From NCBI RefSeq assembly GCF_031583065.1, contig NZ_CP134053.1, forward strand, positions 4,340,001 through 4,404,000: a stretch of DNA of 64,000 nt, read 5' to 3'. The position numbers and the translations under genes were made by a program. The first letter of the stretch is position 1. The number at the start of each line of letters is the position of its first letter. Shown one piece after another: positions 1-64,000 of this stretch. The DNA comes from Streptomyces sp. CGMCC 4.7035. GTDB taxonomy: Bacteria > Actinomycetota > Actinomycetes > Streptomycetales > Streptomycetaceae. The notes beneath the pieces were generated by a model. That model ran no database searches. It was not told the DNA's origin and was given only the letters and a program-made list of their open reading frames with translations.

Positions 1-2263
1 GTCCGCCCCACGGCCAGTGGCCCAGTGGCAGGCGGCGGTCGCGGCCCGAGAAGACGTACGCCTGGTCCGTGGAGAGCGCGGTGTAGCCGCGCAGCTCGTG
101 CATCGCCGGTGGGTTGTCCAGCATCTCCGAGAAACGGGGCAACGGCTCGGCGGCGGGCGGTCGTCGGCGCGGCTGGGGTTGGGTGACGACGAGGGGCTGC
201 TGTCGTGGTGCCGGGACGGCGGGCGAGGGCGTCGCGTGCCGTTCGCGTCCTGCCAGGTGTTCCTGGAGCCGAAGATGCCGGAAGCGATAGGTGCCGCCGT
301 ACCGCATGAGAAGTCCCTGGCCGTAGGCGTCCCGGAGGAACTCCATCAGCGACCAGGGCACCCGGCCCAGCAGCGCGAGCCATGCCTTGGAGACCACCCA
401 CAGCGACCACTCGCTCAGCACGACGAGCACCATCACGGCGCCGGTGAGGGCCTTCACGGAGGCCGCCGTGACGTCCACGGGCCCCTTGCCGGTCAGCAGC
501 GCGTGTGCGCCCGCGCCGAGACCGATCATCGGCGCGACCACGCCCAGGGTGAGCAGGGTGGTGCGGCGCTCGTCGCGCAGGAGTTCGTCGGGTGTGGCGG
601 CGTCGACGGTGTCCGACGGCGCGGCGATCACAGCCATCACCAGAGCCGGTGCGGCGAAGCTCAGCAGGGCCTGCGCGGCGAACGCGCCGGGGTGGGAGTA
701 GCTTTGGGCCAACAACGCCAACAGCGCACTCGGCACCAGGAGGACGGCGAACGCCGTCAGGCCCCGGCGCACGGAGGCCGCGCGTGAGGCCGAGCGCAGG
801 GCGGCGCCCGCTTTGAAGGGGTTGGCCCGGCGCCGTGGCTCCCAGATCCGGTCGCCGAACCAGAACATCGTGGCCATCTGAAGGCTCATACCGAAAGCGA
901 AACCGGCCAACATGTCGGTGTGCTCGAAGATGCTCGCCGGCAGCACCGAGTCCCCGTACGTGTCCTGCGCCCATGTGGTGACCGACAGCACCGACTCGGC
1001 GAGCACGATGCACAAGGCCGCCAGTGTCGGCACGGTGAGGAGACGGGCCGCCCATGCCCGGTTCAGGCGCCACCAGGAGAACTCGGCGGTGCGACGGCGG
1101 TCGAGTTCGCGGGCGAGGAAGGCGAGCCAGCCCCGGGCGCGCACCGCGTTCCAGCGGCCGGGCGCGTGAAGCCGCTCCGTGTCGTGGGCGCGCGGCGCGA
1201 AGGCCGCCGGGATCACCTCGTCCAGCAGATGCTTCTCGACGGCCTCCCGCGTGGGCAGCCAGGCCCGGTCGGTGAGCCGGGCCGGGTCGGCGTACGGGCC
1301 GCTGTAGGCGCGGCGGGCGAGCCAGATCATCAGCGGGGTCGTCAGTGCCCGCGCGAGCGGCCCATCCGGGTGTTCGGCCAACTCGTCGACCACCTGGCCC
1401 CACCGCTCGTGCAGCGCGTCGGGGGCCGTACGCAGCAGATAGCGGGCCGCGTCACGGGGGCCGACCGGGAGGGCCTCGATGTCGGAGACGCCGGCCATGT
1501 GCAGGCCGAGGGCGCGGTACTCCTCGGTGCGGGAGGCCATGACGAAGCCCGACTCCCGGGGAGCCGCGTCGAGTTCGCGGACGACGGCGGCCCGGCGGTG
1601 GTCGGGGAGCTCGTCGAGGCCGTCGAGAACGGCCAGGACCCGGCCGTCACGCACCAGACGACGGGCCGGATGCTCCCCGGCCACCCGTGGCAGGCCCGGA
1701 TGGTCTTCCTCGATGCGCCCGACCAGCCAGTCGCGGAAGGCCATGGTCTCCGCCTCCCACGACTCCAGCGACAGCAGCACCGGGACGGGCGTGGCGCGGT
1801 CGCCGAGGACACCCCGGGTCACATCGCCCAGGTGACGCTCGGCCAGGCGCAGGACGGTCATGGCGAGCAGAGTGGACTTGCCGGAGCCGGGGCCACCGAG
1901 CACGAGCATCCGCCGCGGGTCGAGTCCGCACAGCGTGTCGACGACGTCACCGAGCCGGTCGCTGCGTACGGCCGCTCCGGTGTCCGCGGAGGACGTCCAG
2001 CGCGCGAGCCACCGCACGGAGAGCGGGGCCTGCGTGTCGCCGAGGTCCCAGGCGGCGGCCTCGGCCGACCACCGGGCGCGCACCGCGCGGGCCAGCTCCT
2101 CGGCGGCGATGTCGGCCGGGTCGCGGGTGGGCGGCAGGTTCACCACGAGGTTGCCGTGGACGTAGCCCACCTGGACCAGGTACTCGACAGTACTGTGCTG
2201 GACGATGTTGCGCACTTCGGACGGCGATTGCCATCCGCCCCACTCACCCCGTTGAGTGTCCAT
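1..2263 (-). CDS. NACHT-domain NTPase with membrane segments (3' end cut by window edge)
   Basis: The frame runs open from an ATG at 2263 to the left edge, about 754 codons, with no stop seen. Residues 1-115 are a conserved N-terminal region. Walker A GGPGSGKST lies at about 123-131 and Walker B AVLDGLDELP at about 211-220, which is typical of NACHT ATPases. From about residue 390 there are several hydrophobic stretches that look like membrane spans, followed by the motif RYGGTYRFRHLRLQEHLA, which I associate with a Streptomyces group of membrane NACHT proteins, and then a Pro/Arg-rich tail. NACHT proteins are signalling STAND-type NTPases, and some bacterial ones defend against phage. A defence role here is inference only. 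The upstream neighbour on the same strand is a secreted hydrolase with no obvious link. Confidence 0.85.
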   Translation of the reverse strand, partial: MDTQRGEWGGWQSPSEVRNIVQHSTVEYLVQVGYVHGNLVVNLPPTRDPADIAAEELARAVRARWSAEAAAWDLGDTQAPLSVRWLARWTSSADTGAAVRSDRLGDVVDTLCGLDPRRMLVLGGPGSGKSTLLAMTVLRLAERHLGDVTRGVLGDRATPVPVLLSLESWEAETMAFRDWLVGRIEEDHPGLPRVAGEHPARRLVRDGRVLAVLDGLDELPDHRRAAVVRELDAAPRESGFVMASRTEEYRALGLHMAGVSDIEALPVGPRDAARYLLRTAPDALHERWGQVVDELAEHPDGPLARALTTPLMIWLARRAYSGPYADPARLTDRAWLPTREAVEKHLLDEVIPAAFAPRAHDTERLHAPGRWNAVRARGWLAFLARELDRRRTAEFSWWRLNRAWAARLLTVPTLAALCIVLAESVLSVTTWAQDTYGDSVLPASIFEHTDMLAGFAFGMSLQMATMFWFGDRIWEPRRRANPFKAGAALRSASRAASVRRGLTAFAVLLVPSALLALLAQSYSHPGAFAAQALLSFAAPALVMAVIAAPSDTVDAATPDELLRDERRTTLLTLGVVAPMIGLGAGAHALLTGKGPVDVTAASVKALTGAVMVLVVLSEWSLWVVSKAWLALLGRVPWSLMEFLRDAYGQGLLMRYGGTYRFRHLRLQEHLAGRERHATPSPAVPAPRQQPLVVTQPQPRRRPPAAEPLPRFSEMLDNPPAMHELRGYTALSTDQAYVFSGRDRRLPLGHWPWGG

Positions 2264-2351
2264 AGCCAAAGTGTCTGTCAGACATCCACGGACGTCACGT
2301 ACTCATGGGTTTGTTGAGGTGCCGGCACCACCGGCCTGCCCCGCGCGGCGT

Positions 2352-3161
2352 TCAGGCCGCGCCGGTGAACACGCGAAGGTAGCCGCGGGACTGCCCGAGT
2401 GCTGTGGGGTGGTACGACTCGGTGACGGCGAGCCAGTTGACGCTGCGCATCCAGGGGCTGGAGGAGCAGATCTCGTGCCCGGAGAAGGCGGACCTGACGT
2501 CGCCGAAGGTGAACCCGTGGTCGGCGACGCGCTTCGCGATGACACCGTTCAGATGGTCCACGGCGTTGTTGATGGCGGACCGCTCGCTGTCCGAGAGGCC
2601 GGCCGAACAGGTGCCGTGGAGCTTGTACAGGTGCGGATAGCCCAGAACCACGACGCGGGCGGCCGGTGCCTTCCTTCTGATGGCCGTGTAGAGACGGTCC
2701 AGGTTGCCCGGGAGGGCCGCGTCCATGTAGGAGCGCGCCTTGGCGACGGCGGACAGGCATGCGCTGTGGCCTCGCAACACACAGGTCATCATGACGTCGG
2801 AGAACCCCGAGTCGCTGCCACCGACGGTGATGCTGACGAGGCCGGTACGGGTACTGAGCGCGCCGAGCTGGCCGGCCATGACATCACTCGTGCGTGCGCC
2901 GTTGCACGCGGTGAAGGTGAACGACGACGGTGCATGGGCCGCGGCCCACAGCGCGGGATATGACTGGCTGCTGCGCAGGCACTCGACGCTGGAGCCGAGG
3001 TAGCTGCCGGCCCCCACGCCGGCGGAGTAGGAGTCACCGAGGGCCACGTAGCCCGTGGCCCTCGCTTCGGGGGCCGCCTGCGCCGTCGTGGCACCGGTGA
3101 CGGTGCAGGCGGCGGCGAGGAGGAGCGAGGAGATGCATGCCGTGATTCGGGACTGTCTCAT
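2352..3161 (-). CDS. Secreted SGNH/GDSL-family lipase or esterase
   Basis: 269 residues. A signal peptide covers about residues 1-30 and ends near AQAAPEA. Block I is GDSYSAGVGAG with the nucleophile Ser, block II includes TACNGARTSDV, block III is TVGGSDSGF, and the C-terminal SYHPTALGQ supplies the Asp/His-type block V. This order matches extracellular Streptomyces SGNH hydrolases of about 260-280 residues that cleave ester lipids. The start is well supported: an AAGGGAGG ribosome site sits just upstream of the ATG. The enzyme should act outside the cell. The substrate cannot be told from the sequence. Confidence 0.88.
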   Translation of the reverse strand: MRQSRITACISSLLLAAACTVTGATTAQAAPEARATGYVALGDSYSAGVGAGSYLGSSVECLRSSQSYPALWAAAHAPSSFTFTACNGARTSDVMAGQLGALSTRTGLVSITVGGSDSGFSDVMMTCVLRGHSACLSAVAKARSYMDAALPGNLDRLYTAIRRKAPAARVVVLGYPHLYKLHGTCSAGLSDSERSAINNAVDHLNGVIAKRVADHGFTFGDVRSAFSGHEICSSSPWMRSVNWLAVTESYHPTALGQSRGYLRVFTGAA

Positions 3162-3630
3162 AACCCTCCCTTAGCACGGCACGTTCGCCCCGGCTGCCGT
3201 GGTCGCCATCCCCTGCTCGGTCGTGTTGAGCGGCGTCCACGACCATGCCGATCCCTGAAGCGCCCCGCGTGGGAAAGGATTTCCGCCGGACTCGGCGCGC
3301 GGTGGTGTGTCCTGCCCCGAGCAGACTTCACCCGAAGAGCCGTCACTCAACCGGCAGAGGACCTTTCGGGCAGGAGAGGGCCACAAGGGCGGTGGCGTAG
3401 ACACCGCAGTACTCCGTGTCCGTCCCCGGAAGACCGACAGCGGGGCGGCTCTCAGGCGGTCACTCGCTGTGCAGAAATGATCAAAAGATCCCGTGTCATC
3501 CGGCATTTCGGAGCTCCCTGCGTCAGTCGCGGAACAACTCGGCTGCTTGCCGCGCCCAGTACGTAGGGTCCGGGGCACCGGCCGGGCGGAAGATGCCCGG
3601 GCCGCGCAGTGACCAGGAGGAGACAGCGGT
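3162..3630. other. Intergenic region between divergent genes
   Basis: About 470 bases between the SGNH hydrolase and the Roadblock-like gene. A 161-codon reverse frame crosses it, but its composition is low-complexity and I recognise no family in it. It presumably holds the two divergent promoters. The Roadblock-like gene has an AGGAGG ribosome site near 3616. Confidence 0.5.
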
Positions 3631-4005
3631 ATGGCCAATGTGGAGATCTCTCTCAAGGAGACGATGACCTCGATCGAGGGTGCGCTGGGAGCCGCTCTCG
3701 TCGACTACACCAGCGGTATGGCGCTGGGCACCCTGGGGGGTGGCAAGGACCTCGATCTGGCTGTCGCGGCGGCGGGCAACACGGATGTGATCCGCGCCAA
3801 GACCCGCACCATGGACCACCTCGGCCTCAAGGGAGAGATCGAGGACATGCTGATCACGCTCGGGCATCAGTACCACATCCTCCGGCCGCTCAAGGGCCGC
3901 AGCGGCAACGGGTTGTTCCTCTACCTCGTGCTCGACAGGGCGAAGTCCAACCTGGCCATGGCCCGCCATCAGCTCAAGCGCATCGAGGCCGAGCTGGAGG
4001 TGTAG
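3631..4005 (+). CDS. Roadblock/LC7-like protein
   Basis: 124 residues in one compact domain. The pattern SIEGALGAALVDYTSGMAL followed by a long helix and the strands QYHILRPL and GLFLYLVLDR resembles Roadblock/LC7 proteins, which in actinomycetes often work with small GTPases or act as stand-alone dimers. It lacks the neighbours of a conservon operon (histidine kinase, DUF742 protein, GTPase), so this is a solitary copy. An AGGAGG ribosome site supports the start. The role is unknown. Confidence 0.65.
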   Translation: MANVEISLKETMTSIEGALGAALVDYTSGMALGTLGGGKDLDLAVAAAGNTDVIRAKTRTMDHLGLKGEIEDMLITLGHQYHILRPLKGRSGNGLFLYLVLDRAKSNLAMARHQLKRIEAELEV

Positions 4006-4205
4006 ACAGCCGTTTCCTCACTGCCTCCGCACACCCACGACTTGAAGAGTTCTTCATCTGGGTACATCCAGAACAGGACAATCTCATGGGTGTGCGGGGC
4101 TCCAACCGCGAGGATCGGTCCGCAACGCAGGCCGCGGCGGCACGAATTGGGCCGTCGCGCTCACAACAGACCCCACCAGATGCGGCAGGGAGCGAGCGAT
4201 TCACC

Positions 4206-4577
4206 ATGCAGGTCCCCCTCTACCAGGCCAAGGCCGAGTTCTTCCGCATGCTCGGGCACCCCGTGCGCATCCGGGTCCTGGAGCTGTTGCAGAGCGGCCC
4301 CGTTCCCGTACGCGACCTGCTCGGCGAGATCGAGATCGAACCGTCGAGTCTCTCGCAGCAACTGGCCGTACTGCGCCGCTCGGGGATCGTGGTGTCCATC
4401 CGGGAGGGCTCCACCGTCAGCTACGCGCTCGCCGGCGGTGACGTCGCCGAACTCCTGCGCGCGGCTCGCCGGATCCTGACCGAACTGCTCGCCGGTCAGA
4501 GCGAGCTCCTGGCCGAACTCCGCCAGGCCGACCCTCAGCCGGCCCTGGTCCCGGGCAGTGCCGACCGACCCTCGTGA
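4206..4577 (+). CDS. ArsR/SmtB-family transcriptional regulator
   Basis: 123 residues. The start at 4206 (MQVPLYQAKAEFF) is chosen because residues before it in the longer open frame are unlike any regulator. The winged-helix core is complete: FFRMLGHPVRIRVLELL, then PVRDLLGEI, the recognition helix SSLSQQLAVLRRSGIV, and the wing REGSTVSYAL. I see no Cys-rich metal site (no CxC in the recognition helix), so it is not an obvious arsenic or cadmium sensor. The target is not clear; no transporter gene adjoins it. Confidence 0.85.
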   Translation: MQVPLYQAKAEFFRMLGHPVRIRVLELLQSGPVPVRDLLGEIEIEPSSLSQQLAVLRRSGIVVSIREGSTVSYALAGGDVAELLRAARRILTELLAGQSELLAELRQADPQPALVPGSADRPS

Positions 4578-4759
4578 GCGGTGGTGGCGGGGGCTTCTCG
4601 GAGAACACCGGTTTGCCGGCGGCGCTGGCGTTCAGACGTGCTCGGCGTGGGTGGGGCCCCACGAGGTGACGAGGACGACTTCCACGTCAGGAAGCCGATC
4701 ATCGGGGGCTCCCTTGAGCCGGCGGCGGGCTCCGGAGTTTCACGGGGAGGTTGACTGGC

Positions 4760-4780
4760 GCGCTCTACTGGAGCGCTCTA
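4760..4780. promoter_or_regulatory. Candidate LacI-family operator upstream of the regulator gene
   Basis: The octamer GCGCTCTA occurs twice in direct orientation, at 4760-4767 and 4773-4780, about 90-100 bases before the LacI-family start. The same octamer, in inverted arrangement, builds the 35-bp palindrome at 6973-7007 in front of the sugar-binding protein gene. That suggests autoregulation by the LacI protein. Inference from shared sequence only. Confidence 0.5.
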
Positions 4781-4870
4781 GACGAGTACGATGAGCCCTG
4801 TTCAAAAGTCATGTCAAGAGCTTGTTGCCGAGAGCTTTCGGGACTGCCCGTAAGGTGAGGGCGTCGAAGG

Positions 4871-5908
4871 GTGGGTTCACAGGTGGATGCGTCGGGCAAG
4901 CAGCGGCCCACGATGGCGGACGTCGCCGAGAAAGCGGGCGTGTCCCGGGCGCTCGTCTCGATCATCTTCCGCAATCAGCCGGGAGCGAGCCAGGAGACCC
5001 GTGAGCGGGTGCTGCGCGTCGCCGACGAGCTCGGATACCGGCCCGACAGCGCGGCCCGGCTGCTGGCCCGCGGTCGCAGCCGCACCCTCGGCGTGATGTT
5101 CACCGTGCACCAGACCTTCCATACGGACCTCATCGAGGGGATCTACCCCGAGGCGGAACGGCTCGGCTACGACGTCCTGCTCTCCGCGGCGGCTCAGGGC
5201 CGTAGTGAGGCCAAGGCGGTGGAGGCCTTGCTGAGCCACCGCTGCGAGGCGGTGATCCTGCTCGGCCCGGACGCGGAGTCCGCCTACCTGGAGGAGCTCG
5301 GACGCCGTACGGTCGCCGTCTCGGTCAGTCGCCGAGTGCCCCGTGCCCGAGTGGACTTGGTGCACAGCGCGGAGGGCAAGGGCGTGTGGCAGGCCATGGA
5401 CCACGTTGTCGAACTGGGCCACCGCCTGATCGTGCACATCGACGGCGGCCGCGGTCCCGGGTCGGCCGAGCGGCGGCGCGCCTACCGGGCCGCGATGCGC
5501 CGGCGTGGACTGGAGTCCGAAGTCCGGGTGATCCCCGGCGACCACACCGAACAGTCGGGCATCGAGACGGGGCGTCTGCTGCTGGCCGAACGCGACCGTG
5601 GGCTGCCGCTTCCTACGGCGGTTCTCGCGGGCAACGACCGAAGCGCGATGGGCCTGTTGATGGCCCTGACGCGGGCGGGTGTCGAGGTTCCACGGGACAT
5701 GTCCGTCATCGGCTACGACGACAGCCACCTCTCCCATCTGATGCCGATCGGTCTGACCACGGTCCGGCAGGACGCGGTGCTCATGGCGGAGCATGCGGTG
5801 CGGTTCGCGGTGGAACGGCTGGAGAACCCCGAGCTGGAGCCCCGGGAAGCGGTGCTGGATCCGAAGCTGGTGATCCGGGGGACCAGCGGGCCGGCGCCAC
5901 AGGGATGA
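4871..5908 (+). CDS. LacI-family transcriptional regulator
   Basis: 345 residues. The N-terminal helix-turn-helix and hinge read TMADVAEKAGVSRALVSIIF to PDSAARLLARG (about residues 13-65), followed by a periplasmic-binding-like effector domain (TLGVMFTVH to VIGYDDSHLS) ending near 345. This is the normal family length. The start is either the GTG at 4871 or a GTG 12 bases later; the ribosome site is weak. It converges on a sugar-binding protein gene. Both promoters carry the octamer GCGCTCTA, so that gene and lacI itself are the likely targets. Confidence 0.9.
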   Translation: MGSQVDASGKQRPTMADVAEKAGVSRALVSIIFRNQPGASQETRERVLRVADELGYRPDSAARLLARGRSRTLGVMFTVHQTFHTDLIEGIYPEAERLGYDVLLSAAAQGRSEAKAVEALLSHRCEAVILLGPDAESAYLEELGRRTVAVSVSRRVPRARVDLVHSAEGKGVWQAMDHVVELGHRLIVHIDGGRGPGSAERRRAYRAAMRRRGLESEVRVIPGDHTEQSGIETGRLLLAERDRGLPLPTAVLAGNDRSAMGLLMALTRAGVEVPRDMSVIGYDDSHLSHLMPIGLTTVRQDAVLMAEHAVRFAVERLENPELEPREAVLDPKLVIRGTSGPAPQG

Positions 5909-5964
5909 GGGCCCTCACCCGCCGCGGGGGTTCGACGCGAGTGGTGGGTGTGGCCCTGGTGATC

Positions 5965-5990
5965 AGGACGGCGCCGATGGCGCCGGTCCT
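5965..5990. terminator. Candidate bidirectional terminator hairpin
   Basis: AGGACGGCGCC and GGCGCCGGTCCT pair around a GAT loop with one bulged base. It lies between the converging LacI-family and sugar-binding protein genes. Confidence 0.45.
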
Positions 5991-6013
5991 CGTGTTGTCG
6001 GTTCCCGCTCTCG

Positions 6014-6949
6014 TTATCGGGTCCCGTTCGCGGCGAACTTGGCGATGTCGTCGACGTTGTCCTTGGTGATGAAGGCGGGTCCGGTGAGCACCGGAGCGGT
6101 GCCGCCGCCGCTGAAGTTGCCGTTCGTCTTGTACAGCCACAGGGAGTCGACGGCGAGATAGCCCTGCAAGTAGGGCTGCTGGTCGACCGCGAACTCCACC
6201 TTGCCGTCCTGGACGGCCTTCACCAGTTCCTTGTTGAGGTCGAAGGTCGCGACCTTCGACTTGCTGCCCGCGTCGGACACGGACTGCACGGCGGTCAGCG
6301 CGAAGGGGGTGCCGAGGGTGACCACCTGGTCGATGGAGGAGTCCTTCTGGAGCTTGGCGGTGATGGTCGACTTCACCGAGGGCATGTCGGTGCCGTTGAC
6401 ATAGATGTTCTCCGTCTGGCCCTCGAAACCCTTCTTCAGACCGGCGCAGCGGGCCTCCAGGGCGACCTGTCCCTGTTCCTGGATGACACAGAGGGCGTGC
6501 TTGGCGCCGAGCTGGTTGAGCCGCTGCCCGAAGGCCTGGCCCGCGATGTTCTCGTCCTGACCGAAGTACTCGAGCATGCCGAGCTGCTTCCAGTTGCCCA
6601 GACCGGAGTTGAAGCCGACGACCGGGATGCCGGCCGCCTTGGCCCTGGCCACCACGGCCTTCATCGCGTCCGGCTTGGCCGTCGTCAGTGCGATGCCGTC
6701 GACCTTCTGGTCGATGGCGTTCTGCACCAGGTTGGCCTGGTTGCCGGCGTTGGGGTCGCTGGAGTAGACGAGCTTGATGTTGTCCTTGGCGGCGGCTGCC
6801 TCGGCGCCCTTGCGGATCAGGTCCCAGAACGTGTCGCCGGGGGCCGCGTGGGTGACCAGGGCCACTGTCATGCGCGGGGTGCTCGCCTTGCCTGCCGAGG
6901 CAGCGGCTGTCCTGAGCGCGGGCGCACGGAGTTCTGGCGGGGCGGTCAT
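6014..6949 (-). CDS. Sugar ABC transporter substrate-binding protein without a signal peptide
   Basis: 311 residues. From about residue 28 it matches the ribose/galactose type binding fold: VALVTHAAPGDTFWDLIRKG, DGIALTTAKPDAM, GIPVVGFNSG, then VATFDLNKELVKAVQDGK and FAVDQQPYLQGYLA near the end. Such proteins are normally lipoproteins with a Cys lipobox. Here residues 1-27 are neither hydrophobic nor Cys-containing, and an in-frame TAG lies inside the upstream operator, so no longer start is available. No permease or ATPase gene is adjacent. Either the 5' end was lost, or the protein stays in the cytoplasm, perhaps as a sensor. LacI control is likely. Confidence 0.8.
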   Translation of the reverse strand: MTAPPELRAPALRTAAASAGKASTPRMTVALVTHAAPGDTFWDLIRKGAEAAAAKDNIKLVYSSDPNAGNQANLVQNAIDQKVDGIALTTAKPDAMKAVVARAKAAGIPVVGFNSGLGNWKQLGMLEYFGQDENIAGQAFGQRLNQLGAKHALCVIQEQGQVALEARCAGLKKGFEGQTENIYVNGTDMPSVKSTITAKLQKDSSIDQVVTLGTPFALTAVQSVSDAGSKSKVATFDLNKELVKAVQDGKVEFAVDQQPYLQGYLAVDSLWLYKTNGNFSGGGTAPVLTGPAFITKDNVDDIAKFAANGTR

Positions 6950-6972
6950 GGGTGCGGACCGCCTGTCTCTCT

Positions 6973-7007
6973 GCCACTAGAGCGCTTTATTAGCGCGCTC
7001 TAGTGGC
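6973..7007. promoter_or_regulatory. 35-bp palindromic operator before the sugar-binding protein gene
   Basis: Perfect 13-bp arms (GCCACTAGAGCGC at 6973-6985 and its complement at 6995-7007) flank a 9-bp AT-rich centre. It starts 24 bases upstream of the binding-protein ATG. It contains two inverted copies of the octamer found twice in the lacI promoter. LacI-family operators are commonly palindromes of this kind, so this is a strong candidate for the binding site of the neighbouring regulator. Confidence 0.7.
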
Positions 7008-7179
7008 ACACGTACTATGGAGCCGCCCACAGGGGATGTCAACAGGTTTGTCATGACGTTCCAACAAAACCCTGCGCTGCTGTCCGGGCCCCGTTCCCCG
7101 GCACCGGACCGGGCCTGTGAACCGTGGCTATACTGGCGCGGCCCGAGACCAGGGGTTCCCACGGATAGGGTGATTGGTT

Positions 7180-7725
7180 GTGCTCTACATCGCGTTTCTG
7201 CGAGGCATGAACGTCCCCGGTCGTTCGGTGAAGATGGAGCGTCTCCGAGGACTGTTCCGGGACATGGGATTCAGCTCGATCCGCAGCCACATCCAGAGCG
7301 GGAACGTCTTCTTCGAGACCGACGAGGAGGATCGGGCGGTGCTGAGCGACACCATCGGCACCCACCTGCGGGAGGCCCTCGGCTACGAGGTGGCGGTCTG
7401 CCTGCGCACGATCCCGGAGGTGGAGGAGCTGATCGCGCTCGATCCGTTCAAGGACATCACCGTCACCGACGACATGCGCTGCTGTGTGGTGTTCACGACC
7501 GAGCGGATAGATCCGGCGCTGGAGTTGCCGCTGCTCTCGCCGAAGAAGGACATGGAGATCATCCGCACCACGCCGTACGAGGCATTCGTCGTCTGGTACC
7601 TGATCAACGGCAGGGCGCCCGCCGCCAAGGGATTCCAGGAGCGGCACCTCGGGCGCGATGCGACGACGCGCTACTTCCACACCGTCGTCGACATTCTCAA
7701 CGCTGCCAAGAAGGGCGCGGCCTGA
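7180..7725 (+). CDS. DUF1697-family protein
   Basis: 181 residues from a GTG at 7180, chosen because GGATAGGG sits 9 bases upstream; a TTG two codons earlier is the alternative. The family signature is clear: FLRGMNVPGR, MERLRGLFRDMGF and IQSGNVFFET within the first 50 residues, and DATTRYFHTVVDIL near the end. DUF1697 proteins are soluble single-domain proteins of about 180 residues with no known biochemical function. No operon partner. Confidence 0.88.
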   Translation: MLYIAFLRGMNVPGRSVKMERLRGLFRDMGFSSIRSHIQSGNVFFETDEEDRAVLSDTIGTHLREALGYEVAVCLRTIPEVEELIALDPFKDITVTDDMRCCVVFTTERIDPALELPLLSPKKDMEIIRTTPYEAFVVWYLINGRAPAAKGFQERHLGRDATTRYFHTVVDILNAAKKGAA

Positions 7726-7860
7726 GGTCAAGAGGTGGGCTGAGGCTCAAGGGGGCTGAGGCTCAAGGGGGGAGGCTCAAGGGGCGAGCTGAGGTTCAAT
7801 GGGCGGACTGAGGCTCAATGGGCGGGCTCATACCCAAGAGGTGGGCTCATGCCCAAGAGG
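7726..7860. repeat. Degenerate short tandem repeat
   Basis: About seven imperfect copies of a 15-22 base unit resembling GGGCTGAGGCTCAAG follow the stop of the DUF1697 gene directly. Copies vary by single bases and small indels, including CTCAAG to TTCAAT or CCAAG. No coding role seen. Confidence 0.7.
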
Positions 7861-7884
7861 ACCGAGGGCCTTCCCGTAAGACGG

Positions 7885-7918
7885 CTGAGCGCCCGGACCA
7901 CAAGGGCCGGGCGCTCAG
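7885..7918. terminator. Strong hairpin terminator
   Basis: Perfect 12-bp arms CTGAGCGCCCGG and CCGGGCGCTCAG around a 10-base loop. It sits between the end of the DUF1697 gene and the converging hydrolase gene and probably serves both. There is no U-run, as is common in Streptomyces. Confidence 0.75.
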
Positions 7919-7987
7919 GGGCGACAATCCTCCACACCCTCGGTGGGCTGTGTGACGGTGCCACCCCGGGTCCACCAGGCGGTTCGT

Positions 7988-8833
7988 TCAGCGGGCCGAG
8001 CGGGTGGCGCGCAGGATCAAGTCGGTGACGGGACCCGGGTCGCTCACGGCAACCGCGTGGGGCGCGCGCACCCTGACGGTGCGGGCGCCGGCACGGTCGG
8101 CCATCCACTCCTCGGCGGCCGGAGGGATGTTGCGGTCCTCGGTGGCCACGAGATACCAGCTGGGGATCTTCTTCCACGCTGCCGCGGTGGACTTCTCCTG
8201 GAGTGCGGCCAGGGCGATCGGGCGTTGCCCCACGGCCATCACCTGAGCGGTCGTGGCCGGGACACCTGCCGCGAACTGCTCCCGGAACAGCTCCTTCTTG
8301 ATGATCAACTCCTCACCCTGGCCACCCCCGGGCAACGGGTAGTACTGGGTGGCCGTGGCCTGTGCCAAGGTGCTGCCGGGGTACTTGGCGGTGAGCTCCA
8401 GGGCGCTCTCGCCGATCTCCGGGACGAAGGCGGCTATGTAGACCAGGGCCTTGACCCGCGGCGCGTCGGCCGCGGCGACGCTGATGACCGATCCGCCGTA
8501 GGAGTGGCCCACGAGGACGATCGGGCCCGGAATGCTGTCCAGGACGCTGCGGATGTAGGCGGCGTCGCTCGCCAGCCCGCGCAACGGCAGTGCCGGTGCC
8601 AGGACATGGTGGCCCTGCCGCTGGAGCCGCTCGACGACAGCGTTCCAACTGGAGGCGTCGGCGAACGCGCCGTGGATGAGGACGATGGTGGGCCTGCCCT
8701 CATGCGGGTGCCCACCGGTGGACCGGTCCTGCGCCGGTGACGGAGCGGAGAACGCGGCAACGGGTGTTCCCAGGGCGGCGGCGCCGGCCAGGAGTGAAAC
8801 GGTGACTGTGCGGCGAGAGATCGGTGAGTTCAT
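7988..8833 (-). CDS. Exported alpha/beta hydrolase (Tat-type signal)
   Basis: 281 residues. The N-terminus carries SRRTVTVSLLAG, a twin-Arg signal, with cleavage likely near AAFSA. The fold-1 hydrolase core then gives the oxyanion segment LIHGAFADASSW, nucleophile elbow GHSYGG (Ser), and catalytic His in APHAVAVSDP. It belongs to the same subfamily as the hydrolases at 8904, 24768 and 34506; only this copy is exported. These enzymes resemble EstC/plant hydroxynitrile-lyase-type esterases. It lies 70 bases downstream of the 9629-8904 paralogue on the same strand. Confidence 0.87.
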   Translation of the reverse strand: MNSPISRRTVTVSLLAGAAALGTPVAAFSAPSPAQDRSTGGHPHEGRPTIVLIHGAFADASSWNAVVERLQRQGHHVLAPALPLRGLASDAAYIRSVLDSIPGPIVLVGHSYGGSVISVAAADAPRVKALVYIAAFVPEIGESALELTAKYPGSTLAQATATQYYPLPGGGQGEELIIKKELFREQFAAGVPATTAQVMAVGQRPIALAALQEKSTAAAWKKIPSWYLVATEDRNIPPAAEEWMADRAGARTVRVRAPHAVAVSDPGPVTDLILRATRSAR

Positions 8834-8903
8834 CGTTCGCTTCCTGCGGTGGTGACAAAAGGTACGGTCCGGGGCCCGGCAGTGGGCCGACGCGCGGCAC
8901 GCT

Positions 8904-9629
8904 TCACCGGGCGGTGGCCCGGACCGCCTCGTGGATCAGTTCGGCGACACGCTCGGGGTGCGCGAGCATCACCAGGTGCGAGGAGTCGACCTCGACGGTG
9001 GTCATGCCGGCCCGCTGGTAGCCGTAGCGCTCGACATCGGGGTTGATCGTGCGGTCGGCCGAGGCGACCAGGCCCCAGGAGGGCTTGGTCTTCCACGCCG
9101 CGACGGGGGCCGCCTCGGTGAAGGCCTGCGCGGCCAGTGGACGCTGGGAGACGGCGAGGACGGAGGCGAGGCGGGGGTCGACGTCCGCGGCGAAGATCGA
9201 CGGGAACTTGTCGATCCGGACCGACACGTCGGTACCCGGAGTGGTCGAGCCCTCGATCGGGAAAGGCGTGTAGACGAGAGCGGCGGCGAGGTCGGAGTCC
9301 GGGAAACGGCCCTGCAGTTCGCCCAGGCTCTCGCCCTTCTCCAGGGCGTAGCCGGCCAGGTAGACCAGCGCTCTGACGTTGTCCTCCGCACCGGCGACGG
9401 TGATGACGGCACCGCCGTAGGAGTGTCCCACCAGGACGACCGGTCCGGGTATCTGACGGACGAGCGAGGCGATGTAGGCGGCGTCACCGAGCAGGCTGCG
9501 GTTGGGCACCGCCGGGGCCACCACGTCCAGCCCGCGGGCGATCAGTTCGGGGATGACCCGGGAGAAGCTGGATGCGTCGGCGAAGGCACCGTGGACCAGG
9601 ACGACGGTCGGGCTGCCGGACGAAGACAT
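8904..9629 (-). CDS. Alpha/beta hydrolase, EstC-like
   Basis: 241 residues from an ATG at 9629 preceded by AAGGAG at good spacing; the frame is open further upstream but that part is repeat-derived. It has LVHGAFADASSF, the nucleophile elbow GHSYGG, and a His in SSHLVMLAHP. No signal peptide, so cytoplasmic. It and the exported paralogue downstream are probably one transcript. The cap segment (EKGESLGELQGRFPD) is shared almost word for word with the copy at 34506. Confidence 0.9.
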   Translation of the reverse strand: MSSSGSPTVVLVHGAFADASSFSRVIPELIARGLDVVAPAVPNRSLLGDAAYIASLVRQIPGPVVLVGHSYGGAVITVAGAEDNVRALVYLAGYALEKGESLGELQGRFPDSDLAAALVYTPFPIEGSTTPGTDVSVRIDKFPSIFAADVDPRLASVLAVSQRPLAAQAFTEAAPVAAWKTKPSWGLVASADRTINPDVERYGYQRAGMTTVEVDSSHLVMLAHPERVAELIHEAVRATAR

Positions 9630-9687
9630 GACACAACTCCTTATGAAGGATGGTGACGGCTGATGGACGACCCGGCTGGTCGGTTGA

Positions 9688-10824
<1,137 letters not shown>

Positions 10825-10925
10825 CCGCGCGTCGACAGTAGTTGACCGATCCCGGTCGGCCACCATGGCGCAGCGACATCGCGAGATGCGGCTGTCGGTC
10901 GGACCGGGATCATCCGCGGCTTCAG

Positions 10926-10964
10926 CGGCAGGCCGCCGCCCCTCCGAGGGGCGGCGGCCTGCCG
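10926..10964. terminator. Very strong palindromic terminator
   Basis: 19-bp perfect arms at 10926-10944 and 10946-10964 separated by a single base, about 100 bases after the haloperoxidase-type stop. Extremely GC-rich stem. Confidence 0.8.
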
Positions 10965-11431
10965 GCTTGTCTGGCCACTGGGCCACCGTGGACACGGACG
11001 GATCGGCCCGGCCCACGGTGGCCCGTCGGCTGTCCTGGACGCTGCTCGCCATGCCCGACGCCTGGACGCCGACGTCCACGAACACCTGGACGAGCACGCG
11101 ACAAGTCGTCGATGCCGCGCGTAAGCGCCGGCACTTCCACCGGCTGTACCCGGGGGTGCGGCCGCCCCGGGCAGCCGTCGGCGGGCGCTCCCACCCGGCC
11201 CCTCACCCGGCTTCAGGCCGTCGGCGAGGGCGGCCACCGTCCGCCACTGCGAAGCCGCCCGTGGCCCATGCTCCAGGCCCCCGAAGCCCCATGCGCCGAC
11301 CCCTGAGTCAGGCCAGGCCCTCGACGGTCGGCGTCGCCGCCGACCCCAACTCCCTTGACGCCCTGGGCGAGCGTTCGGTAGCAGCCCCCGTAGGGCACCG
11401 GCTCAACCCCGGCCCTCCTGCGTGAAGCACC
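10965..11431. other. Region without a recognisable gene
   Basis: About 470 bases between the haloperoxidase terminator and the end of cydC. Several frames are open on both strands, but none shows a known motif or consistent coding pattern. It holds a 12-bp inverted repeat (GGGCCACCGTGG at 10980-10991, complement at 11013-11024). Confidence 0.5.
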
Positions 11432-13147
11432 TCAGTCACCGAGCACGGAAGAGCGGACCGCGCCGCCCACCCGTGCGGCGGCGGCCCGGCCCGGCGTGTA
11501 CGGGGCCGCCCACTCGGGCAGGTGCGGCCGGTCGGCGGCCCGCCCGAGCCGGATGACGGTGGTCGGCGTCCGGTCCAGCAGGTCAAGGTCCTGCTCCTGC
11601 ATGGCGATCACCACCGCGGTCTCGGGCAGCGCTTGGGGCAGCGCGGCCAGGAGCGCCTCGGCGGTGGGGCGGTCCAGTCCGGCGGACGGTTCGTCCAGCA
11701 GCAGGACCGGGGGACGCCTCAGCACGGCGCGAGCCGTGGCGAGGCGCCTTCGTTGCCCTTGGGACAGCAGGCGCCCGCCGGGGCCGACCGGTGTGTCCAG
11801 CGGCAGGGCCGACAGGCCGACCACTGCCAGTACGTCCCGTAGTGCGGCGGCGTCGGCCGACGGTGCCGCCTGACGCAGATTGGCCGCCACCGTGTCGTCG
11901 GCGAGCCAGTCGTCGGCCTCGACGAGGGTCACCGTTTCGGCGACGGCCTGCGTCGGCAGCTCGTGCACGGGCGTGCCGTCGAGCAGGACCGTGCCGACGG
12001 GAGCCGGTACGCGCCCGGCGAGCCGGTTGAGCAGGGTCGACTTCCCGCTGCCGTTGGGGCCGGTGACCAGCACCAGGACAGGGCCTTTCAGGGTCACGGT
12101 GAGTTTCGCCGGCGAGCCGTTGATCGGGAGACCGTTCGTCTCGATGGAGCGGGCCGTCGGCCGCGGTCGGTCCTGGGGCCGCTCGTCAGCGGCGAAGGGA
12201 GCGAGGGGAGCGAGGCGTTCGGCCGCGTCCCCCGCCTGCGCCAGACACTGCATCAGCCGGGGAAGTCTCTCCAGGAGCTCCCACCCGGCCGCCACGAGCA
12301 GCACCTCGCCCACCACGACGGCGACCGGCTGGGCGGGGGCGCCGCGCAGGCCGATGACCAGTACCGCTGCCTGGCCGACCGCGGCCGCAAGACGCAGTGA
12401 CAGACGGCCATCCCGTTCGGCTCGGGCAGCGGCCCACTCGGCACGCTCGACGGCGGCTGTCGCGTTGGTGGCCGTCCGCCGAGCCTGCGGCAGGGCATCC
12501 AGGCACCGCAGTTCGTTGAAAGCGGCCCGGCTGCCGAGCAGTACGGTACGAAGCGCGGCCCTGGCCTCGGCCGCGGCGGCCAGGTGGGTTCGCGCACGGC
12601 GGTGGGCTTGCCGGGCGCAGGCGAGGCCGGCCGCCCAGACGACCAGTTCGGCCGCCCCCATGAGCGGCATGGCCCACAGCAGCAAGGCCTCGACCAGGCA
12701 CGCGGTGGTGACCGCTGCCACCAACGGGGCGATGGCGTTCGCGGGCAGGCCCGCGACGGTCTCCACATCGACGGTGAGCCGGGTGAGCAGCGTCCCGTCA
12801 CGTTGTCCGCGCAGCTTGTGGGGGGTGAGGTGGGCAGCACCACGGGCCAGCCGAGCGCGCAGGGCCACCTGGGAGGCCAGCATTGTCCGATGGTTGGCGA
12901 GGCGTTCGACGTAGCGCAGACCGGTGCGGGTCAGGGCCAGTGTCCGGACGGCGCCCGAGGGATACATCCAGGACCAGGTCGTGTTGGCCTGGAGGGTGAC
13001 CACGGCGCAGGTCGTCAGGAACCAGCCGGACACACCGAGCAGTGCGGCGCCACTGAGTTCGGCTGCCGCGGCCGGCAGCATGCCGATCAGGAGGGCGCGG
13101 AGCGGGGTCGCGGTGCGCAGCAGCCGCCAGGCGCTGACGCGCTTCAT
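11432..13147 (-). CDS. cydC: ABC transporter CydC, cytochrome bd assembly
   Basis: 571 residues. The ATG at 13147 overlaps the cydD stop as ATGA, with AGGGAGGG upstream, so it is translationally coupled. Six membrane segments (about residues 15-280) precede the ATPase: Walker A GPNGSGKST, signature LSQGQRRRLATARA and Walker B VLLLDEPSAGLD. CydDC is a heterodimeric exporter that carries thiols or haem-related cargo and is needed to build cytochrome bd. It is the last gene of cydABDC. Confidence 0.92.
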   Translation of the reverse strand: MKRVSAWRLLRTATPLRALLIGMLPAAAAELSGAALLGVSGWFLTTCAVVTLQANTTWSWMYPSGAVRTLALTRTGLRYVERLANHRTMLASQVALRARLARGAAHLTPHKLRGQRDGTLLTRLTVDVETVAGLPANAIAPLVAAVTTACLVEALLLWAMPLMGAAELVVWAAGLACARQAHRRARTHLAAAAEARAALRTVLLGSRAAFNELRCLDALPQARRTATNATAAVERAEWAAARAERDGRLSLRLAAAVGQAAVLVIGLRGAPAQPVAVVVGEVLLVAAGWELLERLPRLMQCLAQAGDAAERLAPLAPFAADERPQDRPRPTARSIETNGLPINGSPAKLTVTLKGPVLVLVTGPNGSGKSTLLNRLAGRVPAPVGTVLLDGTPVHELPTQAVAETVTLVEADDWLADDTVAANLRQAAPSADAAALRDVLAVVGLSALPLDTPVGPGGRLLSQGQRRRLATARAVLRRPPVLLLDEPSAGLDRPTAEALLAALPQALPETAVVIAMQEQDLDLLDRTPTTVIRLGRAADRPHLPEWAAPYTPGRAAAARVGGAVRSSVLGD

Positions 13148-14973
13148 CGGGCCCTCCCTTGGTTCATCCCGATGCCCTGGTCCGGCACGATGTCCTGGTC
13201 CATACCGATGTCCTGGTCCAGCACGATGTCCCGGTCCAGCACGATGCCCTGGTCCAGCACGATGACTTGGTCCGCCAGCGGTAGCAGTGCGGGACTGTGG
13301 GTGGCGAGCAGGACGGTACGGTCGCGGGTCAGGGTCCGCAGGGCGGACAGGACGCGCCGCTCCGCTTCCGGGTCGAGGTGGGCGCTGGGTTCGTCCAGAC
13401 ACAGCAGGGGTGCGTCCCGCAGCAGTGCCCGGACCAGGGCGAGCTGCTGGGACTGGCCGGAGGACAGGCCGGTGCCACGCTCGCCCAGTGGTGTGTCCAG
13501 CCCCCGCGGCAGTGCGGCCAGGAGGTCTTCGAATCCGAGGGAGGCGACGGCGTCCAGCAGCTCGTGGTCGTTCGCGGTGGGACGGGCCAGGAGGAGGTTC
13601 TCCCGCAGGGTTCCGGGCAGCAGGTGCGCCGGCTGGCCCACCCAGGAGACTCGGCGGGGATCGGCGGGGACGGCGCGGCCGTCCAGCAGGTGGAGCACGC
13701 GTCCGCCGTCCGGGGCGCACAGGCCGGCCGCGACGGCCAGCAAGGTGGACTTGCCCGCCCCGCTGGGTCCGGTGACGGCGAGGCACCGCGCCGGGGCGAG
13801 GTCCACGCTGACGCCGTCCAGGGCGGGTCTCTCCCGTCCGGGGTGGTGGACCCTGACCGATTCCAGGCGTACCCCGGGTGGCGCCGCGGTCCGTCGTGCG
13901 GGCCGGACCGGTTCGGTGGCCGGTATGAGGTTCTCGCCGGGCGCGTCCAGTATCGGGGCCAGCAGGTCCGCGGTGGCGGTCGCCTGGGCGCGGGCGTGGT
14001 ACCCGGCGGCCAGGTCACGGGCCGGAGCGAAGTAGGCGGGCACCAGGACGAGGACGAACAGCGCGGCGGACAGGCTCATGTGGTCCGGTACGAGGGGCAC
14101 GCGCAGGTAGTCGAGCAGGACCAGGCCGCAGTAGGTCGCGACCACGGCGAGGGTGCCGGTGATGAGCAGTTCGATCCACGCGGTGGAAAGGAAGGCGATC
14201 CGCAGCACCTTCTCGGTGCGATGGGCGACTTCCTGGTCGTGCCGGGCCGTCGCACCGGCCGCTTCGTCGTGAGCGCCGAGCCCGACCAGGGTGGGCAGGC
14301 CGCGCAGATGGTCCAGCAGCCGAGCCTGGTGGGCGCGGATCGCCTCCAGTTGGGCGCGGACGGCGGTCTGCGTGCCCAGGCCGATGACCTTCAGGTTGGC
14401 CGGCAGCAGTGGAGTGGCGGCCAGCACGAGCAGGGCGACGAACCAACTGCCGCAGGCGATCGCCGCCAAGGTGAGGCCGCTGCCCAGCAGCATGGTGGTT
14501 CGCGCGGGCAGGTAGTCGGTGAGCCAGTCGGTCAACCGGTCCACTTCGCTGTCGACGGCCTGGGCCGGCGCGGCGTCGTCCAGGTCGGTGCGGGCCGGGC
14601 CGTGGACGGGCAGCGCCGCCTCGACGAGCCGGCCGCGCAGGGACTCGCGTACGGTGCGGGCGCCGCGTGCGGCTGCCGCGTCGCCCGCGGCCAGCAATCC
14701 GGCTCGCAGGGCCACGCCGGCCACCATCAGCAGGGCGGGGAGCAGGACGGCCGAAGGGTGCGGGTCGCCGCGCAGTGCGGACAGTCCTCGCTGGGCGCCC
14801 CAGGCAAGACCGCCCGACCAGGTGACGGTGCCGAGCTGTGCCGCGCCGCGCAGGAGTCCCGCGCACCGCAGCTGAGGCAGCCCGAGAGCCGCCCATTCCT
14901 TCAGCCTGGCGGCCGCCCGGTCTTCGCGCCCCTCTGCGGCCAGTTCGTCTAGGAGCACGGTGGCGGTGCTCAC
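13144..14973 (-). CDS. cydD: ABC transporter CydD, cytochrome bd assembly
   Basis: 609 residues. The GTG at 14973 overlaps the cydB stop (GTGA). Membrane half about residues 40-320, then ATPase with Walker A GPSGAGKST, signature LSSGQSQQLALVRA and Walker B LLCLDEPSAHLD. It is the partner of CydC. Odd feature: after the normal ATPase end the protein carries a tail of about 35 residues made of six-residue repeats such as IVLDQD/IGMDQD, encoded by an 18-bp tandem repeat. Confidence 0.92.
   Translation of the reverse strand: MSTATVLLDELAAEGREDRAAARLKEWAALGLPQLRCAGLLRGAAQLGTVTWSGGLAWGAQRGLSALRGDPHPSAVLLPALLMVAGVALRAGLLAAGDAAAARGARTVRESLRGRLVEAALPVHGPARTDLDDAAPAQAVDSEVDRLTDWLTDYLPARTTMLLGSGLTLAAIACGSWFVALLVLAATPLLPANLKVIGLGTQTAVRAQLEAIRAHQARLLDHLRGLPTLVGLGAHDEAAGATARHDQEVAHRTEKVLRIAFLSTAWIELLITGTLAVVATYCGLVLLDYLRVPLVPDHMSLSAALFVLVLVPAYFAPARDLAAGYHARAQATATADLLAPILDAPGENLIPATEPVRPARRTAAPPGVRLESVRVHHPGRERPALDGVSVDLAPARCLAVTGPSGAGKSTLLAVAAGLCAPDGGRVLHLLDGRAVPADPRRVSWVGQPAHLLPGTLRENLLLARPTANDHELLDAVASLGFEDLLAALPRGLDTPLGERGTGLSSGQSQQLALVRALLRDAPLLCLDEPSAHLDPEAERRVLSALRTLTRDRTVLLATHSPALLPLADQVIVLDQGIVLDRDIVLDQDIGMDQDIVPDQGIGMNQGRAR
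13157..13270. repeat. 18-bp tandem repeat inside the 3' end of cydD
   Basis: About six copies of an 18-base unit (CGATGTCCTGGTCCAGCA and close variants) encode the acidic hexapeptide repeat at the CydD C-terminus. Because 18 is a multiple of three, copy number can change without a frameshift. Confidence 0.85.
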
Positions 14974-16232
14974 GGGGCGGTCTCCACCCTGGTCTCCGCG
15001 TCGTAGTATCCGGCGCGTCCGTCGCGGCGGTCTCCGATGATCCAGGCGGCCAGTGCCGTGCAGGACAACCCGGTGACACCGATCGGGCCGATCCATTCGG
15101 CGACGCCGCCGAACACGTCCTGGGACAAGGCGGTGGCCAGGATCCCGATCACCACCAGCAGGACCCGCCGCACGATCGTCCGCGGGGCGCTGGTGGACAC
15201 GGGTGCGATCGTGACGGGGTGGGCTCGCGCACGCAGCGGCGGGAGAGGGTTCTCGACCGGATCGCTGTACTTGCCCCGGAAACTCCGCCAGGCGTACACG
15301 TTGTAGGCCAGCACGAAGGGCATGCTCAAGCCGACGCCGAGGACCAGGAAGAGCTGGGAGGAGTGGGGACTCGCGGCCTGATGGACGGTCAGCCCGGGCG
15401 GCACGACGACCGGTACGGAGGCCACGGCCAGCCCCACCAGCCCACAGGCCATCAGCGTGGCCACGGCCGCGAACGGCCGCCAGTCGGGGCGGCGGCCGAA
15501 GCCGTACCAGGCGACGGCGCCGGCCACGGCAGCGGCGGCGACGGCGATCCAGAACAGCACGGCCCGCACGGGCTGCCCCAGGTGGAACTCCTGCGGGTCG
15601 GCGCTCTCCAGCGTCATGCCGAGTACGAGCGCCATGACCGCGGTGACCACCAGCAGGGACCGTCCGGTACGGCGGACGCCAGATGGAGACCACCCTTCGG
15701 TCTTGTCCTGCAGCCAGGCGGCCCCGGCCAGCAGGTAGACAGCGACCAGGCCGAGAGCGCACAGCACGCTGTAGAGGCTGAACCAGTCGAAGGCCGCGCC
15801 CTCGAAGGTCCCGTTGCGATGGTGCGGGCCGGTGAGCACGGCGCCGAGGATGAGGCCTTGGCACACGGTGGCGGCGAGCGACGCCCCGCCGAACAGCAGC
15901 GCCCAGCCCCGCCGGTAGCCGCCTGCCGCGCTCTGCATCTCCAGGCCGAGGCCGCGCAGGATGATGGAGACCAGCATGACGATCAGCGGCAGATAGACGC
16001 TGGGCAGCACCACGGCGTAGGCGCCGGGCAGGCCGGCCCAGAGAACGACGCCGACCAGGATGATCCAGCTCTCGTTGGCGTCCCAGGCCGTGGCGACGAT
16101 TTCGGTGTACTCGCGTCGACGCGCCGGCGGGGCCGCCAGACTGAGCATGCCCACCCCGAGGTCGTAACCGTCGAGGACGACGTACATGCCGAGCGAGAAG
16201 AGAACCAGGGCGTAACTGGCGTACTCAAGCAA
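14970..16232 (-). CDS. cydB: Cytochrome bd ubiquinol oxidase subunit II
   Basis: 420 residues from a TTG at 16232 with GGAGG 7 bases upstream; it overlaps the cydA stop by 8 bases. The CydB hallmarks are present: GMYVVLDGYDLGVGML at the N-terminus, TAWDANESWIILVG, and about eight membrane spans. It forms the integral membrane oxidase with CydA. Family members are usually about 330-380 residues; this one has an extra segment of about 80 residues with two more predicted spans (VLLVVIGILATAL and TGLSCTALAAWIIG). Confidence 0.93.
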   Translation of the reverse strand: MLEYASYALVLFSLGMYVVLDGYDLGVGMLSLAAPPARRREYTEIVATAWDANESWIILVGVVLWAGLPGAYAVVLPSVYLPLIVMLVSIILRGLGLEMQSAAGGYRRGWALLFGGASLAATVCQGLILGAVLTGPHHRNGTFEGAAFDWFSLYSVLCALGLVAVYLLAGAAWLQDKTEGWSPSGVRRTGRSLLVVTAVMALVLGMTLESADPQEFHLGQPVRAVLFWIAVAAAAVAGAVAWYGFGRRPDWRPFAAVATLMACGLVGLAVASVPVVVPPGLTVHQAASPHSSQLFLVLGVGLSMPFVLAYNVYAWRSFRGKYSDPVENPLPPLRARAHPVTIAPVSTSAPRTIVRRVLLVVIGILATALSQDVFGGVAEWIGPIGVTGLSCTALAAWIIGDRRDGRAGYYDAETRVETAP

Positions 16233-17592
16233 CGAGGGCCTCCGATGCGTCGGGCGAGGCAGGCCCGGTGGGCAGTGCCTCGGGGCCGGCCTTGACCGTG
16301 CGGACGATGTAGCGGGCCCAGATGGCCAGCAGACAGGCGTAGAGCAGAACGAAACCGGCCAGGCTGGCGGCGACTTCGAATGTGGTCAGGTGGGAGACCG
16401 CGTCGGAGGTGCGCAGCTGGCCGTAGACCACCCAGGGCTGGCGGCCCGTCTCGGCGACGATCCATCCGCCGGTGATGGCGATGATTCCGGCCGGGGTCAT
16501 CCACACCATCCACCGCAGGAAGCGCGGGGAGTCGAAGAGGCGCCGCCGCATGCGCAGGACCAGGCCCGCGAAGGCCGTACCGAACATGAGCAGCGCGGTG
16601 AAGTACATCGCGCGGAAACCGTAGAAGGTGGTCCACATGTTGGGGCGCTCGTCGGGCGGGGTCCCCAGCAGTCCGGGCGTCGTCGTCCTGCCGCTGAGGT
16701 CCTGGGCGATGACCGAGCCGAGATAGGGAATCTCCACATGCAGCCTGTTCTCGCCCTTGTTCATGTCGGGGACGATGAGCAGGTTGTAGCCGTTGTTGTC
16801 GCTCTTCCAGTTGCCCTCGAACGCCTCGAGCTTGGGGAGCTGGTGCTGTCCCATGAAGACCGCCGTGCCGTCTCCCACGTACAGCTGAATGGGCATCAGG
16901 ACCGCCAGCACACCGAGTGCGATGGACAGACAGCGGCGGGCCATGGGCTGGGCGTGCACCCGGTTCTTGACCAGGTACCAGGCGGAGATCCCGCCGACGA
17001 ACCAGGCGGCGCTGATCAGCACGGCCAGCAGCATGTGCGGGAAGCGATGGGCGAAGGCGGGGTTGAGCAGGATGCCGATCCAGTCCCTGGCGTGGAACTG
17101 GCCGTCGACCTTCTGATAGCCGACCGGGTCCTGCATCCAGCTGTTGGCAGACAGGATCCAGGTCGTGGACAGCAGCGTTCCGAAGGCGACCATCCAACTG
17201 GCCAGGGCCATCGTGCGCGGGCGGATCCGTCCGTCCCCGTAGAGCATCAGGCCGATGAATCCCGCCTCCAGGAAGAAGGCAGTGATCACTTCCATGCCGA
17301 TGGTGACACCGATGATCGGACCGACCGCGTGGGCGTACGTGCCCCAGTTGAGGCCGAACTCGAAGGTCATCACCGTGCCCGCGACCACGCCCAGGCCGAA
17401 GCCGACGGCGAAGATCTTCTTCCAGAACCGGAAGATCTGCAGGTACAGGGGGTTTCCGGTGCGGACGTAGATCGTGTACACGACCGCGAGGAGCACGGAG
17501 AGTCCGACGGTCAGCGCGGGAAAGGTCATATGGAAGATCGCGGTGATCGCGAACTGCCATCGTGACAGTTCGACCACGGTCGGCGAAGCCAT
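16225..17592 (-). CDS. cydA: Cytochrome bd ubiquinol oxidase subunit I
   Basis: 455 residues from ATG 17592 (MASPTVVELSRWQF), preceded by GGAG; the open frame further upstream is not CydA-like. His21 in FHMTFPALTVG corresponds to the high-spin haem b ligand. MEVITAFFLEAGFIGLMLYG and the short Q-loop typical of actinobacteria follow. It oxidises menaquinol and reduces oxygen with high affinity at the cell membrane. First gene of cydABDC; all junctions overlap. No clear Rex operator was found upstream. Confidence 0.95.
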   Translation of the reverse strand: MASPTVVELSRWQFAITAIFHMTFPALTVGLSVLLAVVYTIYVRTGNPLYLQIFRFWKKIFAVGFGLGVVAGTVMTFEFGLNWGTYAHAVGPIIGVTIGMEVITAFFLEAGFIGLMLYGDGRIRPRTMALASWMVAFGTLLSTTWILSANSWMQDPVGYQKVDGQFHARDWIGILLNPAFAHRFPHMLLAVLISAAWFVGGISAWYLVKNRVHAQPMARRCLSIALGVLAVLMPIQLYVGDGTAVFMGQHQLPKLEAFEGNWKSDNNGYNLLIVPDMNKGENRLHVEIPYLGSVIAQDLSGRTTTPGLLGTPPDERPNMWTTFYGFRAMYFTALLMFGTAFAGLVLRMRRRLFDSPRFLRWMVWMTPAGIIAITGGWIVAETGRQPWVVYGQLRTSDAVSHLTTFEVAASLAGFVLLYACLLAIWARYIVRTVKAGPEALPTGPASPDASEALVA

Positions 17593-18052
17593 GGGTACTC
17601 CAGGGGAGGAGGCGGCGGTCTTGACGAGGCATCGGGGGCGGGGCCGGGGCCGGTGGGCCGTGGCCACAGTCAGGCATGTCCGGGTTGTGCGGAGGGGCTG
17701 CTGTCACGCGCCACCCGATGCCGTCGGAGCGCCTGTCGGTCCGCGCGTGGACGAGAACCGCAGCGGTCTTGCCCCTCGGCCGGCAGCTTGCCTTCTTCGC
17801 AGAGGCCGAGCCGGCCGGGTGGACGCGGTCGGCGCCTTGGGGCACTGACACGTTAGACCTCGACCGCCGGCGCGGATTGTCTGTGGGTGCCGTGCCACTT
17901 GTCCGCCACTGCACACGTGTGGCGCGCCCCGGGCAGGCGGACCGGAGGAGGGCGCTGGAGGACATGACCCTGTGCACACACAGTCATGGCGACCCTGTGA
18001 GCGGCGCCTAACGTTCCAGGAACCATACGTTTTGCCGGAAGAAGAGGGTCCC
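17593..18052. other. Divergent intergenic region, cydA and flavin monooxygenase
   Basis: 460 bases with no convincing gene. Two small dyads near the plus-strand gene are visible: CTGTG-N4-CACAG at 17970-17983 and GTTCC-A-GGAAC at 18013-18023. Either could be an operator for the flavin monooxygenase pair. No canonical redox-repressor (Rex) site was seen. Confidence 0.5.
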
Positions 18053-19150
18053 ATGCAATTCGGTATCTTCACGGTCGGTGATGTGACGACCGACCCGACC
18101 AATGCCCGTACGCCGTCGGAGCACGAACGCATCAAGGCGATGGTCGCCATCGCGCTCAAGGCCGAGGAGGTCGGCCTGGACGTCTTCGCGACCGGCGAGC
18201 ACCACAACCCGCCGTTCGTGCCGTCGTCCCCGACCACCATGCTCGGCTACATAGCCGCCCGCACCGAGAAGCTGATACTTTCCACCGCCACCACGCTGAT
18301 CACCACCAACGACCCGGTGAAGATCGCGGAGGACTATGCGATGCTCCAGCACCTGGCCGACGGCCGGGTCGACCTGATGATGGGCCGCGGCAACACCGGG
18401 CCGGTGTATCCGTGGTTCGGACAGGACATCCGGGAGGGCATCAACCTCGCCAAGGAGAACTACGCGCTGCTGCGTCGGCTGTGGCGCGAGGACGTGGTGA
18501 ACTGGGAGGGCAAGTTCCGCACGCCCTTGCAGGGCTTCACTTCCACACCGCGTCCGCTGGACGGCGTCGCGCCGTTCGTCTGGCACGGCTCCATCCGCTC
18601 TCCGGAGATCGCCGACCAGGCGGCCTTCTACGGTGACGGCTTCTTCCACAACAACATCTTCTGGCCGGCCGAGCACACGAGGCGGATGGTCCAGCTGTAC
18701 CGGCGACGGTACGCACACTACGGTCACGGCCGGCCCGAGGAGGCCATTGTCGGTCTCGGCGGGCAGGTGTTCATGCGGAAGAACTCGCAGGACGCCGTTC
18801 GGGAGTTCCGCCCCTACTTCGACAACGCGCCCGTCTACGGGCACGGACCGTCGCTGGAGGAGTTCACCGAGCAGACCCCACTGACGGTGGGCTCTCCCCA
18901 GGAAGTCATCGAGCGGACGCTGTCCTTCCGTGAGACCGTCGGCGACTATCAGCGGCAGCTGTTCCTGATGGACCACGCGGGCCTGCCCCTGAAGACGGTT
19001 CTGGAACAGCTCGACATCCTCGGCGAAGAGGTGGTGCCCGTCCTGCGCGAGGAGTTCGCGAAGGGCCGCCCGGCCGACGTACCGGACGCGCCGACGCACG
19101 CGGCGCGCGTCGCGGCTGCTGCGGCCTCGGAGGGAGTGACCGCCGCATGA
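18053..19150 (+). CDS. LLM-class flavin-dependent monooxygenase (CE1758-like)
   Basis: 365 residues from ATG 18053 (MQFGIFTVGDVTTDP). Luciferase-like TIM barrel motifs: VGLDVFATGEHHNPPF, KLILSTATTLITTNDPVKIAEDYAMLQHLADGRVDLMMGRGN and FVWHGSIRSPEIADQAAFYGDG. It overlaps the next gene, an NAD(P)H:FMN reductase, by ATGA, so the two form a two-component monooxygenase in which the reductase supplies FMNH2. The pair resembles the CE1758/CE1759 families. The substrate is unknown. Confidence 0.9.
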   Translation: MQFGIFTVGDVTTDPTNARTPSEHERIKAMVAIALKAEEVGLDVFATGEHHNPPFVPSSPTTMLGYIAARTEKLILSTATTLITTNDPVKIAEDYAMLQHLADGRVDLMMGRGNTGPVYPWFGQDIREGINLAKENYALLRRLWREDVVNWEGKFRTPLQGFTSTPRPLDGVAPFVWHGSIRSPEIADQAAFYGDGFFHNNIFWPAEHTRRMVQLYRRRYAHYGHGRPEEAIVGLGGQVFMRKNSQDAVREFRPYFDNAPVYGHGPSLEEFTEQTPLTVGSPQEVIERTLSFRETVGDYQRQLFLMDHAGLPLKTVLEQLDILGEEVVPVLREEFAKGRPADVPDAPTHAARVAAAAASEGVTAA

Positions 19151-19764
19151 AGTTGGTCGCCGTGTCCGCAGGACTGAGCACTCCGTCCTCCACACGCCTG
19201 CTGGCGGACCGTCTCGCCGAGTCGGTCCGCGACGAACTCTCCGCCGAGGGCCACGACGTGGAGGTCGAGGTCATCGAGCTGCGGGAACTGGCCGTCGCCG
19301 TCGCGAACAACCTCGTGACCGGCTTCCCGCCGCCGCAACTGGCCACCGCGATCGACGCGGTGACGGGTGCCGCGGGTCTGATCACTGTCAGCCCCGTGTT
19401 CACCGCGTCCTACAGCGGGCTGTTCAAGTCCTTCTTCGACCTGATCGACCCGGCCGCCCTCACCGGCAAGCCGGTCCTGATCGCGGCGACCGGAGGCACG
19501 GCCCGCCACTCCCTGGTCCTGGAGCACGCCCTGCGCCCGCTTTTCGCCTACCTGCGGGCCGTCGTCGTCCCCACCGCGGTGTACGCGGCGTCCGAGGATT
19601 GGGGATCCGGTGGCGACGAGTACACCGAGGGCCTGCCCGCACGCATACGGCGGGCGGGCGGCGAGCTGGCAGCCCTTATGGCCGCCCGCCCGGCCGAGGC
19701 GGCGTCGGAGGAGGACGACATCACCGCGCTCGAGCGGCAGCTCTCCGACCTGCGCTTCGACTGA
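19147..19764 (+). CDS. NAD(P)H-dependent FMN reductase (CE1759-like)
   Basis: 205 residues. Flavodoxin-like fold: VAVSAGLSTPSSTRLLADRL with the phosphate-binding loop, ITVSPVFTASYSGLFKSFFDLID and PVLIAATGGTARHS, typical of NADPH-dependent FMN reductases. Its ATG overlaps the monooxygenase stop (ATGA), which implies coupled translation and a shared job of delivering reduced flavin. Confidence 0.9.
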   Translation: MKLVAVSAGLSTPSSTRLLADRLAESVRDELSAEGHDVEVEVIELRELAVAVANNLVTGFPPPQLATAIDAVTGAAGLITVSPVFTASYSGLFKSFFDLIDPAALTGKPVLIAATGGTARHSLVLEHALRPLFAYLRAVVVPTAVYAASEDWGSGGDEYTEGLPARIRRAGGELAALMAARPAEAASEEDDITALERQLSDLRFD

Positions 19765-19823
19765 GGCCTACGCCGGCGGGCCACAGGGCGGGCACGCTGC
19801 GCACCGACCGGGGTCGCGCACCC

Positions 19824-19865
19824 GAGCCCCTGTGGCGCTCATCGACCTGAGCCCCACAGGGGCTC
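19824..19865 (+). terminator. Hairpin terminator after the flavin reductase
   Basis: 12-bp arms GAGCCCCTGTGG and CCACAGGGGCTC with an 18-base loop, about 60 bases after the stop. A second small hairpin (GCCCGTG/CACGGGC, 19880-19904) follows. Confidence 0.65.
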
Positions 19866-20000
19866 ATCGGTGCGTGAAAGCCCGTGTTTCGTGCTCTCAC
19901 GGGCAACACTTCGTACATTCTTCGGCAAGCACTGTGAATCGGAGGATTTAGGGTCATTTGTAAAGCAAGATACCTAGGAAGCAACTGATCGAGGTACGAA

Positions 20001-20444
20001 ATGACTCAGTCGTTTTCCGGCGCCGGCGACTGGACCTCCGTCACCCATGAGGTGGTGGTGCACGTCATCGTCACGGACGAACCGCCGATATCACTGCCCG
20101 CCGAGCTGCGCTACGACAGGAGAGACCCCTACGCCGTGTGCCTCTCCCTGGGAGGCACATCGACCGGCACGGTCGACTGGGTTTTCGCCCGCAGTCTCCT
20201 GGCGCAGGGTCTGCGCCGGCCGGTGGGTGAGGGAGATGTCCTCGTGCTACCCGGGCACCGCTGCCATCGCAACTCGGTGCGCCTGGTCGTCAGGTCCACC
20301 AAGGGAGCCGCCGTGCTGGAAATCGCGGCTTCGGCAGTCACCGTTTTTCTGCAACAGGCCGATCTGGTCGTGCCACCGGGCGCGGAGGGGCTGCATATCG
20401 ACCTGGACCGCCTCATCGCCGAGCTCATGGCGGGACGCGAATGA
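20001..20444 (+). CDS. SsgA-like sporulation/cell-division protein (SALP)
   Basis: 147 residues. SALP family features: LPAELRYDRRDPYAVCLSLG, WVFARSLLAQGL, the GEGDVLVLPG turn and VRLVVRSTKGAAVLEI. These proteins are confined to sporulating actinomycetes and steer septum placement and peptidoglycan remodelling during sporulation; SsgB recruits FtsZ. This copy is not SsgA or SsgB by context and stands alone. An AT-rich stretch at 19940-19990, unusual for the region, lies just upstream and probably holds the promoter. Confidence 0.9.
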   Translation: MTQSFSGAGDWTSVTHEVVVHVIVTDEPPISLPAELRYDRRDPYAVCLSLGGTSTGTVDWVFARSLLAQGLRRPVGEGDVLVLPGHRCHRNSVRLVVRSTKGAAVLEIAASAVTVFLQQADLVVPPGAEGLHIDLDRLIAELMAGRE

Positions 20445-20561
20445 CGGACCGCCCGGCAGGTCCGGCCGGCCGCGCCCCGGATCTAGCGGATTCACGCGAT
20501 GTGCCGACGCTGGCCCGCTGGCACGGTGTGCGCAAAGCACACCGGCTGAAGGGCGGAGATC

Positions 20562-21608
20562 ATGTCGCCGGATACATCGATGCCGGAGCCACAGCAGCTC
20601 TCGGGCACCTTCTACACCACGGATTCGGTACCCATCCATCAAAGACAGACGTACTGGCGCGAAGCCCTCTCCCAGACATTCCCCGCAGTTGACATATCCG
20701 TCCTGGAGGAGGTCCGCTCGGGAACCATCCGAACGTCCCCGCTGGGCCATCTGCAGACCAATGCGGTGGATGGCGCCCCTCTGCGGGCGCGGCGGACTCC
20801 GCGGTTGATCGCACAGGGCAATGACGAGTACGTGGGCGTCGAGCTTTTGTGCAGGGGCGTCGCCAGAGTCGAGCAGGACGCCCGCGAGGCCTGTCTGAAT
20901 CCAGGGGAGATCTTCTTCTTCGACATGGCACGCCCCATGCGGCTGGAGTTCCCCCATCACTTCCAGACGAAATTCCTTGTCCTGCCGCGGCAGGTTCTGG
21001 GCCTGAGAGAGTCCGACCTGCAACGGATCACGGCGACACCCATCCGGCCCGACACAGCGATGGGCTCACTGCTGTCACCCTTTCTGACCAAGCTCGTGGA
21101 CACGGCGGCAACGTACCCGTCGCGAACCGGTGAGGTACTCGCTCGTCACGTTGTCGACCTTCTCACTGTCCTGGCCGAGGAGCGACTTCGCCAGGGGGCA
21201 GGTGACACACCGAGCGGCGCCCAGGTGCTGCTGCTGCGGATCCAGGCATTCATCGACCGGCATCTGGCCGATCCGGACCTGACGCCGGAGGCCATAGCCC
21301 AGGCCCACCAGATCTCCGTGCGCTACCTGCACAAGCTCTTCCAGACCGAGGACGTCACCGTCAGCCGGTGGATCCAGCGCCGTCGGCTGCAGGAGTGCCG
21401 ACGTGAGCTGGCCCGACGGGAGTCGGCGAGCCGGACCATCGCCGCAGTGGCTCGCCGGTGGGGTTTCCCCAGTGCCGCCCACTTCAGCCGGGTGTTCCGG
21501 GACTCTTACGGGATGTCCCCCGTCCAGTGGCGGGATGCTGCGGTACGAGGGCCGCGCGTGTCCCCGTCGCCGAGTGGCGCGTCGAGCGTGCCGGAGGCCG
21601 TGGGGTAG
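20562..21608 (+). CDS. AraC-family transcriptional regulator
   Basis: 348 residues. An AraC-binding-like N-terminal domain (about 15-190) is followed by two helix-turn-helix units at about 220-320: LTPEAIAQAHQISVRYLHKLF and IAAVARRWGFPSAAHFSRVFRDSYGMSPVQWR. Complete and in frame. Remnants of closely related genes occur at 28491-29060 and 33192-33350, so this is the one intact member of three in the window. The LAL regulator follows on the same strand. Confidence 0.92.
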   Translation: MSPDTSMPEPQQLSGTFYTTDSVPIHQRQTYWREALSQTFPAVDISVLEEVRSGTIRTSPLGHLQTNAVDGAPLRARRTPRLIAQGNDEYVGVELLCRGVARVEQDAREACLNPGEIFFFDMARPMRLEFPHHFQTKFLVLPRQVLGLRESDLQRITATPIRPDTAMGSLLSPFLTKLVDTAATYPSRTGEVLARHVVDLLTVLAEERLRQGAGDTPSGAQVLLLRIQAFIDRHLADPDLTPEAIAQAHQISVRYLHKLFQTEDVTVSRWIQRRRLQECRRELARRESASRTIAAVARRWGFPSAAHFSRVFRDSYGMSPVQWRDAAVRGPRVSPSPSGASSVPEAVG

Positions 21609-21927
21609 CCGCGACGTCGGCCGGCCTGCCGCCGATCCTGTGTGATGTTCGCCTCGCCGAACGGGCCAGGGACACGGCGGGCCGCGGCGACGGATCGTCC
21701 TGCCGCCCAGCCCTACCAGCGCGTCCGCCGGCGATGAGGCCGCAATCACTCGCCGAATGACCACGTGTGCACTGAGCTGCCGTTTTTGCGATAGTTGGCA
21801 CCCGGCGCATCGTCGCGCCGGCCGGAGCCGCCTCTCGGCACCGGCAGCCGACGCCGACGGGGGCGGAGGCGGTAGTCGGCCGGGCCTGAGCCCGGTTTCG
21901 GCCGATGAGTGCGGACAGGGGACGTGA
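21609..21927. other. Intergenic region before the LAL regulator
   Basis: 319 bases with no recognised gene. A relatively AT-rich segment near 21780-21800 (TTTTTGCGATAGTTGG) is the most promoter-like part. Confidence 0.45.
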
Positions 21928-24678
21928 GTGGCAGAGTCGGGCGGAGCGCTGTCCCGTAGTGGTCTGCGGGGCCGAGAGATCGAGCTCGAAGAGCTGCAAG
22001 CGCTGATCGCCTCGGTGGCCCGCACCGGAAGCGGCGGGTTGGCCCTGATTCAGGGGGAGCCGGGCATCGGTAAGACCACGCTGCTCGCCGAGGCCGTCTC
22101 CCTGGCCAGGGCAGCGGGGTTCTCCGTCGGCGTCGGCAAGGCCGATGAGCTGCATCGCGTCGTGCCGCTCTCCTCGTTGGCGTCCTGCGTCGTGCACGGC
22201 GAGCAGCCGCTGCTGTCCGGCGATGTCTTTGCCGATCTCGCCCGCCATCACGATCAGCGGATCTGGCTGGTGGAGCGCCTGGCGGAGGTGATCGAAGCAA
22301 GGGCCGGCAGTGTGCCGGTGCTGATCGCTCTGGACGACGTGCAGTGGGCCGACCCGTTGAGCCGGTTCGCTCTGCAGCAGCTGCCGACACGCTTGCGCAG
22401 CTCTCCGGTGCTGTGGATGGTGACCGGGCGACGGGAGCCGACTGGTCCGGCGGAGGAGATCGTCGCAGCTGCGAGGGACGAACTACCGACGGTCACTGTG
22501 CGCTTGGGGCCCCTGTCCGGCGCGGCCATCTGCCAACTGGCCGGCGACACCCTGGGTGCAGCTGCTGACGAGCGAGTACGGGACTTGCTCGACGGAGCCG
22601 GTGGGAACCCGTTTCTGGCGATCGAGATGCTCGCGGGAGTGCGGAAGGCCGAGGCATCCGATGAGCTGGTGCCCCCAGGGCTCGTGGTGGGTGTGCGCGG
22701 CAGACTCAAGTCCCTACAACCCGACACACTGCGCTTCCTTCAGATGGGAGCCGTACTGGGACGCAGGTTCGGCTTCTACGACGCCGCCGCGCTCTGCGGT
22801 CAACCGTCCGCCATGTTGATTGCGGCGCTGGAGGAGGCGGTGCACGCCGGACTCCTGGACGACGACGGCGATCATCTGGTTTTCCGGCACGATCTGCTGC
22901 GCCAGGCGGTCTATGTCGACATCCCGCCGTCGGCCCGGAAGGCTCTGCACCGAGAGGCTGCCCACCACCTTGTCGCCGCGGGCGGCCGGCCGATCGACGC
23001 GGTGCCGCACATTCTCAGGGGCGCCCTGCCCGGAGACGAGGAAGCCGTGGGGTTGCTGCGGCGCGCCGCTGACGACGTACTGCCGGTCACGCCGGGGCTC
23101 GCGGCCGACCTGATGACGCGGGCCCTGGAACTGGTGCCCTCCGCGCGGCCGCTGAGGTACGCCGTGGGTGAGCAGACGATCGTCTGCCTGACACAGGCGG
23201 GCAGGAACCGTGAGGCGCTGGCGACCGGCGACCAGCTGCTGGCCTACCGACCACCGCTGGAGACCTTCAGCCGGTTGCAGGCCGCCCTGGGCGGGACGCT
23301 GTGGAGCATGGATGTCGCCGACGAGTTGCGCCGCCGGGCCGAGACGGCTCTGGCCATGGGGGGCGCCGCCCCGGAGGTCGGGGCGAGACTGGCCGCCCTG
23401 CGCGCGCTGGCTCTGTCCCGGGGGCAGGATCTCGCTGCGGCGCGTGAGGCCGGCGAGACCGCGCTGCGCGCTGCCACCGCGGCCGGTGACCGGGAGGCGC
23501 ACGTCCTGGCCCTGTCCGGGCTCGGCGAGATCGCGCAGAACGCGGGTGAGAACGCCGTCGCACTGGAGCGCTTTGCCGCGCTCAGCGCCGTCGATTCCGC
23601 TTTCCTTCCTGAGGAGATCGTCGCGTACACGCACGTGGACGACTTCGCGTCCAGCGAGCGGGTGCTCCTGCGGGCGGCGGACAGTGCCGGGTCGTTCCGT
23701 CAGGCCATGATGCTTTGGGCACAAGGCCTGCACGATCTGGGGCTCGGCAGGCTCGACGACGCCGACGCCGACTTCGCGACCATGGAACGCCTGGAAGACG
23801 AGGTACAGGTCCCCGTCCAGCAGGTGAACGGTCGCGTGATCCGCTCCCGGATCGCCCTGCTGCGCGGCGACAGGGAAGCGGCGCGGGAGCACCTGGCCGA
23901 AGCGCGAGAAAGACTGGCGGTCAAACCGAACCCGGGCAACACGGCCGCGGTGCGCTTCCTGGAAGCGGTCCACGCCGAGGCCGACGGGGACATCGAGCTT
24001 GCCGTCGACAAGATCCGGCAGGTGCAGGAAAAAGGGTTCTTCATGCGCTGGCGGCTGTTGCGCGACTGGGTCGATCTCGCGATACGCATGGCTCTGCGCG
24101 GCGCGGACCACGAGCTCGCCGAGGATCTGGCCGCACAGGCCGAAGCCCACGCCGAACGCAACCCCGCCGTGCCCACCGCCACGGGCATCGCGGCGCAGGC
24201 CCTCGGGCTGGTGAAAAACGATCTCGCCATGCTGCAGCGCTCCGCCGAGCTGCTCAGGGCAAGCCCTCGCCCGCTGGTCCGGGCCGCCGCCCACGCCGAT
24301 CTCGGCCAGGCGCTTCTGGCGGCCGGCCGGAAACCTGAGGCGGTGGCCGCTCTGACTTACGCCCAGGGAGCGTTCGCCGAGTCGGGCGCCCCCGCCGCGG
24401 CGGCACGCGTACAGCGCGCTCTGGAGGGTGCGGGGGCGGGCGGCCGCAGGGCGGTAGCGACCACACAGCGCCCCGTGCAGGGATGGGGGGCCCTCACGGC
24501 CTCGGAGAGGAAGGTCGCACGCCTCATCGCCGAGGGCCACACCAACCGGTCGGCCGCCGACCTGCTCGTCGTCTCCCCGCACACGGTCAACACGCACCTG
24601 ACGTCCGTCTTCCGCAAGCTGTCGGTCAACTCCCGCGTTCAGCTCGCCAACCTGGTCCTGGCCTTGCCCGAAAGCTGA
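21928..24678 (+). CDS. LuxR-family LAL regulator (AAA ATPase plus HTH)
   Basis: 916 residues from GTG 21928. An AAA domain has Walker A GEPGIGKTT (about 43-51) and Walker B VLIALDDVQWADP; a long helical, TPR-like middle part follows; a C-terminal LuxR helix-turn-helix spans about 855-910 (LTASERKVARLIAEGHTNRSAADLLVVSPHTVNTHLTSVFRKL). LAL proteins of about 900 residues are typical activators of metabolite clusters or sugar use in Streptomyces. The target is not evident; the downstream hydrolase and CUT1 importer are candidates by position. Confidence 0.92.
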   Translation: MAESGGALSRSGLRGREIELEELQALIASVARTGSGGLALIQGEPGIGKTTLLAEAVSLARAAGFSVGVGKADELHRVVPLSSLASCVVHGEQPLLSGDVFADLARHHDQRIWLVERLAEVIEARAGSVPVLIALDDVQWADPLSRFALQQLPTRLRSSPVLWMVTGRREPTGPAEEIVAAARDELPTVTVRLGPLSGAAICQLAGDTLGAAADERVRDLLDGAGGNPFLAIEMLAGVRKAEASDELVPPGLVVGVRGRLKSLQPDTLRFLQMGAVLGRRFGFYDAAALCGQPSAMLIAALEEAVHAGLLDDDGDHLVFRHDLLRQAVYVDIPPSARKALHREAAHHLVAAGGRPIDAVPHILRGALPGDEEAVGLLRRAADDVLPVTPGLAADLMTRALELVPSARPLRYAVGEQTIVCLTQAGRNREALATGDQLLAYRPPLETFSRLQAALGGTLWSMDVADELRRRAETALAMGGAAPEVGARLAALRALALSRGQDLAAAREAGETALRAATAAGDREAHVLALSGLGEIAQNAGENAVALERFAALSAVDSAFLPEEIVAYTHVDDFASSERVLLRAADSAGSFRQAMMLWAQGLHDLGLGRLDDADADFATMERLEDEVQVPVQQVNGRVIRSRIALLRGDREAAREHLAEARERLAVKPNPGNTAAVRFLEAVHAEADGDIELAVDKIRQVQEKGFFMRWRLLRDWVDLAIRMALRGADHELAEDLAAQAEAHAERNPAVPTATGIAAQALGLVKNDLAMLQRSAELLRASPRPLVRAAAHADLGQALLAAGRKPEAVAALTYAQGAFAESGAPAAAARVQRALEGAGAGGRRAVATTQRPVQGWGALTASERKVARLIAEGHTNRSAADLLVVSPHTVNTHLTSVFRKLSVNSRVQLANLVLALPES

Positions 24679-24767
24679 GCGGACCAGTAGGTACGTTCAC
24701 GCGATGCCCTGCCACATCTGAACGTGCTTGGCTGGGACCTCCCCACACTCAGTCGGCGGCCACCGTC

Positions 24768-25289
24768 ATGCACAGCCCCACGCCGACCATCGTCCTCGTG
24801 CACGGGGCGTTCACCGACGCCTCGTCCTGGGCCGGGGTCATCAGCCTTCTTCAAGCCGCGAAATCAGTGGTGCGTGTCCCGGCGAACCCACTGCGCGGTC
24901 TCGCGCAGGACGCCGCCTACATCAGGAGCGTGGTCCATGACATCGATGTCCCTGTCGTGCTGGTCGGCCACGACTACGGCGGCGCGGTCATCACACACGT
25001 GATGTCCGTGGCGCAACGCCCGATCGCCCAAAGCGCGCTGACCAGCAGATCGGGCCCGCCGGCCTGGGCTTCCAAGCCGTCCTGGTACGCCATCGCGAGC
25101 GCCGGCCGGCTACTCAGCCCCACCGCTCAGCGCTTCATGGCACAGCGCATGGCGGCCACCGAGTACGTGCTGGACGCATCGCACGCAGTTGCGCTGTCGC
25201 AGCCCGACGCCATGGTCGCGATGATCCGGGAAGCCGCCGAACAAAGCACTGGTCGCGGCAGCGGTGACGAGCTCCGACACCTCTTCTGA
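24768..25289 (+). CDS. Alpha/beta hydrolase paralogue with internal deletion and altered nucleophile
   Basis: 173 residues, against about 240 in its paralogues in this window. It starts normally (IVLVHGAFTDASSWAGV, PLRGLAQDAAYIRSV), but after GHDYGGAVIT it jumps straight to VMSVAQRPIAQSALT. About 65-75 residues, the cap region, are missing without breaking the frame. The nucleophile elbow reads GHDYGG, not GHSYGG, so the catalytic Ser is Asp. The His in DASHAVALSQP is kept. It is either a decaying gene or a reshaped protein; the normal hydrolase reaction is unlikely. Confidence 0.8.
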   Translation: MHSPTPTIVLVHGAFTDASSWAGVISLLQAAKSVVRVPANPLRGLAQDAAYIRSVVHDIDVPVVLVGHDYGGAVITHVMSVAQRPIAQSALTSRSGPPAWASKPSWYAIASAGRLLSPTAQRFMAQRMAATEYVLDASHAVALSQPDAMVAMIREAAEQSTGRGSGDELRHLF

Positions 25290-25492
25290 ACAGAGTCCGA
25301 CACGACCCATTGCATCGGAAGGTATCGGTATGGACCGTCTCGTACCGGATCTTGACGCATTCGGCCTTCGCCTACAGGCTTACCCTGGTCGAGTTGCGAC
25401 GGCGGTCTTGGAAACCGTCTTCACCTCCCGACGCCGCCCCCAAGCCCCAGAGCCCCCAAGCCCCAGACGTCACACTCGGTAAAGGCACCACC

Positions 25493-26746
25493 ATGATCTC
25501 ACCGGCCAGACTGCCGGCGCGGCGGATCGCCGCCCTCCTGACCGGAACCGTCGTCCTGGCACTGCTCGCCACCGGGTGCGGTGGTGGAACCGACGCCGGA
25601 TCGACCGCGGGCGAGGTAACCTCCATCACCGCCCTCGACTACTACACCGACGCATCCGAGCACGCCCAGTGGAGCGAGCGGCTCACCGCCTGCGGCAAGA
25701 GCGCCGGCGTAACGGTCGAGCACACCAGTGTTCCTGGGGCGTCGCTCATCCCCAAGGTCCTGCAACAGGCGTCGTCGCGGACCCTTCCCGACCTGTTGAT
25801 GCTGGACAACCCCGACCTCCAGCAGATCGCACAGACCGGCGCGCTGGCCCCGCTGGACCAGTACGGCGTCGACACCAGCGGCTTCGCCAAGGGCATCCTG
25901 TCGGCGGGCACCTACAGAGGAAAGGTGTACGGACTGGCGCCCAGCGTCGGCACGATCGCCCTCTTCTACAACAAGGACATGCTCTCCGAGGCCGGTGTCG
26001 CCGTGCCGAGGACCTGGGACGAGCTGAAGGCGGCGGCGGCCAAGCTGACCCGGCCCGGGCGCTACGGCATGGCGGTCGACGCGAACGCCACGTTCGAGGG
26101 CACCTGGCAGTTCCTGCCGTTCCTGTGGTCCAACGGCGGGGACGAGAAGCGGCTGGACACCCCGCAGGCCGCGCAGGCGCTCCAGCTGTGGGTCGACCTG
26201 GTGAAGAGCGGATCCATGTCGAAGTCGGTACTGAACTGGACGCAGGCCGACCTCCACGACCAGTTCGTCGCCGGCAAGACGGCCATGATGCTCAACGGCC
26301 CCTGGCGGATCTCCGCCCTGAACGAAACCAAGAACCTGCACTGGGGGGTGGCCCCCATTCCCGTCCGCCGGACGGGGCAGACGCTTGTCACACCGCTCGG
26401 CGGTGAGGTGTGGACGGTCCCCAAGACCGCTTCCAAGGCCCGGCAGGAGAAGGCCGCCCAGGTACTCGCCTGCCTGAACGACCCCACGCACATGCTCGCC
26501 CTGGCCAAGCAGAACTTCACCGTGCCCTCCCGCACAGCGGTGGCCGCCCAGTACGCCGAGCAGGTCCCGTCGATGGCTGCCTTCGTCAAAAGCGTCGAAG
26601 AGGCCCGGGACCGTACCGGCGAACTCGGCGTCAAGTGGCCCAAGGCGGCGACCGGGATATACACCGCGATCCAGTCCGCGCTGACGGGCCAGCAGACACC
26701 GGAGGAAGCCCTCAAGCATGCGCAGCAGATCGCGACCGGTTCCTGA
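25493..26746 (+). CDS. CUT1-type sugar-binding lipoprotein
   Basis: 417 residues from ATG 25493. A lipoprotein signal ends in LLATGC with Cys at about residue 27. The rest is a family 1 solute-binding protein: PDLLMLDNPDLQQIAQTGAL, YGLAPSVGTIALFYNKDML, GTWQFLPFLWSNGGD and MMLNGPWRISAL. It is the first of three genes with two permeases downstream, a typical oligosaccharide importer. No ATPase gene follows; in Streptomyces the shared ATPase MsiK usually powers such systems. Longer frames upstream are discarded. Confidence 0.92.
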   Translation: MISPARLPARRIAALLTGTVVLALLATGCGGGTDAGSTAGEVTSITALDYYTDASEHAQWSERLTACGKSAGVTVEHTSVPGASLIPKVLQQASSRTLPDLLMLDNPDLQQIAQTGALAPLDQYGVDTSGFAKGILSAGTYRGKVYGLAPSVGTIALFYNKDMLSEAGVAVPRTWDELKAAAAKLTRPGRYGMAVDANATFEGTWQFLPFLWSNGGDEKRLDTPQAAQALQLWVDLVKSGSMSKSVLNWTQADLHDQFVAGKTAMMLNGPWRISALNETKNLHWGVAPIPVRRTGQTLVTPLGGEVWTVPKTASKARQEKAAQVLACLNDPTHMLALAKQNFTVPSRTAVAAQYAEQVPSMAAFVKSVEEARDRTGELGVKWPKAATGIYTAIQSALTGQQTPEEALKHAQQIATGS

Positions 26747-27671
26747 CCTGTTCCCGACCCCCCGGATGAGCAAGGCGGTGACCCGGGCACGCTGTGGGGA
26801 GCGGCTGGCCCAGTGGATGTTCCTCGTGCCCGCGGTGGCGTACCTGCTGCTGTTCTTCGGCTATCCGATCGTCAAGAACGTCGTGATGAGCTTCCAGCAG
26901 TACACCACCACGACGTTCTACACCGGTGCCGCTCCGTTTGTGGGACTGCAGAACTACTCAAAGATCCTGTCGTCGGACCTGTTCACCAAGGCCCTGCTGA
27001 CCACGGTCCTGTTCACCGCCGGTTCGATCGTCGGCCAGTTCGTGCTCGGCCTGGCCTTCGCCCTGTTCTTCCAACGCCGCTTCCCGCTCGGCGGCGTTCT
27101 GCGGTCGCTCCTGTTGCTGCCGTGGCTGCTGCCGCTGGTCGTCTCCGGAACGACGTGGAAGTGGATGCTCGACACCGACACGGGCGTGTTGAACGACGCG
27201 CTGCGCGGTCTTCACGTCGTACAGTCCGGCATCCCCTGGCTGACCGGCACCTCACAGGCACTCGTGTCGGTGATCCTCATCAACATCTGGGTCGGGATCC
27301 CCTTCAACACCGCGATCCTGTACGGCGGCCTGCAAGACATACCGCCGCACCTGTACGAGGCGGCGAAGCTGGACGGAGCCGGTCCGGTGACATCGTTCCG
27401 CTATGTCACCTGGCCGCTGCTGCGGCCCGTGGCCGGCGTCGTCCTGGTGCTGGGCGTGGTCTACACGGTCAAGGTGCTGGACATCATCCTTGTGGTGACG
27501 GGCGGAGGACCGGCCAACGCCACGGAGACCCTCGCCACCCAGTCCTACGAGCTGTCCTTCCAGCAGTTCCAGTTCGGGCGCGGTGCCGCGATGAGCAACA
27601 TACTCATCGCCATCTCGCTTGCCTTCGCCTTCGTCTACCTGCGTGCCAACCGGCGCGCCCGGAACGTGTGA
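26718..27671 (+). CDS. Sugar ABC transporter permease (MalF-like)
   Basis: 317 residues from ATG 26718, which overlaps the binding-protein gene by 29 bases and has GGAGGA 11 bases upstream. ATG 26766 (MSKAVTRAR) is an alternative start but lacks a ribosome site. Six membrane spans, with the cytoplasmic EAA loop EAAKLDGAGPVTSFRYVTWPLL that docks the ATPase. It forms a heterodimer with the next permease. Confidence 0.9.
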   Translation: MRSRSRPVPDLFPTPRMSKAVTRARCGERLAQWMFLVPAVAYLLLFFGYPIVKNVVMSFQQYTTTTFYTGAAPFVGLQNYSKILSSDLFTKALLTTVLFTAGSIVGQFVLGLAFALFFQRRFPLGGVLRSLLLLPWLLPLVVSGTTWKWMLDTDTGVLNDALRGLHVVQSGIPWLTGTSQALVSVILINIWVGIPFNTAILYGGLQDIPPHLYEAAKLDGAGPVTSFRYVTWPLLRPVAGVVLVLGVVYTVKVLDIILVVTGGGPANATETLATQSYELSFQQFQFGRGAAMSNILIAISLAFAFVYLRANRRARNV

Positions 27672-27682
27672 GAGGTGATCCC

Positions 27683-28498
27683 GTGAAGCGCGCCCCGGCC
27701 CGCGGTTGGCCGTCCACGATCATCGGGATCGTCCTGCTCGCGCTGATGCTGTTTCCCGTCTACTGGATGGTGAACGCCTCCCTGCAACCGGCGGGCAACA
27801 CACTCCAGGGAGGCTGGTTCCCCTTCCACCCGGACCTCAGCGGTTACGCCACCGCACTGCGCGATCAGGGCCGCAACCTCGTCACCAGCCTCGTCGTGGC
27901 CCTCGGCAGCGTCGTGCTCAGCCTCGCGATCGCCGCACCGGCGGCCTACGCGCTGGCCCAGTTCCCCATCCGGGGAACCAACCTCGTGGTCTTCGGCATC
28001 CTGATGACCCAGATGGTGCCGAGCATCGTCGTGGCCAACGCGCTCTACAGCGCCTACAACGACCTGGGACTCCTGAACTCCTACCTCGGACTGATCCTCG
28101 CCGACTCCACCGCCGGGGTCCCCTTCGCGATCATCATCCTGCGTTCCTTCATGCAGGGCATTCCCCGGGAGATCATCGACGCCGCGCGAGTGGACGGCGC
28201 CGGGAGGCTGCGTGTCTTCCGCTCCGTGGTGCTCCCGGTGAGCAGGAACGCACTGATCACCGCCGCCATTTTCACCTTCCTCTTCGCCTGGAGCGACTTC
28301 CTCTTCGCCCTCACGCTGACCACCACGGAGACCGTACGGCCGATCACCCTGGGCATCTACCAGTACATCGGCGCTCACACGAACCAGTGGAACGCCACCA
28401 TGGCCACCGCCGTCCTGGCTTCCGCCCCGGCGGCCGCGCTGCTCATCGTCGCTCAGCGTTACGTCACCGCCGGGGCTACCAGCGGGGCCGTCAAGTGA
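27683..28498 (+). CDS. Sugar ABC transporter permease (MalG-like)
   Basis: 271 residues from GTG 27683, 11 bases after the previous stop, with AGAGGTGA upstream. Six spans and the EAA loop EIIDAARVDGAGRLRVFRSVVLPV. Together with the upstream binding protein and permease it makes a CUT1 importer. Its stop overlaps the end of the convergent AraC remnant by 8 bases. Confidence 0.9.
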   Translation: MKRAPARGWPSTIIGIVLLALMLFPVYWMVNASLQPAGNTLQGGWFPFHPDLSGYATALRDQGRNLVTSLVVALGSVVLSLAIAAPAAYALAQFPIRGTNLVVFGILMTQMVPSIVVANALYSAYNDLGLLNSYLGLILADSTAGVPFAIIILRSFMQGIPREIIDAARVDGAGRLRVFRSVVLPVSRNALITAAIFTFLFAWSDFLFALTLTTTETVRPITLGIYQYIGAHTNQWNATMATAVLASAPAAALLIVAQRYVTAGATSGAVK

Positions 28499-29060
28499 GG
28501 TCGGCGGTGTCCAGGCGGCCTTGAGGCAGCGGCTTGGCGGTCTGCCATTCGCGGGGAGACATCCCGTACGCGGCACGGAAGGCGCGGCTGAAGTGGCTGG
28601 GGCTCACGAAGCCCCAGCGCCGGGCGACGCGCGCCACGGTGGGGGCCGTGCCCGTGGCGCGCAACAGATCCCGTCGGCACCTCTCCAAACGTTGCCGCAG
28701 GATCCAGCGGCTCACGGTGATCTCTTCTTGCTCGAAGAGCTTGTGGAGATACCGGACGGACATGTTGTGCGCGTCCGCGATCACCTGCGGTGACAGGCTG
28801 GGATTGGCCAGATTCCGGATATGTATTCCTTGGTCAGTGCCAGCATGGCGTGAGCCGATTCCGGGGCCTGCGGGTTCAGCTTTCCGGACCGCTCCTGGAC
28901 GAGCATGGCGATCAGGTCCGCCGCGACGACGCCGAGCCTGCGTCCGACAGACACGTCGAACGTCCCCATGCTCTGGGCCAGGCGCGTCACATACGTCGCC
29001 ACCAGTCCGCTGCTGTCGCTGTTGCCCGAGAAGGCGGTGGCGGTGAGTGCCGCCGGCCTT
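28491..29060 (-). pseudogene. AraC-family regulator remnant, truncated and frameshifted
   Basis: The C-terminal part (LANPSLSPQVIADAHNMSVRYLHKLF to MSPREWQ) is a full AraC helix-turn-helix. The preceding part (ALTATAFSG to MLALTKEYI) lies in another frame. The two join perfectly if one AT of the doubled ATAT at 28819-28822 is removed, giving KEYIRNLANP. About 150 N-terminal residues are absent; homology stops near 29060, next to an unrelated fragment on the other strand. Its closest relative in the window is the intact AraC gene at 20562. Confidence 0.8.
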
Positions 29061-29067
29061 TTCGAGG

Positions 29068-29259
29068 GTGCTCATCCCCAACCTCAGGGGGCTGATTCTC
29101 CACGGACTCGCCCAAGCTCTTCACCACCAGCACGAGTTCGCACAGGCCCGTACGGTGCTGGCTGAAGCCCGCGAACTCTTCAAGGTCTCGGGCAACATCG
29201 CCAAGGCGGCCGAGGCCGAGGAACTGCTGCGCACCTGGCGCACCGACAGGCGAGCGTAG
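29068..29259 (+). pseudogene. C-terminal fragment of a TPR-type protein
   Basis: 63 codons from a GTG at 29068. The text FAQARTVLAEARELFKVSGNIAKAAEAEELL is typical of the last tetratricopeptide repeats of an actinomycete regulator or TPR protein. Nothing upstream continues it; the sequence before 29060 belongs to the AraC remnant on the opposite strand. I read it as a stranded gene end at a rearrangement junction. A genuine small protein is possible but less likely. Confidence 0.55.
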
Positions 29260-29322
29260 CGCCACCGCACAGCCGCGGTGACGCCGGGAGAGAGGGGGCT
29301 CTTCTCCGCCGTGCCAAGGCCG

Positions 29323-29661
29323 TCAGCCCAACTCCGTGTTCAGCCACTGCAGGATCTCGGGGGTCACCGGGTCGGTGATGTCGCCGAACTCGTCATGCCG
29401 CTTCAGGAACTTGGCCACGTAGGGGCAGACCGGGACGATCCGCTTCCCGGCGTCCCGCACGTCGGTGAGCGCCTGCTGGACCAGCTGGGAGGCCAGGCCC
29501 TGTCCGGCGAAGGCGTCGTCGACCTCCGTGTGGTAGAAGACTCGCTGTGCTCCGTGGTCCCGGTAGGCGGTCAGACCGGCACGCTTGCCGTCGACCAGGA
29601 TCTCGTAACGGTGCTTGGCGTCCACCCGCTCGACGACGGGATCGGTGGGGGAGGGGTGCAT
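29323..29661 (-). CDS. Small GNAT-type N-acetyltransferase (NATD1/YidJ-like)
   Basis: 112 residues. The compact family signature is present: LTAYRDHGAQRVFYHTEVDDAFAGQGLASQLVQQAL, where GQGLAS is the acetyl-CoA loop, then IVPVCPYVAKFLKRHDEF. These are short stand-alone GNAT proteins (about 90-110 residues) of unknown substrate. It follows the pirin gene by 24 bases and is probably co-transcribed with it. Confidence 0.88.
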   Translation of the reverse strand: MHPSPTDPVVERVDAKHRYEILVDGKRAGLTAYRDHGAQRVFYHTEVDDAFAGQGLASQLVQQALTDVRDAGKRIVPVCPYVAKFLKRHDEFGDITDPVTPEILQWLNTELG

Positions 29662-29685
29662 CGGGTTCCTCTCGGTCGGTGCGTG

Positions 29686-30615
29686 TCAGCGACGCGGTGG
29701 GTTGTCGCGGGGTGCGATCCGGGCGTTCGGCAGCGCCGGGGCGGGAAGACGGTCCCCGTCGTATCCCGAGACCGATCCGAAGCGATCGGAGGCCTCCTGC
29801 CAGTCGTTCCGGGCTTGGATGATGTCCTCGTGGCTGCGGCCGATGAAGTTCCACCACATGACGATCTGCTCCTCGAACGGGGTTCCGCCGAGCAGGACCG
29901 TGCGGGCCATGTCGTCCGACTCGTTCACCAAGGTCAGCGTGTCGCCGCCGGTGGGCGCATAGCCCAACTCCGCGGGGCGCAGCGACGTGTCGCCCATGCG
30001 GACGGTGCCGTGGTCGACGAGGAGTCCGTGCTCGAAGCCGGGGTCCACGGCGAGCGTGACCGTTGCTCCCGGTTCCAGGAGCACTTCGGCGCCCAGCAGC
30101 GGCGTGAACGTCCGTACCGGGGAGTCATGTCCGGCGAGGGAGCCCAGGAAGACCCTGATCTCGGCCCCGTCGAGCCGTACGGGTTCGGGCGCGTAGTGCT
30201 GGAAGTCCCGTCCCGTGTGCCGGTGTTCCTCGGGCAGCGCCACCCACAGCTGGACGCCGTGCAGGACCGTGGTCCGCGCGGTCGAGACCTCCGAGTGGCT
30301 GATGCCGTACCCGCCCGTCATGAGGTTCAGCTCGCCGGGCCGTACGAAGGCGTGGCTGCCCAGGCTGTCACGGTGCTCGATCTCCCCGCTGAACAGCCAG
30401 CTCACCGTCTGCAACCCGGTGTGCGGGTGCGGGGCGACATCCATGCCGCCCGTCGATGCGACGTCGTCAGGGCCGTAGTGATCGACGAAACACCAGGCAC
30501 CGATCAACGTCCGGGCGCGCTGCGGAAGCGTACGCCGCACGGTCATCGCCCGCGGGCCGCCCAGCGGGACATCCCGAGGGGAGAGTACGTCGACCTCCGC
30601 TTCAAGATTGCTCAC
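29686..30615 (-). CDS. Pirin-family protein
   Basis: 309 residues with a bicupin fold. The N-terminal cupin holds the metal ligands APHPHTGLQTVSW and GGYGISHSEVS (His, His, His, Glu). Bacterial pirins include quercetin 2,3-dioxygenases and redox-linked proteins; which activity applies here cannot be told. The start is ATG 30615. It diverges from an AhpD-like gene and leads a two-gene transcript with the GNAT protein. Confidence 0.9.
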   Translation of the reverse strand: MSNLEAEVDVLSPRDVPLGGPRAMTVRRTLPQRARTLIGAWCFVDHYGPDDVASTGGMDVAPHPHTGLQTVSWLFSGEIEHRDSLGSHAFVRPGELNLMTGGYGISHSEVSTARTTVLHGVQLWVALPEEHRHTGRDFQHYAPEPVRLDGAEIRVFLGSLAGHDSPVRTFTPLLGAEVLLEPGATVTLAVDPGFEHGLLVDHGTVRMGDTSLRPAELGYAPTGGDTLTLVNESDDMARTVLLGGTPFEEQIVMWWNFIGRSHEDIIQARNDWQEASDRFGSVSGYDGDRLPAPALPNARIAPRDNPPRR

Positions 30616-30737
30616 CGTGCGCCACCTCTCACAGCATGATGTTTTACATTCAACAAATACGCCTGGATCATAATCCGAGAACCGACCAAGCGCACGACGT
30701 CACAGCGGAGCCGGACACGGCCCGGAGGAGTCTCCCG
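30616..30737. promoter_or_regulatory. Divergent promoter, pirin and AhpD-like genes
   Basis: 122 bases that include an unusually AT-rich core at 30636-30676 (ATGATGTTTTACATTCAACA and following). TGTT-N8-AACA inside it is a possible small operator. Both flanking genes are redox-related, which fits shared control, but no regulator gene adjoins. Confidence 0.45.
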
Positions 30738-31229
30738 TTGAGCATCCACACGACAGGGCCCGCAGTCCAGCGGATCTTCATCGACAAGCAGAGCCCGAAG
30801 GCCTACCACGCACTGGTGCAGACGTCCGAAGCGGTTCGCGCGGTCGCCGCCGACGCGGGGCTCGACCGGGGCATCGTAGAACTGATCAATCTCCGTGTGT
30901 CGCAGCTCAACGGCTGCGCCTACTGCCTCAGCCTGCACACCAGGGCCGCCCTGCGCGCGGGCGAGACGACGCAGCGGCTGGGAGTGCTGGCGGCATGGCG
31001 GGACACCGAACTGTTCACGCCCCTGGAACGCGCTGCGCTCGCCCTGGCTGAGGCGGCCACCGATCCGTCCGACGCCGGCGCGCAGGAATCGGCCTACGAC
31101 ACCGCCCGTCAGGTACTGACCGAGGACCAGATCTCCGCGGTGATCTGGGTCGCGATCACCATCAACGCGTTCAACCGCGTCTCGATCATGAGCAAGCATC
31201 CGGTGCGGGCAGACGCCGTCCAGCAGTGA
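30738..31229 (+). CDS. Carboxymuconolactone decarboxylase/AhpD-like protein
   Basis: 163 residues from TTG 30738, chosen because GGAGGAG sits 8 bases upstream. All-helical AhpD core with the redox motif NGCAYCLSLHTRAA (CxxC plus His) at about residues 55-68. Such proteins are thiol peroxidase-like or decarboxylase-like. A longer in-frame ATG start at 30642 would add an unrelated segment and is less likely. Confidence 0.87.
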   Translation: MSIHTTGPAVQRIFIDKQSPKAYHALVQTSEAVRAVAADAGLDRGIVELINLRVSQLNGCAYCLSLHTRAALRAGETTQRLGVLAAWRDTELFTPLERAALALAEAATDPSDAGAQESAYDTARQVLTEDQISAVIWVAITINAFNRVSIMSKHPVRADAVQQ

Positions 31230-31245
31230 TCCGTCGCGTCGGCCA

Positions 31246-31263
31246 CCGCCCCGCCCGGGGCGG
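31246..31263. terminator. Short GC hairpin terminator
   Basis: CCGCCCC and GGGGCGG pair around a GCCC loop, 17 bases after the AhpD-like stop and before the converging MFS gene. Confidence 0.5.
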
Positions 31264-31322
31264 CGATCACCAGCCGTAGGAGAAACGGAGGGGCACCGTT
31301 GACACTCAGGGCTGACGGCCGG

Positions 31323-32969
31323 TCACCGAGGGGGTGACAGGCCGTCTTCCGGGACGACGGGGCCCGACGAGGTGTCGAACGCGTGGGTCACCTCCGGCCG
31401 GGTGCCGGGCGCGAGGAGCCCGCGCGCCCGCTCCTCGTGGCGGCGGTCCGTGACCGTGAGCCGGCTGTGATGCTGGGCCAGGTGTTCCGACCAGGAGGCG
31501 ACCAGGTAGTTCTCGATGAAATGCCCCGGTTCTCGGCCGTCCTGATACAGGCCCCAGACGAGAGCCCCCGTGCGCCGCCGGGAACGGGCGACGTGACGCA
31601 TGTAGTCGGCGAAGGCCGCCGCGTTGCCGGGCGCCACGCGGTAGGAGACGGAGACCAGAACCGGGCCGTCGGCCGGCGCGGGCTCGAACAGCAGGGGTGG
31701 CGTGGGCCAGTGGTCGGACAGCGACGGATCGATGCCGTCCGTGCCGTGCAGCGGACTACGACGCAGGCTCAACGCGCTGCCCAGCAGGAGCGCGCTTCCG
31801 GCGAGCAACGCGAAGGCGAGTCCCAGCCAGTCGGCGAGGGCGCCCCACAACGGCGCGGCCAGCGCCTGTCCGCCCTGGAAGACCAGGAGGTAGGCGGCGA
31901 GACCACGGGCCCTGACCCAGCCGGGGAGCCGTGTCTGCATGGCCGCGTTGAGGGTGGACAGGACGCCGATCCACGCCAGGCCGGCGGGCAGCAGCGCGAT
32001 GGCCGCGACCCATGGGACGCGCACGGTGGCCAGTACCGCGAGAACGGAGGCGAAGACGAGGGCACCGGCGCCCAGGGTGCCATTGGCACCGAGGGCCCGG
32101 CTGATCCGGGGCAGTACGAACGCGCCCGCCACGGCTCCGGCACCGACCGCGCCCAGCAGCAGCCCGTAGCCTCCCGATCCCAGGTGCAGGGAACGGCTGG
32201 CGACGAGCGGCAGCAGCGACCACAGGGCCGCACCGCCCGGAACGAACAGGAGCGTACGCAGGAGGATCCGGCGGACGCCCGGGGCGTGCCAGACATAGCG
32301 ACGCCCGGCGTACAGCGCGGGCAGCAGCTTCTCGCCGCCGCCCACGGGTCGGGCCGGTTCGGGCCGCCGCCACAGGATAAGGACGGCTGTGATCCCGAGG
32401 TAGGAGACGGCGTTGAAGGCGAACACCCAGGGCGCACCGGCTATGGCCACCACCGCTCCGCCGAGTGCCGGTCCCAGTGCCCGGGCGAGATTCATGTTGA
32501 CGGCGCCGAGCGCCGCCGCCTGTTTGAGGCTGCTCCGTTCCACGAGTTCGGGCTGGATCGCCTGCCAGGCCGGGCCCATCAGGGCGGTGCCGCATCCGAG
32601 GAGGAAGGTGAGAACGAGCAGGAGCACCGGAGTGAGCACATCCGCGAACGCCAGCCCGGTCAGCACGCCCGAGACCGCCAGCATCGCGCACTGGGCGGCC
32701 ACGAGCACCCTGCGGCGGTCATAGCGGTCGGCGACCACGCCCGAGGGCAGGGCCAGCAGCACGATGGGCAGGCTGGAGGCCGTCTGCACCAGAGTGACCA
32801 GAGCCGCGTCGTTCTCGATGAGCAGCCACTGGGCGCCCACCGTCTGCATCCAACTGCCGACGTTGGAGACCAACTGGGCGATCCACAGCGCCCGGAAGAC
32901 GGGTACGACAAGCGGGGCCCAGGCCGAATCCGGCCGGGCCGGCCGTGTCGATGAGGGAGCAGTGCTCAT
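31323..32969 (-). CDS. MFS exporter fused to an ABM-like monooxygenase domain
   Basis: 548 residues. Twelve membrane spans (about 20-410) fit the MFS_3/EntS-type exporters: FRALWIAQLVSNVGSWMQTVG, SGVVADRYDRRRVL and ALGPALGGAVVAIAG. The C-terminal 110 residues (VLVSVSYRVAPGNAAAFADYM to SEHLAQHHSRLT) form a dimeric ferredoxin-like ABM domain, a fusion known in this transporter family. Likely role: efflux of a small molecule. It stands alone on its strand. Confidence 0.88.
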   Translation of the reverse strand: MSTAPSSTRPARPDSAWAPLVVPVFRALWIAQLVSNVGSWMQTVGAQWLLIENDAALVTLVQTASSLPIVLLALPSGVVADRYDRRRVLVAAQCAMLAVSGVLTGLAFADVLTPVLLLVLTFLLGCGTALMGPAWQAIQPELVERSSLKQAAALGAVNMNLARALGPALGGAVVAIAGAPWVFAFNAVSYLGITAVLILWRRPEPARPVGGGEKLLPALYAGRRYVWHAPGVRRILLRTLLFVPGGAALWSLLPLVASRSLHLGSGGYGLLLGAVGAGAVAGAFVLPRISRALGANGTLGAGALVFASVLAVLATVRVPWVAAIALLPAGLAWIGVLSTLNAAMQTRLPGWVRARGLAAYLLVFQGGQALAAPLWGALADWLGLAFALLAGSALLLGSALSLRRSPLHGTDGIDPSLSDHWPTPPLLFEPAPADGPVLVSVSYRVAPGNAAAFADYMRHVARSRRRTGALVWGLYQDGREPGHFIENYLVASWSEHLAQHHSRLTVTDRRHEERARGLLAPGTRPEVTHAFDTSSGPVVPEDGLSPPR

Positions 32970-33191
32970 GGCGTTCCATGGGGGCGGACGTGCAGACGCG
33001 GGTTTCGGCGAACGTCGCGTATGCCATTCGGGTACGGTCGGCGACCAGGCTAGGGCGGCTCGTCGCGCCCCCTTGACCGTCCGTGCACCGGCTCTGCCCC
33101 GTCAGCGCCCTGTCCCGGCCGTGTCCCCGCCCATGGCGGGCCGCGGCACCGGGCCCGCTCGAGGACGGTGAGCGATCGGTGACACACCGCC

Positions 33192-33350
33192 ATGTCGGCA
33201 CGCGCCAACCGGACCATCGCGGCCATGGCGAGCCGCTGGGATTTTCTCAGTGCCACGCACTTCAGCCGGGTCTTCCGCGCCGCCTACGGCATGTCCCCCA
33301 GCGAGGGGCGGAACACCGCCGGCCGGGAAGCGCGGCCCTGCTGCCACTGA
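33192..33350 (+). pseudogene. C-terminal helix-turn-helix fragment of an AraC regulator
   Basis: 53 codons. RTIAAMASRWDFLSATHFSRVFRAAYGMSP is plainly the last helix-turn-helix of an AraC protein and is close in DNA sequence to the intact gene at 21438-21540. A stop sits three codons before the ATG, and the rest of the gene is not found upstream. The fragment precedes two hydrolase genes, as if it once belonged to a regulator of them. Confidence 0.75.
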
Positions 33351-33482
33351 CGCGTTCAGTGCGCTGCCGGGTCAAGGCTCGTGCGCTTACGGACCATTCG
33401 TGTCCGTACCGCAGCTCTAGCGTGATGAGCGTCCGCTCCGGGGACGGCCCCGGCGCACCGCACGAAAGCTCAGGAGACCCCC

Positions 33483-34454
33483 ATGCACGACGCTGCAGAG
33501 CCGGTGAAGCCGGTACTGGAACCGGCGGCAGCCGCCTTCGCCGAAGCCACCGCCAACCCGCCCTACCTGTTCGACCTGCCCCCGGCCGAGGGCCGCAAGG
33601 CCGTCGACGAGGTGCAGTCCGGCGAGATCGACAAGCCCGCCGTCGACGAGGAATGGATCACCGTCTCGGGCGGTCCGACCGGCAGCGTCCGGGCACGCAT
33701 CGTCAAGCCCGCCGGCGCCCAGGGCACCCTGCCCGTCATCCTCTACATCCACGGCGCGGGCTGGGTCTTCGGCAACGCCCACACCCACGACCGCCTCGTG
33801 CGCGAACTCGCCGTCGGCGCCCAGGCCGCCGTCGTCTTCCCCGAGTACGACCTCTCCCCCGAGGCCCGCTACCCGGTCGCCATCGAGCAGAACTACACCG
33901 TCGCCCAGTGGGTCGTCGAACAGGGCGCGTCCAAGAACCTGGACGGCTCCCGGCTGGCCGTCGCCGGCGACTCCGTCGGCGGCAACATGACCGCCGCGCT
34001 GACCCTGATGGCCAAGGAACGCGGCGGCATCCCGCTCCTCCAGCAGGTCCTGTTCTACCCGGTCACCGACGCGAACTTCGACACCGGCTCCTACCACCAG
34101 TTCGCCACCGGCTACTTCCTGCGCCGCGACGGCATGCAGTGGTTCTGGAACCAGTACACGACCGACGAGGCCGAGCGCGCCCAGATCACCGCCTCCCCGC
34201 TGCGCGCCACCACCGAGCAGCTCACCGGCCTGCCCCCGGCCCTGGTCATCACCGGCGAGGCCGACGTCCTGCGCGACGAGGGCGAGGCATACGCCAACAA
34301 GCTCCGCGAAGCCGGCGTCCCCGTCACCGCAGTCCGCTTCCAGGGCATCATCCACGACTTCGTGATGCTCAACGCCCTGCGCGAGACCCACGCCGCCGAA
34401 GCCGCCATCACCCTCGCCGTCGGCACCCTGCGCACCGCCCTCCACGCCGGCTGA
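33483..34454 (+). CDS. Alpha/beta hydrolase, HSL-type (family IV) esterase
   Basis: 323 residues. The oxyanion loop reads HGAGWVFG (HGGG in most relatives), the nucleophile elbow is GDSVGGNM (Ser), the acid residue lies in VITGEADVLRDEGE and the catalytic His in GIIHDFVMLN. This is the hormone-sensitive-lipase-like esterase pattern, acting on short acyl esters in the cytoplasm. AGGAG lies upstream of the ATG. An EstC-like hydrolase follows 51 bases later in the same direction. Confidence 0.9.
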   Translation: MHDAAEPVKPVLEPAAAAFAEATANPPYLFDLPPAEGRKAVDEVQSGEIDKPAVDEEWITVSGGPTGSVRARIVKPAGAQGTLPVILYIHGAGWVFGNAHTHDRLVRELAVGAQAAVVFPEYDLSPEARYPVAIEQNYTVAQWVVEQGASKNLDGSRLAVAGDSVGGNMTAALTLMAKERGGIPLLQQVLFYPVTDANFDTGSYHQFATGYFLRRDGMQWFWNQYTTDEAERAQITASPLRATTEQLTGLPPALVITGEADVLRDEGEAYANKLREAGVPVTAVRFQGIIHDFVMLNALRETHAAEAAITLAVGTLRTALHAG

Positions 34455-34505
34455 GACCGCCTCAGCCCGCTTGAGACCGTCTGAGCCCAAGGAGAGAACC
34501 CACAC

Positions 34506-35225
34506 ATGACCACGCCCGCCCCCACCGTTGTCCTCGTGCACGGCGCGTTCGCCGACGCGGCCAGCTGGTCCGGGGTCATCGCCGAACTGCAGAGCAGCGG
34601 CATCCCCGTCCTGGCGCCGCCGAACCCGCTGCGTGGCCTCGCGTCCGACGCCGCCTACATCGCGTCCGTGGCCTCCCAGATCGACGGGCCCGTCGTGCTC
34701 GTGGGCCACTCGTACGGTGGGGCGCTCATCACCGAGGCCGGCGTGACGGAGAACGTCGTGGGACTGGTCTATGTGGCGGCCTACGTCCTCGAAGAGGGCG
34801 AGAGCCTCGGTGAACTGCAGGGCCGCTTCCCCGACTCTCCGCTGGCCAGCAATCTGAAGCAGTGGACCTACCCCGTCGCGGACAGTGACCCCGCCGTCGA
34901 GGTCACCATCACCAAGGATGCCTTCCCGTCGGTGTTCGCCGCCGATGTGCCCGCTGTGGTCACGAAGGTCCTGGCGGTGGCGCAGCGTCCGCTCGCCGCC
35001 TCGGCGTTCACGGAGACCGCCACGGCGGCCGCGTGGAAGACCAAGCCGTCCTGGGCGCTCGTGGCCGGCGCGGACCACGCCATCAACCCGGAGGTGCAGC
35101 GCTTCGCCGCGAAGCGGGCCGGCGCGACCATCGTCGAGATCGAGGGCGCGTCGCACGCCGTCGCCGTCTCCCAGCCGAAGGTGGTCGCCGACCTGATCCG
35201 TGACGCGGTGCGCGCCACGAGCTGA
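34506..35225 (+). CDS. Alpha/beta hydrolase, EstC-like
   Basis: 239 residues, complete. LVHGAFADAASWSGV, nucleophile elbow GHSYGG (Ser) and His in GASHAVAVSQP. It is the closest full-length relative of the damaged copy at 24768 and shares the EEGESLGELQGRFPDS cap segment with the copy at 8904. AAGGAG lies upstream of the ATG, and a strong terminator follows 10 bases after the stop. Confidence 0.92.
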   Translation: MTTPAPTVVLVHGAFADAASWSGVIAELQSSGIPVLAPPNPLRGLASDAAYIASVASQIDGPVVLVGHSYGGALITEAGVTENVVGLVYVAAYVLEEGESLGELQGRFPDSPLASNLKQWTYPVADSDPAVEVTITKDAFPSVFAADVPAVVTKVLAVAQRPLAASAFTETATAAAWKTKPSWALVAGADHAINPEVQRFAAKRAGATIVEIEGASHAVAVSQPKVVADLIRDAVRATS

Positions 35226-35235
35226 TCTCGTCGCG

Positions 35236-35280
35236 AAAGGAACCGCGCGGGCGTCCTGAGGGCGCCCGCGCGGTTCCTTT
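35236..35280 (+). terminator. Strong hairpin terminator
   Basis: 18-bp perfect arms (AAAGGAACCGCGCGGGCG and its complement) with a 9-base loop and a TTT tail. It ends the two-hydrolase transcript. Confidence 0.9.
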
Positions 35281-35306
35281 GTGTGCGCCCGGGGACACCG
35301 CCATGG

Positions 35307-35530
35307 GTCAGGCAGCGTGAAGGCCGGGCCTGCCCAGGATGTCGCGTACGGCGATCCGGGCCCGGTACATCGACACGCGGGTGACGACGCCGCGCCCGGT
35401 GATGTTGCCGACCGCCCACAGGCTCTCCGCGGCCCGCATCTGTCCGTCCGTGGGCATGACGCCGACGGCCGGATATGCCCCCGTTTCGCCTCGGGGGCCC
35501 GTGAGGCGTCCGGTCCCTCGGGTCAGCCGG
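35307..35530 (-). pseudogene. 3' remnant of an FAD-dependent pyridine-nucleotide oxidoreductase
   Basis: Read on the minus strand, the last ~45 codons give VMPTDGQMRAAESLWAVGNI followed by TGRGVVTRVSMYRARIAVRD and a stop at 35307. The segment WAVGNITGRG is the FAD-contacting block near the end of glutathione-reductase-like flavoproteins (normally WAVGDVTG). Nothing recognisable precedes it; the upstream sequence turns into repetitive GC-rich DNA. No start or NAD-binding domain is present, so this is a gene end left behind by a deletion. Confidence 0.6.
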
Positions 35531-35887
35531 CCGTCCGCCCTTTGCCGTCAGGCGGTAGGCCGCCGCCTGGTCGTTCCGGCCGCCGGTGGTTCCGGCGCGG
35601 ATGCGTCCGGCGCCCCGGTGTCCGTGCGGGGCGGCCCGGTCTCCGTGCGGGGCGGCCCGGTGTCCATGCGGCCGCGACGAGCCGCCGGGCACCGGGGCCA
35701 GGGCGAGCGGACGGCGACCCGTGTCGGTGAGCGCACGGCCCTCGGTCCGAGAGTGAACGGCTGGGACCGGCGGCGGGGCACGGTGCGCTCACGGGCTCCA
35801 CCGCATGCGCTCTTGGACAACGCGCCCCCGGCATCCGCGCCTAGCGTCACTGGTGTACCAACAGCACAGCATCGCAGGAGGCATGTG
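35531..35887. other. Intergenic region with a 21-bp triple repeat, before the Dps gene
   Basis: Three direct copies of a 21-base unit (CCCGGTGTCCGTGCGGGGCGG and variants) fill 35614-35676. The rest shows no recognised gene. The Dps promoter should lie near 35800-35860, and AGGAGG precedes the Dps ATG. Confidence 0.6.
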
Positions 35888-36463
35888 ATGACCACCAGCT
35901 CCAAGCCCGCGAGCAGCCAGCCGTGGCTGCATCAGAAGGGCGAGGTGATCCAGGAGTTCGGAACCGTCAAGCAGTTCCCCCTCGGCCTCTCCTATGAAGC
36001 GCGCATGTACTCCTGCCAGCGCCTCAACAGGGTCCTGGCGGACACGCAGATCCTCTACGGGCTCTACAAGAAGCACCACTGGAACATGCGCGGCGCGACC
36101 TTCTACCAGCTGCACCTGCTCCTGGACAAGCACGCGGGAGAACAGCTGGAAATCGTCGACACGATCGCGGAGCGGGTCCAGACCCTGGGGGGTGTCGCGG
36201 TGGGCGACCCCCGGCACGTCGCGGAGATCACCTCGATCCCGCGGCCCCCGGACGGGGTGGAGGAAGTCCCGGCCATGCTGTCGCGGTTGCTGGCGGCCCA
36301 CGAGACGATCCTGGTGGAGGCCCATGACGCGGCTGCCCGGACCGCCGAGCTGGGCGACGACGGCACCAACGACCTGCTGGTCTCCCAGGTGATCCGCACC
36401 GGTGAGCTGCAGGCCTGGTTCCTGGCCGAGCACCTGGTCGACACTCCCCTGGTGCGCTCCTGA
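35888..36463 (+). CDS. dps: Dps-family ferritin-like DNA/iron protein
   Basis: 191 residues from ATG 35888 with AGGAGG upstream. Four-helix Dps core: LYKKHHWNMRGATFYQLHLLLDKH at about 59-82 carries the His and Asp of the intersubunit ferroxidase site. A 30-residue N-terminal tail with Lys but little net charge precedes it. Dps 12-mers store iron and protect DNA from peroxide; Streptomyces has several copies. It is monocistronic, with a terminator after it. Which Dps paralogue (DpsA, B or C) is not certain. Confidence 0.85.
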   Translation: MTTSSKPASSQPWLHQKGEVIQEFGTVKQFPLGLSYEARMYSCQRLNRVLADTQILYGLYKKHHWNMRGATFYQLHLLLDKHAGEQLEIVDTIAERVQTLGGVAVGDPRHVAEITSIPRPPDGVEEVPAMLSRLLAAHETILVEAHDAAARTAELGDDGTNDLLVSQVIRTGELQAWFLAEHLVDTPLVRS

Positions 36464-36480
36464 GCGCACAGGCCGCCGAC

Positions 36481-36520
36481 GCCGCTCCCGCTGCCGCTGC
36501 CGCACACCAGCGGGAGCGGC
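36481..36520 (+). terminator. Hairpin terminator after the Dps gene
   Basis: 13-bp arms GCCGCTCCCGCTG and CAGCGGGAGCGGC with a 14-base loop, 18 bases after the stop. Confidence 0.75.
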
Positions 36521-36581
36521 TGCTCACGGAGTGAGGATTCGGGGCAGGAGGGTCGCTCCGCCAGGAGGGGTCGCTCCGCTG

Positions 36582-36854
36582 TTACGCGGTACGGAAGCGG
36601 AACGCGCCGGTGCCGCCGCCCACGGTGAGCCAGATGTGCTCCCCTTCCCTGACCAGCCGCAGGGCGATGTACGCGCAGCCGGGGCACCGTGCGGTCAGGC
36701 CCGGTTCGGGTCCGTAGACGTGCAGCCCGGCGAGCGGGCCCGACCGCGCGCACTCGGGACAGCGCCACCAGGCCGTGGTGGGCTCCACGGAGAGGATCTC
36801 CGAGAGCGGGCCGGCGAGGCAGTTGCCGTCGAGGTGGCCGGTTGCGTCTGCCAT
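36582..36854 (-). CDS. Small zinc-ribbon protein (DUF6510-like)
   Basis: 90 residues from ATG 36854. Two CxxC knuckles, WWRCPECARSG and TARCPGCAYIAL, about 30 residues apart, form a rubredoxin-like or zinc-ribbon metal site. It ends a three-gene minus-strand set with a flavin reductase-like and a sulfite-oxidase-like gene, which suggests an electron-carrier or accessory role. I recall this small protein type as DUF6510 beside such reductases; the biochemical function is unknown. Confidence 0.75.
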   Translation of the reverse strand: MADATGHLDGNCLAGPLSEILSVEPTTAWWRCPECARSGPLAGLHVYGPEPGLTARCPGCAYIALRLVREGEHIWLTVGGGTGAFRFRTA

Positions 36855-36952
36855 GAGGACCTCCCGTGCGGTGAGGATCGATGGTCGTCCGAACCGCTCG
36901 GTGCGCTGAGGATCGGATGCCGTCCGAAGCGCTCGGTGCGGTTGAGGGTCTG

Positions 36953-37663
36953 TCACCCGAAGCGTTCGGTACGGATGGTGGCGGGGTCTCGCCCCATGTC
37001 GGTCAGCAGGTTGCCGACGGCCTCGACGAATCCGGTGGGCCCGCAGACATAGACGGGGCTCGTCGGTTCGAGCCGGGCCGTCGGCTCTTCCAGGTCGGCC
37101 GGTGCGATACGGCCCGGAGCGCGCGTACTGCCCGGTGGAGCCTGCCGCGTGTACACGATGCGGACGTCGAGACGGGGATCCCCGTCGGCCAGGTGGTCGC
37201 GGTACCAGATCTCGTCGGGGGTGCGTACGGAGTACAGCAGGTGGAAGGGGCTGCGCGACTGTGCCCGGCGGTGGGCGCGGACCATGGCCGCCAGGGGGAC
37301 GACGCCGGAGCCGCCCGCGACCAGGAGCACCGGCTCGGTCTGCTCGGTGCGCCAGACGAACCAGTTGCCGAGCGGGCCGCGTACTTCCACGTCCGCGCCC
37401 AGCGGCAGGTCGTCGGCCAGATACGGCGAGACCTCCCCGTCGGGAACGGTCTGCACGCCCAGCTCGATACGGTCGGCGTCGGCGGGCGCGGCCAGAGAGT
37501 AACTGCGCACGGCCTGGTAGCCGTCGTCGGCGGTGAGCCGTACGTCGACGTGCTGGCCGGGCAGGTGGCCGGGCCAGCCGGGCACGGTCAGGACCAGGGA
37601 ACGGGCGGTGGCGGTCTGGGGGCGGCGCTCTACGAGCCGTGCTCGGCGCCAGGCGATGGCCAC
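36953..37663 (-). CDS. Ferredoxin-NADP reductase-type flavoprotein
   Basis: 236 residues from GTG 37663, two bases after the sulfite-oxidase-like stop; a longer start at 37696 would overlap that gene. FAD-binding barrel with RSYSLAAP (about residue 55), then NAD(P)-binding VLLVAGGSGVVPLAAMVRAH and the C-terminal YVCGPTGFVEAVGNLL. No 2Fe-2S domain is fused. It probably moves electrons between NAD(P)H and the molybdoenzyme or zinc-ribbon partner encoded beside it. Confidence 0.88.
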   Translation of the reverse strand: MAIAWRRARLVERRPQTATARSLVLTVPGWPGHLPGQHVDVRLTADDGYQAVRSYSLAAPADADRIELGVQTVPDGEVSPYLADDLPLGADVEVRGPLGNWFVWRTEQTEPVLLVAGGSGVVPLAAMVRAHRRAQSRSPFHLLYSVRTPDEIWYRDHLADGDPRLDVRIVYTRQAPPGSTRAPGRIAPADLEEPTARLEPTSPVYVCGPTGFVEAVGNLLTDMGRDPATIRTERFG

Positions 37664-37665
37664 GG

Positions 37666-38265
37666 TCAGTCGCCCCAGTTGCGCTGCTCGCGCCACGGGT
37701 CACCGTAGTTGTGATACCCGACCGACTCCCAGAAGCCCGGGTCGTCCTCCAAGGTGAGCCGCAGTCCGCGCACCCACTTGGCCGACTTCCAGAAGTAGAG
37801 GTGCGGCACGAGCAGCCGAGCGGGTCCGCCGTGCTCGGGCGAGAGCGGATAGCCGTCATAGGTGTGGGCGATCCAGGCCTTGCCGTCGAGCAGGTCCTCC
37901 AGCGGGAGATTGGTGGTGTAACCGCCGTAGCTGCTGACGACGACGTAATCCGCGGCCGTCTCGACGTCCTCCAGGAAGGCGTCGAGGGGCACCCCGCGCC
38001 AGTGCGTGTCGAACTTCGACCAGCGCGTCACACAGTGAATGTCCTGGACTGTCTCCTGCTGCGGCAGGGCCATCATCTGTTCCCAGGTCCAGCTGTGCGT
38101 GTCACCGAGTTCCGTGGTCACCGTGAAGGCCCAGGTCTCGGTGGGGACCCGCGGCGTGGGCCCGGCGGACAGCACGGGAAAAGACTCGGTCGGGTACTGC
38201 CCTGGAGGCAGTCGGTCCGCAAGGGAACGGGAGCGCCCGCGGAAACCGGGTGAGAAGGAATTCAC
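37666..38265 (-). CDS. Sulfite oxidase-like molybdopterin enzyme
   Basis: 199 residues, one molybdopterin domain (SUOX/YedY fold) and no haem or dimerisation domain. DIHCVTRWSKFDTHWRGVPL contains the Cys that ligates molybdenum, and GGYTTNLPLEDL, HGGPARLLVPHLYFWKSAKWVRGL follows the family pattern. No Tat signal, so cytoplasmic. It heads an operon with the flavin reductase and the small zinc-ribbon protein. Substrate unknown; reductive repair or sulfoxide chemistry is possible. Confidence 0.9.
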   Translation of the reverse strand: MNSFSPGFRGRSRSLADRLPPGQYPTESFPVLSAGPTPRVPTETWAFTVTTELGDTHSWTWEQMMALPQQETVQDIHCVTRWSKFDTHWRGVPLDAFLEDVETAADYVVVSSYGGYTTNLPLEDLLDGKAWIAHTYDGYPLSPEHGGPARLLVPHLYFWKSAKWVRGLRLTLEDDPGFWESVGYHNYGDPWREQRNWGD

Positions 38266-38629
38266 AGCGCCATCTCCTGGGGCAACGCCGTCGCATGCGG
38301 GGGTTCAGCACTCAGTGTCGGTGGACGAAAGCCGCTCGGCCACTCGGCGCTCAGCCCGTCGAGGAAGGACCTTAGGGCCCGTCCACGCAGGCGGATGTCC
38401 CGGCAGCGCACACTGCCTGCTCCATCAGCGCACTCTTCCGCGTTGTCGTGCCGGCGGCTTCGGTTCTTCCCTCGGCCTCACAACTTCCTGATATCCGCGC
38501 ACCAGGCTGGCGCATGCCCCCGTCCGCGCGGCGCGACCGCGCCCCACGGCAACGACCGCGCGCTGCCCGGGGCCGCCGATCCCACGACCTGAGTGGGACG
38601 CGCCACTCACACGCACGACGGAGAACCCC
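38266..38629. other. Divergent intergenic region
   Basis: 364 bases between the molybdoenzyme operon and the L,D-transpeptidase gene. Frames here are shadows without motifs. It presumably carries both promoters; no clear operator was seen. Confidence 0.45.
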
Positions 38630-39850
38630 ATGCCTCGCACCCGCCCCGCACCGGCCCTCGCCGCCCTGTTCGTCCCGGCACTCCTTCTGGCCGGCTGCAG
38701 TGCCGGGCCAGGGGACGCGAAGAACCCGGCGAAGAACCAGGCGAAGACGCCCCAGGCCGCGGCCAGGGCCACGTCGGGCCCACGCATACAGGTGACCGCC
38801 GCCGATGGCCAGGACCACGTCTCCGTCACCCGGGGCGGCCGCGTGACGGTCGCAGGCGGCAGGATCACCGAGGTGTCCCTGACCACCGCGGACGGCCGCG
38901 CCGTGCGCGGCGGGCTGTCCTCCGACAAGAGAACCTGGACCCCTGATGCGGCACTCGAACACGGCACGACCTATCGGCTGACCGCGGCGGCCGCCGACGA
39001 CGACGGCGACCGCAAGGCGACCAAGAAGATCACGTTCACGACCCTCGCCAAGAACGACGGTTTCGCCGCCACCTACACCCCGGAGAACGGCTCCACGGTC
39101 GGCGTGGGCATGCCCGTCTCGTTCACCTTCAACAGGCCCATCAGCGACAAGAAGGCCGTCGAGTCCGCCATCGACATCACCTCCAGCAGCGGACAGCCCG
39201 TCGTGGGCCACTGGTTCGGTGCCCAGCGCCTCGACTTCCGCCCGCAGGACTACTGGAAGGCACACTCGACCGTGACCGTCCGGATCCGCCTGGACGGCGT
39301 CAAGGGAGCCGAAGGCGCCTACGGCGAGCAGAGCAAGACCATCCGGTTCACCATCGGCCGCCGTCAGGTATCCACCGTGGACGCGTCCGCGCACACGATG
39401 AAGGTCGTCCGCGACGGCAGGACGGTGAGGACCGTTCCCATCACCGCGGGCGCGCCGAGCTCGACCACGTGGAACGGCCAGATGGTCATTTCGGAGAAGC
39501 TGATCTCCACCCGGATGAACGGGGCCACCGTGGGATACGCGGGCGAGTACGACATCCCCGACGTCCCGCACGCCATGCGGCTGTCCACGTCGGGCACATT
39601 CGTCCACGGCAACTACTGGGGACCGGACTCGGTGTTCGGGCATTCCAACATCAGCCACGGCTGTGTGGGGCTCAACGACGTCAAGGGCGGCAACGACTCC
39701 GGCCAGGACGCCGCCTGGTTCTACGACCACTCGCTCATCGGTGACGTGGTCGTGGTGAAGAACTCGGACGACAAGACCATCGCCCCCGACAACGGCCTCA
39801 ATGGCTGGAACATGGCGTGGAGCCAGTGGACGGCGGGCTCGGCGCGCTGA
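38630..39850 (+). CDS. Lipoprotein L,D-transpeptidase
   Basis: 406 residues. Lipobox LLLAGC with Cys at about residue 23. Two Ig-like domains (about 50-150 and 150-245) are followed by a YkuD catalytic domain with HGNYW (about 326-330) and SHGCVGLND (nucleophile Cys at about 344). These enzymes make 3-3 cross-links in peptidoglycan and resist most beta-lactams. This domain order matches the mycobacterial LdtMt2 type. Anchored on the outer face of the membrane. A Ser/Thr kinase gene follows. Confidence 0.93.
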   Translation: MPRTRPAPALAALFVPALLLAGCSAGPGDAKNPAKNQAKTPQAAARATSGPRIQVTAADGQDHVSVTRGGRVTVAGGRITEVSLTTADGRAVRGGLSSDKRTWTPDAALEHGTTYRLTAAAADDDGDRKATKKITFTTLAKNDGFAATYTPENGSTVGVGMPVSFTFNRPISDKKAVESAIDITSSSGQPVVGHWFGAQRLDFRPQDYWKAHSTVTVRIRLDGVKGAEGAYGEQSKTIRFTIGRRQVSTVDASAHTMKVVRDGRTVRTVPITAGAPSSTTWNGQMVISEKLISTRMNGATVGYAGEYDIPDVPHAMRLSTSGTFVHGNYWGPDSVFGHSNISHGCVGLNDVKGGNDSGQDAAWFYDHSLIGDVVVVKNSDDKTIAPDNGLNGWNMAWSQWTAGSAR

Positions 39851-39998
39851 GCTTTCGTCACAGGCCCGCCTGCCGGACGTGCGGAGGTCGGCCGGGCGGG
39901 TGTCCCGCAGGTCGCGACCCGACCTCCGAGTGGACCGCCGAGGGCGGTTATGGTGACGGGACACATCGAGGGGACAGAGCTGGCGGAGGGGCAAGGCT

Positions 39999-41582
39999 GT
40001 GTCGGACGAGGGGCGGCTCATCGCCGGGCGCTACCGGCTGGCGGAGGAGATCGGCCGCGGTGGCATGGGCACGGTGTGGCGGGCCCATGACGAGGTGCTC
40101 GCCCGCCAGGTCGCACTCAAGCGGCTGCACGCGCAGTCGCATCTGACCGACGATGAACTCGCCAGGCTCTACGAGCGCACGCGCCGCGAGGCGCGCAGCG
40201 CCGCCCGGATCACGCATCCCAACGTGGTCGTCGTCCATGACGTCGTGGACGACGACGGACGGCCCTGCATCGCCATGGAGTACGTCCCGGCGGCGACGCT
40301 CAGCGCGTTCCTCAAGGACGGCGAGGCCCTTCCGCCCGAGGAAGTTGCCCGCATCGGCCTCGGTATGATCGCCGCCCTGCGGGCCGCACACGCCGCCGGC
40401 GTCCTGCACCGCGACATCAAGCCCGGCAACGTCCTGCTCGGCGCCGAGGGCAGGGTAGTCCTCACCGACTTCGGCATCGCGCTCACGGCCGGCACGTCGA
40501 CGCTGACCCAGACCGGGGAGATGGTCGGCTCCATCCACTACATGGCGCCGGAGCGGATACGCGGACAGCAGCCGGGCCCGGCGTCGGATCTCTGGTCGCT
40601 GGGCGCCACGCTGTACCAGGCCGTGGAGGGACGGCCGCCGTTCCACCGTGGCACCGCGATGGAGACCGCGTACGCCATCGCCGTGGACCCGCTGGAGCCG
40701 ATGAAGCAGGCCGGACCGCTGGAACCGCTCATCGAGACCCTGCTGTCCAAGAACCCGGAGGACCGCCCGTCGGCGGAGCAGACGGAACGGGCCCTCAGGG
40801 CCGCGTGCTCGAACGCGCCGACGGCGGTGTTGTCGCCGTCTCCGGCTCCCGCTCACAACTCGTCCGGCACCGTGGGCGACAAGAGCCGGCCCCGGCACAC
40901 CGAGCGGGTCTACGAGACCGATCCGGCTGCGCGAACGGAGCAGATACCGCCGCCCGGGAGGGCGGACGAGCGGGGGCGCGGCCGGGGCCGCAGGCGCTTC
41001 GCCCTCGTCTCGATCGCGGTCGTCATGGCCTCGGCAGCCACGGCTGTCGCCCTCTACACGACCTCGCACCACGGCGAGGAGCGGTCCGGCGCACACCAGA
41101 GCCGCGCCACGCCCAGTGCGTCGTACGCGCCCTCGCCCGTACCCGAGGGTTACCACGTGGTCGACGCCAAGCAGCTCGGCGTCTCCTTCCCCGTGCCGGA
41201 CGGCTGGAAGGCCGGCGCGCAGGCGAGTGACCAGGTCATCTACACCGACCCGTCCGGTCTGGTCGACATCACGATCGGCATGGTGGACCCGGCCGGTGCG
41301 AACCCGATGGCGCACTTCGCGGACATCGAGGCCAACACGAAGATCAACTACCCCACGTACCGGCGGCTGCGGATGCAGCGGACCGCCTTCCGGGGCGAGC
41401 CGGCCGCGGTGTGGGAGTTCACCTTCAAGGGACGCGTCCGCGTCTTCCGTGCCATCGACCTCGGCTACGGCAGGGAAGGCGGGCGGGAGTACGACATCTA
41501 TCTGTCGGCCCCGGACGCGCGGTGGGACACCTACCGCCCCGTCTTCGACCACGTCAGGGACGGGTTCACCACGACCGGCTGA
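39999..41582 (+). CDS. Membrane Ser/Thr protein kinase (Hanks type)
   Basis: 527 residues from GTG 39999. Kinase domain about 8-265: GRGGMGTVWRA glycine loop, ALKRL with the catalytic Lys, LHRDIKPGNVLL loop and LTDFGIAL. A Pro/Arg-rich linker leads to a membrane span at about 332-352 and an external domain of about 170 residues (GVSFPVPDGWKAG to VFDHVRDGF) that has no PASTA repeats. It may sense a cell-wall or other external cue; the L,D-transpeptidase next door is a hint only. Confidence 0.93.
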   Translation: MSDEGRLIAGRYRLAEEIGRGGMGTVWRAHDEVLARQVALKRLHAQSHLTDDELARLYERTRREARSAARITHPNVVVVHDVVDDDGRPCIAMEYVPAATLSAFLKDGEALPPEEVARIGLGMIAALRAAHAAGVLHRDIKPGNVLLGAEGRVVLTDFGIALTAGTSTLTQTGEMVGSIHYMAPERIRGQQPGPASDLWSLGATLYQAVEGRPPFHRGTAMETAYAIAVDPLEPMKQAGPLEPLIETLLSKNPEDRPSAEQTERALRAACSNAPTAVLSPSPAPAHNSSGTVGDKSRPRHTERVYETDPAARTEQIPPPGRADERGRGRGRRRFALVSIAVVMASAATAVALYTTSHHGEERSGAHQSRATPSASYAPSPVPEGYHVVDAKQLGVSFPVPDGWKAGAQASDQVIYTDPSGLVDITIGMVDPAGANPMAHFADIEANTKINYPTYRRLRMQRTAFRGEPAAVWEFTFKGRVRVFRAIDLGYGREGGREYDIYLSAPDARWDTYRPVFDHVRDGFTTTG

Positions 41583-41774
41583 CCGTGTGGTCGGCCACGT
41601 GGGGCCCAGGAACGCCACCGTCGGTGCCACGGTCTCCGACGGCATGCGGGGGCTGCCCGGGCGCGGCCTGCGCCTCGTCGTCCTGCGGCTCGCCGCCGCC
41701 CGTCCGGGTCCGCGCCGGGGGAAGTCGCCGCATACGGCGGTGCCGGTACTCGCGCACCGGCACCGCCGAAGCCG

Positions 41775-43229
41775 TCAGGCCTCGACCGCGGCCCCTGTCG
41801 GCGCGGTGGACTTGTCGGCCTCGTCGCCATCTGCGGCGGTGCGTCCGGCCGGGATGACCGCGGCGATGGCCGCGGAGACCAAGGCGAGGCCGCCGCCGAT
41901 CAGCAGAGCGGTGCGGAAGCCGTCCTCGGAGGCGAAGGTGTAGCCGCCCATGGTGGTGGTCAGCTGGGCGAGGATCACTCCGATGACTGCGGAGCCGATC
42001 GAGGTGCCGAGCGAGCGCATGAGCGTGTTGAAGCCGTTGGCGGCGGCGGTCTCGGAGAGCGGGACCGAGCTCATGATCAGGGCGGGCATCGAGCCGTAGG
42101 CGAGGCCCACGCCACTGTTGATGACGATGCAGACCATCATCAGGCCCACGGCGGAGCCCATCAGGGCCATGGACAGTCCGTAGCCGGCGGCGATGACCAG
42201 GGCGCCGCAGACCAGGGTGAACTTCGGACCGCGGGCATTGGTGAGCTTTCCGCCGAGCGGAGAGACGATCATCATCATGATGCCGCCGGGTGCCATCCAC
42301 AGGCCGGCCGCGAGCATCGACTGGCCCAGGCCGTAGCCGGTGGCCTTGGGGAACTGCAGCAGCTGCGGCACGACCAGCATGCTCGCGTACATCGCGAAGC
42401 CGACGAACACGGAGGCCGCGTTGGTCAGCAGCACCCGCGGGCGGGCCGTGGTGCGCAGGTCGATCAGCGGGTCACCGGTACGCGTCTCCCACAGGCCCCA
42501 GGCCGCAAGCACCACGACGGCGGCGGCGAACAGGCCGAGCGTGGTCGCCGAACCCCAGCCCCAGTCGGCGCCCTTGGAGACGGCCAGCAGCAGACAGACC
42601 AGGCCGGCGCCGAGACCGATCGCGCCGGGCGCGTCGAAGCGCTGCCCCTTGGCGCCGGCCGGTACGTCCGGGATCAGGAACCAGATCAGAACCGCGACGA
42701 CGACGGCCAGGCCGGCCGAGCCCCAGAAGAGCGCGCGCCAGTTCGCGTACTGGGCGACCGCCGCGGCGACCGGCAGGCCGAGGCCGCCGCCGATGCCCAT
42801 GGAGGCGCTGACCAGGGCGATGGAGGAGCTGAGCTTCTCCATCGGGACCACGTCACGCAGGAGGGCGATGCCGAGCGGCACCATGCCCATGCCCATGCCC
42901 TGCAGTCCACGTCCGACGATCATGGAGAGGGCGGAGGACGAGAGCGCGCACACCACCGAGCCGGCCACCAGGGGCACGGAGCAGACGAGGAGCATGCGGC
43001 GCTTGCCCACCAGGTCGCCGAGACGGCCGAAGACCGGCACGCAGACGGCCGCCACCAGGAGGGTGACGGTGATCACCCAGGCCGCGTTGGAGGACGAGGT
43101 GTGCAGGATCTGCGGCAGCTCCGCGATGAGCGGAGTGACCAGGGTCTGCATGATCGCGGCCGTGATGCCGGCGAGTGCCAGGGTTGCGACCACGCCGCCT
43201 GCGCGGGCCGATGGCTGGGGGGCGCCCAT
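41775..43229 (-). CDS. MFS drug exporter, DHA2 (14-span) type
   Basis: 484 residues with about 14 membrane spans. Motif A-like GRLGDLVGKRRMLL and motif C-like GSAVIGVILAQL are visible. Typical of EmrB/QacA proton antiporters that export drugs or metabolites. AGGAG precedes the ATG. It diverges from a MarR gene across a 35-bp dyad at 43277-43311, a classic repressor-exporter arrangement. Confidence 0.92.
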   Translation of the reverse strand: MGAPQPSARAGGVVATLALAGITAAIMQTLVTPLIAELPQILHTSSSNAAWVITVTLLVAAVCVPVFGRLGDLVGKRRMLLVCSVPLVAGSVVCALSSSALSMIVGRGLQGMGMGMVPLGIALLRDVVPMEKLSSSIALVSASMGIGGGLGLPVAAAVAQYANWRALFWGSAGLAVVVAVLIWFLIPDVPAGAKGQRFDAPGAIGLGAGLVCLLLAVSKGADWGWGSATTLGLFAAAVVVLAAWGLWETRTGDPLIDLRTTARPRVLLTNAASVFVGFAMYASMLVVPQLLQFPKATGYGLGQSMLAAGLWMAPGGIMMMIVSPLGGKLTNARGPKFTLVCGALVIAAGYGLSMALMGSAVGLMMVCIVINSGVGLAYGSMPALIMSSVPLSETAAANGFNTLMRSLGTSIGSAVIGVILAQLTTTMGGYTFASEDGFRTALLIGGGLALVSAAIAAVIPAGRTAADGDEADKSTAPTGAAVEA

Positions 43230-43276
43230 GTCGGGACTCCTCGGATGTCTTTCGGGAAGAGCTCGGTATGAAGGAG

Positions 43277-43311
43277 ATGTGCATCGTACATGTCGTATGT
43301 ATCGCGCACAT
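43277..43311. promoter_or_regulatory. 35-bp dyad, probable MarR operator
   Basis: Two nested inverted repeats share one centre (43294): outer ATGTGC/GCACAT at 43277-43282 and 43306-43311, inner TACAT/ATGTA at 43287-43291 and 43297-43301. It lies between the divergent MFS and MarR starts, about 50 bases from the MFS ATG. The region is AT-rich relative to its surroundings, as a promoter would be. Confidence 0.7.
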
Positions 43312-43402
43312 GATGTGGCTCATGCACAGCCGTATGGGAGGATGGTCGGGGCCGCCCTCCGGAACGTGATGTGCGGCGGCGCGAGGGAGGAGGCTCGGGC
43401 GC

Positions 43403-43858
43403 ATGGTGAAGCCGACGCACGAGGTCGAGTACGAGCAGATGCTGCTCAACCGCCACATGTTCCTGGCCCAGAGAGGCGGTCGCCGCAAGGACGGCGTGCT
43501 GGAACGCAGCGCCTACATCCTCCTGAGCCGCATCCGCGTCCAGGGACCGATGTCGATCGGCGAGCTGAGCGACGCCTTCGGGCTCGACGCCTCCACCCTC
43601 AACCGCCAGACCGCCGCGGCGATGCGCGCCGGTCTGGTCGAGCGCATCCCCGACCCCGACGGCGGGATGGCCCGCAAGTTCCGCATCACCGAGAAGGGCG
43701 AGGGCCTGCTCGACGAGGAACGCGAGGGCATCGTCGACGCCCTGGACCAGGTCATGGCTCACTGGTCGGACGCGGACATCGCTGCCTTCGCGGCGTACCT
43801 GAAGCGCTTCAACACCGACATCGAACGCCTCGCGGGGCGCCCGTGGCCCCGTCCGTGA
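43403..43858 (+). CDS. MarR-family transcriptional regulator
   Basis: 151 residues. Winged helix-turn-helix: SAYILLSRI, MSIGELSDAFGLDASTLNRQTAAAM (recognition helix) and the wing RIPDPDGGMARKFRITEKG. It should bind the dyad upstream and repress the divergent exporter, releasing it when a ligand binds. No Cys residues, so a thiol switch is unlikely. Confidence 0.92.
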   Translation: MVKPTHEVEYEQMLLNRHMFLAQRGGRRKDGVLERSAYILLSRIRVQGPMSIGELSDAFGLDASTLNRQTAAAMRAGLVERIPDPDGGMARKFRITEKGEGLLDEEREGIVDALDQVMAHWSDADIAAFAAYLKRFNTDIERLAGRPWPRP

Positions 43859-43892
43859 ACCCGGGCGTTCCGGCGTAACTGGCCGGATCCTT

Positions 43893-43942
43893 GAAGGCAG
43901 GGGATGCCCGCGTCGTCGAAGGCAGGGGATGCCCGCGTCGTC
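43893..43942. repeat. Perfect 25-bp tandem duplication
   Basis: Two identical 25-base copies starting GAAGGCAGGGGATGCCCG occupy 43893-43917 and 43918-43942, in the gap between the MarR stop and the FUSC start. The exact match suggests a recent duplication. Confidence 0.9.
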
Positions 43943-44076
43943 CCGGCATGATCACCCGACCGGCCGCCGCTCAGCCGCTGCTCGGCGCAACCGGACACCG
44001 CGCGGGCCTCGTGCCCGGCGGATACTCGACCTCGACGGGGTCCGCGGGCGCCCCGCCGACAGGAGGTTGGGGGCGC

Positions 44077-46365
44077 ATGCAGACACCTGGCCGCATCCGG
44101 CTCGGGCGGGCCGCGGCGTGGCTGCGTGCGCACGATCCGGGCCTGGCCGCGACCCGCCGGGCCGCGCGGACCGCGCTGGTGATGCCCGCTCTGTTCGCGC
44201 TGTGCGGGCAGGTGGTCGGCTCGCCCGTGATGGCGACGTTCGCGGCGTTCGGCTCGTTCTCGATGCTGCTGCTGGTGGAGTTCACCGGCCCGATGGTGCA
44301 GCGGCTGCGGGCGCACCTGGGCCTCGCAGTGGCCTGGGCGGTGCTCATCTGCCTCGGCACGCTCGTGGCTCGCGAGACCTGGCTCGCGGTCACCGCCACG
44401 ATCGTGGTCGGCTTCCTGGTGCTCTTCATCGGCGTCGTCAGCTCCGTCCTCGCGGGAGCGGCGACCGCGCTGCTGCTGGCCTTCATCCTCCCGGTGACCT
44501 CCCCCGCACCGCCGGCGCAGTTGCCCGACCGGCTCGCCGGAGCGGGCCTCGCGGCGGCCGCCGCCATGCTCGCGATCTCCCTGCTGTGGCCCCGGCCCAC
44601 CGCGGACCCGCTCAGCGCACCCGCCGCCCGGGTCTGCCGCGCGGCGGCGGCGCAACTGCGTGCCGACGCGTCCCGGCTGGCCGGCGGCCCGGACGCGCCG
44701 AGCGCCCGGCGGTGCCGGGCCACCGCCGACCAGGCCGTCGCCGCGGCGGCCGACCTGCGCAGTGCCTTCGACGCCACCCCCTACCGGCCCACCGGTCTGT
44801 CCGCCGGCTCCCGCGCCCTGGTCCGCCTGGTCGACGAACTCACCTGGCTGAGCGGCATCGTGGCCGACAGCGCACCCCCGCACGGCGGCCGTCCGGCCTG
44901 CGACCCCCAGGCCCACACCGTCCGCCGGGCCGCCGCCGCTGTCCTGGACCGGGCGGCCGAGCAGCTCGACGCTCCGTGCGGCACGCCCGACGCGCTCCGC
45001 GCCGCCTCGGCGGACCTGCGCACGGCCATGGCCGGCATGGAGCACAGCGCCACCACCCGACTGCCCGTGCACCGGCCGAGACCCACCACCGAGTCGGAGG
45101 TCCGTGCCTTCCTCGGCACGCTGGACCTCTCGTTCCGGGCCCAGGAGCTGGGCTTCGCGACGCTCCGGATCGCCGGCGACGTGGACCTGTCCTCGGCCGC
45201 CGAACGGCGCAGCTGGCGGGAGCGGCTGCTCGGCCACGAACCCGGCGCCCTGACCACACCGCTGGCTGCGGCCCGCGAGCGGGCGGTCGCCCATCTGCAA
45301 CCGAACTCGGTGTGGCTGCACAACAGCCTCCGGGGAGCGGTCGGACTCGGCATCGCGGTCGCCCTGGTGGACCTGACGAGCATTCAGCATTCGTTCTGGG
45401 TGCTGCTGGGAACCCTCTCGGTGCTGCGCTCGAACGCGCTCAGCACCGGACAGAAGGCGATGCGCGCCCTGGGCGGCACGATCGCGGGCTCGCTCCTCGG
45501 GGCCGGTCTGCTGGAGCTCGTCGGCCCCCACGGCACCCTGCTGTGGTTCCTGCTGCCCCTCGCGGTGCTGTTCGCCGGCGTCGCCCCCGCCGCCGTCTCG
45601 TTTGCCGCCGGCCAGGCGGCCTTCACCCTCACCCTCGTCATCCTGTTCAACATCGGCCACGACCCCAACTGGCACATCGCGCTGCTGCGGCTCCAGGACA
45701 TCGCCATCGGCTGCGCGGTGAGCGTGCTGGTGGGCCTGTTCTTCTGGCCGCGCGGGGCCGCGGCCGCCGTCGACCAGGCCCTCGCCGAGGCGTACACGGA
45801 CGGCGCCCGGTATCTGGCCGGCGCGGTGGAGTACGCCGTCGGCCGCTGCGGCACCGGCCCCGCACCGGCCGAGGCCCCCGAGGAGGACGGCCGTCAGGCG
45901 GCGGCCGCCGCCCGAAGACTGGACGACGCCTTCCGCAGCTACCTCGCCGAACACGGCCCGAAGCCCGTGCCGCTGGCCGACATGACCACCCTGGTCACCG
46001 GTGTCGTCGGACTACGCCTCGCCGCCGACGCGGTGCTGGGGCTGTGGCGACACGACGGCGAACAGCACAGCGGAACGGATCACGCCGCGGCCCGCCTCGT
46101 ACTGCTGGGCTCCGCCGGCCGGGTGTCCGGCTGGTACCGGGAGCTGGCCGCCGGCCTGGACCGGCACACCTCGGTCCCGGACCCGCTGCCGCGCAACCCC
46201 GCGGTCGAGGCACGCCTGGTCGAGTCCCTCCGCCGCGACTTGTGCGACGCACAGGCGCAGGCCACGGCCGTGCGCATCATCTGGACGGCCGACTACCTCG
46301 GCGCCGCCCGCCGCCTCCAGCCCGCCCTGGCAGCAGCCGCGACGCGGCCGGGCGGCGCGTCCTGA
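44077..46365 (+). CDS. FUSC-family integral membrane protein
   Basis: 762 residues from ATG 44077, with AGGAGG upstream; an earlier ATG at 43891 would make a proline/glycine-rich extension over the tandem duplication. Two blocks of membrane spans (about 25-170 and 425-560) alternate with cytoplasmic helical regions, the layout of aromatic-acid exporters such as AaeB/YccS. MATFAAFGSFSMLLLVEF and HSFWVLLGTLSVLRSNALSTGQ are core FUSC segments. Likely efflux of an aromatic or hydroxylated acid. Confidence 0.88.
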   Translation: MQTPGRIRLGRAAAWLRAHDPGLAATRRAARTALVMPALFALCGQVVGSPVMATFAAFGSFSMLLLVEFTGPMVQRLRAHLGLAVAWAVLICLGTLVARETWLAVTATIVVGFLVLFIGVVSSVLAGAATALLLAFILPVTSPAPPAQLPDRLAGAGLAAAAAMLAISLLWPRPTADPLSAPAARVCRAAAAQLRADASRLAGGPDAPSARRCRATADQAVAAAADLRSAFDATPYRPTGLSAGSRALVRLVDELTWLSGIVADSAPPHGGRPACDPQAHTVRRAAAAVLDRAAEQLDAPCGTPDALRAASADLRTAMAGMEHSATTRLPVHRPRPTTESEVRAFLGTLDLSFRAQELGFATLRIAGDVDLSSAAERRSWRERLLGHEPGALTTPLAAARERAVAHLQPNSVWLHNSLRGAVGLGIAVALVDLTSIQHSFWVLLGTLSVLRSNALSTGQKAMRALGGTIAGSLLGAGLLELVGPHGTLLWFLLPLAVLFAGVAPAAVSFAAGQAAFTLTLVILFNIGHDPNWHIALLRLQDIAIGCAVSVLVGLFFWPRGAAAAVDQALAEAYTDGARYLAGAVEYAVGRCGTGPAPAEAPEEDGRQAAAAARRLDDAFRSYLAEHGPKPVPLADMTTLVTGVVGLRLAADAVLGLWRHDGEQHSGTDHAAARLVLLGSAGRVSGWYRELAAGLDRHTSVPDPLPRNPAVEARLVESLRRDLCDAQAQATAVRIIWTADYLGAARRLQPALAAAATRPGGAS

Positions 46366-46489
46366 GAGCGCGACGGTGTTCGCCGTGCCGGGGCGGCACA
46401 GCCACACAAGACACGTCGGGCCCTGCGGAGCTGTGCGCCCTGTAGGGCAGGTGCGGGGGTCCACGTCCGGGTCGAAGCGGGTCGGAGCG

Positions 46490-48004
46490 TCACGGGCGTT
46501 TCCGTGGCTGGAGCCAGCCGAAGGACCGCTCGACGGCTCGCTGCCAGCATGCGTACTCCCACTCCCTCCGTTCGGGGTCCATGTCGGGCAGCCACTGGGC
46601 GGCCCGGTGCCAGTTGCCGCGCAGGACCTCCAGGTCCGGCCAGTAGCCGGCCGCGAGGCCGGCGGCGTAGGCCGCGCCGAGCGAGACCGTCTCGGCGACC
46701 AGCGGCCGCACGACGGGCACGTCCAGCACGTCGGCCAGGAACTGCATGAGCAGGTTGTTGGACGTCATGCCCCCGTCCACCTTGAGCTGCTTCAGCGCGA
46801 GCGCGGAGTCGGCGTTGATGGCGTCGACGACTTCCCGCGTCTGCCAGCCCGTGGCCTCCAGGACGGCTCGGGCCAGGTGGCCCTTGGTGATGTACGAGGT
46901 GAGGCCGACGATCACACCGCGGGCGTCGCTGCGCCAGTGGGGTGCGAACAGACCGGAGAAAGCGGGGACGATGTAGCAGCCGCCGTTGTCCTCGACGGTG
47001 CGCGCCAGGGTCTCGATCTCGGCTGCGCTGTTGATCAGGCCCAGACGGTCGCGGAACCACTGGACCAGTGAGCCGGTGACGGCGATCGGGCCTTCCAGCG
47101 CGTAGACCGTGGGCTGGTTCGCGATCTTGTACGCGACGGTGGTGAGGAGCCCGTGCCGGGACCGCACGATGTCCGTACCGGTGTTCATCACCAAAAAGCT
47201 GCCGGTCCCGTAGGTGCACTTCGCCTCGCCGGGCGAGAAGCAGGTCTGTCCGAACAGGGCCGCCTGCTGGTCGCCGAGGGCGGCCGTGATGCGGACGCCC
47301 GGGAGCACCGAGCGGGCCTCGCCGTAGTCCTCGGCCGAGGGCCGGATCTCCGGCAGCATCGGGCGCGGCACCCCGAAGAACTCCATCAGCTCTTCGTCCC
47401 AGGTCAGCGTCTGGAGGTTGATGAGCATGGTGCGGCTGGCGTTGGTGGCGTCGGTGATGTGCAGGCCGCCGTCCGGTCCGCCGGTGAGGTTCCAGACCAG
47501 CCAGCTCTCCATCGTGCCGAACAGCACCTCGCCGTCCTGGGCGCGCTGCTCCAGCCCGTCGACGTGGTCGAACAGCCAACGGATCCGGGGCGCGGAGAAG
47601 TAGGTCGAGGGGGGAAGACAGCAGCGATCGAGGAAGAACTCGTCACCGGGTTGTTTTCTCAGGTCCTCGACGAGCGGACCGGTGCGGGTGTCCTGCCAGA
47701 CGATCGCCCTGCCCAGCGGGACGCCCGTCTGCCGGTCCCAGAGCACCGTCGTCTCCCGCTGGTTGGCGATCCCGATGGCGGCGATCTGTCCGGAGTCGAT
47801 ACCGACGTTGGACACCGCCTCGGGCACGATGCGCTGGAGATTACGCCAGATCTCCAGCGCATCGTGCTCGACCCAGCCGGGGCGGGGAAAGTGCTGCTGG
47901 TGCTCCCGCTGGACGACGGACACCAGTCGCCCGCGGTGGTCGAACAGGATGCATCGCGTGGAGGTGGTGCCCTGGTCGATGGACATCACATACCGTTCAA
48001 CCAT
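46490..48004 (-). CDS. glpK: Glycerol kinase
   Basis: 504 residues. FGGY kinase signature throughout: [52 protein letters not shown] and [21 protein letters not shown]. It phosphorylates glycerol to glycerol 3-phosphate with ATP. It follows gylR by 41 bases. In the familiar Streptomyces gyl operon a glycerol facilitator precedes the kinase and a dehydrogenase follows; both are missing here. Confidence 0.95.
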
Positions 48005-48045
48005 GATCAGGTCTGCCTTCCGATACGTCGCGGAGGCGCTGGGAC

Positions 48046-48813
48046 CTACCAGCGGGCCGCGCCCAGGTCTCTGGAAATCGCCCGTGCGGCCTCCCGGAGC
48101 AGGGTGATCAGGGCCGGTTGGGGCCGGCCTTTGCTGTCGCAGATCCGCTCGACCGGGCCGGATACGCCGATCGCACCCACCACCAGGCCGCCGTGTCCCC
48201 GGATCGGCGCGGCGACTCCGGCCTCGCCCATGGTCATTTCCTGCACCTCGGCACCCCAGCCGAGCTCCCGGATCTCGACGAGCGCCCGGTTGAGGTCGTC
48301 CGGGAGGACCACGGTGTGCCGGGTGTAGCTCTCCAGTCCGGCCTCCAGCAACGGCTCGACGGGTTCGGCCCCGAAGGCCAGCAGGACCTTGCCGAGCGAG
48401 GAGGCGTGCAGCGGCAGCAGCGCTCCCACGTCCAGGGTCTGGAGCGTGTCGTCCGGGCGGAAGACGTGGTGGACGACGAGCACCTTGCCTTCCAGGGGCG
48501 TGCCCAGGCGGACGGCCTCCCCGCTGCGGGCGGCCAGGGCGTCAGCCCAGTTGATGGAGCGCGACCGCAGCTCATTGACGTCGAGGTAGCTGGTGCCGAG
48601 GTGCAGCAGGGCCGCCCCGAGCTGGTACTTCCCGGTGGTCGGGTCCTGCTCCACGAAGTCCACGTGTTGCAGGGTGCGCAGAATGCCGTGGGCTGTGCCC
48701 TTGGCCAGCCCCAGCGACGACGCCACCTCGCCGAGGCCCAGCCGACGGGGACCGCCGGCGAGCAAACGCAAGATCGCCGCCGCCCGTTCTATCGACTGGA
48801 CTGGGCCGGCCAT
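48046..48813 (-). CDS. gylR: IclR-family glycerol operon repressor (GylR-like)
   Basis: 255 residues. N-terminal winged helix ([43 protein letters not shown]) and a GAF-like IclR effector domain to the end. It closely resembles GylR, which represses glycerol catabolism in Streptomyces until glycerol 3-phosphate appears. A CGGT-N7-ACCG element at 48859-48873 just upstream is a possible autoregulatory site. Confidence 0.88.
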
Positions 48814-48960
48814 GATGCGATCCTAGTTCCGAATCCGCCTCGCTTCAGGACTTGCGTTCGGTAATGCCGACCGATGTTCATTGACCGGCCGCCTTTCCGT
48901 CTCTAACGTGCGATATCGCCCGGCTTCCGGCCGGCAGAGCCGTCTGGAGGAGGAGGGCAC

Positions 48961-49389
48961 ATGACACTCGCGCAGCTCAACGCCGCGCCTCGCGGGGAAG
49001 TCGAGTACGTCTTTCCGCTGCCGCACGCCCCCAAGGCGGTCCCTGCCGTACGCCGACGCGTGGACGCGGTGCTGACCGGCTGGGACCTTTGCCCGGACGG
49101 CGCCCAGGACGTGCTTCTGGTGGTCTCGGAACTGATCACCAATGCGATCGTGCATGCCCTGCCTCCGGCGACGCTACGGCTGTCGCGGAGCCGGGTGGAC
49201 GGGCGCAGGGCCGTGCACGTCGAAGTGACCGACACGGGGCCCGCGACTGCGGCCGGGCTGTCGAATGCGGAGGCCGACCCGGACGAGCACGGCCGGGGCC
49301 TCAACATCGTCACCATGCTGTCGGCCCGGTGCGGCGTACACGTGTACTCCGGCGGGACCAGCCGGTGGGCCGAGGTGCTCGTGGGATGA
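48961..49389 (+). CDS. Anti-sigma-type GHKL ATPase
   Basis: 142 residues. HATPase_c core: N-box VSELITNAIVHA (about 57-68), G1 DTGPAT and G2 EHGRGL. This is the stand-alone Streptomyces ATP-binding family related to SpoIIAB/RsbW anti-sigma kinases; dozens occur per genome and few have known partners. It diverges from gylR; no sigma factor or STAS gene adjoins. Confidence 0.88.
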   Translation: MTLAQLNAAPRGEVEYVFPLPHAPKAVPAVRRRVDAVLTGWDLCPDGAQDVLLVVSELITNAIVHALPPATLRLSRSRVDGRRAVHVEVTDTGPATAAGLSNAEADPDEHGRGLNIVTMLSARCGVHVYSGGTSRWAEVLVG

Positions 49390-49505
49390 GATGTGCGGCC
49401 CGGCGACCCACCTCCCCTATGCCGTACCTACGTCGTCGGCGGGGCAGGTAGCCACGGGACACACGGTGTCGGACCTTGGGAAGGGACACCCCTGGACGCC
49501 GTGCG

Positions 49506-52415
49506 TCATGAGCGTGGACGGGGAAGGGTCTCCAGGGCGCCGGCGAGGCCGGCGGCGTCGGTGCCGATCTTTCGGTAGACGGCGCAGAGCAGTTGCCTCA
49601 CGCCCTGCTCCGTCAGATGCAGTTCCTTCGCGACCACCGCCTCCGGGTGGCCCTGTGCCGACATCTCGGCTGCCCTGCGCTCAGGAGCGGTGAGCGTGTC
49701 CGTCTGCGTGTAGCGCAGGGGCAGCGGCCGCAGACCCGCCGCGGAGAGTTCTTCCCTGGCCTGGGTCGCCAGGGCCTCCGCGCCGCAGTGGACGGCGCCT
49801 TCGAGCCCCCGGTAGAGCCGGTCGGCGGCCTCCTGGAGCCGGCCGTTGCGGAACAGCGCCGCGCCGTGGCCGACCAGGGCCCGCGCCAGGTCGTACGAGG
49901 CCGGTGAGCGTTCCAGGTGCCCGACGGCTTCCGCGTGCAGGTCGAGCGCGGCCGGTCCGCCGGTCACCTCCGCCTCGGTGTGCAGCGCCCGGCCGATCGC
50001 GGAGGCCGCGCCGAAGTCCCGTGCCCGCTTGACGGCGTCCTGTGCCAGGCGGATCGCCCGATCGGGTGCGGTGGGGGCGACGGCGCACGCCAGGTCCAGC
50101 CGCCAGCGGCACCACGCCGGATTGCGCCAGGCCCGCGAGTCCAGCCACTTCCCGACGGCGGACAGCAGGCGCTCCGCCTCCTCGTGTCGCCCCTCGGCCA
50201 GGAGCAGTTCGGCGTACACCGTCCGGGGATCGGGGTAGACGACGGCGTTCGGGACGATTTCGCCGTAGCGGTAGGAGTCGGCGAGCCGGCGTGCGGCCGC
50301 GGTCCGGCCACGGGCCAGCAGGGTCTGGATGAGGATGCCGATGGCGAACCACTGGGCGGGCACCGCCTCCTCCACCCGGTCGGCGATGCGCAGGCCCTCG
50401 CGCACCAGTTCCTCCGCCTCGGCCAGGCAGCCACGGCGGAGGCGGATGTAGCCGAAGAGGGTCTGGCCCAAGGCCAGGTGGGAGCCGCGCCAGCCCTTCG
50501 CCTCGCACTCCGCGATGCCCCGGGTGAACAGCTCTTCGGCCCGGCGTGGCTGGTCGCAGTACATGAAGGTCAGGGCGACCGAGACCGGTACCTCGAAGCC
50601 CCGGTTCTCGTCGGTCCAGCTCAGCCCGCCGCGCAGGGCCTCCTCGGCGTAGTGCAGGACGGTCTTGCGCGACTCGCCGCGCAGCAGGGCGTCCCAGGCC
50701 CTCAGCCCGAGAATGTAGCGCTCCTCAAGACCGCGGCCGGTCAGTCGCTCGGCCAGCCGTGCCAGCCTGCGCGATCGGGCCGGTGAGTCGGGCTCGTCGG
50801 TGCGGCAGGAGCTCCACTGGAAGTGGTCGGCCTGCAGGCGCAGTCGCGTACGGGCGTTGATGGCCCCTCGCGCCTCGTTCTCGGCCACCGCGGCGGCCTC
50901 CGCCACTCGGTCGGTGTGGGCCAGCGCCTGGGTCAGCCGGTAGACGATGCGGGCGCGCAGCTCATGATCGGTCACGGGTTCCGCCAGCGCCGCACGCAGG
51001 TAGCCGACGGTCGCCGTGGGCTCGATCAGAAAGGTCGAGCCCGCGAGTTCGTGGAGCAGTGCGGTGCGCTCGTCCTGAGCGGGTGGCTCCCGCAGCGCCC
51101 GGGTCAGCACCCGCCGAGCGGCCTCCGGAGCCCCGGCCCGAAGGTACTCATGGGCGGCCTCCCGCAGGCATGCGACGGCCTCGGCGTTGCCCTCGCAGGG
51201 AACCTCCAGCAGGTGTCGGGCGGCCGCGGTGGCCCCGAGTCCCGCCGCGCGGACCGCCTCCGCGGCCGCGTTGTGCAGCCCGACCCGCAGAGCCGAGGGA
51301 ATGGCCCGGTAGACGGCTGTGGCGATGAGGGGATGAACGAACTCGAGGTCGCCGCCGGGCCCTTGGCCCGCGGCCAGGATCCGGACGGCGCGCAACTTCT
51401 CGGCAGCCTCTGCGGCCTGCTCCCTGCCGACCACCGCGATGGTGGCCGCGAGTTCCGGTGAGATGGACGTGCCGAGTACGGCGGCGGCCCAGGCGAAGCG
51501 GACGGTGGGCGCGCCGAGCCGCTGCAGGCACTCGATCAGTCCGGGACCCTTGACCGCCGAAGCGAGGTCCCGCAGCACGGGCAACTCGTCCCGGGTGCCC
51601 GTGACTTGCCGTTCCCCGAGCCGGATGGCGAGCTCGACCGTCTCAAAGGGGCTTCCGCCGGTGATCGCCCAGCATTCGCCGCAGAACTCGTCCTCGGCTC
51701 CCTCACCCACTTCGTCGCGCACGATCCGCGCCACGCCGTCGGCGGTGAGCGGCGCCAAGGCGTAGGGACGGTTTCCGTGGCGTTCGGCGAGCGAGCCGAA
51801 CGCGCCCGCCCCGGGCGGCAGTTCGTCGGGCCGGTAGGCGACGACGATCAGCAGCGGAAGGTCCGCGGCGCGTGGCGCGAAGGACGCCAGCCAGCTCAGC
51901 GACTCCTCGTCGGCCCAGTGCATGTCGTCCAGGAGCAGGACTACGGGTGCCCTCATCACCGTCAGGCGGGTCATGACCCAGTCCAGGCCGTCGCGCACCC
52001 CCGTCGGATCCGGCACCCGGGCGGTGCCCTCCGCCTCGAGCCCGAGCGCGGCGGCGACGATGTCGTACCAACTCCCCAGTGCCTCCCTGCGATCCGGCTC
52101 GTCCATCGACGCCAGGACCGGTTGCACGAGCTGGCGCACCACGCGGAACGCCAGGCCCTGCTCGTTCTCGCCGCCCTTGGCCGAAAGCACCGTGCATCCT
52201 AGTGCGGCGGCGCGGGCGCGCACATGGGTGAGCAGGGTCGTCTTGCCCAGTCCGGCCGAACCGGTGAAGGCGAGCAGTCCACCCTGTCGCGCTCGCCCGA
52301 CGCCGTCGGCGTCGGCGCGGAGGTCCGACAACGCGCGGCCGACCGCGTGGAGTTCCCGATGGCGCTCGAGCAACGTCGGATGCCCGGTGATCGGTTGCCG
52401 TGGTCCGCCCGCCAT
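49506..52415 (-). CDS. LuxR-family LAL regulator, divergent HTH
   Basis: 969 residues. AAA domain with Walker A GSAGLGKTT (52-60) and Walker B VVLLLDDMHWADE; long helical middle part; C-terminal HTH LTAPERRAAEMSAQGHPEAVVAKELHLTEQGVRQLLCAVYRKIG. The recognition helix reads GVRQLLCAVYRKIG, not the usual TVexHLxxVYRKLG. It lies 260 bases from the terpene synthase/P450 pair and on the same strand, so a role in controlling that pair is plausible. Confidence 0.92.
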   Translation of the reverse strand: MAGGPRQPITGHPTLLERHRELHAVGRALSDLRADADGVGRARQGGLLAFTGSAGLGKTTLLTHVRARAAALGCTVLSAKGGENEQGLAFRVVRQLVQPVLASMDEPDRREALGSWYDIVAAALGLEAEGTARVPDPTGVRDGLDWVMTRLTVMRAPVVLLLDDMHWADEESLSWLASFAPRAADLPLLIVVAYRPDELPPGAGAFGSLAERHGNRPYALAPLTADGVARIVRDEVGEGAEDEFCGECWAITGGSPFETVELAIRLGERQVTGTRDELPVLRDLASAVKGPGLIECLQRLGAPTVRFAWAAAVLGTSISPELAATIAVVGREQAAEAAEKLRAVRILAAGQGPGGDLEFVHPLIATAVYRAIPSALRVGLHNAAAEAVRAAGLGATAAARHLLEVPCEGNAEAVACLREAAHEYLRAGAPEAARRVLTRALREPPAQDERTALLHELAGSTFLIEPTATVGYLRAALAEPVTDHELRARIVYRLTQALAHTDRVAEAAAVAENEARGAINARTRLRLQADHFQWSSCRTDEPDSPARSRRLARLAERLTGRGLEERYILGLRAWDALLRGESRKTVLHYAEEALRGGLSWTDENRGFEVPVSVALTFMYCDQPRRAEELFTRGIAECEAKGWRGSHLALGQTLFGYIRLRRGCLAEAEELVREGLRIADRVEEAVPAQWFAIGILIQTLLARGRTAAARRLADSYRYGEIVPNAVVYPDPRTVYAELLLAEGRHEEAERLLSAVGKWLDSRAWRNPAWCRWRLDLACAVAPTAPDRAIRLAQDAVKRARDFGAASAIGRALHTEAEVTGGPAALDLHAEAVGHLERSPASYDLARALVGHGAALFRNGRLQEAADRLYRGLEGAVHCGAEALATQAREELSAAGLRPLPLRYTQTDTLTAPERRAAEMSAQGHPEAVVAKELHLTEQGVRQLLCAVYRKIGTDAAGLAGALETLPRPRS

Positions 52416-52573
52416 GTGCCCCTGCCGCTTCCTGCCGTCAGCTCCTGGAAGACAGCGTTGAGCGTACGCCTCCGTGGTGGCTCAGCAGAGGCTTTAAGAC
52501 GTCAGCACCTATGGAAAGAGTGAATCGCCGACGCCGCCGGTTTGCCCGTCCTCACCCCGGGTAACGCGGCTGA

Positions 52574-52597
52574 GCCGGGCTCCTTTCGGAGCCCGGC
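52574..52597 (-). terminator. Hairpin terminator after the terpene operon
   Basis: GCCGGGCTCC and GGAGCCCGGC with a 4-base loop, about 80 bases past the terpene synthase stop. Between the two lie three near-copies of CCGACCGGTACGGGCGT (52626-52692). Confidence 0.7.
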
Positions 52598-52675
52598 AGG
52601 TGGGCCCACAGGGTCCGGCGTCATCGACCGACCAGTACGGGCGTACGGGCCTCACGCGCCGACCGGTACGGGCGT

Positions 52676-53683
52676 TTACGGGCCGACCGGTAGGGCGGCC
52701 GTGTCCGCGTAGCGTGGCACCTCGCGCGACCAGTAGTAGCAACCACGGATCCAGTCGGCCATGCCTTCCACGTAGCCCATGCCGACGGGGCTCAGTTCCG
52801 GCTTGATCTCCCGGTGGAGCCGCTCGAACTCATGGATGGTGTCGTTGATCCGCCTTGTCGCCAGTACGACGGCCTCCGGCAGGGAGCAGCCGTACTCATG
52901 ACGGTAGGCAAGGGCCAGATTGATCACTCCGCCCGCCCGTTGCTCCTTCACCGCGGAGAAGAGGTCCGGAATCCACACCGCCGCATCGGCCGACAGTCGC
53001 CGCAGGTGCCGCACGGCGGGGTGGGAGAGCTCGTCGAGGGCCAGTTCACCGGGCTGTGCTGCCTCGCACAGCGGGTAGAAGGGCTCGACGCCCGCGGTGA
53101 GCGACCGAATCGAACCGCACAGCCCGATCCGTACGCGGAGAGGGTCGGTCTGGGCCACCGCCTCGTACAACAGGCCGTGCACGTACTCGCGGCTGTGCCA
53201 TGCCCATCGCGCGGCCTGTGCGGGGGTGCAGTGCTCCCTGACCTGCCGGTGAAGATCGGCCAGGGCGGCGCCGAGAGGAGTCATGGGCGGCCGGCCGTCG
53301 CGCAGGATGCCGACGCTCTCGCAGAGCATCGGCAGCAGCCGGCTCGGCCACCGTCGGCCGATCTCTTCCGCGCGGTCGTCGAAGACGAACTGGTAGGCGA
53401 TCTGATTGGCCACGATCTGGAGCATGTCGGCGTTCATCGTGGGGCTGTTGTAAGAGGCGAGCTGGGCGGGGCGGGTGTAGCCGATCATCGCCCCCACGTC
53501 GGGGTCATCGGTGAGCCCGTATTTGCGTAACCAATTCTCGACACCGGCCATGGCCTCGGGTTCATGCGGATTACTGAGGAACGGAAAGGGCATGTAGAGC
53601 TCGGCCTCGATCAGCTCCTTCAGGCTTCCGGCCGAAATTCCACCGCGCGATGCGGGCACGCTGCCTTCATGCGTCGTCGGCAC
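52676..53683 (-). CDS. Class I terpene synthase, atypical NSE motif
   Basis: 335 residues from GTG 53683 with GGGAAGG 9 bases upstream. Terpene cyclase fold: Asp-rich motif FDDRAEE (DDxxE, about 102-107), pyrophosphate sensor Arg at about 193 in CGSIRSL, then PDLFSAVKE at 239-247 where the Mg-binding NSE triad normally reads NDLFSxxKE, and a C-terminal RY pair (VPRY). Asn is replaced by Pro239; Ser243 and Glu247 remain. It overlaps the P450 gene by 17 bases, so the two are translated together. The product (probably a sesqui- or diterpene) cannot be predicted. Confidence 0.9.
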   Translation of the reverse strand: MPTTHEGSVPASRGGISAGSLKELIEAELYMPFPFLSNPHEPEAMAGVENWLRKYGLTDDPDVGAMIGYTRPAQLASYNSPTMNADMLQIVANQIAYQFVFDDRAEEIGRRWPSRLLPMLCESVGILRDGRPPMTPLGAALADLHRQVREHCTPAQAARWAWHSREYVHGLLYEAVAQTDPLRVRIGLCGSIRSLTAGVEPFYPLCEAAQPGELALDELSHPAVRHLRRLSADAAVWIPDLFSAVKEQRAGGVINLALAYRHEYGCSLPEAVVLATRRINDTIHEFERLHREIKPELSPVGMGYVEGMADWIRGCYYWSREVPRYADTAALPVGP

Positions 53684-55265
53684 CTTTGTCACCTTCCCTT
53701 CGGCAGTCCCGTTTCCGGGGTGTCGCCCTGATTCCGGTTGTGAGGGAATTCTGCTCGGATCGCGAGGGACTTTCGCGTAAACCACAAGTGACTTCCGCGC
53801 GGGGGGCGGGAGACGATTGCGCGGGGCAGGACGGGTCTTTGCCCGGGATACAAGGAGCCTGCGCCGCCGCTTCCCCGGCCGACGCGGGCGAACGACGCTG
53901 CTCACAGATCATCTCCAGCGACCTCGGCCCGAGCGTCGCCGCGGGGCGCGGTTGCTCGACGTGCCCTGGCAGCGGGCGCAGACGCCAGCGACTGGCGATC
54001 GTCGCGACGGCCAGCGTGGCCTCGGCCAGGGCGAACGTGTCGCCGATGCATTTGCGGCCACCTGCCGCGAAGGGCAGCATCGCGCCGCTCGGTACGGCCG
54101 TGGCCCGCCCCGGCAGCCAGCGTTCGGGAAGGAACCGGTCGGGATCGGGGAACGACGCCGGATCGTGGTGCAGGAGGTAGGGGCTGTACAGGACGGTGGC
54201 TCCCCTGGGGAGCCGGAGCCCGGCGAGGTCCGTCTCCCTGGTCGTGATGCGGGTGAAGAGCCAGCCGGGCGGATACACGCGCAGAGTCTCGGTGATGAGG
54301 CAGCGGGTGTAGACCAGGCGCGACAGCTCCTGCGGGCCGGGCCGCCGCCCGCCGGCGAGAAGCACGTCGACCTCGGAGTGCAGCCGGCTCTCCACCTCCG
54401 GATGACGGGGCAGAAGACTGAAGACGGAGCCCAGACACATCGCCGTGCTCTCGACTCCGGTGAGCAGGAGCGTGATCAGTTGGTCGTGGATCTCCTGTCC
54501 GGTGACCGCCGCTCCCCTGTGGTCTCCCCCGGCGTGGTCTGCCTCGGCGGCCAGCAGGGTCCCCAGCAGATCGTCGCGGGGCGAGCCCCGTCGACGCTCG
54601 TCGACGGCCGCGTCGATGATCGCGTGGAAGCGGACGAAGGCGCGCCGATAGCGGCGGTTGGCGGGCGTGGGAATGCGGAACAGCGGGGCGAGGGGCATGA
54701 CCGTACGGATGAACAGGCCCCGGACGAGGGCCGCGAGGCAGTCGCGTACCTCGGCGACGGTCGCGGCGTCGAGTGCGTCGGAGAGGAGGACACGGCTGGT
54801 CACCCGGGTGGTCAGAGCCAGCATCGCCGCGCTCACGTCGACCTTCTCCCCGGGCCGCCAGTCACGGAACACGGCCTCGGCCTCCTCCGCCATCACCCGC
54901 GTGTAGTCGGTGATGCGGGACGGGCGGAAGGTGGGCTGGATGAGCCTGCGCTGGCGTCGATGCTCCTCGTGACCGCAGGTCACAAGACCGCCGCCCATCA
55001 GCGGCCGGAGCCTGTCGTACTGCGGACCGCCCTTGTCGAAGGTGCGCGTGTCCATGAGTATCCGGTGGACCAGCTCCGGGTGGCACGCCAGCCAGGCACG
55101 CTGGAGGCCCAGTCGTATCTCGACCAGATCCCCGTGTGCGGGTAAGGAATTCAGAAAGGCCAGCGGACGGCGGAACAGAGTGATACCGTGGCCGACGAAT
55201 GGGAATATGCCTGGTGCATTACCCACCGTCCATGCTCGCTCTGGTTGCGGTTCGACACCGCTCAT
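53667..55265 (-). CDS. Cytochrome P450 with C-terminal extension
   Basis: 532 residues from ATG 55265 with GGAAGG upstream. I-helix LLLTGVESTAM, ExxR motif ETLRVYPPGW, PERW segment and haem loop FAAGGRKCIG with the ligand Cys. A normal P450 end is reached near LEMICEQRR; a polar tail of about 74 residues follows and overlaps the terpene synthase start. It should oxidise the terpene made by its partner. Electron donors are not encoded nearby. Class resembles bacterial terpene-cluster P450s such as CYP170. Confidence 0.9.
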   Translation of the reverse strand: MSGVEPQPERAWTVGNAPGIFPFVGHGITLFRRPLAFLNSLPAHGDLVEIRLGLQRAWLACHPELVHRILMDTRTFDKGGPQYDRLRPLMGGGLVTCGHEEHRRQRRLIQPTFRPSRITDYTRVMAEEAEAVFRDWRPGEKVDVSAAMLALTTRVTSRVLLSDALDAATVAEVRDCLAALVRGLFIRTVMPLAPLFRIPTPANRRYRRAFVRFHAIIDAAVDERRRGSPRDDLLGTLLAAEADHAGGDHRGAAVTGQEIHDQLITLLLTGVESTAMCLGSVFSLLPRHPEVESRLHSEVDVLLAGGRRPGPQELSRLVYTRCLITETLRVYPPGWLFTRITTRETDLAGLRLPRGATVLYSPYLLHHDPASFPDPDRFLPERWLPGRATAVPSGAMLPFAAGGRKCIGDTFALAEATLAVATIASRWRLRPLPGHVEQPRPAATLGPRSLEMICEQRRSPASAGEAAAQAPCIPGKDPSCPAQSSPAPRAEVTCGLRESPSRSEQNSLTTGIRATPRKRDCRREGDKGADDA

Positions 55266-55668
55266 CGATTGCACCTTCCTCAGCCGGCACCGGGAAATCG
55301 GCGAATGTTCCGCCGACGTGACACCCGCATCATGTCCTGCCCATTCCAGCCCGCCCTCGGCTCGCCGATTCCTTTTTTCAGGGGGGCGCACAGAAGCACA
55401 AAGAAGCATCGGACGAACCGCCACCGATTCCCACTGCACCGACTCGCGATTTGCTTCTGCCACTCAACCGTCGCCGCGTAGCCCCGGCCTGCCGATCAGA
55501 AGAGCGGGCGCTTGCGGACGCGGGACCGGTGCCGCAACGCCGAGCGCACGGACACCCGGCCGCGCCGCACCTCGGTCATCCGTGCGGTGAGCGTGGCCGG
55601 GTGCCCGTGATGGCGGCCAGGTACTGCGGTGGAGCTCCGGTTCAGACGCAGTGCGGTGGAGCTCCGGT
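55266..55668. other. Intergenic region upstream of the P450 gene
   Basis: About 400 bases between the start of the P450/terpene operon and the end of soxG, both on the minus strand. No recognised gene. It should hold the P450 promoter; the stretch 55290-55400 is less GC-rich than its surroundings (ends in TTTTTTCA near 55373). Confidence 0.5.
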
Positions 55669-55673
55669 TCAGA
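55625..55673. repeat. 27-bp period tandem duplication at the soxG stop
   Basis: A 22-base segment beginning TGCGGTGGAGCTCCGG occurs at 55625-55646 and again at 55652-55673. The second copy includes the soxG stop codon, so a second in-frame stop lies 27 bases further on. Confidence 0.85.
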
Positions 55674-56271
55674 TGTATTCCGCCGCCGCGTCCAGCAGCC
55701 AGTCCGTCAGGTAGCCGGCGAAGGACGAGCGGACCAGCACCCAGAAACCGGCCCTGGGCTGGTCGCGGGCGACCAGGACGACCTGGGTGCGGGCCAGGTT
55801 CGTCTGGGCGCAGCGGCCGGGGCCGAAGGCGCGCGGGTGCAGGTCCAGCGAGCAGCCGTGGGACAGCAGGTCGCGGGCGCGGGGTCCGGCGACGAGGACG
55901 GTGGTGCGCTGGGCGGAGACGTCGGTGACGGAGACCGGTTCGTCCCCGGCCGCCGAACGGATCCGCCTCTCCAGATCCCGCTGGGTGCCGGGCGGGCCCA
56001 CCACGAGCCATTCGTCGGGACCGAGCCACAGCGCGGTCAACTCCCCGGCGCGTACGACGGTCTCGGGTTCCAGGGGCAGTGGGAGACCCAGGGCGAGTCC
56101 GACGGCGTCCGCTGCCGCTCCCTTGGCGTCGAGGCGGATGTTCACCTGGGCCAGGAAGGGGAGTTCGGCCAGCCGCACCACGCCCCCGGAGGAGCGTGTC
56201 GCGGCCGCCAGGCGGTCGGCGGCGTGCGCCAGCGGGCTGCGGGACTGTGCGGTCAAGGCGGTGTCAGCCAT
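55669..56271 (-). CDS. soxG: Sarcosine oxidase gamma subunit
   Basis: 200 residues. Folate-binding-like fold typical of SoxG: LWLGPDEWLVVGPPG, VSVTDVSAQRTTVLVAGPRARDLL and VVLVARDQPRAGFWVLVRSSFAGYL. It is the smallest partner in the heterotetrameric sarcosine oxidase. It overlaps the soxDA stop by 8 bases and ends the operon. Confidence 0.9.
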   Translation of the reverse strand: MADTALTAQSRSPLAHAADRLAAATRSSGGVVRLAELPFLAQVNIRLDAKGAAADAVGLALGLPLPLEPETVVRAGELTALWLGPDEWLVVGPPGTQRDLERRIRSAAGDEPVSVTDVSAQRTTVLVAGPRARDLLSHGCSLDLHPRAFGPGRCAQTNLARTQVVLVARDQPRAGFWVLVRSSFAGYLTDWLLDAAAEYI

Positions 56272-59200
56272 CGCGGCGAGCTCCCTCGGGGTCGTAGAGG
56301 ACGGGGCTTGCGACGGTCACCGGGACCAGCCGGTCACCCACCGGTGCGTAGAGGCGTTCGCCGATGCGGTCCCGGCCACCCTTGATCAGGGCGAGCGCGA
56401 AGGTACGGCCGAGCGCCGCGCTGCGGTAGCTGGAGGTGACGTGGCCGAGCATCGGGACCGGCGGGGCCGGCAGCACGCTGTCGGCGACCAGGTGGGTGCC
56501 CTCGGGGAGGAAGGCGTCCGGGTCCTCGGGAAGCAGGCCGACAAGGTGCTTGCGGTCGGGGCGGACGGTGTCGGCGCGGGCGTAGGACCGCTTGCCGATG
56601 AAGTCCGGCTTCTTCTTCGACACCGCCCAGCTCATGCCGAGGTCCTGCGGGGTGACCGTGCCGTCGGTGTCCTGACCGATGATGGGGTAGCCCTTCTCGG
56701 CACGCAGGACGTGCATGGTCTCGGTGCCGTACGGGGTGATGCCGTACGGGGCGCCGGCCTCGTGCAGGGCCTCCCACAGGGCGGGCGCGTCCCACGGCGA
56801 TACGTTGATCTCGTAGGCGAGTTCGCCGGAGAAGCTGATCCGGCACACGCGCGCGTCGATGCCGGCGACGGCCGTCTCCCGCCAGGCCATGAAGGGGAAG
56901 TCCTCATTGCTCACGGCCAGTTGGGGCGCGAGTGAGCCGAGGACCTCGCGGGAGCGGGGACCGACCAGGGCCACAGTCGCCCACTGCTCGGTGACCGAGG
57001 TGCAGTGGACGCGCAGTTCGGGCCACTCCGTCTGCAGCCACTCCTCCATCCAGTCCAGTACGGCGGCCGCGTTGCCCGTGGTGGTGGTGACCAGGAAGCG
57101 GTCCCTGTCGACGCGGATGACGGTGCCGTCGTCGAAGACCATGCCGTCCAGGCGGCACATCACGCCGTAGCGGATCATGCCGACCTTCAGGGTGCTCATC
57201 ATGTTGGTGTAGAGCCGGTCCAGGAAGACGGCCGCGTCCGGGCCCTGCACGTCGATCTTGCCAAGGGTGGAGGCGTCCATGAAGGCCACGCTCTCGCGGG
57301 CGGCGCGGCACTCGCGCAGCACCGCGGCCTCCATGTCCTCCCCCTCCTGCGGGTAGTACCAGGGCCGCTTCCACTGGCCGACGTTCTCGAACAGGGCGCC
57401 GTGCGCGACATGCCATGCATGAAGGGCGGTCGTGCGGATCGGGTCGTGCAGCGCGCCGCGGTCGCGGCCGGCGAGCGTGGCGAAGGAGACTGGAGTGTAC
57501 GGCGGACGGAACGTGGGCAGGCCGAGCGCCGAGATGTCCACACCGAGGAGTTCGGCGACAACGCCGCTGGCCAGGACGCCGCCCGTCCTGCCCTGGTCGT
57601 TGGCGGTGCCCGCCGTGGTGTAGCGCTTGGTGTGCTCCACCGAGCGCAGACCCGCCCCGGTCGCCCGCGACAGGTCGTCGACGGTGACGTCGCGCTGGAG
57701 GTCGACGAAGCGGGGGGCTGCGGCGGCGGTGGGGATGGTGAACACCTGCATGGGCGGGGTGTGCGGCCGGGCCGCGACGGCCGGGAGGGCGGGCGCCTCG
57801 GCGGTGCAACCCTCCGCCTCGACCGCGCGGGCGCCGGCCGCGGCGCCCTGCGCGAGGGTCGTGGCGAGGTCGAAGGCACCGTTCGCGCTGCCCGCGACCT
57901 CTACCGCCTGACGGCAGCTGTCGGGGACGAACGTACCGAGTACGTCGTCGTGACGGAGCTTGCCGCCCGCCTGACTGAACAGATGGGCGACCGGGTTCCA
58001 GCCGCCGGAGACGAGGAGCAGGTCGACGGCGAACTCCCGCGGTCCGGCGGTCGTACCGTACGGGGCGACCGTCACGCCGGTGAGGCGGGCGCCGCCCTCC
58101 GTACCGATGACCGCTTGTCCGGCGAGCACCTCGATCCCGGCGGACCGGGCACGCGCGGCCCACTCCCCCGGCTCCGGCCGGGTGTCGACGATCGCCGCGA
58201 CGTCCATGCCCCCCGCGGCCAGGTCGAGTGCGGCGGCGTAGGCGCTGTCGTTGGTGGTGAACACGACCGCGTGCCGGCCGGGCAGCACGGCATACCGATG
58301 GAGGTACGTCCGGGCCGAGGCGGCCAGCATCACGCCGGGGCGGTCGTTGTCGCCGAACGCCAGCGATCGCTCGTGGGCGCCGGTCGCGAGGACCACACGC
58401 CGGGCGCGGATGCGCCACACGCGCTCGCGCGAGACCCGGTCCGGGGCCTGGGCGCCGAGGTGGTTGGTGCGGCGCTCGACCGCGAGGAGGTGGTTGTCGT
58501 CGTAGTGGCCGAAGACGGTGGTGCGGCTCAGGACGCGGACCTCGGGGGCGGCTTCGAGCTGTGCGCGAGTCGCCTCCACCCAGTCGAGGTGCTCGCCCGT
58601 GCCGAGCAGACTGCCGCCGACCTCCGGCTGGTCGTCGGCGAGGATGACGCGGGCACCGCTCTTCGCCGCCGCCGCTGCCGCCGCCAGGCCGGCCGGGCCG
58701 GCGCCGACGACGAGCAGGTCGCAGTGGGCGTGGACGGCGTCGTAGCGAGCGGGGTCCGGGGTGGTGGCGAGGCGGCCCTGGCCGGGGAGGCTGCTCGCGA
58801 CCAGGCCGTCGTGGAGTTCGACGGTCGTGGCGGGGAGCATGGGCTCGGGGAAGGGGGCCTCGATCTGGACCACCGCGTTCGGTTCCTCGACGCCTGCGGA
58901 GAAGATGCCGCGGGGGCGGCCGAGTTTGATGCTGGTCGCTGCCGCGATGACGCCGTTGGCGAGGAGGGCGGAGGCGAGGGTGTCACCGCGGTAGCCCTGG
59001 TATTCGGTGCCGTCGAAGGTGAAGGTGAGGGGCTCGTCGCGGTGGATCCGGCCGCCGGTAGGGAGGCGGAACGGCTGGTTGTTCTCCCCCACCCCGCCCC
59101 TTCCCGTAACCAGGGGCTCCGCCCCCGGACCCCGCTGGGAGCTCTGCCCCCACACCCCCGTATCGGCCTGAACGGCCTCGTCCTCAAACGCCGGACGGGC

Positions 59201-59560
59201 TGGTTGTGCCAACCCCGGCTGCAAAGGCACCGGGTGCGGCTGAGAAGTGACCGGACGCGACGGTGCAGTAACCAGACGCGGCCCCGTCGTGGCCGGACGC
59301 GGCTCCCCCGCCCGGTACACCGCCAGGATCTCGTTCGTCGCCGTGTCCCGCACCGCGTTGAACCAACGGCGGCAGCCCGCCGCATGGCTCCACCGCTCGG
59401 CGAACGGACCCTTGGGGTTGTCGCGGAAGAACAGGTAGCGCGCCCAGTCCTCGTCGGAGAGGGCCGACGGGTCCTCGGGATACGGCACGTGCGCCTGGCC
59501 ACCGTAGTGGAACTCGGCCTCGTCACGGGGCCCGCACCACGGGCAGGGGATGAGCAGCAT
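56264..59560 (-). CDS. soxDA: Sarcosine oxidase delta-alpha fusion
   Basis: 1098 residues in one frame. Residues 1-88 are SoxD, with Zn ligands CPWCG (6-10) and C63 (CRRWF). Residues about 165-1098 are SoxA: Rossmann LLVVGAGPAGLAAAAAAA for NAD, then a C-terminal T-protein-like folate domain. The linker (about 89-164) is Pro/Arg-rich, and residues 120-160 are coded by a GC-rich intergenic-type repeat. SoxD and SoxA are usually separate genes. A GTG at codon 157 with GGAAGGGG upstream could still start SoxA independently. The complex turns sarcosine into glycine, H2O2 and methylene-tetrahydrofolate. Confidence 0.88.
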   Translation of the reverse strand: MLLIPCPWCGPRDEAEFHYGGQAHVPYPEDPSALSDEDWARYLFFRDNPKGPFAERWSHAAGCRRWFNAVRDTATNEILAVYRAGEPRPATTGPRLVTAPSRPVTSQPHPVPLQPGLAQPARPAFEDEAVQADTGVWGQSSQRGPGAEPLVTGRGGVGENNQPFRLPTGGRIHRDEPLTFTFDGTEYQGYRGDTLASALLANGVIAAATSIKLGRPRGIFSAGVEEPNAVVQIEAPFPEPMLPATTVELHDGLVASSLPGQGRLATTPDPARYDAVHAHCDLLVVGAGPAGLAAAAAAAKSGARVILADDQPEVGGSLLGTGEHLDWVEATRAQLEAAPEVRVLSRTTVFGHYDDNHLLAVERRTNHLGAQAPDRVSRERVWRIRARRVVLATGAHERSLAFGDNDRPGVMLAASARTYLHRYAVLPGRHAVVFTTNDSAYAAALDLAAGGMDVAAIVDTRPEPGEWAARARSAGIEVLAGQAVIGTEGGARLTGVTVAPYGTTAGPREFAVDLLLVSGGWNPVAHLFSQAGGKLRHDDVLGTFVPDSCRQAVEVAGSANGAFDLATTLAQGAAAGARAVEAEGCTAEAPALPAVAARPHTPPMQVFTIPTAAAAPRFVDLQRDVTVDDLSRATGAGLRSVEHTKRYTTAGTANDQGRTGGVLASGVVAELLGVDISALGLPTFRPPYTPVSFATLAGRDRGALHDPIRTTALHAWHVAHGALFENVGQWKRPWYYPQEGEDMEAAVLRECRAARESVAFMDASTLGKIDVQGPDAAVFLDRLYTNMMSTLKVGMIRYGVMCRLDGMVFDDGTVIRVDRDRFLVTTTTGNAAAVLDWMEEWLQTEWPELRVHCTSVTEQWATVALVGPRSREVLGSLAPQLAVSNEDFPFMAWRETAVAGIDARVCRISFSGELAYEINVSPWDAPALWEALHEAGAPYGITPYGTETMHVLRAEKGYPIIGQDTDGTVTPQDLGMSWAVSKKKPDFIGKRSYARADTVRPDRKHLVGLLPEDPDAFLPEGTHLVADSVLPAPPVPMLGHVTSSYRSAALGRTFALALIKGGRDRIGERLYAPVGDRLVPVTVASPVLYDPEGARRDG
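59082..59202. repeat. Streptomyces-type intergenic repeat embedded in soxDA
   Basis: The segment carries blocks I recognise from Streptomyces intergenic elements, such as GGGGCTCCGCCCCCGGACC and CCTCGTCCTCAAACGCCGG. Such elements normally sit between genes. Here it lies in frame between the SoxD and SoxA parts and encodes linker residues. Confidence 0.7.
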
Positions 59561-59572
59561 GGGTTCGGCTCC

Positions 59573-60805
59573 CTAGTGGGCCACCGCGGCCGCGCCGTGC
59601 TCGTCGACGAGCGCGCCGGTGGTGAAACGGTCGAGCGAGAAGGGGGCGTTGAGGGGGTGGGGGGTGTCGTGGGCGATGGTGTGGGCGTAGACCCAGCCGA
59701 CGCCCGGAGTGGCCTTGAAGCCGCCCGTTCCCCAGCCGCAGTTGAGGTAGAGGTTGTCGACCGGGGTGAGACCGACGATGGGCGAGGCGTCGGGGCTGAC
59801 GTCCACGATGCCGCCCCAGGTGCGCAGCACATGGGCGCGGGCGAAGACCGGGAAGAGTTCCAGGGCGGCGGACATCTGCTCTTCGATGATGTGGAAGGCG
59901 CCGCGCTGGGTGTAGGAGTTGTACGCGTCGATGCCCGCGCCCATCACCAACTCGCCCTTGTGCGCCTGGCTGACGTAGACGTGGACGGCGTTGGACATGA
60001 CCACCGTCGGGTGCACCGGCTCCAGGAGTTCGGAGACCAGAGCCTGCAACGGGTGGCTCTGCAGCGGGAGTTCGATGCCCGCCATCGCCGCCAGCACCGA
60101 GGTGTGGCCCGCCGAGCAGAGTGCCACCTTGCCCGCCGCGATGGGGCCGAGTGTCGTCCGCACGCCCACGACCCGGCCGCCGACCACGTCGAGGCCGGTG
60201 ACCTCGCAGTTCTGGATGATGTCGATTCCGGCCGCATCGGCGGAGCGGGCGAAGCCCCAGGCCACGTAGTCGTGTTTGGCGATGCCCGCGCGTGGCTGGT
60301 AGGTGCCGCCCAGGACCGGGTAGCGCACGTCGGGTGAGATATTCACGATCGGGCAGACCTCTTCGACCTGCTCGGCGTCGAGCCATTCGGCGTCCACGCC
60401 GTTCAGGCGGTTCGCTTCTACGCGGCGCACACTGTCGCGTACGTCTTGCAGGCTGTGGGCGAGGTTCAGCACGCCCCGCTGGGAGAAGAGGATCGGGTAG
60501 TCGAGCTCCTCCTCCAGGTTCTCCCAGAGCCCCAGCGCGTGCTCGTAGATGCCGGCGCTCTCGTCCCACAGGTAGTTGGAGCGGATGATCGTGGTGTTGC
60601 GGGCCATGTTGCCGCCCGCGAGCCAGCCCTTCTCCAGTACGGCGACATTGGTGACGCCGTGGTTCTTGGCCAGGTAGTGGGCGGTGGCGAGGCCGTGTCC
60701 GCCACCGCCGACGATCACCACGTCGTACGACCGCTTCGGCTCGGGCGTGCGCCAGAGCCAGTCGGGGTGGTCGGGGAGGTCGGCGCCGGGGGTGCTGGGG
60801 CTCAT
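59573..60805 (-). CDS. soxB: Sarcosine oxidase beta subunit
   Basis: 410 residues. FAD-binding [24 protein letters not shown] at about 27-50, and [17 protein letters not shown] near the site where heterotetrameric enzymes carry covalent FMN on His. C-terminal [19 protein letters not shown] and [14 protein letters not shown] complete the DAO fold. It oxidises the sarcosine methyl group. Its ATG overlaps the glyA stop (ATGA), and the soxDA start follows 12 bases after its stop. Confidence 0.95.
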
Positions 60806-62085
60806 CGGACGTCTCCGTCTTCCGAAAGGTGCGGGTAGAGCGGGTGCTTGGCCGCCAGCGCCTCTGTACGAGCACGTAGGGCCGGCACGTCGGGCTCGGG
60901 CTGGAGGGCCAGCGCGATCACGTCGGCCACCTCGGCGAAGTCCTCCTCGGTGAAGCCCCGCGTGGCCAGCGCCGGGGTGCCGATGCGCAGGCCCGAGGTG
61001 ACCATGGGCGGGCGCGGGTCGAAGGGCACGGCGTTGCGGTTGACGGTGATGCCGATCTCGTGGAGCAGGTCTTCGGCCTGCCGGCCGTCGAGTGCGCAGG
61101 CGCGCAGGTCGACCAGGACCAGGTGGACGTCCGTGCCGCCGGTGAGGACCTTCACCCCGGCGGCGGCCGTGTCCGGGCGAGTGAGCCGCTCGGCGAGGAT
61201 GCGGGCGCCGGCGAGTGTGCGGGCTTGGCGCTCGGCGAACTCCGGGGATGCCGCCACCTTGAAGGAGACCGCCTTCGCGGCGATCACGTGCTCCAGGGGG
61301 CCGCCCTGCATCCCGGGGAACACCGCCGAGTTGATCTTCTTGGCGAGGTCGGCGTCGTTGGTGAGGATGACTCCGCCGCGCGGACCGCCGAGCGTCTTGT
61401 GTGTTGTGGTCGTGACCACGTGCGCGTGTGGGACGGGGCTGGGGTGCAGTCCGGCGGCGACCAGGCCCGCGAAGTGCGCCATGTCGACCATGAGGTACGC
61501 GCCGACCTCGTCGGCGATGCTGCGGAAGGCGGCGAAGTCCAGCTGCCGGGGGTACGCCGACCAGCCCGTGATGATCATCTTGGGGCGGTGTTCCTTGGCG
61601 AGGCGTTCCACCTCGTCCATGTCCACGAGGTGGTCCGCCTCGGCCACGTGGTACGGCACGACGTTGAGCATCTTGCCGCTGTAGTTGATGCGCATGCCGT
61701 GGGTGAGGTGGCCGCCGTGCGCGAGGTCGAGGCCGAGGATGGTGTCCCCGGGCTGGAGGAGTGCGAAGAAGACGGCGGTGTTGGCCTGCGCGCCGGAGTG
61801 CGGCTGGACGTTGGCGAAGCCCGCGCCGAAGAGGGACTTGACGCGTTCGATGGCCAGGCGCTCGGTGACGTCGACGTGTTCGCAGCCGCCGTAGTAGCGG
61901 CGGCCGGGGTAGCCCTCGGCGTACTTGTTGGTGAGGACCGAGCCCTGCGCCTCCATGACGGCGGAGGGCGCGAAGTTCTCGGAGGCGATCATCTCGAGGG
62001 TGGACTGCTGGCGGTGCAGCTCGGCGCGGAGGGTGGCGTGGACCTCGGGGTCCAGCTCCGCCAGCGGGGTGTTCAGCGCGTTCAT
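60802..62085 (-). CDS. glyA: Serine hydroxymethyltransferase
   Basis: 427 residues from ATG 62085. Canonical motifs: [41 protein letters not shown] and the PLP lysine in [14 protein letters not shown] (most relatives have HKTLRGPRGG). It converts glycine plus methylene-tetrahydrofolate into serine. Placed between folD and soxB with ATGA overlaps on both sides, it turns the glycine and one-carbon unit from sarcosine into serine. Probably a catabolic second copy of the housekeeping glyA. Confidence 0.95.
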
Positions 62086-62942
62086 ACGGTGTTCGCGTTC
62101 CTCTCGGCGGCCTCGACGACGTTGGCGAGCAGCATCGCTCGGGTCATGGGGCCCACACCCCCGGGCATTGGCGCGAGCCGGCCGGCGACCTGGGCGGCGT
62201 CCGGGTGCACATCGCCGGCCAGCCCTTGGTCGGTGCGGGTGATGCCGACGTCCAGGACCGCCGCGCCGGGGCGCAGCATGTCCTTGGTGATCAGTCCGGG
62301 CGAGCCGGCCGCCGCGATGACGATGTCCGCCTCGCGTACGTGCCAGGCCAGGCCCTTCGTACCGGTGTGGCAGAGGGTGACGGTGGCGTTCTCGGAGCGG
62401 CGGGTGAGGAGGAGTCCGAGGGGACGCCCCACCGTGATGCCCCTCCCGATCACGCACACCCGGGCCCCGGCGAGCGGCACGTCGTACCGGCGCAGGAGTT
62501 CCACGATGCCGCGCGGGGTGCAGGGCAGCGGGGCCTCGATACCCAGGGCGAGACGGCCGAGGTTCACGGGGTGCAGGCCGTCGGCGTCCTTGGCGGGGTC
62601 CATGCGTTCCAGGACGGCGTTCGCGTCCAGGTGGCGTGGCAGCGGGAGTTGGACGATGTAACCCGTGCAGACCGGGTCGGCGTTGAGTTCGTCGATGACG
62701 TCCTCGACCTGCCGCTGCGTGGCGTCCGCGGGCAGTTCGCGGCGGAGGGAGGCGATACCGACCTGCGCGCAGTCCCGATGCTTGCCGGCGACGTAGGCGT
62801 GGCTGCCGGGATCGTCGCCGACCAGGACGGTGCCGAGGCCCGGCGGCCGTTCGGTGGTGGCGGTCAGCTTGGCGACGCGTTCGGCGAGTTCACGGCGGAT
62901 CTCGGCGGCGGTGGCCTTGCCGTCGAGCGTCTGTGCGGTCAC
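62082..62942 (-). CDS. folD: Methylenetetrahydrofolate dehydrogenase/cyclohydrolase
   Basis: 286 residues from GTG 62942 with GGGAAGGAG upstream. FolD motifs: [14 protein letters not shown] (catalytic Lys), [23 protein letters not shown] and [14 protein letters not shown]. It oxidises methylene-tetrahydrofolate to formyl-tetrahydrofolate, recovering NADPH. Its stop overlaps glyA by ATGA. It lies 36 bases after the dimethylglycine dehydrogenase gene. Confidence 0.95.
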
Positions 62943-62978
62943 CGGCTGTGCTCCTTCCCTCGAAGCCCACTGCGGGTG

Positions 62979-64000
<1,022 letters not shown>

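Follow-up and report, generated by a model that had tools for sequence, protein, structure and literature searches.

The window (the whole 64,000-nucleotide stretch of DNA that was analysed) carries three neighbouring genes on its reverse strand: a cytochrome P450 gene (53667..55265; 532 amino acids; Pfam p450, 215.6 bits), a class I terpene synthase gene of the (-)-alpha-amorphene synthase family (52676..53683; 335 amino acids; GTG start) and, downstream of the synthase, a gene for a large LAL-like regulator (49506..52415; 969 amino acids; AAA_16). The end of the P450 gene and the start of the synthase gene share 17 bases (53667..53683), an overlap that the first-pass annotation had reported and that is present in the sequence. 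An alternative GTG start of the synthase lies on the same strand at 53692, 9 bases upstream of the annotated one, and a Shine-Dalgarno-like sequence, AAGGGAAGG, is found near the synthase start at 53692-53700. The synthase reading frame translates without interruption and its anchor residues are intact, ruling out a frameshift or pseudogene. TTA codons are present in the synthase (codon 52) and the P450 (codons 41 and 496) but not in the LAL-like gene, and 49 of 97 distinct loci have a TTA codon in the matched part of the synthase or P450; these codons would fit possible bldA control of the two genes.

Synthase motifs and family assignment

The synthase scores 584.2 bits against the NCBIfam model for (-)-alpha-amorphene synthase (NF041563), above its curated whole-protein cut-off of 540, and matches Pfam PF19086. 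Its metal-free AlphaFold model (mean pLDDT 91.1) resembles class I terpene synthases. Three motifs described in the first-pass annotation were found as it had placed them: the Asp-rich metal motif DDRAEE (residues 102-107; 53363..53380, reverse strand), the pyrophosphate sensor Arg193 (53105..53107, reverse strand) exactly 46 residues ahead of the NSE position, and at that position PDLFSAVKE instead of an Asn-led motif (residues 239-247; 52943..52969, reverse strand), Pro239 being encoded by CCG at 52967-52969. The C-terminal RY pair occupies residues 324-325 (52709..52714, reverse strand). The Asp-rich motif, sensor Arg, RY pair and fold are thus those of a class I terpene synthase; of the Asn-Ser-Glu triad, Ser243 and Glu247 are kept and Pro239 stands in place of Asn.

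These motifs are not chance matches, since Asp240, Leu241, Ser243, Lys246 and Glu247 are without variation in 90 aligned sequences and an Arg precedes the motif by 46 residues in every one of the 120 family proteins among the matches listed. In an alignment of 54 proteins hand-picked from those 120, D102, D103, A105 and E106 of the Asp-rich motif, Arg193 and the RY pair are all invariant. The structural anchors of terpene synthases catalogued by Hou and Dickschat (PMC8450962, as far as its available text goes) map to P81, L88, R159, R193, E207, D240, N255, W318 and the RY pair, and these too are invariant in the 54 proteins.

The closest comparison with a characterised enzyme is provided by Streptomyces viridochromogenes DSM 40736. 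According to the accessible portion of Rabe et al. (2016; PMC5082573), its recombinant enzyme converts FPP to alpha-amorphene as a single product and gives no product from GPP or GGPP. The protein (WP_039931950) has PDLFSAVKE, DDRAE, the Arg at -46 and the RY pair in common with the window synthase, and differs from it at 28% of residues (242 of 335 identical, 72%). The published numbering of the triad, beginning at 242 rather than 239, agrees with a start codon placed three codons earlier, and the GTG at 53692 matches this.

The window locus is thus very probably a Streptomyces (-)-alpha-amorphene synthase with a partner P450 and a LAL-like regulator, judging from sequence. The products of terpene cyclases can shift with few residue changes, and at just 72% identity to the characterised enzyme, and just 73% over the C-terminal helices 268-326, the window synthase might bear the right family name and make a different sesquiterpene. 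Such drift is unlikely, given that the NF041563 equivalog cut-off is passed, that identity to the characterised enzyme runs from 73 to 96% across the helix segments compared, that the same P450 lies upstream and the LAL-like gene downstream in S. viridochromogenes (locus L095), and that a synthase of S. chartreusis NRRL 3882 is, according to a review consulted in part, another alpha-amorphene producer (its sequence was not compared here).

The window's genome also has a further terpene synthase match at G000:C1:1488402-1489070, and a 726-amino-acid frame at G000:C1:2571933-2573993 that holds two terpene synthase matches in tandem and looks like a geosmin synthase by its layout.

Proline and alanine at the head of the NSE motif

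The first-pass annotation took the proline as the mark of a weakened enzyme or of an unusual product. Asparagine is indeed the usual residue at the start of the motif (PMC5082573 and PMC8450962, in the portions available), and from this a cyclase without it might be expected to be impaired or diverted. The S. viridochromogenes enzyme, purified and with exactly this motif, is active, taking FPP and not GPP or GGPP (the available text of PMC5082573 gives no rate), and the same paper describes the triad, 242-PDLFSAVKE, as having proline where asparagine is normally found, "obviously without effect" on function. Because the S. viridochromogenes enzyme with this motif gives alpha-amorphene, Pro239 is no sign of decay or of a new product. 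The remaining catalytic and anchor residues of the window synthase are intact and its frame is open, and all family sequences examined have Pro or Ala, exchanged repeatedly. Very little credence can therefore be given to a weakened cyclase or an unusual product, and the first-pass reading is refuted on this point: a close characterised homologue with proline at this position makes a known compound, which that annotation had named as grounds for abandoning its view. Within the alpha-amorphene synthase family an active enzyme has a Pro-led triad, so the complete triad is usual but not required. Altered metal use, which the annotation had also proposed, is possible.

The substitution is a trait of the family. 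Rabe et al. (PMC5082573, available text) noted close homologues in more than 40 genome-sequenced streptomycetes, always with a Pro- or Ala-led triad, as the window synthase has. Among the family proteins in the matches listed here (the best 120 of 285, the window's own included), 94 begin the motif with Pro and 26 with Ala; the query is doubled in the protein listing (P0001 and P0003; 121 rows, 95 Pro and 26 Ala) and was counted once. The set of 94 distinct genomic sequences, from which duplicates and the three other terpene synthases of the window's genome (L002-L004) were left out, has 78 Pro and 16 Ala. Asn was found in none of the 120 listed proteins and none of the 94 genomic sequences, and a private mutation of this strain was ruled out on these counts. 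Pro is present in all 65 named loci, a figure that is biased because one of the six patterns with which these loci were fetched contains WIPD; the Ala forms came from other searches.

A tree was built from 90 of the 94 sequences, four (all Pro) being omitted because their alignment held a stop codon. The motif columns were left out and there was no outgroup, and the tree does not give the directions of change. Parsimony requires at least six changes between Pro and Ala on it, of which at least five are forced by supported branches. In 391 genomes of the order, with five candidates scored per genome, no Asn-keeping intermediates were found; the family is present at 63% identity or more in 52 of them, and the next matches (E 1e-20 or better) are at most 33% identical. 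We infer that Asn would have been lost before the alpha-amorphene synthase family became widespread, and that its place may be filled by either Pro or Ala to about the same effect. More tentatively, this may be a clade of class I cyclases that holds the third Mg2+ without an Asn ligand, with selection against Asn and with Ser and Glu sufficient, although the odds are against it. The synthase family, its product in the studied member and the Pro variant of the motif are already published; the repeated exchange of Pro and Ala is what this tree adds to the substitution published by Rabe et al. A false lead is thereby closed, as the proline predicts neither a new product nor a dead enzyme.

Conservation and distribution of the gene cassette

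In a search of 392 genomes from the genus, 53 had a member of the alpha-amorphene synthase family at E 1e-40 or better, and all 65 named homologous loci are from Streptomyces; an earlier survey (PMC6604706, as far as available) had recorded the family in six of the species that it covered. In all 65 named loci the synthase is preceded on its own strand by a P450 homologue, and such a homologue is present in all 97 distinct loci (the 94 plus three further distinct sequences). In L039 and L050 the P450 was matched in two pieces and may be broken. Of 94 distinct loci, 78 have P450 and synthase genes that overlap by exactly 17 bases; among the other 16, gaps of 5 to 113 bases separate the genes in 15, and L073 has a single frame.

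This last locus, from Streptomyces sp. SW4, encodes the P450 and the alpha-amorphene synthase in one open frame (L073, 8177-10960), the only such case in the 94 loci and without a counterpart among nine further loci. It may be a natural fusion or a sequencing frameshift.

In 62 of the 65 named loci the synthase is followed on its own strand by a LAL-like homologue, in some cases a partial match. Of the three exceptions, L043 breaks off 230 bases past the synthase match and L048 116 bases past it; the third, L034, has no LAL-like gene in its 10 kb downstream flank. Other neighbours in the window seldom accompany the trio (at E 1e-20, in flanks of up to 10 kb): IclR, glpK and RsbW-like genes are found in 3 of 65 loci, while one locus has a sarcosine oxidase alpha-like gene and none has the gamma-like gene. 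Because P450, synthase and regulator recur while the other neighbours rarely do, the three seem to move together as one cassette. The first-pass annotation had proposed a candidate uncharacterised terpene pathway; a conserved cassette of P450, synthase and LAL-like gene bears this out in part, but the synthase family is characterised, with alpha-amorphene as its product.

Streptomyces sp. TP-A0356 has two P450-synthase cassettes (L034 and L035) on a single contig, separated by about 208 kb, with a LAL-like gene adjoining L035 only. L034 and L005 are one and the same gene, which is the nearest row to the window synthase in the tree.

LAL regulators have an N-terminal AAA ATPase domain and a C-terminal LuxR helix-turn-helix, and are about 900-1000 amino acids long. 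The size and ATPase domain of the 969-amino-acid protein, together with a weak NarL match at its C-terminus (residues 890-950, E 0.071), give some indication of this type, and no LuxR/GerE helix-turn-helix was detected by Pfam at E 1e-3. The first-pass claim of a LAL regulator alongside the pair thus holds as to a same-strand AAA_16 gene of this length, and falls short as to the helix-turn-helix, for which there is just the NarL match.

The P450 is related to PDB 3dbg (304 bits), which we take to be CYP170A1. Its scores of 420.6 bits against the pentalenene oxygenase model (NF045812, cut-off 800) and 407.3 bits against the albaflavenone monooxygenase model (NF051859, cut-off 700) fall below both cut-offs, marking it by sequence comparison as a relative, not a member, of those families. 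Its C-terminal tail continues about 75 residues past position 457, where the matches of most relatives stop (53667-53894 in the window), and extends into the conserved 17-base overlap. The literature searched, from which subscription journals were mostly outside scope, yielded no P450 product for the alpha-amorphene synthase family in the text available.

Proposed pathway and comparison with known terpene clusters

In the mechanism proposed here, FPP would be bound in the synthase through the usual three Mg2+, two held by the Asp-rich motif and the third by Ser243 and Glu247, with water or diphosphate perhaps occupying the place of the absent Asn side chain. Arg193 and Arg324-Tyr325 would grip the diphosphate, and once the enzyme has closed, a cyclisation of the cadinane type would yield the hydrocarbon (-)-alpha-amorphene. 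The P450 is probably translated from the same message, coupled to the synthase through the 17-base overlap, and the gene order and overlap suggest that it oxidises alpha-amorphene. Gene order likewise suggests that the LAL-like protein probably turns the cassette on. Oxidised alpha-amorphene would then be the product of a cassette of the window type.

The S. viridochromogenes DSM 40736 locus shares this arrangement, with a P450 upstream and a LAL-like gene downstream. By description, the cassette can also be likened to the levinoid (lev) cluster, which contains a P450 and yields four P450-modified alpha-amorphene-type sesquiterpenoids, the levinoids (Liu et al. 2024, J Nat Prod 87:876, as summarised in the available part of the review PMC12299652). 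Phaterpene has a 6/5-fused skeleton (PMC12860625, available text). The albaflavenone pathway, in which a P450 is clustered with epi-isozizaene synthase, differs in both of its enzymes: the cyclase is about 23% identical to the window synthase and, judging by the N. brevicatena motif cited in PMC10509563 (available text), has an Asn-led NSE triad where the window synthase has Pro; and the window P450, unlike that of the albaflavenone pathway, lies below the NF051859 cut-off.
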